Part shown: one piece after another, positions 1-39,130 of the stretch
Layout of the letters: each line of letters opens with the position of its first letter
How positions within the stretch are numbered: the first letter of the stretch is position 1
Assembly (NCBI GenBank): GCA_003223115.1
Contig: QHXW01000128.1
Location: 1 to 39,130, forward strand
From: Acidobacteriota bacterium
GTDB lineage: Bacteria > Acidobacteriota > Terriglobia > Bryobacterales > Bryobacteraceae
Direction: 5' to 3'
DNA: 39,130 nucleotides
Notes under the pieces: generated by a model
Told to the model about the DNA's origin: nothing
Databases searched by the model: none
Seen by the model: only the letters and a program-made list of their open reading frames with translations
Position numbers and translations under genes: made by a program

Positions 1-113
1 GAAAGCGTAACTTGGGCACCCCCTGCGGGAGCCGGCTCGCTCAGCGTCACCGTGCCCGTGGAGGATTGTGCGCCGCCGACGACACTCGTCGGGTTTAACG
101 TCAGCGACGAGAG
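1..113 (-). repeat. 113-bp coding repeat of the Ig-like domain, unit in copy 2 (second)
   Basis: Nearly identical (about 8 differences by eye) to 301-413, exactly 300 bases away, and to 2570-2682. It encodes the first strands of the Ig-like domain (TLNPTSVVGG to PAGGAQV). Confidence 0.85.
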
Positions 114-1934
114 CGGTGGAGGGCCTGAAGGCGTCACGGTGAGCGCGGCCGTTTTGCTCACTCCACCATAGGACGCGGAGATAGTGACCGGGGTCGATGC
201 AGCTACCGCACTGGTCGTCACGGTGAAGGTTGCGCTGATGGCTCCGGCCGGAACGGTCACACCGTTGGACGGGACGTTGGCCGCCGCTATATTGCTGCTC
301 GAAAGCGTGACTTGGGCACCCCCTGCGGGAGCCGGCCCGCTCAGCGTCACCGTGCCCGTGGAAGATTGTACGCCGCCAACAACACTCGTCGGGTTTAGCG
401 TCAGCGAAGAGAGAAACGTGGGGTTTGCAGGCGCTGAACCCTGCTCGAAGGTCCAGACCGCAGGATTCGGGTCGCTCAAGGGGATCGCTATGAACTGCGA
501 TGGAGACACCACGTACATGACCGCACTCCCTCCGGTTCCGGAAGTGATGGTCATGGCTCCCCGGCCATCGGCCGGCGAAGAGGCTATGGAGTATGTGGCA
601 TTGAAGGCCGAGGCTGATACGGGTCCACTGCCCCCGCCGGTATCCTCGGTGCCGGTCATACTGGCCGTAGGGCCGGCACCATCGGCCGTGAACTCGCCAG
701 AGAAGGTAACGGCACCGGAGGGCGCAGGGAGGGTCGTCGTACCGGCATAGGAACCGATTACCGCGTTATTGGTGAACGGCCCTGTTGCCTGGGGCTCGCT
801 GAATCCGAAGAAAGCAGAACTGTTTGTGACAACAAAGAACGCTTGGCCCAAGTTAGCCAGATAGGCAACCATGGTGACTGTGCCGACCGTGATCGCCGCC
901 CGGCCATCGCTTGTCACGCTGTAGGTGCCCGAAAGAACTGCACTGGAGACCACCCCGCCACAATTCCGATCGTAGCTCAGGGTGATACTGCCATTGCCAT
1001 CGGCAGTGAGCAAACCGGCGAGTACGTCGGGTGCGGGAGAAGAAACACATACGGTAAGCGATGTAAGGTAAAGTACCATGCCGCCATTCAACGAGGCGTT
1101 GGAGAAACCTCCCGCTGAATTTTGCTGTTGCAGCATGGTGCCACCGAGCAGTGGGGTGCTAGTCGCCACCGCGTCTCTGCCCATCAGGAAGATTTTTCCC
1201 GAATTCACGATGTAAAAGACGTAACTAAGGCTGAATGGCTTTCCACTGAATATGATGGAGAAACTTATAGTGCCCCGTCCGTTAGCGGTGTCCGATACGG
1301 TGTAGTTGGCCGTTGTAAAGGTGGCTGGACCAGCGGCGTCGGATGCGTTGATGTCGGCGGCCCCGTGAGTGAAGTTGCCCGCCCCGTCCGCAGTAAGACG
1401 ACCCACGAACGTCACGCGACGGTTCGAGGGGTCAAAGCCCGCTATTCCAAATGCATAATCACCCGTAATCTTGGCCGTGCCGTACGCTGTGCTGTCCGCC
1501 TTTTCGATGGTACCGGAACCAACCGTTCCGGTCCCTCCCGCAGCATCAAACTCTATGAATTGGGCGCTGCCATTGGCTCTCATCGCGAACGCGAGTTTCG
1601 ATGACCCTCCCTGGGCGGTAGTTAAGGTCATCACGCCCCTGTGGTCCGCACCAATCGAATAGGTCCCGGTGAAGGTTTGAGCAACCAGCGGAGCAGCCAA
1701 ACCTGCGCCGTTGGTGTCCCGTTCACCGTTCGTCAAATTCCCGGCCCCGTCCGCTCTGAATCTTCCCACGGCCGAGAAAACAGTTGAGCCGGTAGCACTC
1801 GCGGTGAACCCGGTGAAGTTAAAAGCGTAGTCGCCATTCAGCTCGGCGTTGTTCACCCCGGAGGTCTGGGCTCGGACCGTCGAGGCAAGAAGCAGGGCGA
1901 AACACACGAACAGCAGGGTATTCAGTTTCCTCAT
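1..1934 (-). CDS. Large secreted protein, copy 2, with at least two Ig-like domains (3' partial)
   Basis: I translated the minus strand from ATG 1934 and found 644 codons without a stop up to the left edge, so the C-terminus lies outside. The N-terminus MRKLNTLLFVCFALLLASTV is a signal peptide close to that of copy 1. Four modules follow in the same order (NGDYAFNFTGF; GDYAFGIAGF; SNASLNGGMVLYL; NNAVIGSYAG), each with the ADGAGN-type hairpin and GRGT strand, then one full Ig-like domain and the beginning of a second, 100 residues apart. It is a paralogue of the gene at 2398-4197. Function unknown, probably extracellular. It carries more Ig-like domains than copy 1, which ends after one. Confidence 0.88.
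   Translation of the reverse strand, partial: MRKLNTLLFVCFALLLASTVRAQTSGVNNAELNGDYAFNFTGFTASATGSTVFSAVGRFRADGAGNLTNGERDTNGAGLAAPLVAQTFTGTYSIGADHRGVMTLTTAQGGSSKLAFAMRANGSAQFIEFDAAGGTGTVGSGTIEKADSTAYGTAKITGDYAFGIAGFDPSNRRVTFVGRLTADGAGNFTHGAADINASDAAGPATFTTANYTVSDTANGRGTISFSIIFSGKPFSLSYVFYIVNSGKIFLMGRDAVATSTPLLGGTMLQQQNSAGGFSNASLNGGMVLYLTSLTVCVSSPAPDVLAGLLTADGNGSITLSYDRNCGGVVSSAVLSGTYSVTSDGRAAITVGTVTMVAYLANLGQAFFVVTNSSAFFGFSEPQATGPFTNNAVIGSYAGTTTLPAPSGAVTFSGEFTADGAGPTASMTGTEDTGGGSGPVSASAFNATYSIASSPADGRGAMTITSGTGGSAVMYVVSPSQFIAIPLSDPNPAVWTFEQGSAPANPTFLSSLTLNPTSVVGGVQSSTGTVTLSGPAPAGGAQVTLSSSNIAAANVPSNGVTVPAGAISATFTVTTSAVAASTPVTISASYGGVSKTAALTVTPSGPPPLSSLTLNPTSVVGGAQSSTGTVTLSEPAPAGGAQVTL
301..413 (-). 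repeat. 113-bp coding repeat of the Ig-like domain, unit in copy 2 (first)
   Basis: Differs from 2570-2682 at about 6 positions, all in the first 45 bases. The last roughly 68 bases are identical by eye. Confidence 0.85.
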
Positions 1935-1939
1935 TTTTA

Positions 1940-2029
1940 CTATCCTTGCCGGCTGCGGTTAGAGGAGGCAGAGAGGCCACAGGACCCGCACCTAAGAATG
2001 ACACTCACATCGAATGTGGTCTGGAACAT
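1940..2029 (-). other. 29-codon leader frame upstream of secreted protein copy 2
   Basis: The ancestral start region (AGGAGGCCAGT then ATG TTC CAG), shared with copy 1, is kept at 2029. Here the frame runs only 29 codons and stops at 1940, because about 80 bases without counterpart in copy 1 follow it. The real gene then starts at 1934 with its own AAGGA. The peptide has no visible domain, and could be a vestige or a translated leader. Confidence 0.45.
1943..1947 (-). promoter_or_regulatory. Ribosome binding site of secreted protein copy 2
   Basis: AAGGA on the minus strand, 8 bases before ATG 1934 and absent from copy 1, which uses the AGGAGGT site at 4202-4208. Confidence 0.55.
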
Positions 2030-2043
2030 ACTGGCCTCCTGGA

Positions 2044-2319
2044 TCAGGAAACACGATTTGCTACATCCATAACTGTCTTAGAAAGGTCAACAGCCAAAGC
2101 GTATGTGAAGCGGACCGCGTCATCGAAATTGAGATGGATAGCATCTCTCTGGTACAACCTTGGCGAGAGCGCCACCGGATCAATCGGCACCAGTGCGTCC
2201 ACTCCGACCTTCTGCGAGGCTATGGCCATTCGGCGGGCCGCGTTCTCCGAAGATGGAGTTGGCGGAATCACGAGAATCAGTTTGGCGCCATGCGCCTCAC
2301 AGAGTTCCCGGAGGGTTCG
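2044..2319 (-). pseudogene. Duplicated 3' end of the SGNH gene, no start codon region
   Basis: This encodes the last roughly 90 residues of the SGNH partner (RTLRELCEAHGAKLILVIPP onward, with YQRDAIHLN and the same stop), matching 4212-4487 at about 94% identity without gaps. The serine block, TM helix and start are missing, so it cannot make an O-acetylation enzyme. Most differences are conservative or silent, indicating a fairly recent duplication. The 78 bases at 2320-2397, between it and the end of copy 1 of the secreted gene, hold nothing I recognise. Confidence 0.88.
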
Positions 2320-2397
2320 TTGTCCGTGGCCCGATTGCCCTCAGACTGGCTGGCAAATTCATTGCAAGTCCACTCAAGGTATGATCCCTCTCGCTGG

Positions 2398-4197
2398 CTA
2401 CCGGCCAGATGTAAGACTTGCCGTCCGAGTCGTTCCGTTAGACGAAGCCGAGATGTTGACGGAAGTTGAGAAGAGAACTACAGAGGTGTACACCGTGAAG
2501 TTTGCGCTGGTGGCTCCGGCCGGAACGGTCACGCTGGAAGGCACGCTGGCCACCGCCGTATTGCTGCTGGAGAGCAGAACTTGTGCACCCCCTGCGGGAG
2601 CCGGCCCGCTCAGGGTCACCGTGCCCGTGGAAGATTGTACGCCGCCAACAACACTCGTCGGGTTTAGCGTCAGCGAAGAGAGGGTTGAAGGAAGTGAAGA
2701 CCCCTCGAAGATCCAGACTGCGGGATTCAGAACGTTCAACGGGACTACTACAAACTTCGATGGGGACACCACGTACACGACGGCGCTCCCTCCACGCCCA
2801 GAAGTGATCGTCATGGTTCCCCTTCCATTTGTTGGCGAAGAGGAAATGGAGTATGTGGCGTTGAACGCCAAACCCGAGACCGGTCCGTTCGAGGCGCCGA
2901 TATCCGCGATGCCAGTGCCCGTCTGGCTGGCACCGTCCGCCGTGAACTCGCCCGAGAAGATAGCAACATCCGATGTCGCAGGGCTGATGGCCGAGCCAGC
3001 ATAGGTACCCAGCACCGCGCTATTGGTGAACGACCCCGCTGCCTGGGGTTCGACGAACCCAGAACTATCTGTGCCAAGGAAGAAGGCCTGGTTCACGCTC
3101 ACCAGGTAGGCAACCGTATGATACCGCCCGATCACCACCGTTGACCGGCCATTGCTGGCCACAATGTACGTACCCAACAAGGCCGTGACGGAGGTCGTCG
3201 CCCCGCCGCAGTTCTGGTCGAAGCTTAGGGAGAGAGCGCCATTGCCACCAGCAGTGAGCAAACCCACGAGCACGATCGCCACAGGGATGGATCCGCTGCC
3301 ACACATTGAGCGCGCTGTAAGGTAAAACACCATGTCGCCATTCACCGAGGCGTTGGAGAAACCTCCGGCGGGAGTTTGCTGCTGCTGCACGACGCCATTT
3401 AGAAGTGGGGTCGAACCGCTGACGCCGTCCGTCTCCATCGCGAACAGCTTTCCCGCGTTCACGACGTAAAAGACGAAATTGAAGTTCCGAGACACGCCTC
3501 CGATTAAGGAGGCCAGGTTTATTGTCCCCCGACCGCGAGTGGTATCAGATATCGCGTAGTTCGCCGTTGTAAAGATCACGGAACTGGTGCTGCCAAATTG
3601 GACAATGTCCGCGGCTCCATTGGTGAAAACGCCCGCCCCGTTCGCAGTAAGACGGCCCACGAACCCCGTGCGATTGTTCGAGGCGTCGAAGCCTGCTACT
3701 CCAAACACGTAATCACCGGTTATTTTGGCCGTGTTGTACGCAGTAGTGTCCACCTTCTCTATGGTGCCCGAGCCGACCGTTCCGGTCCCGCCCGCGGCAT
3801 CGAACTTGATAAACTGGGCGTTGCCATTGGGCATCATGACGAACGCGAGCCTCGCTGAGGCGCCGTGGGTATTTAAGGTCATCACACCCCTGTTGTCCGC
3901 ACCGATCGCATACGTCCCGGTGAATGTTTGAGCGGTTACCACGACTGCGGGACCTATGCCGTTGCTGTCCAGTTCACCGCTCGTCACATTCCCTGCTCCG
4001 TCCGCGCTGAATCTTCCCACGGCTGCGAAAACAGACGAGCCGCCAGCACCCACGTCGAACCCGTTGAAGGTAAACGCGTAGTCGCCATTCAGCTCGGCGT
4101 TGTTCACCCCGGAGGTTTGGCCTCGGACCGTCGAGGCAAGAAGCAAGGCGAAACACATGAACAGCAGGGCATTCAGTTTCAATGAGGCCTGGAACAT
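2398..4197 (-). CDS. Large secreted protein: four repeated modules plus one Ig-like domain (copy 1)
   Basis: A 599-residue exported protein of unrecognised function. After a signal peptide (cleaved near residue 26, STVRG) come four related modules at about 33-155, 156-277, 281-388 and 389-500. Each opens with an NGDYxF- or LGTYAG-like strand, contains a GRFSADGAGNVTSGELD-like hairpin, and ends in a TYxI...GRGTMT strand. A bacterial Ig-like domain follows at about 506-596 (LTLNPTSVVGGVQSS, SGPAPAGGAQV, VTVPAGAT). The ATG has AGGAGGT 4 bases before it and lies 15 bases after the SGNH stop, so the gene is coupled to the O-acetylation pair. No anchor or catalytic motif. Probably an extracellular matrix or surface-binding protein. 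Confidence 0.85.
   Translation of the reverse strand: MFQASLKLNALLFMCFALLLASTVRGQTSGVNNAELNGDYAFTFNGFDVGAGGSSVFAAVGRFSADGAGNVTSGELDSNGIGPAVVVTAQTFTGTYAIGADNRGVMTLNTHGASARLAFVMMPNGNAQFIKFDAAGGTGTVGSGTIEKVDTTAYNTAKITGDYVFGVAGFDASNNRTGFVGRLTANGAGVFTNGAADIVQFGSTSSVIFTTANYAISDTTRGRGTINLASLIGGVSRNFNFVFYVVNAGKLFAMETDGVSGSTPLLNGVVQQQQTPAGGFSNASVNGDMVFYLTARSMCGSGSIPVAIVLVGLLTAGGNGALSLSFDQNCGGATTSVTALLGTYIVASNGRSTVVIGRYHTVAYLVSVNQAFFLGTDSSGFVEPQAAGSFTNSAVLGTYAGSAISPATSDVAIFSGEFTADGASQTGTGIADIGASNGPVSGLAFNATYSISSSPTNGRGTMTITSGRGGSAVVYVVSPSKFVVVPLNVLNPAVWIFEGSSLPSTLSSLTLNPTSVVGGVQSSTGTVTLSGPAPAGGAQVLLSSSNTAVASVPSSVTVPAGATSANFTVYTSVVLFSTSVNISASSNGTTRTASLTSGR
2570..2682 (-). repeat. 113-bp coding repeat of the Ig-like domain, unit in copy 1
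   Basis: The only such unit in copy 1. It shares a roughly 68-base identical tract with 301-413, although the surrounding modules of the two proteins are clearly diverged. Confidence 0.85.
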
Positions 4198-4201
4198 ACT
4201 G

Positions 4202-4208
4202 ACCTCCT
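4202..4208 (-). promoter_or_regulatory. Strong ribosome binding site of secreted protein copy 1
   Basis: AGGAGGT on the minus strand, 4 bases before ATG 4197, within the short gap after the SGNH gene. Confidence 0.65.
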
Positions 4209-4211
4209 GGA

Positions 4212-4487
4212 TCAGGAAAGACGATTTGCTACATCCATAACTGTCTTAGAAAGGTCAACAGCCAAAGCGGATGTGAAGCGCACCGCACCATCGAAATTGA
4301 GATGGATAGCATCTCTCTGGTAGAACCTTGGCGAGAGCGCCATCGGATCAATCGGTACCAATGCGTTCACTCCGACCTTCTGCGAGGCTATGGCCATTCG
4401 GCGGACCGCGGTCTCCGAAGATGGAGTCGGCGGAATCACCAGAATCAGTTTGGCACCATGCGCCTCACAGAGTTCGCGGAGGGTTCG
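4212..4487 (-). repeat. Parent copy of the 276-bp direct repeat (SGNH gene 3' end)
   Basis: This stretch matches 2044-2319 in the same orientation without gaps. I counted 16 mismatches by eye, about 94% identity. The similarity ends abruptly at the GGGTTCG sequence at 4481-4487. Confidence 0.9.
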
Positions 4488-5231
4488 CAGGCGAGACATA
4501 AGAATCGCTTCAAATTCTCCCCCCTGCGGAATGGTAAGATCTGATCGAACGAAGGGAAAAAGGTCTTCGAAATGGGGAACCAGGCGAAGAAGAATCCGTC
4601 TTCGAAAGAAGCTGCGCATCTCCCAAAATGCGCTCATGTGCGACAGCAAGAGGTTGCTTGTTGCGGTGTAATCCAGGCCCAAATCGGCAGCTACGCCGAG
4701 GACGTCCCGGGCATCAAAGAGCATCATCGGGGACTCCTCCCACACGCCATTTGCTAGAGCCGTGTTCACTTCGAAACCGACCACGACGACCTGGGGCCTT
4801 GATCCCTGGCGAAACAGGCGACGTAGCCCATACAGCCAGTCGTAGTAACCTGTGCCTTCGAGGAAGATTGGATAAATCCGCAAGGTGCTGGTCGTCAGCT
4901 TTCGGAGTTGGTCAACGTCGACGCCGTTTAGCAGCAGAGAATTGCCCACCATCAGAACAGACGTCGGTTCTTTAGGGGCTGCGGGATACACTCTTACGGC
5001 TTCGGCGTATTGTCGCGAGACGCGCGCATAGGTGATTGAATAATGCTTCACCGCGTAAATGGAAAAACTCTCCAGGCCAATAAGCAGGATCGCGCAGGTT
5101 CCCGCCAGTATTGTGGCGTAGCGTAGGGTCGCAGGTTTAGAACTGGAAGTAGACGAACGTACTGAATTTACTGCCCGAAAAGACCGCCAGTACGACGAAA
5201 GCGATAACCGCCATGCCGGTGCGAACTGCAT
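4212..5231 (-). CDS. SGNH-hydrolase-like O-acetylation partner protein
   Basis: 339 residues from ATG 5231: a basic N-terminus, one TM helix (ILAGTCAILLIGLESFSIYAV), then a periplasmic SGNH-like domain. LMVGNSLLLNG near 93-103 is the serine-bearing block (Ser98), and the C-terminal YQRDAIHLN supplies Asp307 and His310 of the triad. That arrangement matches AlgJ/AlgX-type proteins that place acetyl groups received through MBOAT. No start codon exists in frame between 5231 and the end of the TM helix. The gene therefore overlaps the MBOAT gene by 95 bases, unusually long for this window. Its last 276 bases are repeated at 2044-2319. Confidence 0.82.
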   Translation of the reverse strand: MQFAPAWRLSLSSYWRSFRAVNSVRSSTSSSKPATLRYATILAGTCAILLIGLESFSIYAVKHYSITYARVSRQYAEAVRVYPAAPKEPTSVLMVGNSLLLNGVDVDQLRKLTTSTLRIYPIFLEGTGYYDWLYGLRRLFRQGSRPQVVVVGFEVNTALANGVWEESPMMLFDARDVLGVAADLGLDYTATSNLLLSHMSAFWEMRSFFRRRILLRLVPHFEDLFPFVRSDLTIPQGGEFEAILMSRLRTLRELCEAHGAKLILVIPPTPSSETAVRRMAIASQKVGVNALVPIDPMALSPRFYQRDAIHLNFDGAVRFTSALAVDLSKTVMDVANRLS

Positions 5232-6570
5232 AAGGGGCCTCCGCAAATGGATATTCTTGGTTGCTAGCTTCCAGCAACAGGTCCACAAACAAGAGAGGGA
5301 GAGAAAACATGCACAGCATCACAAAAGCTGAGACATATTCGCTCCGCCAGGCAAAGTGGGCCAGTCCACCGAGGAACTGCACGGCTGAACTGAGTGATGG
5401 TGATCGGAAAAATGCCAAGCTCAAGCACAAGATGTTGAAGGTGAGAATCCGTTGTGTCCAAAGGGACAGGAAGCCCGTAACGTGCCTGGACCGAACTGCG
5501 TCCGCTGGCTTCTTCTTGGCGACGGAAAAAAAGCGCTCAATGGACAGGACGACACCGTGGATGGCACCAAACACGACGTACGTCCAGTTTGCGCCATGCC
5601 AGAGGCCCCCAAGAACCATGGTTGTGAGAAGATTTCGATCGGTTTTCCAACCCCCTTCCCGGCTGCCGCCCAACGGGATATACAAATAGTCGCGAAGCCA
5701 GGTGCTCAAACTGATGTGCCAGCGCCGCCAGAACTCTTGAAGGTTTTGTGACAAGAACGGCTGCCGGAAGTTAATCATGAAGTGGAAGCCCAGCAATTGC
5801 GCGCTCCCACGCGCAATGTCGCTGTAACCGCTGAAATCTCCGTAGACTTGCCAAGCGAACGCATAGGTGCCGATGAGAATAACCCAAAAGTTTGGACTTC
5901 CGAGCTGGCCACTAAAGGCCGCGTTCGCCAGGAGGGCACAATTGTCCGCAACCACGCACTTGCGGAGAAGGCCAGAAAAAATCAACAGCATGCCGTCGAA
6001 AAAACGATCCGCATTGAAGGCACGACCCTTCTGAACCTGAGGAAGCAGATGCGACGGCCTTTGAATGGGACCCGCAATCAAGTGGGGAAACAGACTGATG
6101 AATAGACTGTAGTCAACGAAGGACTTGGCGGGTTCCAGTCTTCCCTTGTAAACATCTACGATATAAGCGACTTCCTGAAACGTGTAGAACGAAATGCCCG
6201 GGGGAAGGATAATGCGGATCAAAGGCAGAGGAATATGGTGAAAGCCCAGGGTATCCAGGCTACCCGCAAAGGAATCCACAAAAAAATTAAAGTACTTGAA
6301 GACCCCGAGAATCGCAAAGTTTAAAACAAGTGAGAAGATAAACCACTGCTTGCGGTTTGGGTTCGGCCGACTCTGGGCGATTTTCTGGGCGATCAGAAAA
6401 TCTACCGTCGTGCTCCCGATCATGAGTGCAAGGAAGCGCCAATCCCACCAGCCGTAGAAAAAATAGCTCGCAAGGAGCAGAAAAACGTTCTGTGCGCGGT
6501 GACTGAGGCGCCAGTATGCCAGCACGACGACAATCAAGAAGATGAAGTAAACAGGGGAGTCAAAAAGCAT
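5137..6570 (-). CDS. MBOAT-family O-acyltransferase (AlgI-like)
   Basis: Integral membrane acyltransferase of 477 residues that passes acetyl groups across the inner membrane for polysaccharide O-acetylation. MLFDSPVYFIF at ATG 6570 is the usual AlgI-type N-terminus, so the earlier TTG at 6594 is not preferred. Family marks are ILPPGISFYTFQEVAYIVD, FPHLIAGPIQR, QVYGDFSGYSDIA, FWRRWHISLSTWLRDYLY and GGLWHGANWTY, with the conserved His pair at about 285 and 325. About ten hydrophobic segments are visible. It is followed by an SGNH-type protein, the normal partner (as AlgI with AlgJ/AlgX). Confidence 0.94.
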   Translation of the reverse strand: MLFDSPVYFIFLIVVVLAYWRLSHRAQNVFLLLASYFFYGWWDWRFLALMIGSTTVDFLIAQKIAQSRPNPNRKQWFIFSLVLNFAILGVFKYFNFFVDSFAGSLDTLGFHHIPLPLIRIILPPGISFYTFQEVAYIVDVYKGRLEPAKSFVDYSLFISLFPHLIAGPIQRPSHLLPQVQKGRAFNADRFFDGMLLIFSGLLRKCVVADNCALLANAAFSGQLGSPNFWVILIGTYAFAWQVYGDFSGYSDIARGSAQLLGFHFMINFRQPFLSQNLQEFWRRWHISLSTWLRDYLYIPLGGSREGGWKTDRNLLTTMVLGGLWHGANWTYVVFGAIHGVVLSIERFFSVAKKKPADAVRSRHVTGFLSLWTQRILTFNILCLSLAFFRSPSLSSAVQFLGGLAHFAWRSEYVSAFVMLCMFSLPLLFVDLLLEASNQEYPFAEAPYAVRTGMAVIAFVVLAVFSGSKFSTFVYFQF

Positions 6571-6645
6571 GGGGATGGATAACCGAATCGACAACTGTTG
6601 CGACTTCGCCCATCGATAGGTAATGAAGGTAATGACGCAGAGCCA

Positions 6646-7917
6646 TCATTCTAATTTGCGGGACTTGGTCTCCAATTCGAGCGGCTCGAACTGAAAGTCG
6701 TTTGTACGCTGAAAGGCGAATTGAGACCTCTTGGCGTGCAGAATCCGCCACGAGAGCGCTTGTGAGGCGAACTCCGTTCCGGCAACGAACTTCATCAGCG
6801 GTCCGAAACGCCACGCTGCCGGAGCTCCCAGAAAGTGCAGCCCGGGCAAAGAAGTTTCGAACCCTGCATCGAGGCGTGGATAACCGCCTACAAGATCTAT
6901 CTGCCGCAGAACTTCTGACGAAAGGAACGGATACCGGGCGACATTGATGCGATAACCGGTTCCGAGAATCACATGATCCACCACGCGCTCGGTTCCGTCA
7001 TCCAATCGAACGCGGAGATGCTCTCCTTGAACTCGGGCTTGGTCTAAGAATTGTTCCGTATGAATGATCACGTGCTGGATACGAGGCTTGATCCACGGTG
7101 CGACCGCAGGCCGCATCGCCCGCGCCCCCCACCGGTCTTGCATACGACGCGGCAGCCGGCGGAACAGATTCGGCCGCTGGACGACCAGGCTGACGCCTAC
7201 TGGACCTATGCCGCCCCGGCCATAGAACATCCACGCGAGCCCCTTCGAGCGCATCCACTGGTGGCGTCCAAGCCAGTGTACAGTGGAATCACGAACCAGG
7301 ACTTCCACATGGGCTCCTGCTTCGTATAGAAAGGCGGCCGCCTCGAGGGCGCTTTGTCCACCACCAATGACGAGGACTTCCTTGCCCCGGAACTTTCCAT
7401 AGTCCCTTTGCTCCGACGTGTGCGTGACCAACGATGCGGGAAGACCCTCGAACATTTTCGGGCGATGGGCAAAGGGCTGGATGCCCGCTGCCACGACAAC
7501 GCGCCGCGCACACAGTGCTTCGCCGTCTTCGAGGATGAGCTGGTACCCTTGCGGAGCCAAGTCAATTCGCATTACGTTGCGCCGATCCGACGGCAGCGCA
7601 GCATGCTGATGAAACCAGTGCCCGTAGCTAATATAGTTCTTCAGGGGAACTGGATCTGCCAAGTGATGATTTCCATTTAGTGTCCGGTACACGTCGAGCG
7701 TAAATCGATTTCCCGGGTCGGCGATATGGGAGCCCTCCCAAGGGGAGCGTAGACGCATTCCCTCGGGCATATGCCGCTCCCAGAAAGACATGGGTTCGCC
7801 AAAAAGCCTGACGTCCAGGCCTTTCAATTGCAGGAGATGGGCGGCCGCGGACATACCGTACGGGCCAGAGCCTATGATTGCGACGTCACATCGTTCCATA
7901 GAATTTGAATCCGTCAC
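6646..7917 (-). CDS. FMO-like FAD/NAD(P)-dependent oxidoreductase
   Basis: A 423-residue flavoprotein. The FAD loop is AIIGSGPYGMSAAAHL (about 14-29), followed by RLFGEPMSFWERHMPEGMRL, a pattern of the FMO/HpyO-like monooxygenase group. The NADPH loop VLVIGGGQSALEAA lies near 187-200, and ILGTGYRIN ends the FAD domain. These enzymes hydroxylate nitrogen- or carbon-centres of small substrates; the substrate here is unknown. GTG 7917 opens the frame. The ATG at 7899 (six codons in) is an equally possible start, and neither has a strong ribosome binding site. The position between the methyltransferase and the MBOAT gene suggests glycan tailoring, an inference. Confidence 0.85.
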   Translation of the reverse strand: MTDSNSMERCDVAIIGSGPYGMSAAAHLLQLKGLDVRLFGEPMSFWERHMPEGMRLRSPWEGSHIADPGNRFTLDVYRTLNGNHHLADPVPLKNYISYGHWFHQHAALPSDRRNVMRIDLAPQGYQLILEDGEALCARRVVVAAGIQPFAHRPKMFEGLPASLVTHTSEQRDYGKFRGKEVLVIGGGQSALEAAAFLYEAGAHVEVLVRDSTVHWLGRHQWMRSKGLAWMFYGRGGIGPVGVSLVVQRPNLFRRLPRRMQDRWGARAMRPAVAPWIKPRIQHVIIHTEQFLDQARVQGEHLRVRLDDGTERVVDHVILGTGYRINVARYPFLSSEVLRQIDLVGGYPRLDAGFETSLPGLHFLGAPAAWRFGPLMKFVAGTEFASQALSWRILHAKRSQFAFQRTNDFQFEPLELETKSRKLE

Positions 7918-7985
7918 GAAGCTTCGTGCGGGAACTTCCTTTCATCGAGTCTGCAGGGCGGGGTGAAGTCCGGCGGCCCTGCTAT

Positions 7986-8681
7986 TCATCTTGCCAGCAC
8001 GAAAAGCGTGTATCCTCCCAATAGGCGCACGGCGAAGTCCTTGTGAAACGTGAAGCACAAGGCGCGGGGCAACTGGCGGATTTTCTCTGCCATCGTGGAA
8101 GACCGGTAGATCGAACGCGGCGCGTAGAACCAATCGAGAATTTCGTAGTTCTCATCGAGCAGGGCCTGAAGTGCCGTGTCCTTTGTGAAGAAGTGAAGAT
8201 CCTCAAGCACCCGCCGGCGCTTCGTCAGACCATCTCTTTGTATGAGCGAGTATACCGAGAGATCGAGGACAGTGTGGAAAATCTTGTAGGGTGCAAGCGG
8301 CTTAATGTCACGCAGGAAACTAAAATAGTTCTCCTGGTGTTCCAGGACATCCAAAACCAAAAGCAAGTCGAAGTGTGCATTTGGCTCTTTGGCCACATCC
8401 GCTAATCGGAAGTGGAGCCGGTCGTTCTCACGGCTCCGACAGAGTTCGATTGCCGCGGGCGCAATGTCATATCCGGAGAAGAGGCACTGGGGAGCCATCT
8501 GAAGCTGTAATTGCCTAAGCACCTCTCCGGCCCCACAGCCAACCTCACCGATTGTGTGCGGTGAGAGTCGGTTGTCTTCAATCATCTGCAGGACGCATTT
8601 CGCCTTCCAGGACGAATCTTCCGTGTGCCATTGAGGGATCTTTTGAAGATACTCGCCGCTTACAAAGACATTCGTTGGCAT
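7986..8681 (-). CDS. Class I SAM-dependent methyltransferase
   Basis: A 231-residue soluble methyltransferase. Motif I GEVGCGAGEVLRQL lies near residues 46-59, the acidic end of strand 2 is at FSGYDIAPAAIEL, then come LADVAKE and motif IV FDLLLVLDVLEHQENY. These give the usual order of a SAM-binding Rossmann fold. The C-terminal part with YAPRSIYRSSTMAEK and LGGYTLFVLAR looks like a small-molecule or sugar methyltransferase cap. It is separated from the propeller gene by about 106 bases that contain a GC-rich imperfect inverted repeat but no gene, and the flavoprotein gene starts 69 bases downstream. A sugar O- or N-methyl group is a plausible product. Confidence 0.87.
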   Translation of the reverse strand: MPTNVFVSGEYLQKIPQWHTEDSSWKAKCVLQMIEDNRLSPHTIGEVGCGAGEVLRQLQLQMAPQCLFSGYDIAPAAIELCRSRENDRLHFRLADVAKEPNAHFDLLLVLDVLEHQENYFSFLRDIKPLAPYKIFHTVLDLSVYSLIQRDGLTKRRRVLEDLHFFTKDTALQALLDENYEILDWFYAPRSIYRSSTMAEKIRQLPRALCFTFHKDFAVRLLGGYTLFVLAR

Positions 8682-8787
8682 CTTACTTAGGTCGTCTTCC
8701 TAGCATGCTGTGTTTGAGGATGGCCCATCGGGCCGCCGGCAGCGCAGGCACCTGCCGATGAGACCGGGACGGTATCCCTCAGCCCCT

Positions 8788-9852
8788 TTACCTACATCCT
8801 GGCCTGAGCGCCCCAGGGTGGAAAGTTATGGCTAGACCCTCAGGTAGCGCTGCTACCCCTAGTACCGTATCCACTACGGCGTGAGTGGCGGTGTCGATCA
8901 CCGAGATTGTACTGTCCGTTTCATTGCCCACATAGGCAAAGGCACCGTCCGGAGTAATGGCCACACCACGAGGTGTCACTCCCACGGGGACCGTGGTCAT
9001 CACAGTGTTTGTGCTCGTGTCAATCACCGAAACGTTCCCGGTGCTGTCATTCGCCACATAGGCAAAGGCACCATTTGGCGTGATGGCCACGTCGACGGGG
9101 CTCCTCCCGACTGCCACTGTGGCCACCACCTTGTTGGTGGCGGTGTCGATCACAGAAACGTTGTTCGAAGCGTAATTCGTCACATAGGCGAAGGCCCCGT
9201 TCGGCGAGACGGCCACACCGGCAGGGTTGCTCCCCACTGCCACCGTAGCCACCACCTTGTTGGTGGCGGTGTCGATTACGGAAACGTTGTTCGAAGCCGA
9301 ATTCGTCACATAGGCAGAGGTCCCATTCGGCGTGATGGCCACGCGCCAGGGGCTAGTTCCCACCGCGACCGCGGCCGTGACCGTGTTGGTGGCCGTGTTG
9401 ATCACGGAGACGTTGTTGGAGGCCAGGTTCGCCACATACGCAAAGGCCCCGTTCGGGGTGATAGCCACGCCGCTAGGGTATTGCCCTACTGGGATCGTGG
9501 CCACTACTTGGTAGGTGGCAGTGTCGATCACCGAGACGGAGTTCGAAACAATTAAACCTGCATGCATCGAATTGGTTACATAGGCGAAGGCCCGGTTCGG
9601 AGTGATGGCTACACGAAGGGGCTGATTCCCGACCGGGATCATCGCCTCCAAAGCGTCGGTGAGCGTGTTAAACACCGAAACGCTGTTCGACTCGCGGTTG
9701 GCGACATAGACGTCGCACTGAGCCGCCGCCGGACCGCACTCCAGTACCAATAGCAAGAGCAGTGACGAACACCAAAGTGGCCGCAACGTGCTCACCCTAT
9801 CGTCTCGATTTTGACTCATGGACTCCCAGAACCAGTTTCGTTTCTTGCGCAT
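8788..9852 (-). CDS. Secreted seven-bladed YVTN-type beta-propeller protein
   Basis: A 354-residue secreted protein. A signal segment (CSSLLLLLVLECGPAAAQ) precedes seven roughly 42-residue blades of the form NNVSVIDTATNKVVATVAVG followed by VAITPNGAFAYVTN. The blades fill the mature protein, so one seven-bladed propeller is predicted. ATG 9852 is selected because AAGGAG lies 6 bases before it; the ATG one codon earlier is too close, and an upstream TTG at 9891 has no site. YVTN propellers are usually extracellular surface-layer or binding proteins. No catalytic motif or anchor is visible, and its role in the cluster is unknown. Confidence 0.88.
   Translation of the reverse strand: MRKKRNWFWESMSQNRDDRVSTLRPLWCSSLLLLLVLECGPAAAQCDVYVANRESNSVSVFNTLTDALEAMIPVGNQPLRVAITPNRAFAYVTNSMHAGLIVSNSVSVIDTATYQVVATIPVGQYPSGVAITPNGAFAYVANLASNNVSVINTATNTVTAAVAVGTSPWRVAITPNGTSAYVTNSASNNVSVIDTATNKVVATVAVGSNPAGVAVSPNGAFAYVTNYASNNVSVIDTATNKVVATVAVGRSPVDVAITPNGAFAYVANDSTGNVSVIDTSTNTVMTTVPVGVTPRGVAITPDGAFAYVGNETDSTISVIDTATHAVVDTVLGVAALPEGLAITFHPGALRPGCR
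8988..9480 (-). repeat. Tandem 126-bp repeats encoding the propeller blades
   Basis: The stretches near 9112-9170 and 9238-9296 differ at only a few bases at an offset of exactly 126 bases (42 codons). More diverged units continue on both sides. This is coding repetition within the YVTN gene. Confidence 0.8.
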
Positions 9853-9858
9853 CATCTT

Positions 9859-9864
9859 CTCCTT
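9859..9864 (-). promoter_or_regulatory. Ribosome binding site choosing the second ATG of the propeller gene
   Basis: AAGGAG on the minus strand, 3 bases before ATG 9855 and 6 bases before ATG 9852. The spacing favours 9852. Confidence 0.55.
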
Positions 9865-9891
9865 TGGGGTTGTCCCCTCCGACTTAATCAA

Positions 9892-10689
9892 TTAAGACAC
9901 TTCAACTGTGCGCCACATGAATCCGCGCACGATCCCGCAACTCCAGTAAGTCAACCCTCCACGCCTCGGTTCCTGCTGGGAGGGTGCCCTCGGGATTCGG
10001 AGAATCCAGACCTTGGCGTACACATAGCCTGCCAAATTTCGAACGACGGTCCAGATTCCTTCTGTCGAGAAAAACCAGAACCGCCGATCGTAAGGGACCT
10101 CGGGACCGGCGATGATTCCAATCCGATAACGGTCACCGAGTGCGTGCCGGAAAAGGATCCAGCTCTTTCTTGCATGCACTCCCACAGTGACAACGTCCAC
10201 ACAACAGACGCCGATTTCCGAGCTGCTGAGCCAGTGCTCAACCGCTGTGGCGCTGGTGAGGGTACGGCGGCCAAACGATACGCCCGGGACGCTGATCTTA
10301 ACTAGCTTCTTCGTGTCAAATCCGAGCTTCTCGAGCCTCTCCGTGGCCAGGTCAACGTAGCTCGCCGGATGATTGGAGTTGGTACTCATTCCAAGGATTG
10401 GCCCACCCACGACCACAAAGTAACGATAATGTCGCGAATTGAATATTCTTGCGGATTCAGCCAGAGCCTGCTCAGGGATCCAGGCTTCCACGACAAGGAT
10501 TCCCTGCCCAACCGGATTGTTGACCGCGAGAAAGTCGTGAATTGACATCACAACAAATATCAGAACCGCAGCAATCATCCCAAACAGAACCCATTTGCAG
10601 CATAGGGACCAACGCCGGTTTTCTCCAATACGAATCCTAGATTCGGCCGGCCATGAAAATGAGGATGTTAGATTGGACGCCCTGGACAA
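9892..10689 (-). CDS. YdcF/SanA-like (DUF218) membrane-anchored protein
   Basis: About 265 residues from TTG 10689, which has a weak AGGA about 9 bases upstream. The frame is open further upstream, but that part lies within the lyase gene and looks non-coding. One TM segment (WVLFGMIAAVLIFVVMSI) is followed by a DUF218 domain: ILVVEAWIPEQALAESARIF, YRYFVVVGGP, SATAVEHWL and VDVVTVGVHARKSWILF. SanA/YdcF proteins are linked to envelope integrity and polysaccharide trafficking, with no agreed reaction. It sits between the secreted lyase and the propeller gene, with 39 bases to the latter's start. The start is uncertain. Confidence 0.72.
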   Translation of the reverse strand: MSRASNLTSSFSWPAESRIRIGENRRWSLCCKWVLFGMIAAVLIFVVMSIHDFLAVNNPVGQGILVVEAWIPEQALAESARIFNSRHYRYFVVVGGPILGMSTNSNHPASYVDLATERLEKLGFDTKKLVKISVPGVSFGRRTLTSATAVEHWLSSSEIGVCCVDVVTVGVHARKSWILFRHALGDRYRIGIIAGPEVPYDRRFWFFSTEGIWTVVRNLAGYVYAKVWILRIPRAPSQQEPRRGGLTYWSCGIVRGFMWRTVEVS

Positions 10690-10706
10690 AATCTCAATCC
10701 TGTCGT

Positions 10707-11636
10707 TCAAAAAGCGTGCCGCACGGAGCTGGGGGTCGAGCTCACCGCCAAGGGTCCAAAATAGATGGTCGCGGCCCAAGGCGCATGCCAGCGATAATTG
10801 GTAAGCGTCAGCGATGTGTAGCTGGGGCTCACATACCCGGCTGGGCGGGTATACAACGTCGGAATCCGCAGGTTTGAGTAGTACGGGGTGTTGAAATTGT
10901 CCAGATACCACTCGAAGATGCCGTCCCTGGGGTCCCACTTGATCCGCAGCAGCATTTCGTACCAGTGATCCCACACAAGCGGCGGGCCATTCACCCACAC
11001 CATGTTTGGAGCGCAGTCATCGCCGCCCATGATACGGACCGCCATGCGCACATTCTGTGTTCCGACGACACCGCTCTGAACGCGATCGTCGGTCTTCACG
11101 TCGAAAGCAACATTGGCGTATTCCTTTGCGCAACTCGGCAACGGGCTGCTGTCGTTGTGGAATTCGAGGAACCAGTTCCAATCACCAGTCGTTGGCTGGA
11201 AGGGCTGTTCACCTTTGGCGCCCACTGTCGAGATAGTCGCTGCGGAAGGAAACATGACCGAGGTGCGCAACCAGATTTCGTAAGGCTTGTAATTCCAGTA
11301 ATGAGATGGGTCCCAAAGGTAGACACTGTCACTGTTCCCTGCCGGCGAGGCGTGAGCGGTAGGGGTAGCAGTCATACCTACGGCATTGCGTCCTCTAACG
11401 CTTGAGTGATACCACAAGTACCCAACAACGCTATTGTTCGAGCCCTTGTCGCTGCCTAAGCCATAGTCCAAATGCGTCCATTGTGAAAGATTGCGAGTGG
11501 ACAGGTCTCGATTGAGATATACAGTGTTGGTGTTTGCCTGACCTCCATTGTTTCCGCTGACACCACGGCACGCTATTGCATTCGCGGCGGTGAAGGACGC
11601 TATTAACAGCACAGTATGCCGGGCACTTTTTTTCAT
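10707..11636 (-). CDS. Secreted heparin-lyase-I-like / concanavalin-fold polysaccharide lyase
   Basis: A 309-residue exported protein. The ATG at 11636 starts a signal peptide (MKKSARHTVLLIASFTAANA); the frame is open further upstream, but that lead has no secretion signal. The mature part has the beta-jelly-roll pattern of the Polysacc_lyase (heparin lyase I-like) family: PYEIWLRTSVMFP, TTGDWNWFLEFHND, VRMAVRIMGG, VWDHWYEMLLRIKW, DGIFEWYLDN, and the C-terminal YFGPLAV. Members cleave uronate-containing glycans. It probably acts outside or in the periplasm on the polymer made here. Catalytic residues cannot be assigned by eye; a non-catalytic carbohydrate-binding role is possible. Confidence 0.75.
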   Translation of the reverse strand: MKKSARHTVLLIASFTAANAIACRGVSGNNGGQANTNTVYLNRDLSTRNLSQWTHLDYGLGSDKGSNNSVVGYLWYHSSVRGRNAVGMTATPTAHASPAGNSDSVYLWDPSHYWNYKPYEIWLRTSVMFPSAATISTVGAKGEQPFQPTTGDWNWFLEFHNDSSPLPSCAKEYANVAFDVKTDDRVQSGVVGTQNVRMAVRIMGGDDCAPNMVWVNGPPLVWDHWYEMLLRIKWDPRDGIFEWYLDNFNTPYYSNLRIPTLYTRPAGYVSPSYTSLTLTNYRWHAPWAATIYFGPLAVSSTPSSVRHAF

Positions 11637-11733
11637 AAGTTCACTGATGCAAGGAGTTGGTGGGACATTGTTCAGTATGTTCGCTCCTAAGGTAACGGAA
11701 CAGCGGACGGATGGCCGAGGTGGAACAAGTAGT

Positions 11734-13740
11734 TCATGCACTCCTTTCAACAGACAACGGCACACTCCGAACACGGGCCGGCTGGATTTCTGTAGAAACC
11801 GCTCTGGAGGTACCGCACGACCCGGGCGCCGTGGAGCCAATGTACTGCTTCCACCACAGCGCGACGTTCAGCATTGCCCATCCTCGTTTTTTCAGAAAAG
11901 GCAAGACTCCTTCAAATTGAAACAAGTCTGTGCCTTCGCAGAAGTCCTTGAGCTCTTTCACCATGTACTCTCCGAACTGGCTGTCAGACCATTCGAACAC
12001 CGGTACGCCGAAGCCCTGCTTCTTGCGGTCAATCAGCTCGTCCGGTATTACACCCCGGACTGCCTTCTTCAGAATATATTTGAGCACCCCACTTCTGGTT
12101 TTCATCGCCCCGGGAATGCTCATTGCCAGCTCTACGAACTTGTGATCGAGAAATGGGACGCGTGCTTCCAAACTCACCGCCATGCTCATCTTGTCAACAC
12201 GCATGAGTAGCAGCTCCGGCAATCTCAGATTTAAATCCAGATAAGTCATCCAATTGAGAGGCGACGGCTCCCAGGCTTTCTCTTCAAAGCGTTGGCGAAT
12301 CGGCCGCAGGGCCTCCCAAGAACTAAACTCTGCGAATGCCTTGCGCAAGCGTGGTGAGAGCACGTGCCGCTTTTGCGAATCGCTGATAACTTCCGCCCCA
12401 CCCCAGAATACTGGCCGTTTCGACAATGCTCTCCGCAGGAGTTCACACGACCACTGACGTCGATAAGATGCCCTTGGGCCGCCCTCTACCAAAGCGAGGC
12501 TAGCCAGTCCCACATTCCTGAGGGCGCTGGGAATTGGGAGCATGCTACTATAGCGCTGCAACCGTAAGGAGGAGTTCCAATAAGGGTAACCGCAGAACAG
12601 TTCGTCGGCGCCCTCTCCCACCTGGCAAACGATGACGCCAGAATCGCGAGCCAGCTTTGAAACGTAGTAGAGCGGCATGCAAACCGGGTCTGCCAACGGC
12701 TCATCCTGATGTCGAATGATCTGAGGCAAAGAGTCGAGCAGATCGGTTTCCCGTAGCAACAGCTCATGATGATCCGCGCCCACCACCTGCGCCATCTTGC
12801 GGGCGTAGTGAAGCTCGCTTGGATAGCTCTCATATTGCCGGTCATAGCCAATGGAGAAGGTGTTGACTGGCTGGCCATGCCCTTCGGAAAAGAGCGCTGC
12901 GTTCGTACTGGAATCAATCCCGCCGGAGAGAAACACCCCAACTGGCACGTCACTGATCTTGCGGAGCTTAACGGAAGTGCGCAGTTCTGATAGGATGCGT
13001 TCGGCAATCTCCGCCTCGGAAACCTTCGTCAATGGCTCCGTGTGATCCCAAACGTCCCAGTATCGCGATTCTTGGACGTGACCGTTTTCGTTGACTCTTA
13101 ACCATGTAGCTGGGGGAAGCTTCTGGATACCGGAAAACAGGGTGTGTGGCGCTGGTGTTGCATTGAACGACAAATAATAATAAAATGCTTCCTCATTAAC
13201 AGCGCGCTTCTGCTGCTCGTCCTCCAGCAATGCCTTGATTTCTGAAGCGAAAGTGATACGCCCATGATGAATGCTGTAATAGAGCGGTTTAACCCCGATG
13301 CGGTCACGAATCAACCAGAGCTGACGCTGTTTCGCGTCCCAAAGGGCAATGGCAAACATGCCGCGAAACTTGTGTACGCAGTCGATACCCCATTGCTCAA
13401 ACGCATGCAGAATCACTTCGGTATCTGAATGGTCCGTTTTCCACCGGTGTTCGCTGCGGGCCTCCAGTTCCGTGCGAATTTCAGCATGGTTGTAAATTTC
13501 GCCGTTGAAGACCACCCAAAGACTATCGTCTTCGTTACTCATCGGCTGCATCGCTCTTTCCGACAGGTCGATGATCGCCAGACGGCGAAAGCCCAGGCCA
13601 AGCCGCCGGTCAGGGGAGAAAAAGATTCCGGCACCATCTGGGCCGCGGTGTGACATTACATCCCGCATGCGGATCAAGTAGTCATCGGAGACCCGAAACG
13701 CACTGTTAGTGAAGGAAAATACTCCGGCAATCCCGCACAT
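11734..13740 (-). CDS. asnB: Asparagine synthase-like glutamine amidotransferase (AsnB family)
   Basis: Uses glutamine-derived ammonia to amidate a carboxylate after adenylation. ATG 13740 puts the Ntn catalytic cysteine at position 2 (MCGIAGV), and GAGGAGGG lies 9 bases upstream, so this start is preferred over the TTG three codons earlier. The 668 residues comprise a glutaminase domain (MSHRGPDGAG, FNGEIYNH, SDTEVIL), a synthetase domain with the PP-loop SGGIDSS near 272-278, and GEGADELFCGY. Members within polysaccharide clusters, such as WbpS in Pseudomonas O-antigen, are linked to amidation of uronic acids. That fits the uronate pathway here better than asparagine supply, but this is inference. 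Confidence 0.93.
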   Translation of the reverse strand: MCGIAGVFSFTNSAFRVSDDYLIRMRDVMSHRGPDGAGIFFSPDRRLGLGFRRLAIIDLSERAMQPMSNEDDSLWVVFNGEIYNHAEIRTELEARSEHRWKTDHSDTEVILHAFEQWGIDCVHKFRGMFAIALWDAKQRQLWLIRDRIGVKPLYYSIHHGRITFASEIKALLEDEQQKRAVNEEAFYYYLSFNATPAPHTLFSGIQKLPPATWLRVNENGHVQESRYWDVWDHTEPLTKVSEAEIAERILSELRTSVKLRKISDVPVGVFLSGGIDSSTNAALFSEGHGQPVNTFSIGYDRQYESYPSELHYARKMAQVVGADHHELLLRETDLLDSLPQIIRHQDEPLADPVCMPLYYVSKLARDSGVIVCQVGEGADELFCGYPYWNSSLRLQRYSSMLPIPSALRNVGLASLALVEGGPRASYRRQWSCELLRRALSKRPVFWGGAEVISDSQKRHVLSPRLRKAFAEFSSWEALRPIRQRFEEKAWEPSPLNWMTYLDLNLRLPELLLMRVDKMSMAVSLEARVPFLDHKFVELAMSIPGAMKTRSGVLKYILKKAVRGVIPDELIDRKKQGFGVPVFEWSDSQFGEYMVKELKDFCEGTDLFQFEGVLPFLKKRGWAMLNVALWWKQYIGSTAPGSCGTSRAVSTEIQPARVRSVPLSVERSA

Positions 13741-13749
13741 TAGCAACAA

Positions 13750-13757
13750 CCCTCCTC
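13750..13757 (-). promoter_or_regulatory. Ribosome binding site fixing the AsnB start
   Basis: GAGGAGGG on the minus strand, 9 bases before ATG 13740. It supports the start that exposes Cys2, and touches the TTG that would otherwise open the frame. Confidence 0.65.
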
Positions 13758-13869
13758 ATGATAGATCCTGGACATTCCTAGTGCTCTCGCGGATGCCACG
13801 ATGGATACCTCGAGCAAAACTGACACTTCTGGGCAATGATGCCCCCTGACGGCCACAGACACTCGCATA

Positions 13870-14325
13870 TCAAGTCATCCATACGGGCGTCTTCAGATCA
13901 CGGTTGTTGTGGCGAGGTGCATCCGGTGGCTTAGCGCGTTCCGTCACCAGCTGCGAAGGATCGCTGAACGGCGCGAAGCGACCAGCGGCAAGTTCCAAAT
14001 CACGATTCTTCTGTTTCCCATCCTTCTCGCTGCGGGCTTCGAACCTCTCAAGCGAAAGCACCGCTTCCTGCGAATTCAGGAAAAGCGTGTAGCCTTGCCC
14101 GCGCGCCAGAAATTTGAACCGCGCGTCCGTTTGGCCCCGGTTTACTTCAAAACTCAAAGGCAGCTTGCCATAGCCATCGACCGCTCGGGGAGGGGCCATC
14201 TTTGCGCTCGCTATGTTTGCGGCAGCAGACTTGGCCGGCAACAGCGCAGCATTGCGGGATCCCCATGCTGCCAGCAGCACCAGCGCACTTGCACCAACAC
14301 CGAAACTGCACATCTTGAGTTTCAT
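13870..14325 (-). pseudogene. Orphan N-terminal fragment of a DUF7948/SBBP-type secreted protein
   Basis: 151 residues: a hydrophobic signal-like N-terminus (about 5-30), then KLPLSFEVNRGQTDARFKFL and ARGQGYTLFLNSQEAVLSL, the hallmark opening of DUF7948 proteins that normally carry SBBP beta-propeller repeats and run to 700 residues or more. After about residue 95 the sequence turns low-complexity and charged and stops at 13870. The 120 bases to the next gene encode no propeller remnant that I can recognise. Because it has a strong ribosome binding site it may still be translated and secreted as a short product. I favour truncation by deletion. Confidence 0.6.
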
Positions 14326-14330
14326 GGCTG

Positions 14331-14337
14331 ACCTCCT
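14331..14337 (-). promoter_or_regulatory. Strong ribosome binding site of the DUF7948 fragment
   Basis: AGGAGGT on the minus strand, 5 bases before ATG 14325. The same AGGAGGTCAG leader precedes the secreted gene starting at 4197. Confidence 0.65.
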
Positions 14338-14420
14338 TGGTTACAAACCAGGATGTCGTTGACGGACTGCTTTAATGACCGACAGAGGTAGGTATTCAAG
14401 GTACTCCTGTGGTTCTCAAG

Positions 14421-14441
14421 GTCACCGGACTGGTCGGTGAC
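14421..14441 (-). terminator. Perfect 7-bp inverted repeat after the GT4 gene, possible transcript end
   Basis: GTCACCG and CGGTGAC flank a 7-base loop and begin immediately past the GT4 stop codon. The hairpin is clear, but no U-tract follows on the minus-strand transcript, so it is not a classical intrinsic terminator. It could be an RNA-stability or attenuation element. Confidence 0.35.
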
Positions 14442-15728
14442 TCACTCAAGCGCGCTTTGAATCAGTCTCTCCCCAGCGCACGGTAAAATGGACTTGCCGA
14501 CATCTTGGCCCTCAAGAAGGCGACGAAAGAGGCTCGCCACTTCTCTGGCACGCACATCCCACGTGCAGTCTCGAACAGCATCCTGCCGCGATTGGCGCTC
14601 GAGAGGAGTATCGCCGGACAGCGCCTCATCAACCAGCTTGATGAATTCATCGATCGACTGGTAGATTCTCACGCCTGGCGTGTGCAGGTACTCGTATAGC
14701 GGAGAAATGACGACGGGCTTCCCGGTTGCAAGATATTCCCGGACCTTAATTGCACTTCCGTAACTCGTGAATGCGTTTTTCTGGTTCCAAGGCAAAACAC
14801 ACACATCAATATGACGGTAGTAACGAGGAAGTTCGGAATAAGGCTTGGGACCGAGAAAATGGATGTTGGGTCCGGACAGTTGCAATACATTCGATTTCCC
14901 ACCGATGAAAACCCAGTGCCAATCGGGCCGCTTCCTGGCTACGTGCTCGATTAAAGGTACGTCCATGGTGTACCAGTCGGCGGCACCCACATATCCGAGC
15001 ACTGGCCGAGGAATCGCGGCGATGTCCGCTGGTGTCTCGGGGGGCAAATTGGCGAACCGCTCGTAATCCACCGCTTGTTCGAGGAAATACCGGTGGCGGA
15101 TTTCAGCTTCCTCATAGAGCTTACGCCCTGAGTACATCACCACCGCAGCGCGCTGCTTCAGGCGAGAATCCATGTCGCGAATGACAGCACGCGACAGCGC
15201 GCTGTCTTCGTTGACATCGTATTTGTCAGAAACCTGATAGACCAACAGCTTGGCGCCGAGCGAGCTCACGACGTCTACGGCCGTAGGGATGGCGACCCAC
15301 AGGATTGGATGTCGCAGATTGAGAATGAACATCACCAATCGGAGCTGCAGTACAAGCAGCAGGCGATTCAACGCGCGTATTGCGGGTGAGCCGTACAGTG
15401 GCACGTTGATCGGCGTCATCACCCACAGACCTTCGGGCGCCTTGCGCAACCAACGTAGATAACTGCGGAGTTTGCGCCGGATCTTTTGAAAGAAATCTGC
15501 ATTGCCGATCGAAGGCAGGCCCATGGTGATGGAGTTCACAAACAGTACGCGATTATGACGAGCCAGACGCTTAAGGATGTGGTTCTTCGAATGGGGATGA
15601 TGGTACCACCAGTCCTCGCCCGCAAAACACACGATTGACTGGCCGGAAAGTGGATAGTCGGCAGACCGTGCGCCTGCCGCAATATCACTAACAGGGACAG
15701 GCCTGTGTACCGAAGGAGTGGAGTTCAT
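14442..15728 (-). CDS. GT4-like glycosyltransferase (TuaH-like)
   Basis: A 428-residue cytoplasmic GT-B glycosyltransferase. Near the N-terminus are SIVCFAGEDWWYHHPHSKNH and LARHNRVLFVNSI, followed by VYQVSDKYDVNED. The C-terminal donor domain reads VLGYVGAADWYTMDVPLIEH, PNIHFLGPKPYSELPRYYRH and SAIKVREYLATGKPVVIS, with the conserved acidic residue of the donor site in KVREYLA. The layout is like TuaH and similar sugar transferases of teichuronic acid and EPS clusters. The start overlaps the heparinase-like gene by 4 bases. It is the last gene of the coupled run; an inverted repeat follows directly and then the DUF7948 fragment. Confidence 0.9.
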   Translation of the reverse strand: MNSTPSVHRPVPVSDIAAGARSADYPLSGQSIVCFAGEDWWYHHPHSKNHILKRLARHNRVLFVNSITMGLPSIGNADFFQKIRRKLRSYLRWLRKAPEGLWVMTPINVPLYGSPAIRALNRLLLVLQLRLVMFILNLRHPILWVAIPTAVDVVSSLGAKLLVYQVSDKYDVNEDSALSRAVIRDMDSRLKQRAAVVMYSGRKLYEEAEIRHRYFLEQAVDYERFANLPPETPADIAAIPRPVLGYVGAADWYTMDVPLIEHVARKRPDWHWVFIGGKSNVLQLSGPNIHFLGPKPYSELPRYYRHIDVCVLPWNQKNAFTSYGSAIKVREYLATGKPVVISPLYEYLHTPGVRIYQSIDEFIKLVDEALSGDTPLERQSRQDAVRDCTWDVRAREVASLFRRLLEGQDVGKSILPCAGERLIQSALE

Positions 15729-17770
15729 GCCCGGCAGTCTCCCTCAGCGACGGCTTCGCAAATCTTGGCTTCCTTTTTGGAGTCAGGCTGACCGCTCTTC
15801 ATGTCCGTCACATTCACCCACGAGATACGAGTAGTGATGCACGTGGGAACTGCAGCTGTTCCCCAGAAGCGCACCTTCACTGCTGGAACCGTTACGCCGT
15901 AGGTGGAGCTGACAAGTGATGGCGCGGTTGACCCCTGAAGGCCGGTAGGCCCGGTAACCGTGAGTTGAACTTGCCGGTCTCCGAGTATGCGGCACATAAT
16001 GCGGTTTTCGGCCACAGCTACTTTTGCGCTTCGATTGGGTGCAAGGTGAATATTGAACTCAAAATCGTGAACGCCAGCGCCCTCGAGTTCGTCTTCAATG
16101 ACAAAGGCCCGTTCACCGTCAAAAGCGCGAATGGTTCGCGTGTGCGTGACCCCAAGCGAGCAGTATCCCGTATGTGAGGCGCGCAGGAAGCAGCCCAGCG
16201 CTCCCCTACCTTGTTGTATCGGACTAACGGCTGCTTCGTTTCCGAGGACGAAAAGCCCGACCGGGCCAACGTCAATGCGATTTTGTTCCGCACCATCGAT
16301 CAGTAGAGTGTTGTGCGCAGCGGTGCTGCGGAACCGGTTTCGTGTCGCTATGTCGCGTGTGTAACAACCCGTGCCGGAGTCACAGAAGACTTCCTGACCA
16401 CCGACCCGCAAAACGAAGCTGAGCTTGTCATTGTGGGTATGGCTGCCTTTGCCAACAATTCCGTTCGGAATGGCGAGTAACAGCAATTCAGCCGACCCGT
16501 GTCGCAGGACCCCAATCCCCGACTTTGGAAGAACGGTAATCGCGCCTACCGAGGCAAGGTTGACCTTCGGTTTCGGATAGGGGACTCTGGTGGTCTCGGT
16601 GAGGCCATACCACGCGGCATCGTCGCCAGCGACGGCGCCTTCGTCGAAGAGGCGCTGTCCCAGCCCGAGCAAGTTGGGAACCCTCAGCGAATTCCTCTCT
16701 CGAACTGGGCACTCTATCATCTGCTGGAGGTCGTCTACCAACAATTCGGTCCGACCGTCGTCGCAATCGCCCACCTGCGGCAATTCGCCGGACGCGCTGG
16801 CGACTGTGTTCAGGAACCGGAACATCATCCTAAGGCGCTCGACGAACGCCGGTGCAGGCGGAGCAGAGCATTCGGCGCGCATCAGCAACAACGACGTCGT
16901 AAAAAGCTGCGTGACCAATACCTGGTAACCGGTAGAAGCCTCGTAATCCCCACCGTCTTCGTATACCTGTTTTGCCATTTCGGCTTCGATTCGCTGCCGG
17001 TATTCGCGGCGCCTCGCCGTCATGCGCTCGCCGTCGAGGAACATAGAAAGGCAGTAAAGCCCCACGACGTCACTCAAGTAGTGATTGCTAGTCAATAAGT
17101 ACGAGAACTCAATGTTCGCTTCGATGTAGAGCAGATGCTGGGCGAGGGAGCGGGTTACGGTTGCGATCCAGGGTTGCTCGTCACGGCGAAATGGAGAAAG
17201 CAGCGTCAATAGGAAGCAAATGCTTATGGCGCGCAAAGCCGCCTCCATCGCAACCGTCCAGTTCACTCCCACCGGAACTGGATTGGACTGAATCCAGTGC
17301 GACAAAAGGTCTTTTGCCGTTTGGCGATAGGAGTCGGCGCCCGTAATAACGTGCGCCTTACCGAGGACGGGCAGGAATTGCAGACGCGAAAGCTCGTATG
17401 GCGCCTTGACGTCGGAGCCGTCGTGGCGAATGCACTCGCGGCTCCCCCGCCGCACATAGGACCATTCCGCGCCGGACACGAAGTCGAGATTCCACTTCGG
17501 GCGTGTTCCGAGTTCCGCTGTGCCATAGCCGAGAAAGGGATACCGACCGGCTCGAATCTCGTCCGCGAAGGCGACGATGAGCACCCGGCTCTGCTCGCTG
17601 AGCGCCTGCAGGTTTGGGTTGTAGTAAGGAACACTCCGGAATGTGAAACGGCCAGGGCGCTCTAGCCGGCCAATTGCGCGCCTCTTGTTCCACTCCCTGC
17701 GTGCCCGCCACAAGACCTCGCGAGCGACCGTAAGCGGCGATTCCCGTTTGAGGACCCTTATCAATCGCAT
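15725..17770 (-). CDS. Heparinase II/III-like protein (alginate-lyase fold)
   Basis: A 681-residue two-domain protein. The N-terminal two thirds is an (alpha/alpha) toroid with SYLLTSNHYLSDVVGLY near 223-239 (Asn229-His230) and EDGGDYEASTGYQV near 271-284 (Tyr282), positions used for beta-elimination in this family. The C-terminal beta-sandwich carries KGSHTHNDKLSFVL near 441-454, then DSGTGCYTRD and RSTAAHNTLLIDG. These enzymes cleave uronate-containing glycans. No signal peptide is visible, so it may act on cytoplasmic or lipid-linked material, or be moved by an unseen route. Weak ribosome binding site; the stop overlaps the next GT4 start (ATGA). Substrate inferred to be the uronate polymer made here. 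Confidence 0.92.
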   Translation of the reverse strand: MRLIRVLKRESPLTVAREVLWRARREWNKRRAIGRLERPGRFTFRSVPYYNPNLQALSEQSRVLIVAFADEIRAGRYPFLGYGTAELGTRPKWNLDFVSGAEWSYVRRGSRECIRHDGSDVKAPYELSRLQFLPVLGKAHVITGADSYRQTAKDLLSHWIQSNPVPVGVNWTVAMEAALRAISICFLLTLLSPFRRDEQPWIATVTRSLAQHLLYIEANIEFSYLLTSNHYLSDVVGLYCLSMFLDGERMTARRREYRQRIEAEMAKQVYEDGGDYEASTGYQVLVTQLFTTSLLLMRAECSAPPAPAFVERLRMMFRFLNTVASASGELPQVGDCDDGRTELLVDDLQQMIECPVRERNSLRVPNLLGLGQRLFDEGAVAGDDAAWYGLTETTRVPYPKPKVNLASVGAITVLPKSGIGVLRHGSAELLLLAIPNGIVGKGSHTHNDKLSFVLRVGGQEVFCDSGTGCYTRDIATRNRFRSTAAHNTLLIDGAEQNRIDVGPVGLFVLGNEAAVSPIQQGRGALGCFLRASHTGYCSLGVTHTRTIRAFDGERAFVIEDELEGAGVHDFEFNIHLAPNRSAKVAVAENRIMCRILGDRQVQLTVTGPTGLQGSTAPSLVSSTYGVTVPAVKVRFWGTAAVPTCITTRISWVNVTDMKSGQPDSKKEAKICEAVAEGDCRA

Positions 17771-17895
17771 TTGGATTCAGGCTGACAGAAAAATGATCTA
17801 ATCGCAGCAGCTCAGAGCTTTCACCGGGAAGATTTCATCCAGCAACGGGAGGTTGCAGGCCCTACACATTCCATAGCCGGAAAGGAAACTCCAGG

Positions 17896-19209
17896 TCACA
17901 TTGCCTGCGGGTGTGCCGCACAAACCGCCGCTGGCTGTGGCGTGTAGAAACGTTTCCACACGACAGCAGAAACAATCACGAACATCAGGAAATAGCAAAC
18001 AGAGGAAACGACGGATGCGCCGGTTATCCCATAGCGAGGGATGGCCCAGAAATTCAGGGCCACGTTGATAATCATATCTGCAATCCAAGCTGCCACGATG
18101 ATTGGAGGAAAGCCCTCACTGTTTAGAAGTTGAACCATCACAGTTTCGATTCCCAGGAAATACGTTCCCGGCATGAGCCAAACGAAAGGGGACACTGCCG
18201 GGAGGAAGTCTCGCCCGAATGCGATCGAGATGATGGGGGCCGCGGCTAATGCTGCAATCGCGACTGGCGGCAACATCAGGGCCGCCGTCGCCCGTATGGC
18301 TTCAGTCGCAACGCGCAATTTTTCTTCTCTCTCTCTTATGGCCGAGAGCTTGGGAAACAAGAGCAATCCTACGACGACTGGAAACATCATGGTGTTTTCG
18401 GCGAGAACCTGGCTAATCGAATAGTAGCCTGCTTCCGTCGCGCCTAGCATGTACTTGACCATGAGCAGATCAATTCTCAACACAAGAAAACCGAAGAATG
18501 CGATCAGATACGCGTTGACGCCGATGCCGATGCTCTGACGGAAAACCGCCAGTGATAGCACAGGAGGCTCCGTCGAAACTCGTCTGAGGCGCAGAAGGGC
18601 CCAAAGGAAGCTGAGCATTACGGACGACAGAGTGATGCCGAAGAACAGTTCTACGTTGCTTTGGTGAATCGCAGCAGAGATACAGATCAGCACCAGAGCT
18701 ATGAGTTTGCCGCCGAATTCAATCTTGTTGTAGGCCCGCACCTCGTTAACGCCGAGCAGCAATCCTTGAGTGAGCAGATAGGCAAGACCCGCCGGAATCG
18801 AAGCCAGCGCGAGCGGTAAAAGCGTGCCTTGGACGGGTGACAGCGTGGGCCAGCAGACAAAGGCAATTCCACCCAAAGCGGTGGCGATACAAGCTACAAA
18901 GATGACCGCTAACATGTTACCGATGAGGGCCGATAGCAACGATTGGTCTTTTGCAACATAGTAGGTGTTGGAGGCGTGCAGACCAAGATTGCTGAACAGC
19001 ACGCCGATCGCGCCTACGGTTGAGGCCACTGCATAGAACCCACGACCGGTAGGACCGAGCTTGCGCGCTATCACCACAGCAGTTGCAAAACTCACGGCTA
19101 CCACCAGCACGCGGGTGCCGTAGGTCTCCAAGACGTTGCGGCGAAGCTCCGTGCCTGCCGCTACACGCCACAGCCAAGCTGAGGCAGCCGACACGCCGGC
19201 CTTCGTCAC
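17896..19209 (-). CDS. Wzx-type polysaccharide flippase
   Basis: Membrane transporter predicted to flip lipid-linked repeat units across the inner membrane. It has 437 residues from the chosen start and about 12-14 hydrophobic segments; the N-terminal TRVLVVAVSFATAVVIARKL and GPTGRGFYAVAS are typical of the Polysacc_synt/MATE-like group. An upstream ATG at 19344 is rejected because it lies within the GT4 gene and encodes an unrelated Cys/Arg-rich lead. GTG at 19209 is preceded by AAGGAG with a 5-base gap and overlaps the GT4 stop (GTGA). The heparinase-like gene follows after 125 bases in which I see no other gene. Confidence 0.93.
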   Translation of the reverse strand: MTKAGVSAASAWLWRVAAGTELRRNVLETYGTRVLVVAVSFATAVVIARKLGPTGRGFYAVASTVGAIGVLFSNLGLHASNTYYVAKDQSLLSALIGNMLAVIFVACIATALGGIAFVCWPTLSPVQGTLLPLALASIPAGLAYLLTQGLLLGVNEVRAYNKIEFGGKLIALVLICISAAIHQSNVELFFGITLSSVMLSFLWALLRLRRVSTEPPVLSLAVFRQSIGIGVNAYLIAFFGFLVLRIDLLMVKYMLGATEAGYYSISQVLAENTMMFPVVVGLLLFPKLSAIREREEKLRVATEAIRATAALMLPPVAIAALAAAPIISIAFGRDFLPAVSPFVWLMPGTYFLGIETVMVQLLNSEGFPPIIVAAWIADMIINVALNFWAIPRYGITGASVVSSVCYFLMFVIVSAVVWKRFYTPQPAAVCAAHPQAM

Positions 19210-20915
19210 GGATTCTCCTTTGCGGGGTTTGTGCTGCGGAATGACGACGGACCGGCAGCAACGGCAGTATGCATCGCAGATTCGCGCAGGGCGCACCGAC
19301 TGTCCGCATAATGTGCGAGGACACGGCTGGCATTTTGTCGCCATGTGTGGCGCGCCAGAACGGCTTCGCGGGCTTTGCGTCCAAGCTCGATCCGCAGTTG
19401 CGCATCGGCGGCGAGGCGCTGGATGGCGTCTACTAGCTCGCCGGGGTCGCCCGGCCTGACCAGTAACGCCGTTCTGCCGTGTTCCAGTACATCAGCGATT
19501 TGGTCCAGGGCACTGGCGGCAATCGCCTTGCCCATCGCCATGTACTCGAACAATTTGGTGGGCGACCCGAAAAACGGACTGCCACCGGGCATCGGGACGT
19601 GCGGCGAAACAAGAATGTCGGCAACATCCAGGTACGCGCGGACGGACCTGTGTGGAACTGCGCCGGTAAAGGTGACCAGGCCGTGGCGCGTATATGGGTC
19701 TAGCGCATTCCGCAACTGCGCAGCAAGTAGCCCATCGCCAACGAGAAGGAATTTCAACGGGCCGCCCGCGGGCTGGGCTTCCAACAACGACCGGATCGCC
19801 TGTTCGAGCACGCCGACTCCGTGCCAGTAACTGAAGGTGCCAACAAAGCCGACGACTACGTCCCCCGACCGAAGACCTAAATCCTTTCGCAATTTCGCAC
19901 CACCGCAATTGGGGTGGAACCACTCAGGATCAACTGCGTTCGGATTTACCAGGATTCGTTTTTCCGGCACTCCAACTTCCATCAGCTGTTGCTTCAACGG
20001 ATTCGAAACCACAACGATCAAAGACGCCGCCTTCACCGACACCTTCTCGCACAGCCTCAGCCACAGAGAGAAACGTACGGGATCCCAGTACTTCGCCATC
20101 CAGTTTTCAGAGGCGTTGTATTCTAGCACCAAAGGAATTCCCATCAAACGCGACAGAATTGCACCGGCAAACAGAAATCTTCCGTGCCTTTGATACAGCA
20201 GGCGCGGCCTCATTTGCGCCAGCAACTTGCGTGCAGCGGCAACGAACCGGATGTTGTATGACAGGGTCGCTGCTTCCCGGAACAGGTGGAGGCGAGAAGA
20301 TCGCGAGATGAGGTGCGGATTACACGCAGCCGGTAGCGGCTGGCCGGAAAATGCTGCCGAGCGCGCTCCTTCCTGTGCCAGTCCTGAAAGGAAACCCGTG
20401 ACGTGAGTCAGCGCGCCACCGGGGACGTTCAGACCCGCTTGAGATGGATACAGGAACACGAGGTCAAGCATGCCTCGGCGGGCTTCAGGTTCGCGCCCAA
20501 GCCTGAGCCATACCTGAAATAGTTGCAGGCCAATCCAGGCGAATGCAAGCACGATCACATCGGCCAGAGCGGTGATGAGGCTCCGTGGTAATAAACCCAA
20601 GAGTCCTGCTTTGCTGCTCACCAAAAACGATCCGGAGGAGTCCGCAAGAACCGTTTCCCGGCATCGATGCACGAGTACCGTCCATTTAAGAAGCATCGGC
20701 TCCCGCAACGATTCGAGCGAATCCACGAATATCAGGAGCGCTTCTCCCCGAAGCTGCCGCAATTTACGCAGCTGGCTCTTCCAACTGCTCTCGCGCAGCT
20801 CGGTTTTCGGCAGAACTACAGCCTCGCGCGCCGGATAGCGCCGTTGCGCAAAGGCGAGCGCATCTCGTTCCTGGCCAGCCAGCACGAGAACGAAAACATT
20901 AAGTGGCCGGTTCAT
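19206..20915 (-). CDS. GT4 glycosyltransferase with an extra N-terminal domain
   Basis: A 569-residue protein. Residues about 165-545 are a GT-B, family 4 glycosyltransferase: NVPGGALTHVTGFLSGLAQ at the acceptor side, ASLIVVVSNPLKQQL, NPNAVDPEWFHP, GFVGTFSYWHGV, and the donor-site stretch GSPTKLFEYMAMGKAI, which includes the conserved glutamate. Ahead of it is a domain of about 110 residues with a Rossmann-like alternation and then a hydrophobic, probably membrane-associated helix near 115-135. That domain is not part of ordinary GT4 enzymes. The start ATG overlaps the polymerase stop and the stop overlaps the flippase GTG, so it lies inside a coupled polymerase-transferase-flippase trio. Confidence 0.92.
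   Translation of the reverse strand: MNRPLNVFVLVLAGQERDALAFAQRRYPAREAVVLPKTELRESSWKSQLRKLRQLRGEALLIFVDSLESLREPMLLKWTVLVHRCRETVLADSSGSFLVSSKAGLLGLLPRSLITALADVIVLAFAWIGLQLFQVWLRLGREPEARRGMLDLVFLYPSQAGLNVPGGALTHVTGFLSGLAQEGARSAAFSGQPLPAACNPHLISRSSRLHLFREAATLSYNIRFVAAARKLLAQMRPRLLYQRHGRFLFAGAILSRLMGIPLVLEYNASENWMAKYWDPVRFSLWLRLCEKVSVKAASLIVVVSNPLKQQLMEVGVPEKRILVNPNAVDPEWFHPNCGGAKLRKDLGLRSGDVVVGFVGTFSYWHGVGVLEQAIRSLLEAQPAGGPLKFLLVGDGLLAAQLRNALDPYTRHGLVTFTGAVPHRSVRAYLDVADILVSPHVPMPGGSPFFGSPTKLFEYMAMGKAIAASALDQIADVLEHGRTALLVRPGDPGELVDAIQRLAADAQLRIELGRKAREAVLARHTWRQNASRVLAHYADSRCALRESAMHTAVAAGPSSFRSTNPAKENP
19215..19220 (-). promoter_or_regulatory. Ribosome binding site fixing the GTG start of the flippase gene
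   Basis: AAGGAG on the minus strand, 5 bases before GTG at 19209. It sets the start at the 4-base overlap rather than at the ATG 135 bases upstream. Confidence 0.7.
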
Positions 20916-22405
20916 CGGAGAAACAGAGGCGAGAAGATTCGCGCGGGCGCGCTCAAGGCTCCTTCAGGAACCTGCGCTTCCGCAGGCAGAATTGCAAAGG
21001 GCGCCGTCACCGCGTACTTGTAACAAGTGGTGATCAAGAACACGTACCAAAGGTTCACAAAAGGGTTAAAGCCCGTGGACTCAGTCAGCCCGGTGATCCA
21101 ATACGTAAGGAACATATAAATGCAATATCTCACCACTAGGCCCCCGTAGCCGGACAAATGGCGTAATTGCCAGATTGCGCTAAGCAGAAGAATATGCGTG
21201 ATCACGTACGGCACGAATCCGAGGATGCCAGTCTCTGCGAGCACAGCAGCCAAGTTGCTGTGTGGCGAGTCGAGCGAGGACACTCCCTGATAAGACGCAA
21301 GGTAACGAGACTCACCCGTTACGAAGTTGTTGAAGTTGTTAAATCCGACTCCCAGCCAAGGATGGTCCATGAACACACGAAGACTTTGCTCGTGCTGGGC
21401 CATACGGCCGTACACGTTCTGCCCGCTAATGCGGTCTTCGAACATATCAGGTGCAAATACGCTGGCCATGCAAATCAGCCCAACAAAAGTAAGCATAAGC
21501 ACAACGCGCCAGGCACGTCCTGTCGTCTTTTTGTCCCAGAAGGTGTCGATGATGAGTATGAGCAGAAGCGTGATCATGACCGAGCGGAACATCGGCATCA
21601 ACGCCATGCCGATCGCGGCTGCCAGCCCAATTGAGTGAAGCATTCTACGACCAGCGCTCAAATTGCGACCAATGGCCGCACGAAGGAAGAGGAGGAAGAA
21701 AAAGCTGAGAGCTCCGACCAGCGCAAGGGCATCATTACTGCCAAACGGCCCGTTGGGTCGAGGAATACCTCCCGTAAAAAACATTGAAGCACCTTCATAG
21801 GGGAGCAGATCCTCTCCTGTAACGATTTCGGCGGCCGCTATCGCCGCGCAGGTGATTGAGGAGATGCACACAGCGGTGTGTAGCGCGGAAAGCTGACAAC
21901 GAGCATCGAACCGAGCAATGACGTACCAACCGAACATGATGGGAAGCAAGAAGCCATCAAACAGAATGTGTGCAGGGCCCAAAACCTCCGGCGATTTTGC
22001 GAGGGTGATGCCCGCAACCGCAATAAATGCCAAACAAACGAGCCCGGCTCGGCTTAGCGCTTTCGGTATTGCCATAAGCGAGCTGGGCTTCACAAAAGAC
22101 AGTCCCATGAACGTGCCGAGGACGATCAGCCGCTGCGGCGTCACGATGGGGTGTTCTCGGGGAAACGATACGAAGTAGGTGAGCGGAAACAACGCGGCCC
22201 AACACGACACTAGTCCGTCGATCCTGCCGCGAAACACGTTATTAACTACCGCGACGAACCCCAAGGCCGCGCACCCGACAATAGCCATCAAGCCCGCCTG
22301 GGGTATCAGGATTAAGCAGGCAACCACACTAGCGCCCACGAGGATAAGGAGAGCTTCCAACGAGCGAAACCACTGCTCCGCCGGTATGGAGACGCGAATG
22401 AGCAT
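20912..22405 (-). CDS. O-antigen polymerase/ligase (Wzy/WaaL family) membrane protein
   Basis: Integral membrane protein of 497 residues with about 10-12 hydrophobic segments and a large periplasmic loop between residues roughly 320 and 390. The loop shows the Wzy_C pattern: DRISGQNVYGRMAQ, then HPWLGVGFNNFNNF and DSPHSNLAAVLAETGILGF, with a His before an Asn-rich turn. These enzymes polymerise lipid-linked repeat units or ligate glycan at the periplasmic face. Given Wzx, Wzc and Wza homologues in the window, the polymerase role is favoured over ligase. The stop overlaps the following GT4 start by 4 bases (ATGA). Confidence 0.92.
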   Translation of the reverse strand: MLIRVSIPAEQWFRSLEALLILVGASVVACLILIPQAGLMAIVGCAALGFVAVVNNVFRGRIDGLVSCWAALFPLTYFVSFPREHPIVTPQRLIVLGTFMGLSFVKPSSLMAIPKALSRAGLVCLAFIAVAGITLAKSPEVLGPAHILFDGFLLPIMFGWYVIARFDARCQLSALHTAVCISSITCAAIAAAEIVTGEDLLPYEGASMFFTGGIPRPNGPFGSNDALALVGALSFFFLLFLRAAIGRNLSAGRRMLHSIGLAAAIGMALMPMFRSVMITLLLILIIDTFWDKKTTGRAWRVVLMLTFVGLICMASVFAPDMFEDRISGQNVYGRMAQHEQSLRVFMDHPWLGVGFNNFNNFVTGESRYLASYQGVSSLDSPHSNLAAVLAETGILGFVPYVITHILLLSAIWQLRHLSGYGGLVVRYCIYMFLTYWITGLTESTGFNPFVNLWYVFLITTCYKYAVTAPFAILPAEAQVPEGALSAPARIFSPLFLR

Positions 22406-22484
22406 AGAAATGAAAGTTACGCCGTAAGTCTAAACCAAGGCTGAACGGAAAGAACAGAAGGGACAGTCTCCTGCGAGGCTCTAG

Positions 22485-24722
22485 TCAGGCGCATGCGACG
22501 TCCCCGGTGGCGGCGGAGTTTCGCTGCACGGAATTGGGCATTTCCGGAGGCGGTGCGCTTCGCGTCGGAGCCCGATCGGTCTGTGCCAACCGAATGACCT
22601 CTCCAGTAGCGAGCGCGCGCTGAACGAGAAAAGTTGTCTCGGTAACCTCGACCAGTTCCTCGAATGGGATGGGCGAAGGTTTGCCGGAGCGGATCGCTTC
22701 GATGGTCAACTGGAGCTCCCGGTGGTGGCCTTTGTCTTGCACGCTCTTGAACTTCTGGACCTCCCCGTTGCGCGCCAGCTCGAGTGTGCGGAAATCCTGC
22801 AGCCGAGCAATCGCGCCCTGGCAGAACACTTCGAAAAATTCCTTGGGAATGCTGCGGTCGCCATTAGCCAGGTAAAGCAGATTGGCGACCGATCCATCGG
22901 CAAACTTCAACGTGACCGCGATGTTATCCGACCTGTACTGTGTGCCGTCCGGCAGGCCGGTTGCAGCCACGCTGTAAATAGGAGATCCGATCGCGGAGCG
23001 CGCCCAATCCACGAAATGGCAGAACTCGCCCACGATGCGGCCGCCCGCGCCGTGAATCCAGTGGTCATGCGGGATGTAGCCGGCATTAACCCGCGCGTGG
23101 ATCAGCATGGGCTCACGGCGCTTGGCGAAGAACTGGCGGATTTTTTCAGTAAACGGTGCAAAACGGCGGTTGAAGCCCACCATCACGAATGGCGCGCAGC
23201 CAGCAAGTATCTGGGCATCATACACCTCTTGTAGTTGCGCCAATTGTTCGCGATCGACCGCCAGCGGCTTTTCGACGAACACGGGCTTGCCGGCGAGCAA
23301 TGCCTGGGCTACGAGGGTCGCATGCGTGTCATGGCGCGTGAGTATAAATACGGTACCGACATGGGGGTTATTCAACAGTTCCGAGGGTGGTTCCGCGTTC
23401 TCAAACTTGAAGGCCTGTTTCGCCGACGCAGCACTCGCACCCGAGGTGGTACCCACGGATTGCAGGCGTACGCCCTTGATGGACTGGAGACCTGGAAAGA
23501 TTACGCTCGACGCGAAACTGCCGGCACCGATGCAGCCGACTCCCACTTCATCGGCAATGCGAGTCCGCACTGCGACTACGGCCGGCACGTTCTTCTTCGA
23601 CACTGTGGACGCGCCGCTGTACTCCAAAATCGCGGTGTAAGGGCCATTCTTCAGGTCGGCATAAGCCTTTGCGCCCTCGGTGATGTTATACCGATGCTCC
23701 AGAAGCCGGGTGACATCTATTTGTCCTGACGCCAGGAGATCGAGGAAGGCTTCCATGTTGCGCTGCTCGGTCCAGCGGACATAGCCGATGGGGTAATCAA
23801 TCCCGCCTTCCTCATATTGCGGTTCGTACCTTCCCGGTCCGTACGAGCGCGAGAGAGCCATCGACAACTCTTTCGCGTACATAACGCTGCGCGACACTCC
23901 CAGGCCAACGTCGCCTACGACAACAATGCGACCGCGATCGCGCAGAATTCCGGCCGCCATCTCAGCCGGCTCAGCGGACCGAGTCGCAGCGGTCAAGATT
24001 GCGGCATCGACGCCGTACCGGGAGAACTCCTTGATGCTTGACACCAGCGCTGGGTTATCGGCAGCCAGGGCGAGATCTGCGCCGAACTCCACCGCGCTTG
24101 CGACGCGGCCGGGCGAAAGATCGATGGCCACAACGCGGCATCCAGCGGCGCGGGCGATCTGGATGGTCAACACCCCGACCAGCCCGGCGCCGATTACTGC
24201 AATGGCTTCGCCAATCCGGATGTCGGCCTGCCGAAGCCCTTGCAGTGCGATGGCGCCAACCGTAGTTAAAGAAGCCGCCATTGTGGACACCTGCGAGGGG
24301 ATGAGTACCGCGAGATTCCGCGGGACAAAGTTCATCTCAGCATGGTTGGCGTACCCGCCACCGCCGCAAGCAACGCGATCACCTGGGCGGAACCCGTGCA
24401 CTTCCTCCCCAACCGAATTTACTTCGCCTGCACAGCTATATCCGAGCGTCGTCAGCGTATCCAGCTTTGCGTGAACCTTGTCAAACGCGGCCTTCACTCC
24501 GTTCTGGCGCGCATAATCGATGACCTGCTTGACGAGATCGGGGCGTGCTTTCGCTTTGGCGAGGAGCGACTTCGAACTCAACTCAAGCGTGGCGCGCTCC
24601 GTACCGGCGCTGATTGCGGAATATTGCGTGCGCACCAGGATCCCACCGGGGCGCAGCTCCGGCGCGGGGACATCGTACGTGGATACCTCCCCTGATTTCC
24701 TATCCGTCAAAAGCGCTAGCAT
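22485..24722 (-). CDS. Bi-domain oxidoreductase: MDR dehydrogenase fused to Gfo/Idh/MocA
   Basis: A 745-residue natural fusion. Residues 1 to about 360 are a medium-chain dehydrogenase/reductase with QYSAISAGTERATL in place of the catalytic-zinc cysteine region, GDRVACGGGGYANHAE, and the nucleotide loop IGAGLVGVLTIQIARAAGC; the structural-zinc cysteine cluster is absent. Residues from about 388 to the end are a Gfo/Idh/MocA oxidoreductase with GCIGAGSFASSVIFPG, VFVEKPLAVD and GFNRRFAPF. The two NAD(P) sites could run paired oxidation and reduction of one sugar. Fusions of this kind sit beside heparinase-like genes in polysaccharide clusters, as here. The ATG overlaps the toroid gene by 7 bases. 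Family well supported, substrate unknown. Confidence 0.9.
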   Translation of the reverse strand: MLALLTDRKSGEVSTYDVPAPELRPGGILVRTQYSAISAGTERATLELSSKSLLAKAKARPDLVKQVIDYARQNGVKAAFDKVHAKLDTLTTLGYSCAGEVNSVGEEVHGFRPGDRVACGGGGYANHAEMNFVPRNLAVLIPSQVSTMAASLTTVGAIALQGLRQADIRIGEAIAVIGAGLVGVLTIQIARAAGCRVVAIDLSPGRVASAVEFGADLALAADNPALVSSIKEFSRYGVDAAILTAATRSAEPAEMAAGILRDRGRIVVVGDVGLGVSRSVMYAKELSMALSRSYGPGRYEPQYEEGGIDYPIGYVRWTEQRNMEAFLDLLASGQIDVTRLLEHRYNITEGAKAYADLKNGPYTAILEYSGASTVSKKNVPAVVAVRTRIADEVGVGCIGAGSFASSVIFPGLQSIKGVRLQSVGTTSGASAASAKQAFKFENAEPPSELLNNPHVGTVFILTRHDTHATLVAQALLAGKPVFVEKPLAVDREQLAQLQEVYDAQILAGCAPFVMVGFNRRFAPFTEKIRQFFAKRREPMLIHARVNAGYIPHDHWIHGAGGRIVGEFCHFVDWARSAIGSPIYSVAATGLPDGTQYRSDNIAVTLKFADGSVANLLYLANGDRSIPKEFFEVFCQGAIARLQDFRTLELARNGEVQKFKSVQDKGHHRELQLTIEAIRSGKPSPIPFEELVEVTETTFLVQRALATGEVIRLAQTDRAPTRSAPPPEMPNSVQRNSAATGDVACA

Positions 24723-25996
24723 GAGTTCCTCTGGTTCGCGTACGCTGTTTGTGCATTCACAGCGTGCGGTTCAACAACTGGCGAACAACTGATATTTAGC
24801 TCATCCTTTCGCCATCCATCGGGGCAAAGGTATTGCCGTTTCAGACGGGCGAGAGCATGCAACATCCAAGCCTGTCCCCAGCGCATATAGGGCGTCCGGT
24901 TGATCCAGAACCGATGCGCCTGGAAGAAGAAGGTTCCGTCGGCGCCGCGCATGTGCTCGAGCGTCCAACGGGTAACGTTCAAGGCGCGCTCCCTCGCATC
25001 GTTGTCCTGTTCAGCAAAATCGCAGAATGTCAGGATGGCCTGGGAACATGAGTGTATGTCGATCGGGTATACGGAATTATGGAAGTACTTGGGCCCGCCA
25101 TCCGCGCGGAAGAAGTTGGAGACGTAATACTCGTATCCAAGTCGCATGGCATGGTCGAACGTAGTGTCATGCGTGCTGCGCTGGTAGGTGAGTAATGCTC
25201 CGATGTTGTAAGCCGTATGGAAGCCATCGATCCAGTGGTGCATAAGTGCCGGCCCGTAATACCAGGCGCCATTCGGCTGTTGGCCAGCCACGAGGTAATT
25301 CATGGTACGACGGGCAATTTGACAGTACTCGGGATCGCGCGGCGCCAAGCGCGCAAGGAGCGCACCGGCATGGACGCTGGCGTTGTACACCCTCATGTGG
25401 TCGAGGGGCGTATAGCTGACACACAGGTGCTCTGGCGTGTCTACCGGCCGATTCAGCCGCGTGATGAGGAACCGTCCGGCGGACTGTGCCATGTCCCGAG
25501 CCTCAACATCGCCAAAAACCTCGGCCATGTCGAGTAAGGCATGGGCGCAGAAGCAAGTTGCAATACAGTTCGGACTGAACGCCGGCATCCATCCACCACG
25601 TGATACGTGGTCCCAGTCATAGCCCCAGCAGTACTCGGGTTCGTTCGGACTTCGCAGTCGTTTTAGCTCCGATTTGAGATAGGCGGCCCCATTCTGAGTG
25701 TCAGCGTTCGAGCGCGCCAAATCGCAGTACGCAGATAGAAAAAGCCCAATTGCCTTCGGATTCTTGCTTTGTGGCACCCGCAACCAGCGGCGTATCCGCA
25801 GCCCGGCAAACCGTTTGCCAAACTGGATGAACAGTATTCCAAGCGGCCACTGACGGGCCCATCGTCCCTGAAGCAGGGGGGAACTTAGAATATCAAAAGG
25901 CTCGTGACCGGCACAATCGCGGCGCTCGACCCAATTTCCCAAGGTGAGCAGCGCGCGATCTACGGTCAAAGGGATTTCGTCGTCGATGCTGGGCAT
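24716..25996 (-). CDS. Alpha/alpha-toroid polysaccharide biosynthesis protein (VpsJ-like)
   Basis: A 426-residue soluble protein made of helical hairpins. Repeated aromatic and Gly-rich turns such as GQQPNGAWYYGP, HHWIDGFHTAYNIGALL and SVYPIDIHSCSQAIL resemble six-hairpin glycosidase or squalene-cyclase-like (alpha/alpha)6 toroids. Similar genes of exopolysaccharide clusters are called VpsJ-like. No signal peptide or TM segment is visible, so it is presumably cytoplasmic. Candidate acidic catalytic residues lie in DGFHTAYN and YPIDIH, but I cannot assign them. Its stop overlaps the start of the bi-domain oxidoreductase by 7 bases, suggesting the two act on one substrate. Function unknown; a glycan epimerase, lyase or hydrolase are all possible. 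Confidence 0.75.
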   Translation of the reverse strand: MPSIDDEIPLTVDRALLTLGNWVERRDCAGHEPFDILSSPLLQGRWARQWPLGILFIQFGKRFAGLRIRRWLRVPQSKNPKAIGLFLSAYCDLARSNADTQNGAAYLKSELKRLRSPNEPEYCWGYDWDHVSRGGWMPAFSPNCIATCFCAHALLDMAEVFGDVEARDMAQSAGRFLITRLNRPVDTPEHLCVSYTPLDHMRVYNASVHAGALLARLAPRDPEYCQIARRTMNYLVAGQQPNGAWYYGPALMHHWIDGFHTAYNIGALLTYQRSTHDTTFDHAMRLGYEYYVSNFFRADGGPKYFHNSVYPIDIHSCSQAILTFCDFAEQDNDARERALNVTRWTLEHMRGADGTFFFQAHRFWINRTPYMRWGQAWMLHALARLKRQYLCPDGWRKDELNISCSPVVEPHAVNAQTAYANQRNSC

Positions 25997-26071
25997 AAGG
26001 ACCGCTGGCTGGCTGACGCTACGTGACTCTACCGGGAATACTTCAATTGACTTAAAATTGAGTGACTCACG

Positions 26072-27052
26072 TTACGGCCTGCGCCAGATCACCACACCGG
26101 TTGCCATCTGTAGGATCGCCTCAGCGCCGCGTTTGGCGGCACTCTTTCCCGCGCTGCCTGGAACAAAGACGATGTCGTCTGGTTGGAGATGCAGATCGGG
26201 AGCCTTTGCGGTCAAAATCTTCTTAAGCAAGAGTGGGACATCTTCCCGGCCCTCTGGGGTTTTCCGGATGAGCCTGGCCGCATTCAGTGCCGCGGTCGGG
26301 TTGGTCCCCTGCGCGAGAGCAATAGCCTGCAGCACGGTAATACCGTTGTCGTTTTCCATGACGAAACCGCCGGGCTGGTGGACGTCACCGACGACGTAAA
26401 CAACCCCAGCTTTGCTCACGACAATTGTGTCGCCGGGCTCGACGGGGACGTTATTCGCCACCGACTCCTGCGCACCAGTCGAGAGCGGTACCCGAGCCGA
26501 ATGTTGCGGATCATTGCGGCGCGTAATCAGCACGTACCGGCCCGCTTTAGGCGTAGTGCCGCCGGCGGCGGATATGGCGTCGTACAGCTTCCTCGATCCC
26601 AGCAACGAATAAATGCCGGGCTTCTGTACCTCGCCGAGCACCGAGATCCCCTGCGTCGCGTACTCCCTCGCGAAAAGCGTAATGTGCGGGTCATTGAAAA
26701 GGCCCTTTTGGCTAAGCTTGCGTTCAATCAGCGTTTCACCTTGTTCGACGGAGAGTCCACCTACAGCGACTGTCCCGAGCATCGGCAAGGAAATTTCACC
26801 GCCGGAATTAACGCGTACTTCGGTTTTAAAATCAGGTACGCCGTACAAGCTCACATCGAGCAGATCGCCGGCGCCAATCAGCAGGCCCTGCGGGGAGCCG
26901 GTACTGCGCGCCGCAACCGGCGTCGTCGGAGCTGCAGACGTCCGGGCCCGAGCGTGAACCTCTGAGGAACCAGCGCGATCCTGGGCGAAGCCATCAGCCG
27001 ATAGCAGAGCTAAGCACGCAAGCGCGGCGAGAGAAACGGATTTGGACTCCAT
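26072..27052 (-). CDS. Polysaccharide export protein, Wza/OtnA-like with SLBB domains
   Basis: Outer-membrane/periplasmic export component that works with the Wzc-like co-polymerase. Residues 1-24 form a type-I-like signal peptide ending SADGFA; no lipobox cysteine is seen, so it is not an obvious lipoprotein. The poly-export domain (about 55-135) carries GAGDLLDVSLYGVPDF, and two SLBB domains follow (GISVLGEVQKPGIYSL and VYVVGDVHQPGGFVM). At 326 residues it is shorter than E. coli Wza. The C-terminal IWRRP lacks a clear amphipathic barrel helix, so the outer-membrane pore may be formed differently. The ATG is preceded by GGAGGT at 27057-27062 with a 4-base gap, a strong site. Confidence 0.93.
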   Translation of the reverse strand: MESKSVSLAALACLALLSADGFAQDRAGSSEVHARARTSAAPTTPVAARSTGSPQGLLIGAGDLLDVSLYGVPDFKTEVRVNSGGEISLPMLGTVAVGGLSVEQGETLIERKLSQKGLFNDPHITLFAREYATQGISVLGEVQKPGIYSLLGSRKLYDAISAAGGTTPKAGRYVLITRRNDPQHSARVPLSTGAQESVANNVPVEPGDTIVVSKAGVVYVVGDVHQPGGFVMENDNGITVLQAIALAQGTNPTAALNAARLIRKTPEGREDVPLLLKKILTAKAPDLHLQPDDIVFVPGSAGKSAAKRGAEAILQMATGVVIWRRP

Positions 27053-27141
27053 AACAACCTCCAGGGATCAGGGTCACCAGCGGAAAGCCGGGCCTATCTT
27101 AGGTTTCCACGGCACACATCCCATGCAACGGAAAGAGGCGC

Positions 27142-28515
27142 TCAGCAGCGAACGATTTTCGAAGAATCGATACTGCGAGTGGCATTTCGAGTGTCGACAA
27201 CAAGTTGCGCTTCGCGCACGATGGCTGGGTAATCGTAATCGGAATGATCCGTGATGATTGCCACGCAATCGTACTCGCCGATGTTGTCCAACGGAACGCG
27301 CTCCATCTGCAGGTCGTAATGACGTCCCTTGAGCAGCAGCGGGAAATACGGGTCGTTGTAGCTGACAATAGCGCCCTGTTGATTCAGCAACTCGATTATG
27401 GTAAGCGCGGGTGATTCGCGTAGATCATCAACATCCCTCTTGTAAGACACTCCTAGGATCAGTACTCGCGAGCCGTTCAGTGGCTTGTGGCTACGGTTCA
27501 GTGCTGCCGAAATCGTGCTGACAATATGGTACGGCATGGAGACGTTGATCTCCCCCGCGAGTTCGATGAAGCGAGTCTGGAAGTCCCACTGCTTCGCCTT
27601 CCATGAAAGATAGAACGGATCCACTGGTATGCAGTGCCCACCTAGGCCCGGGCCGGGATAAAACGGCTGAAAGCCAAAGGGCTTAGTCGAGGCAGCGTCG
27701 ATGACTTCCCATATGTCAATTCCCATGCGCAGACACAAGAGCTTCAGTTCGTTCACCAAGGCGATATTCACGCAGCGATATATATTTTCAAGCAGCTTCG
27801 TCATTTCTGCCACTGCAGGCGTGGAGACCGGTACTATGCGCCGGAAAATAGCTTGATATAACGAGGCGGCAAGCTGGCTCGCATGGTTGCTCAGCCCCCC
27901 GACAACTTTGGGGATATCGCGTCGCGCGATCGTGTTATTGCTAGGATCTTCGCGCTCGGGCGAGAACACAACATAAAAGTTGTCGCTCTCGACTGGGTTA
28001 CCGTCACGCTGGGCGCGCAACCCCCGTGCATTCTTCTCCAGAATACGCACGAGGATTTCCTCGGTAGTTCCTGGATACGTGGTGCTTTCGAGCACGATGA
28101 GCTGGCCCGCCTGCAAATGGGGGGTGATCGCTTCTGCTGTATTGATAAGGTAGCTAAGGTCAGGCTCGCGTTGCTCGTTCAGCGGAGTTGGGACGCAGAT
28201 GATTACAACATTCATGTCGGCGATATTAGAGTAATCCACCGTCGCTGAGAACTGCTTCATGCGCGCGAGCTGAATTTCGCTGGACGGCACGCGGTAGATA
28301 TAGGACTCACCTCTGGAAAGCTTGGCCACCTTTTGGGCATCGACATCGAAGCCGGTGACAGGAAAACCCGCATCCGTGAAAAGTAGAGCGAGCGGCAGGC
28401 CAACATAGCCGAGCCCGACGATCCCAACATTCGCGGTACGGTTTGCAAACTTCAATTCGAGCGACTCAAGTTCGCTCGCACGCAGGGAACTGGCAGTCTG
28501 AGTACTTACACGCAT
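27142..28515 (-). CDS. UDP-sugar 6-dehydrogenase (WbpA/WecC-like)
   Basis: NAD-dependent two-step oxidation of UDP-GlcNAc (or a related UDP-hexose) to the uronic acid. It has the N-terminal Rossmann loop GIVGLGYVGLPLA, ICVPTPLNEQREPDL, ESTTYPGTT, FSPEREDPSN and the catalytic-cysteine segment GPGLGGHCIPVDPF (Cys about 295). The C-terminal domain starts at VLILGVSYKRDVDDLRESPA. The FSPERxDPGN-like and PGLGGHCIPVDP signatures are closest to WbpA/TviB. I chose ATG 28515, 5 bases after AAAGGG; a GTG two codons upstream overlaps that site. It lies between the Wzc-like and Wza-like genes and should supply the uronate for the WbpB/E/D/I-like enzymes encoded at 33819-39130. Confidence 0.95.
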   Translation of the reverse strand: MRVSTQTASSLRASELESLELKFANRTANVGIVGLGYVGLPLALLFTDAGFPVTGFDVDAQKVAKLSRGESYIYRVPSSEIQLARMKQFSATVDYSNIADMNVVIICVPTPLNEQREPDLSYLINTAEAITPHLQAGQLIVLESTTYPGTTEEILVRILEKNARGLRAQRDGNPVESDNFYVVFSPEREDPSNNTIARRDIPKVVGGLSNHASQLAASLYQAIFRRIVPVSTPAVAEMTKLLENIYRCVNIALVNELKLLCLRMGIDIWEVIDAASTKPFGFQPFYPGPGLGGHCIPVDPFYLSWKAKQWDFQTRFIELAGEINVSMPYHIVSTISAALNRSHKPLNGSRVLILGVSYKRDVDDLRESPALTIIELLNQQGAIVSYNDPYFPLLLKGRHYDLQMERVPLDNIGEYDCVAIITDHSDYDYPAIVREAQLVVDTRNATRSIDSSKIVRC

Positions 28516-28575
28516 ATGCACCCTTTCTTTGACAGAAGTCGTTCCTGAGCGAGAAGCAAAGGAGGCTTGGAAACC

Positions 28576-30885
28576 TTATCTGCCTTCGCCAAGGGATTTC
28601 GTCTGATGCTGACTGTGGTAACTGTAATAGTATCGGAAATCTGATGAGTCCACCTGTGCTCCATTCAGCACGAACCCCGCGACGTGGGCGTTGACCCTGC
28701 GAAGTAGATCCTGAGCTCGCAAGAAGGTGTCTCTTGCGATCTGACCAGAGCGGATGACCAGGATCACAGAATCCGCCTCCACCGACATGCGAACTGCGTC
28801 GGTCATCGCCAAGACGGGCGGCGTGTCGATGATGATATGGTCGAATTGATCTCGCCAGTGGTCTACTAAATCCTTGAAGCCGGACACCAACAATTCAGTG
28901 TCGTCCGGCAGCATAACTGGCCCCGCCGGCAGAATGTACAAATTGGGTACCTCGGCACGTTGGATTACAGCCTCGTCGAATGTGACAGACTTTCTGAGTA
29001 GCGCGCCCAAACCGGTGTTACAGCTCAAGCGCATGGCGCGGTGGATGCTGGGACGCCGCAGGTCGGCGTCGACGAGTAGCACACGCCTGTGCAACCGCGC
29101 GAGCAGAATTGCCGTGTTCGTACAGACCGTGGTTTTGCCTTCCCCTGGAACCGCGCTCGTCACCAGGATGATCCCCGGGGGGGTGGCCGCCGAAAGCATG
29201 AGTGGCGTCAGCATAGCTCTGTAGGATTCCGCGGCTAGCGACAGTGGCTGTAGGAGGCTCACCAACTCGGGCTTCACGTCGCCGCCGACGCCCGTGAGTT
29301 GGCGGGCCGCGCCGTTCCTGCTCATCGTTTTCAACAGCGGCAAGACACCAAGCGCAGGCAATGGCGACAAAAGCCGTGCCTGCTCCAGAGTGATGATAGT
29401 CTTTTCGTTCACCTTCGCCAGGCCGAATGCCAGCAACACGCCGCCGAAAATTCCGAACAAGAGAGAAAGGGCGAAGTTCCGCCGAATATCCGGCTCTACA
29501 GGCAGTTTCGGAGGTCTGGCTGGATCGACGATCCAGATGTTACTCGATTTCAAGCTGGCTGAAATACCTACTTCTTTCTGCTTCTGTAGCAAATCCTCGT
29601 AGAGCTTGCGGTTCGTCTCGAACTCGTGCTTCAGTATTTCGGACTGGACTGCATTTGCGTATAGCTTGTCCGCCGTCTGCTTCTGCGCTTCCAGCGCGTC
29701 CTGCAGGATCCGCTCGCGTCCCACCGCGCTCTGGTATTCATAAGTTATGCGCTTACCGATTCTGTTAACTTCAGCGTCGACGGACCTCCGCGCTTGGTCG
29801 AGTTGCTTGGACAGTTCGACCATTTTCGGGTGTGCGGGGCCTAGCTGAACTGACGCTTGCGCGATCTGGTTTTCCAGGTCGGCCAATTGTGCACGAAGTC
29901 TCGTAATGAGGTTATCGGGCTCCAGTTTCGCAATCAGCTCTGGCCGCCCCGAAACTGCCAGTCGGTAGTTGACCTCTTTCTGGATGCGGTCGGCTTCCGC
30001 CGCAGTGAGCCCCCTATTCAAATCGTCAAGCTTTGCCGTCACAAGGTTCTGCTTGTTGTCCAAGCCAAAGAGTCCACTTTGTTTCTGGTAGGCGAGCAGC
30101 CTCTGCTGAGATTCTTCAACCTTGGACTGCAGTTCCTTCAATTGATTCGCGAGGAAGCTGGAAATCTGCGCGTTAACTTGGAACTGACTTCGATAATAAT
30201 GATCAACATATTCCTTAGCTAAGGAATTCACAACATCGGCGGATAGCCGGGGATCTGTGCTGCGGAACTTGATCTCGATTAGCCGTGTGCCCTTCACCTT
30301 CGAGATCCTGAGACTCTTATGAAACGATTTTACGAGTCGGTCTTCGTTGTCGGGCTGCTCTACGCGACCCGTGAACTTCGGGTTTTTGTTGAGGTGGAGG
30401 TCTTTGATGACCTGCATGGCCAATGCGTCAGTCTGCAGGATGCCGATCTGTGTGTCAATCGCCGCACGGTCTTCGGGATCTTCCAGCAGTGACGTGTCAA
30501 CGCCCTTGAACCCCAGCACGCCGCTGTCGTTCTCGCGGTGAAACACCACCACCACGCGTCCGACTGCCTCATATCGCGGCTTCATGTAGTACGATGCGGT
30601 TAGTACAATCGCGACGACAACAAGCGCGAAAGCGGTGATTGTCCACTTGCGGTCCTGAATGATGCGCCACAGACCTGCAGCGAACATTTCATCCGATGCG
30701 CGCTCATCCGATGCGCGTGCCACAGGGTGGGGAGGGTGGTTCGGTAGACTTCGCACAAACCTTGGCGCAGCTCGGGTACCATGGACCTCCAAGTTTTCGG
30801 GTTCTTCGGGTCCAATGTCGCAGGCGGAGACAGCGAGCGGAGAATCACGCCTGAGTCGGTTCATCAATTCAAAATATTTGCTCAT
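28576..30885 (-). CDS. Polysaccharide co-polymerase / BY-kinase (Wzc-like)
   Basis: Inner-membrane protein of 769 residues that controls chain length and export in Wzx/Wzy systems and autophosphorylates on tyrosine. After a 70-residue cytoplasmic lead come TM1 (about 81-101), a Wzz domain, a long periplasmic coiled coil, a GNVR-type segment and TM2 (about 471-491). The C-terminal kinase has Walker A PGEGKTT (about 580-586), Walker A' VLLVDADLRRP (about 602-612) and Walker B HIIIDTPP (about 683-690). A C-terminal tyrosine cluster, YYYSY near 752-756, is the expected autophosphorylation site. Kinase and co-polymerase are fused, as in proteobacterial Wzc. The upstream gene overlaps it by 17 bases and the dehydrogenase follows after 60 bases. 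Confidence 0.96.
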   Translation of the reverse strand: MSKYFELMNRLRRDSPLAVSACDIGPEEPENLEVHGTRAAPRFVRSLPNHPPHPVARASDERASDEMFAAGLWRIIQDRKWTITAFALVVVAIVLTASYYMKPRYEAVGRVVVVFHRENDSGVLGFKGVDTSLLEDPEDRAAIDTQIGILQTDALAMQVIKDLHLNKNPKFTGRVEQPDNEDRLVKSFHKSLRISKVKGTRLIEIKFRSTDPRLSADVVNSLAKEYVDHYYRSQFQVNAQISSFLANQLKELQSKVEESQQRLLAYQKQSGLFGLDNKQNLVTAKLDDLNRGLTAAEADRIQKEVNYRLAVSGRPELIAKLEPDNLITRLRAQLADLENQIAQASVQLGPAHPKMVELSKQLDQARRSVDAEVNRIGKRITYEYQSAVGRERILQDALEAQKQTADKLYANAVQSEILKHEFETNRKLYEDLLQKQKEVGISASLKSSNIWIVDPARPPKLPVEPDIRRNFALSLLFGIFGGVLLAFGLAKVNEKTIITLEQARLLSPLPALGVLPLLKTMSRNGAARQLTGVGGDVKPELVSLLQPLSLAAESYRAMLTPLMLSAATPPGIILVTSAVPGEGKTTVCTNTAILLARLHRRVLLVDADLRRPSIHRAMRLSCNTGLGALLRKSVTFDEAVIQRAEVPNLYILPAGPVMLPDDTELLVSGFKDLVDHWRDQFDHIIIDTPPVLAMTDAVRMSVEADSVILVIRSGQIARDTFLRAQDLLRRVNAHVAGFVLNGAQVDSSDFRYYYSYHSQHQTKSLGEGR

Positions 30886-32362
30886 TACGTTTCGTCTCGA
30901 GACCGAGTGGCAGCGCCTGTATTAACCGGCTCTCAGTCAAGACACCCGGTTGTCTGGCGGCACTGGAGGAGATTTGACCATTCCGGAATACCATCCTCCT
31001 CGCGCTGGCTTGATGAGAATCGAGCACGTACGCCAAGCGGCCCCCCTCAAGGACGGCATACGCGACCCTCGCCCTATCGTTTTGGGGCCCTTCGATTACC
31101 CAATTGTTCCCCTGACACACCAGCTTCATCTGGCTTCGCGCGCGCCACCACTCGTTGACCTCCCTTGGAAGAGCGAGCCAGACTTTTCCCTCCGACCGCA
31201 AATTTTCGAGAAAAGCCAGGAGCGATTTGTAAGTATCTCGCGCCCGCGCTTCGATAAGGTAGTCCGGGTGAACAATGAAGCTAGCAAGTCCATGTGCCTC
31301 CATGATCTGGGCAACCTGGCGTCTCCATAGATCGGTCGAATACTGATTGAGAATGTGAAAGAGTGAATAGTCCTGGGTTGCAGTGACCGGCAACTCCAAG
31401 ATCTTGCCGACGAAAAAGGGCATCACTGAGCAACAGCCGCCTCGTTGTGCCTCCAAGTGCCCCACGGACGGAACAGACATGTCATATGAAAAGTCCAGGG
31501 CATCGTACCAGTTGAGGTTGTGATAGAGAGCGGCTGAACGAAAACCAGAGGCTTTATACTCTCTACCGTATCGGTTGATCCGCTCAGCGCGAAGTAGGAA
31601 TTGTTCTCGGTTGTTGAACAGACGGCCATCGTGATTCAAATCGTGGACGTTGATTTCAAACCCACGGAGCCGAATTTCGTCTAGGAAAGACTGCGGCACT
31701 GAGTATCTGTCCTCGGGAACGATTTGGAAAGAGGATTTCATCCGGCAAGAATCGTCTAAGTTCATTAGACGTGAGCAGAAGTTCCTGCCGGCCGCTGTTT
31801 CTACGTCGTGCGTTATCATGGCGCAACTTGGATAGCCGTTCGGCCAAAACCAGATAAATGGTATTCTGTCGATCAAGTTAGCCTTGAGCAGTGTAGCTAA
31901 CAGCTTTCCGAGGATACGCTCAACTGTTAGATCGACAGGCCAGTTGGGAAAAGGTACTTCCTTCCAATCTCTTAGTTGTATTCTTTGTAGATACTTCCGA
32001 ACCGACACCATTAAGAGTGGTCTGACCGAGTAGTATGCCCTTTGCAAGGCGAGTTTGGCATAACGCCTAGCGCCCACTTCGTGGCCCGAGGACGCATAGC
32101 GTTCATAACGCAAGTTGGCGATTATTTCTGAGGGGTTGAATGGGAGCCCAAGCGTGTTTTGGTCCGCGCCGACATCCCTCAGTGCATCGTACAGTTCACC
32201 CGTGGCGTGCCTAGCTAGCGGACCGCCGGAGCACTGTCCGTAGCAAATTGCGTCCAGGCCAAACTGGAAGTAACCGCTATCCCCGGATAGGTTTCCAGTT
32301 AGAGTGAAATCCGCAAAAGTTTCCGGGCAACGGTAGTAATCAAGAAGGGCCGAATTCACCAT
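30869..32362 (-). CDS. Divergent polysaccharide deacetylase-like protein
   Basis: A 497-residue protein with an N-terminal region of about 190 residues of unknown fold, then a NodB/PHP-like core. AMITHDVETAAG holds the candidate metal/catalytic Asp, and INVHDLNHDGRLF holds the His pair expected for motif 2. FRSAALYHNLNWYDAL and, later, SFIVHPDYL correspond to the remaining motifs. The classical TFDDG motif is replaced by THDVE, so it belongs to a divergent branch. No signal peptide is visible. The C-terminal 90 residues resemble no catalytic part that I know. Its last codons overlap the start of the BY-kinase gene by 17 bases. Likely N-deacetylation of acetamido sugars in the polymer or an intermediate; the role is inferred from fold and context. 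Confidence 0.8.
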   Translation of the reverse strand: MVNSALLDYYRCPETFADFTLTGNLSGDSGYFQFGLDAICYGQCSGGPLARHATGELYDALRDVGADQNTLGLPFNPSEIIANLRYERYASSGHEVGARRYAKLALQRAYYSVRPLLMVSVRKYLQRIQLRDWKEVPFPNWPVDLTVERILGKLLATLLKANLIDRIPFIWFWPNGYPSCAMITHDVETAAGRNFCSRLMNLDDSCRMKSSFQIVPEDRYSVPQSFLDEIRLRGFEINVHDLNHDGRLFNNREQFLLRAERINRYGREYKASGFRSAALYHNLNWYDALDFSYDMSVPSVGHLEAQRGGCCSVMPFFVGKILELPVTATQDYSLFHILNQYSTDLWRRQVAQIMEAHGLASFIVHPDYLIEARARDTYKSLLAFLENLRSEGKVWLALPREVNEWWRARSQMKLVCQGNNWVIEGPQNDRARVAYAVLEGGRLAYVLDSHQASARRMVFRNGQISSSAARQPGVLTESRLIQALPLGLETKRNEQIF

Positions 32363-32435
32363 GTCTCGCCGGGTTCGTTATCTTTCGCTCGACTACTCGC
32401 TTTGGAGTCTCAGACAAATCAACATGCACTGAATT

Positions 32436-33473
32436 CTACGCGATATGCCTGTAGAGCAGCCTACCGGCAGCGATGAACAGGCCATCCGGCATGCGGGCAA
32501 AGAGGCGTTTCGCAACTTGCGTCAACTGCTCTTCGGCCATCTTGTGGCGACCCCGAGCACAAATTCTGCTGTACGCCAGCACTGACCGGGTCGTACCCCA
32601 CTGGTCTTTGAAACGAATTAGTCCTTGATTAGTGGTCTCTGAGCGGCCAAAATCAAACACCTGCATGCCTCGTCCCTTCGCCTCCTGGATTGCCTTCCAG
32701 AACAGGAACGGCATGCCGCCGAGATTGTGATAAGAGGCGTCGGAGCAACCATATTTATAAACAAGCGTATCACCGTGGGTGAGGGTCAAAATACTGCCGA
32801 TCGGCCGCTGGCCGTAGGAAGCTACGCGAATCGTGAGCTGACCACGCAGTAAAGTAATCAGATTACGAAACCACTCAATCGGTTGAGGAGGCAAGTTGTG
32901 CCGTTGGCGTGTGAGCAACAACAGGCGATAGAATTTGTTCAAAAGCACTTCCGAACATCCCTTTTCGTAGCAGAGAGCTTCGCGCTCTGCGCGCCGAATT
33001 TTTCTTTGAATCGAATCCTTTTGAAACCGCCGAAAGAGGTTGTCGAGAGCGGGACGGAGGTCGAGTACATGAAAGCAAAACATGTTGCTTTTTTGAATAC
33101 AGGGTTCAGCCGGCAGATCTACACTCAGCGGGCGAATCTCGATGTATTTCAATTTTTCTCTGTCAAGCGTACCTTGCAGAGAACGGAACACTTCCTGACC
33201 TTGCTCGGGGCTTTCTACAAGAGGCTCGCAGTGGTCGGCAAAGGGCAATGAAACCATTCTGCGTCCGGTCAGCCAACTGCTGACGCGACAGAAGACTATT
33301 CCATTCGTCAACATGGCTCCCGGAGGGGAGGTCGTATAGACGATGGGTTCATAGCCATACGTCCGGTGTAGCGCCTCCAGCCAGCCGGTTGTATGAAAGA
33401 CTGAGGAGCGTGGGTGTCCCTGAACGAACTCTGCCCAGCGTGGATCCTCTACCGGATTGAACGTGTAAACCAT
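32436..33473 (-). CDS. FemAB/GNAT-like protein (FemAB-related, polysaccharide-associated)
   Basis: A 345-residue double-GNAT protein of the FemAB type found in polysaccharide clusters, often annotated as PEP-CTERM-associated. Visible marks are PRSSVFHTTGWLEAL near the N-terminus, KDSIQRKIRRAERE in the central helix, GQRPIGSILTLTHGDTLVYKYG in the C-terminal acyltransferase half, and FDFGRSETTNQGL followed by RFKDQWG at the end. FemAB proteins transfer aminoacyl or acyl groups; here an amino sugar acceptor in the polysaccharide is possible. The ATG at 33473 overlaps the stop of the GT2 remnant, and a TTG lies one codon earlier. It precedes the deacetylase-like gene by 73 bases. Family confident, substrate unknown. 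Confidence 0.88.
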   Translation of the reverse strand: MVYTFNPVEDPRWAEFVQGHPRSSVFHTTGWLEALHRTYGYEPIVYTTSPPGAMLTNGIVFCRVSSWLTGRRMVSLPFADHCEPLVESPEQGQEVFRSLQGTLDREKLKYIEIRPLSVDLPAEPCIQKSNMFCFHVLDLRPALDNLFRRFQKDSIQRKIRRAEREALCYEKGCSEVLLNKFYRLLLLTRQRHNLPPQPIEWFRNLITLLRGQLTIRVASYGQRPIGSILTLTHGDTLVYKYGCSDASYHNLGGMPFLFWKAIQEAKGRGMQVFDFGRSETTNQGLIRFKDQWGTTRSVLAYSRICARGRHKMAEEQLTQVAKRLFARMPDGLFIAAGRLLYRHIA

Positions 33474-33856
33474 CAAGGCAAACGCACCAACACGATCTGG
33501 GTGGGATGGGCAACGAACCGCTTCTTGGTTTTAAAAGACGCGATCGTCTGCCGCACCACGGACTGGATCATCAACTCAATAAACGTTGCTTCGTTCCGCG
33601 CCGGGGTACTGAGAACGTAGGGGTGCCACTGACTCGCCTCTCCGTACTGCCCGCCGACGGTGCTGTTTCTCTTGCGGTCTTCATATGCTGCCCGAAAGCC
33701 ATGGGATAGCCGTTCAGTGAACCTTCGACTCCGTCGAAAAGCCTCGGAACTGCTGCGCGAATCCGACGTCTGAGTCCAACTGTAAGGCGATGTCCGGAGC
33801 GACGAAGCGAGCGCGGAGTCAGGCGACAAGGGCCTGTCTGGGCAAACTCTTTTCAT
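33473..33856 (-). pseudogene. Remnant of a GT2-family glycosyltransferase
   Basis: Only a short part of this open frame looks like protein. Residues 79-104 (33545-33622) read PYVLSTPARNEATFIELMIQ followed by SVVRQT, the first beta-strand and helix of GT2 (GT-A fold) enzymes. The DDGSTD segment, the DXD motif and the rest of a roughly 300-residue enzyme are absent, and the frame ends about 23 residues later beside the FemAB gene. There is no start codon close upstream of the recognisable part in the same frame. The 78 preceding residues are Ser/Arg-rich and look non-coding, and the frame overlaps the end of the epimerase gene. I read it as an internally deleted GT2 gene. The segment 33623-33818 holds nothing else I can identify. 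Confidence 0.55.
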
Positions 33857-35093
33857 GGTGCACCTGAATCAGAGCAGCTACGATGCGTGTGGCAGCCTGC
33901 CCGTCCCACTTCTCCGGGAGGCGCCGATCGGCAGATTTCCTCTCGGTTTGACGACGAACAGCATCCTTGATTCTTTCTGCGTCCGTCCCGGCGATAATAT
34001 TGGTCCCTTTTTCTATGGTGACTGGCCTTTCCGTGTTATCTCTAACCGTCACGCAAGGAATCCCGAGGCACGTTGTTTCTTCCTGGATGCCGCCTGAATC
34101 GGTTACGACGAGTGTCGCATGCTTCATTAAACAAAGGAAGTCCAGATAACCCAGTGGGTGGGTCAAGATTATTCCGTCGCGGCAGTTTCCGGAACCTCGG
34201 GCATTCCCTTTGCGTTTCCTTGCATTCACCCCGCTGCGGAACTCGAATCCGAATTTCCTTATTCGCCGTTGGGTTCGGGGATGCACAGGAAAGATGACGG
34301 GGCAATTCGTTGCGAGTTCTTCCAGTCCTGCCAGGATATTTAGAAAGACATCGCGATTATCCACATTTGACGGCCGATGTAGAGTCAGCAGCGCATAAGG
34401 GCGAATCGACTTGCAACCGTCATTGTTTCTTCCCCGTACCCGAAGCTTTAATTTGTCCAATATAGTGGAAGCCTCGGCTTTCTCCTTGAATGCCAGGAGC
34501 GAATCGATCATGGTGTTGCCGACAAAATGAATCTTTGTGGGTGATACTCCCTCGTTCCGCAGATTCTGGAGCGCGCTCTCTTCAGTCACAAAGAGCAAGT
34601 CCGACACCTGATCGGTGAGAATGCGGTTGATCTCCTCGGGCATCGAACGATCGAACGAGCGCAACCCCGCTTCCACGTGGACAATCAACGGCCTAGAACC
34701 AGCGGAGTCAAAGGAAATCTTGGCTGTAACCAGTGCGCAGGCGAGAGTCGAATTCACATCTCCGACCAGAAGCACGACGTCGGGCTTCTCCGTCAAGAGG
34801 ACCTGCTCGAATGTTTTCATGATCTCCGCCGTCTGAGTGGCGTGCGATCCCGAACCCACGCCGAGGTAAGCATTCGGCTTTGGAAGGCTAAGATCGCGGA
34901 AGAACGCACCGGACATCAGGTCGTCGTAATGCTGACCTGTATGAACAAGGATGTGCTGGATCGTTTCTACTGGCCCTTGATACAGGTCGGCAAAACCTAC
35001 CGAAACCCTCTGGTCGTGCTGCTTAATGGCTGCAATAATCGGTGCGACTTTCATGAAATTTGGCCGCGCGCCAACTACAATGAGAATATTCAT
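33819..35093 (-). CDS. wecB: Non-hydrolysing UDP-GlcNAc 2-epimerase (WecB/WbpI type)
   Basis: Interconverts the gluco and manno forms of a UDP-2-acetamido sugar at C2. The 424 residues show GARPNFMKVAPI (8-19), HTGQHYDDLMSG (51-62), LVGDVNSTLA (109-118), VEAGLRS, MPEEINR and, in the C-terminal domain, TDSGGIQEE and RDNTERPVT, all of this family. It is longer than the usual roughly 370 residues because of an expanded N-terminal region and a basic insert (KRKGNARGSG). Coupled by ATGA to the DUF354 gene. A housekeeping WecB making UDP-ManNAc is possible. The surrounding WbpB/D/E-like genes instead suggest the WbpI step, making UDP-ManNAc3NAcA. Confidence 0.95.
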   Translation of the reverse strand: MNILIVVGARPNFMKVAPIIAAIKQHDQRVSVGFADLYQGPVETIQHILVHTGQHYDDLMSGAFFRDLSLPKPNAYLGVGSGSHATQTAEIMKTFEQVLLTEKPDVVLLVGDVNSTLACALVTAKISFDSAGSRPLIVHVEAGLRSFDRSMPEEINRILTDQVSDLLFVTEESALQNLRNEGVSPTKIHFVGNTMIDSLLAFKEKAEASTILDKLKLRVRGRNNDGCKSIRPYALLTLHRPSNVDNRDVFLNILAGLEELATNCPVIFPVHPRTQRRIRKFGFEFRSGVNARKRKGNARGSGNCRDGIILTHPLGYLDFLCLMKHATLVVTDSGGIQEETTCLGIPCVTVRDNTERPVTIEKGTNIIAGTDAERIKDAVRRQTERKSADRRLPEKWDGQAATRIVAALIQVHHEKSLPRQALVA

Positions 35094-36313
35094 TTTGTCA
35101 GCTCGGAACTGATGAACTCGGCCCTCTTTTCACTAACGCAGGCAAGCTGGTTCCGACCGATGCCTTCGCCGGTGGTCGCCGAAGGGTGTTTCGCGTCCAT
35201 GATCGCGATAATATGCTCGACAATGCTGTGTAAAATGGAAACAGCACCGTCCTCCGGCCTCTCGGGGCGATTTCGTCGTGCTATGACGATCTTCGTTTGG
35301 ACATCTTCGACACTCTTAAGGAGTACGAGCCTCCCTCGATTGGCGAGATACTGATCAACAGCGCCGATCCTGCCACGGAACACGCTGTAGACGGGAACGC
35401 CCAAGGACGCTGCCTCTCGGTTCATCGTTCCACCCGCACTGATCACAAGGTCGGAATGCCAAATCAGATTGAGGCCATTTACGACTCCGTTGGGGATGCG
35501 CATTGCACCCTTCAAGAGTAGATCGGGCCAGCGCTCTCGTAACTCAATTAATTGCTTTTCATTTCGAGGGAGTGCGACAAGTTTCACACCACGACACTTA
35601 CCTAGAAACTCGACTGCTGCATCGAAGAGTTCGTCGCTCTCCGGATTATGATAGTGCGCCTCACTCGCGGGGGGACGAATGGTGGCCACCACCTCCTCTT
35701 CCTGCAATCCGAGTTGAGCCCTGATGCTGGGGTCTGGAACGAACCGAGGAATATAGACGTCTTCCTTGATACCCGGGTATTTTAGAATTCGATTCGGGTC
35801 CAATCGGATGGCTGCATTGGGGATTACTTCCGGGCACACCAGCCAGGCAGGGCGGATGAAAGCCCAGCCCGTTGCAAACTCATAATCACCCATGAATAAA
35901 GATGGAATCCGCCAAAACATGGACAGGATCAACTGGGAACGTGAGCAAACAGAGACGGCCAAGTCTGGGTTTTCCCGGAGGACGGTGGGAATCAACTGCA
36001 ATGCACGAAAGCACAACCCCGCCATCTTGCGGATCTTGCTCTTCCCGGAGTGACGGCCGATGAGCCTGTAATTCAAATGAAAAAGATCGGCTAACTCGCG
36101 TACCTGAAAACAATCGCGCACAGTGAGCACTACTGCGTAGTCACGCTTCTTGAGCTCCTCGACGATTGGAGCAAAAAATGGAACGTTGGGTGAGTTATCC
36201 AAATCGATCCAGATCTTCCCTTTGGCGGCCGCTGCTCGGCATCTCTCCGTCGTTGCCGGCGGGCTCACGGCTAGTGCATGTGTCGGGTCTTCAACCTTCA
36301 TATCGGAACTCAA
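35090..36313 (-). CDS. DUF354 family protein (predicted GT-B-like glycosyltransferase)
   Basis: A 407-residue protein of the DUF354/COG1817 family, predicted to be GT-B-fold and related to UDP-GlcNAc 2-epimerases. Visible family marks are IWIDLDNSPNVPFF near the N-terminus, TVRDCFQ, PGIKEDVYIPRF in mid-protein and AGGTMNREAASLGVP in the C-terminal half, where a nucleotide would bind. The start chosen is TTG at 36313, because AAGGA sits 7 bases upstream (36321-36325), whereas the in-frame ATG at 36301 has no ribosome binding site. The stop overlaps the epimerase ATG (ATGA), tying the two products together. It may be the transferase using the diacetamido-uronate donor, or an accessory enzyme. 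The biochemical role is not established for the family. Confidence 0.85.
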   Translation of the reverse strand: MSSDMKVEDPTHALAVSPPATTERCRAAAAKGKIWIDLDNSPNVPFFAPIVEELKKRDYAVVLTVRDCFQVRELADLFHLNYRLIGRHSGKSKIRKMAGLCFRALQLIPTVLRENPDLAVSVCSRSQLILSMFWRIPSLFMGDYEFATGWAFIRPAWLVCPEVIPNAAIRLDPNRILKYPGIKEDVYIPRFVPDPSIRAQLGLQEEEVVATIRPPASEAHYHNPESDELFDAAVEFLGKCRGVKLVALPRNEKQLIELRERWPDLLLKGAMRIPNGVVNGLNLIWHSDLVISAGGTMNREAASLGVPVYSVFRGRIGAVDQYLANRGRLVLLKSVEDVQTKIVIARRNRPERPEDGAVSILHSIVEHIIAIMDAKHPSATTGEGIGRNQLACVSEKRAEFISSELTK

Positions 36314-36320
36314 GTGTCAA

Positions 36321-36325
36321 TCCTT
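36321..36325 (-). promoter_or_regulatory. Ribosome binding site supporting the TTG start of the DUF354 gene
   Basis: On the minus strand this reads AAGGA, followed by 7 bases and TTG at 36313. It decides the start in favour of the TTG over the unpreceded ATG at 36301. Confidence 0.5.
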
Positions 36326-36337
36326 GCGGGATGAAAA

Positions 36338-37597
36338 TCATCCGGCGGCACGACGTTCGGTCGGGGCGACTGGCCCAAGATTTGGCTTCCGGCTAGCGAG
36401 AGCTTCTCTGGCAAGTGAATTGATTACTTCTTGGACAATGGCTTTCTGCCGGGAATGTTCGAGCTCCGGATACATTGGCAGAGACAAGATTTCCGCCGCC
36501 ACCTTTTCTGTCACGGGAAAATCTCCCTTTTCGTATCCCAAAGCCGCATACGCCCTCTGAAGGTGGAGAGGCGTCGGATAGTGGATCTGGGTAGTGACGT
36601 TAGCCTGGGCAAGACGTACCTGAAGTTGATCCCGATTCTTAACGCGGATCACATAGAGGTGATAAACGGCCCTGTTTCGGGGAGATTCGTATGGCAGGTT
36701 AATTGTAGCGATCTGTGACCGAAATAGCTCGTCGTACCGACGTGCATTTGCGCGGCGTTTTTGGTTCCACTCCGGTAAGTGCTTGAGCTTGGCTCGCAAA
36801 ATCCCTGCTTGGATTGCATCCAATCTGCCGTTATAGCCCTCTATTTCATGGCTATACTTTTGCACTTGGCCATGGTCGCGCAGCATGCGGACTTTGTCTG
36901 CGATCACTTTATCGTTGGTCGTAACTGCGCCCGCCTCTCCACATGCGCCCAGATTTTTCCCCGGATAGAAGCTGAAAGCTGCCGCCAGCCCCAGCGACCC
37001 TGCCGCCTTCCAGCAGCTCTCTTTTCGGGAATAGTAGACCGCCCCGTGAGCCTGACAAGCGTCTTCGATCACGAACAACTTGTGTCGTTTCGCCAGCTGC
37101 AGGATGGGATCCATGTCTGCCATCTGGCCGTACAAGTGCACAGGGACGATTCCTACGACAGGACTTTGCGTCTTCCGGTTCACTAACTTTCCAGTCGAAC
37201 GGTCGAGGCAGCATTGCAATTCAAGGTATTCCTGGAGCCTTCGTGCATTCATGTTGTAAGTGCGGTCGTCGACGTCTACGAAGGCCGGCCGCGCGCCCGC
37301 CTGGGAGATGGCCTCTGTGGTCGCGATAAAAGTGTTCGGAACTGTTACGACAGTATCTCCCGGCTGCACCCCGGCGGCGATCAAGGCAAACAGCAGGGCC
37401 GCCGTTCCGCTCCCTACGCCAACGCAATACTCAGCTCCACAATACTGTGAAAACTCCCTTTCAAACTCTTCCACCATCGGTCCGCCGACAAATCCGGCGG
37501 TCTTTAGCGCTTTTCGGAAGACCGAGACCAGCTCTTCTTCCATCTCTAGGTGAGGTGTCACTAGATCCGAGAAAGGAATTCCGCCGTTGCCGGTCAT
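36338..37597 (-). CDS. DegT/DnrJ/EryC1/StrS sugar aminotransferase, WbpE-like
   Basis: PLP-dependent transaminase expected to convert the 3-keto UDP-sugar made by the upstream oxidoreductase into the 3-amino sugar. Of 419 residues, GSGTAALLFAL near 62-72 binds the cofactor phosphate, VIEDACQAHGA near 177-186 holds the PLP-binding Asp (about 179), and SFYPGKNLG near 209-217 carries the Schiff-base lysine (about K214). The C-terminal HYPTPLHLQ is also typical of the family. The ATG overlaps the acetyltransferase stop by 4 bases. The length is normal with a short Ala/Arg-rich tail. Together with the flanking oxidoreductase, acetyltransferase and epimerase it best fits the WbpE step, although DegT enzymes accept many keto-sugars. 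Confidence 0.95.
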   Translation of the reverse strand: MTGNGGIPFSDLVTPHLEMEEELVSVFRKALKTAGFVGGPMVEEFEREFSQYCGAEYCVGVGSGTAALLFALIAAGVQPGDTVVTVPNTFIATTEAISQAGARPAFVDVDDRTYNMNARRLQEYLELQCCLDRSTGKLVNRKTQSPVVGIVPVHLYGQMADMDPILQLAKRHKLFVIEDACQAHGAVYYSRKESCWKAAGSLGLAAAFSFYPGKNLGACGEAGAVTTNDKVIADKVRMLRDHGQVQKYSHEIEGYNGRLDAIQAGILRAKLKHLPEWNQKRRANARRYDELFRSQIATINLPYESPRNRAVYHLYVIRVKNRDQLQVRLAQANVTTQIHYPTPLHLQRAYAALGYEKGDFPVTEKVAAEILSLPMYPELEHSRQKAIVQEVINSLAREALASRKPNLGPVAPTERRAAG

Positions 37598-38091
37598 GAC
37601 GCCGCCTTGAGGTCTGGCGCAATCAAACGAAGCAACTTTGCTGGATTTCCAGCCACAATCGCATTGTCGGGCACGTCGTGAGTCACAACACTGCCTGCAC
37701 CCACGAGAGCGTTTTCACCGATGACCAGGTTCGAAAGAATCGTCGCACCAGAACCGAGGGAGGCGCCTTTTTTCACCAGCGTTGGCTCCACTTTCCAGTC
37801 CTTCTCGGTTTGAAGCTGGCCTTCCGAAGTGGTAGCGCGGGGATAAACGTCATTGATGAAGGTTACGCCGTGGCCAACAAAGACATTGTCTTCAATGGTT
37901 ACCCCTTCGCAGACAAAGCTATGGCTCGAGATCTTGCAATTTTTGCCGACCCTGGCGTTCTTTTGAATTTCCACAAAGGCGCCTATTTTGGTGCCGTCGC
38001 CGATTGCGCAGCAATAGAGATTGATGAACTTAGACAGCTTCACCTCCTTGCCTAATTGGACATCAGGGGCGATGCACTGATACAGATTCAT
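37594..38091 (-). CDS. Left-handed beta-helix N-acetyltransferase, WbpD/WlbB-like
   Basis: Predicted acetyl-CoA-dependent N-acetyltransferase acting on the 3-amino group of a UDP-sugar. The 165 residues show the hexapeptide-repeat rhythm (IGDGTKIGAFVEI, VGKNCKISSHSFV, IEDNVFVGHGV), then ASLGSGATI...VIGENALVGAGSVVT and the usual C-terminal AGNPAKLL. A loop carrying NDVYPRA interrupts the helix after the central coils, as in WbpD/WlbB. The ATG overlaps the stop of the oxidoreductase upstream (ATGA), and its own stop overlaps the aminotransferase start in the same way, so the three are translationally coupled. The family is clear; the substrate is inferred from the neighbours. Confidence 0.92.
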   Translation of the reverse strand: MNLYQCIAPDVQLGKEVKLSKFINLYCCAIGDGTKIGAFVEIQKNARVGKNCKISSHSFVCEGVTIEDNVFVGHGVTFINDVYPRATTSEGQLQTEKDWKVEPTLVKKGASLGSGATILSNLVIGENALVGAGSVVTHDVPDNAIVAGNPAKLLRLIAPDLKAAS

Positions 38092-39130
38092 AGCCGGATG
38101 GTTGTTCCTCTCTTTTTCAACGATTGGTCAGCAGCTTCGAGCATCTTGACGACACGCAAACCCGCGGGACCGTCATTGATGGGGGTTCGATCATTCAGTA
38201 TGCAATCAATGAAGTATGCTAGTTCGGCCTTCAAAGCCTCGGTCGGTTCGACTTTGGGTGCCCACATGTCTCCGGAACGATAACTCACAAGTAATTCATA
38301 GATCTCATGCCCGGTCCTCATTTGAACGCCCTTGTCGTAGACCTTGAGTTTTTCGTCGGCCTCGAGGTCGTTCCAAACCAGCATCCTTTTCTCTCCGCCG
38401 ATCAGAGTGGTGCGGACCTTAACCGGAGACAGCCAGTTGACGTTGATGTGTGCAATGATGTTGCCGGGAAAATAGATCGTGATAAAAGCCACGTCCACGT
38501 GACCGTTCAAGTGCCTCTCCCCGGTGGCAACGATGGCCTCTGGCTTCTTCGGGATGATGTAGTCCATGATCGACAAATCGTGAGGCGCAAGATCCCACAC
38601 GACGTTGATGTCGTGTTGGAAGAGACCCAGATTCACCCGCGTCGAGTCATAATAGTAGAGTTTGCCTAACGTACCGTTATCCACGAGCTGCCGGATTTTC
38701 CTCACTGCGCCGGTGAAGAGAAATGTGTGATCCACCATGATCTTGAGCCTATTCCGGGTCGCTAGCTCGATGAGCTCCTCGGCCTGTTGCGTCGTCGAAG
38801 TGAAGGGTTTTTCGACGAAGACGTGCTTTCCATTTTGCAGCGCAGATTTCGCCAGGTCGAAGTGCGTCCAGACCGGAGTGACCACCGCGATGGCATCGAT
38901 TTGCGTCGAGGTCAGGAGCTCGGAGCAGTCCCTTGTCAGCTCGACGTCGGGACGAGCCTGTCTTGCTCCTTGGAGATTGGCAGGATTGCTGTCGCAGATG
39001 GCTACGAGCTGGCAATTTTCGAGACCCTGGAGATTCCTGACCACGTTCGGACCCCAATAGCCGTAACCGATGACCCCAATACGTAGCTCTGCGGCAGGTC
39101 CTGGTTGACAGGTGTCGTAAACGTAATTTG
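38088..39130 (-). CDS. Gfo/Idh/MocA-family oxidoreductase, WlbA/WbpB-like (5' partial)
   Basis: Predicted NAD-dependent oxidation of a UDP-sugar, most likely C3 of UDP-GlcNAcA, in the cytoplasm. A GTG at 39044 falls inside the Rossmann motif. The same frame stays open to the window edge and there encodes RIGVIGYGYWGPNVV, the dinucleotide-binding loop, so the true start lies beyond 39130 and no start codon is visible upstream. Other family marks are VEKPF (the Gfo/Idh lysine loop) and DLAPHDLSI in the substrate domain. Its stop overlaps the start of the acetyltransferase gene by 4 bases (ATGA). The acetyltransferase, aminotransferase and 2-epimerase that follow are the partners expected for WlbA/WbpB. 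The family is certain; the exact substrate is inferred from this context. Confidence 0.93.
   Translation of the reverse strand, partial: NYVYDTCQPGPAAELRIGVIGYGYWGPNVVRNLQGLENCQLVAICDSNPANLQGARQARPDVELTRDCSELLTSTQIDAIAVVTPVWTHFDLAKSALQNGKHVFVEKPFTSTTQQAEELIELATRNRLKIMVDHTFLFTGAVRKIRQLVDNGTLGKLYYYDSTRVNLGLFQHDINVVWDLAPHDLSIMDYIIPKKPEAIVATGERHLNGHVDVAFITIYFPGNIIAHINVNWLSPVKVRTTLIGGEKRMLVWNDLEADEKLKVYDKGVQMRTGHEIYELLVSYRSGDMWAPKVEPTEALKAELAYFIDCILNDRTPINDGPAGLRVVKMLEAADQSLKKRGTTIRL

Follow-up and report, generated by a model that had tools for sequence, protein, structure and literature searches.

The left end of the window carries two adjacent genes for secreted proteins, here called A and B, which are separated by a copied piece of a neighboring SGNH-like gene. 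We consider it probable that this arrangement arose by tandem duplication and that, afterwards or together with it, the core of B was replaced by imported DNA; gene exchange rather than copying best explains, in our reading, the second protein core. The duplication scar, that is the SGNH piece, marks the copying, and the protein between scars has another history. Adjacent paralogs should not be read as simple duplicates.

The window (39,130 nucleotides, the whole stretch of DNA that was analysed) is a complete contig, C585, of a draft genome of 9.1 Mb in 594 contigs with 97.5% completeness and 4.8% contamination. The window and the contig start at the same base, and sequence to the left of gene B lies outside the contig. 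The large genes that we read as real are located on the minus strand. From about 39 kb to about 14 kb the window resembles a polysaccharide locus. Two genes of this stretch have Pfam support, one for a Wzz/AAA tyrosine-kinase-like protein and one for a heparinase II/III-like protein; an export protein, glycosyltransferases and a flippase were named by reading the translations only. At 8788–9891 lies a gene with strongly similar internal DNA repeats, whose product we take to be a secreted beta-propeller. Toward the left contig end the order is flavin-dependent oxidoreductase, MBOAT, SGNH-like gene, gene A, SGNH piece and gene B. The features of this end are as follows:

5137–6594, minus strand: MBOAT O-acyltransferase gene preceding the SGNH-like gene (PF03062, 81.4 bits, cut-off 27)
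4212–5288, minus strand: SGNH-like gene, intact copy (open reading frame; relatives 52–62% identical adjoin MBOAT in five genomes, L100–L103 and L105)
4212–4487, minus strand: source segment of the repeat, the last 92 SGNH codons including the stop (alignment)
2398–4197, minus strand: gene A, secreted protein of 599 aa with signal peptide, four repeated all-beta modules and one Ig-like repeat
2320–2397, minus strand: 3’ flank of gene A, with a matching counterpart on contig C538 (alignment)
2319–2320, no strand assigned: duplication junction, the joined ends sharing 1 nt, base 2319 (ends of the SGNH and C538 matches)
2044–2319, minus strand: copied SGNH 3’ piece, frame still open, lacking start and serine motif (alignment)
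1930–2043, minus strand: leader of B, of which 2013–2043 is common to A and the 83 bp at 1930–2012 are present in B and absent from A
3–1934, minus strand: gene B, secreted protein of at least 644 aa with an A-like architecture, open at the contig end, with at least one full and one partial Ig-like repeat within the window

The start codon of the SGNH-like gene is uncertain, as the listed TTG at 5288 sits about 150 bp within the MBOAT gene. Its GNS and DxxH motifs, which we take to be the serine motif and the DxxH motif named for SGNH proteins, were picked out by eye. The adjoining, overlapping MBOAT and SGNH-like genes presumably resemble MBOAT plus SGNH O-acetylation pairs; they differ from these in that the SGNH-like protein gave no family above cut-off in a profile search of Pfam and NCBIfam. 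In a literature search we found no paper combining Acidobacteri, MBOAT and SGNH.

A first-pass annotation of this DNA had described the end of the SGNH gene as an ungapped repeat of 276 bases with about 94% identity, followed in both places by a paralogous secreted-protein gene in the same orientation. This is borne out by our alignment, in which 260 of the 276 bases at 4212–4487 match 2044–2319 without gaps (16 differences, 94.2% identity), and by genes A and B, which both lie on the minus strand and are 75.3% identical in DNA over 1728 columns. The homology, which the annotation had left open to refutation, is far beyond chance: in 20 shuffled windows the best ungapped match of the segment reached 103 of 276 bases. 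We also agree that the copied piece lacks a start and the catalytic GNS serine motif, the DxxH end alone having been carried along, and that its break after GGGTTCG is sharp, since the last matching base is 2319 and the identity per 20 nt drops there from 19 to 3. A search of the 97.5% complete draft genome for a third copy gave none, so the segment was found in two places only. On the other side the ungapped homology extends 31 bases past the SGNH stop (4181–4487 and 2013–2319, 93.8%). The start codon of gene A lies 14 bp past this stop.

The other end of the duplicated unit was located with the help of C538, a contig of 3.1 kb from the same genome that was found by a search with protein A. 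It begins within the last Ig-like repeat of an A/B-like gene, and the end of this gene together with its 3’ flank matches the final part of A plus the adjacent 78 bp. In the alignment of window positions 2320–2412, which include the last 15 bp of A, with C538 we counted 89 matches, 3 mismatches and 3 gap columns; relative to C538, A is missing 17 bp at the stop codon. The match stops at position 347 of C538 (L013:347), corresponding to window position 2319, and beyond this point C538 enters an unrelated secreted-protein gene with DMFA2_C and DUF4082 domains. Base 2319 is both the end of the C538 match and the point from which the copied piece aligns with the intact SGNH gene. As the joined ends share this single nucleotide, the join is non-homologous. 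C538 looks like the unduplicated 3’ side of the unit and presumably lies behind B; its first bases show no exact overlap with the first bases of the window. The DMFA2_C/DUF4082 protein of C538 itself ends in an Ig-like repeat of the A/B type (L013:3059–3139) and runs off the contig. A module of this predicted Ig-like type is common to unlike secreted proteins.

The duplicated unit thus starts inside the SGNH gene, ends 78 bp past the secreted-protein gene and has a length of about 2.2 kb. Its copies lie head-to-tail with the same two boundaries (4487 and 2319 in the window; window 2319 and L013:347), and its two sharp ends come together at a single junction, as would be expected of a tandem duplication. 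In a first step, a unit comprising the last 276 bp of the SGNH gene, the leader, the secreted-protein gene and the 3’ flank would have been duplicated head-to-tail by non-homologous recombination. The matching ends and the join of one nucleotide are seen directly; the timing we infer.

When comparing the two copies we noticed that the divergence is very uneven. The difference is 3–8% for the SGNH piece, the leader, the signal peptide and the 3’ flank, and 18–42% for the protein cores. In bins of 100 columns it is 6% in each of the four bins that cover SGNH piece to signal peptide and 16–37% in the core; the two final bins, which fall in the Ig-like repeat, show 7% and 28%. The uniform similarity expected along a unit that has remained unaltered since copying was thus not found. 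The same pattern holds for sites at which the protein is not affected: 61 of 169 4-fold sites differ in the core as compared to 6 of 51 in the SGNH piece (Fisher p = 0.0008), and dS between A and B is 0.12 for codons 1–60, 0.45–0.87 for codons 60–480, 0.21 for codons 480–540 and 0.85 for codons 540–592, with 0.12 for the SGNH piece. Selection on the protein should not raise the divergence at 4-fold sites, and a different history of the core can explain it. The cores of A and B, as we read these values, are not recent duplicates of each other.

The two copies also differ at their starts. The absence of 83 bp in A fuses its start codon to the SGNH leader, so that its product begins with MFQASLKLNA (A 4180–4197) instead of MRKLN. 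Among 12 related ORFs the start is close to the MRKLN of B in 11, and exactly MRKLN in five, which indicates that B keeps the older start.

The nearest relative of B was found outside the family of the window’s genome. G524, which represents a different family of the same class, has a gene that is 86.8% identical to B in DNA over 1867 columns (window 16–1879). By comparison, the two rpoB genes show 75.2% identity in DNA over 2690 columns and 76.6% in protein. The secreted-protein gene is hence closer than the core gene of the two genomes, measured with rpoB as the one marker, which points to transfer between families. In a tree of 37 rows B is the sister of the G524 gene with 100/100 support (88% identity over 502 columns), and the highest identity of A to any row is 65%; the fork uniting A, B and their nearest rows is weakly supported (81/79). 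Relatives of B occur in 187 of 348 sampled genomes of the family of G524, G524 included. With at most four candidates scored per genome, the G524 gene (89%) is followed by E-value by a relative of only 59% among these 348 genomes. Across the class, of which 399 genomes were sampled, a profile built from five relatives detected the gene family in 201. A search of the neighborhood of the G524 gene (19.9 kb) for SGNH, MBOAT and the oxidoreductase gave nothing, and the only similarity to the C538 protein was a stretch of 28 residues in the Ig-like repeat inside the gene itself.

The first-pass annotation had taken A and B for plain duplicates of one gene that later diverged, as an example of how a tandem family of extracellular proteins grows. 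Both ends of the unit are indeed present and sharp, orientation and architecture are shared, and the part of the claim that concerns a tandem duplication capturing the SGNH 3’ end stands. Growth of the family by copying, in contrast, fails for most of the gene, because the synonymous divergence of the core is several times that of the ends and the core of B is nearer to the gene of another family than to A. On account of the 4-fold sites and the grouping of B with G524 we reject plain duplication with subsequent divergence, to which we assign a minimal probability.

In order to locate the boundaries of the exchanged part we aligned A, B and the G524 gene in a three-way alignment and compared sub-windows of about 60 nt. 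This divides B into the following segments:

1815–1934, minus strand: 5’ end of B, 7–8% from A and 18–28% from G524 (three-way alignment)
408–1754, minus strand: core of B, 2–13% from G524 in 21 of 22 sub-windows and 18–42% from A in all 22
225–407, minus strand: start of the first Ig-like repeat of B, 0–15% from A and 18–30% from G524 (three-way alignment)

Between the first two segments, at 1814–1755, B is equally distant from both (20% from A, 20% from G524), and the exceptional core sub-window, 1571–1512, is slightly nearer to A (23% from G524, 20% from A). Beyond the start of the Ig-like repeat, at 224–138, B is again nearer to G524 (23–26%) than to A (47–48%). At informative sites B agrees with A in 33 of 47 cases to the left of the segment 1736–433, in 44 of 342 within it and in 42 of 72 to the right of it. 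None of 300 permutations gave a segment as good, in a test that ignores linkage between sites. Segments of one gene accordingly have different nearest relatives, as is expected of a recombination mosaic. Exact matches between A and B of 41 nt (1825–1865) and 68 nt (346–413) are located at or adjoining both breakpoints. A has one Ig-like repeat and B two or more, alike within the genome; since the one of A was aligned with the first of B, the left-hand breakpoint is firmer than the right-hand one, which could be mimicked by such repeats being homogenised locally or mispaired.

In the second step of the favored reading, after or with the duplication, homologous recombination would have replaced the core of one copy, now B, from G524-like DNA, the crossovers lying where the sequence of the gene family is conserved. 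What is observed is the mosaic; donor, direction and mechanism are our interpretation of it.

The exact repeats of 41 and 68 nt at or adjoining the breakpoints are also the kind of site at which an assembler using short k-mers could mislink, and the contamination of the bin of 4.8% is a small worry for the core, so that a chimera assembled from a metagenome bin has to be considered. The junction itself shares only 1 nt and was therefore not made by a shared k-mer, the contig is free of N, and the differing leaders and cores imply the presence of two copies regardless of how the 41-nt tract was joined. We regard an assembly chimera as very improbable.

An alternative in one step is an import of DNA from a related strain, carrying the SGNH end and a different allele of the secreted-protein gene, that was joined beside the resident copy as a partial duplication made by transformation. 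The 6% would then be strain divergence and the core an old variable allele. The SGNH differences bear on this reading. The 16 differences affect 7 codons synonymously and 8 non-synonymously. We polarised them with four outgroup SGNH genes, L103 having been dropped from five outgroups as its frame ends early, and L101 and L102 being near twins. We assigned 7 changes to the intact gene and 5 to the remnant, and 4 were ambiguous. A remnant freed from its function long ago should show more change, and the absence of such an excess gives room for an import of the second unit from a sister strain; an imported allele and gene conversion fit the counts equally well. The about equal numbers on both copies and the 6% across the ends speak for the import, and tandem duplications made by transformation have been described in S. 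pneumoniae (PMC3784515). Against it, the mosaic of B would have to pre-exist in the donor, and no strain with the allele was found in a scan with two peptide patterns for A and B (14 stretches matched, none of them a relative), which is weak evidence because genomes near that of the window may be left out of such a scan. We give this import a small but appreciable chance. On the present sequence a unit that was copied before its core was replaced and a unit imported with its core would not be separable, and each would need copying as well as exchange.

The ends of an old tandem pair could also have become alike when those of B were overwritten from A by gene conversion. Adjacent same-strand pairs of the family do occur in other genomes, and in six of seven contigs chosen for showing a pair the members belong to different clades, L091 being the one with sister members. 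Gene conversion inside a tandem pair has moreover been reported for PE_PGRS17 and PE_PGRS18 (PMC1762029). Conversion alone would not create a fresh SGNH piece starting exactly at the end of the 3’ flank of A, however, and we judge the chance of this history to be slight. A further adjacent pair of this kind, in L085 (G316:C97:1–7000), has similar upstream DNA (77% over 129 nt), and its members fall into different clades.

The SGNH piece between A and B looks, from what it has retained, like a functionless scar, a by-product that acts as a spacer. We also considered it as a constrained gene or RNA, and found no support for this: start and serine motif are lacking, and 16 differences are too few for a test.

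The processes involved in the favored reading, namely illegitimate tandem duplication, horizontal transfer and homologous replacement, are all known; the case is a clear example of them and requires no new mechanism. The tandem duplications generated by transformation in S. pneumoniae (merodiploids) comprise about 100 to 900 kb and arise by pairing of repeats (PMC3784515). There too, tandem copies form with the help of incoming DNA and are proposed as a source of new traits, whereas the A/B unit is about 2.2 kb, has a non-homologous join and is known from sequence alone. PE_PGRS17 and PE_PGRS18 of tubercle bacilli are likewise a tandem duplicate pair with mosaic differences ascribed to recombination (PMC1762029). 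The exchange described there is between the two copies themselves; in the A/B pair, the core is similar to a gene from a different family, and the duplication took part of the adjoining gene with it. A single event of homology-facilitated illegitimate recombination (PMC3240628), in which one end is homologous and the other is not, could yield a join of 1 nt, although two separate events fit A and B equally well.

The proteins themselves are built from a signal peptide, four copies of an all-beta module of about 115 residues, and Ig-like repeats. A profile search of Pfam and NCBIfam returned no family for A or B, and a sequence search of the PDB gave one match at chance level (E 0.18). Structure prediction reached a pLDDT of 40 for the core of A and of 64 for a single module modelled from eight rows. 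Among the 50 PDB structures listed as matches to the module the highest query TM was 0.53, and none had an E-value of 0.001 or below. The model shows an eight-stranded beta fold, possibly barrel-like, at a confidence below that needed to name a fold. Their position suggests, as the likeliest role of A and B, that of exported, surface or matrix proteins belonging to the adjoining polysaccharide locus.

The case yields sharp predictions on how secreted proteins beside polysaccharide loci diversify. As a speculation that we consider unlikely in this general form, the gene family may act as an exchange cassette. The Ig-like repeats and the conserved stretch with which the mature protein begins would then serve as recombination arms, families of Acidobacteria would trade beta-rich cores at their polysaccharide loci, and tandem copies such as A/B would be kept for a wider surface repertoire.

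Single-copy relatives, which the first-pass annotation had proposed to look for, were sought at MBOAT loci of other genomes. Of 80 named loci returned, the best eight were searched for A, B, the C538 protein, SGNH, MBOAT and the oxidoreductase. An SGNH-like gene adjoins MBOAT in all eight, at 52–62% identity in five (L100–L103 and L105) and at 29–31% in three. Within the stretches available, of 3.3 to 21 kb (3.3 kb for L103), none of the eight carries A, B or a second SGNH tail. The five loci belong to Acidobacteria bins labelled gp2, gp1 and gp5 and to 13_1_20CM_58_21, and their MBOAT is 75–79% identical to that of the window; in G001, a genome of the window’s own genus, the values are 59% for MBOAT and 32% for SGNH. 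This closer relationship to the five loci than to a genome of the same genus suggests a transfer of the pair, which may have moved between lineages. In the family of the window an SGNH match was present in 22 of 237 genomes, its own included, with 37% as the highest identity in another genome. The SGNH frame of L103 has an early stop, ending at 1988, with similarity continuing past it, and is either a pseudogene or contains a sequence error. The flavin oxidoreductase gene (6646–7917) is located upstream of MBOAT in the window and downstream of SGNH in L100–L102.
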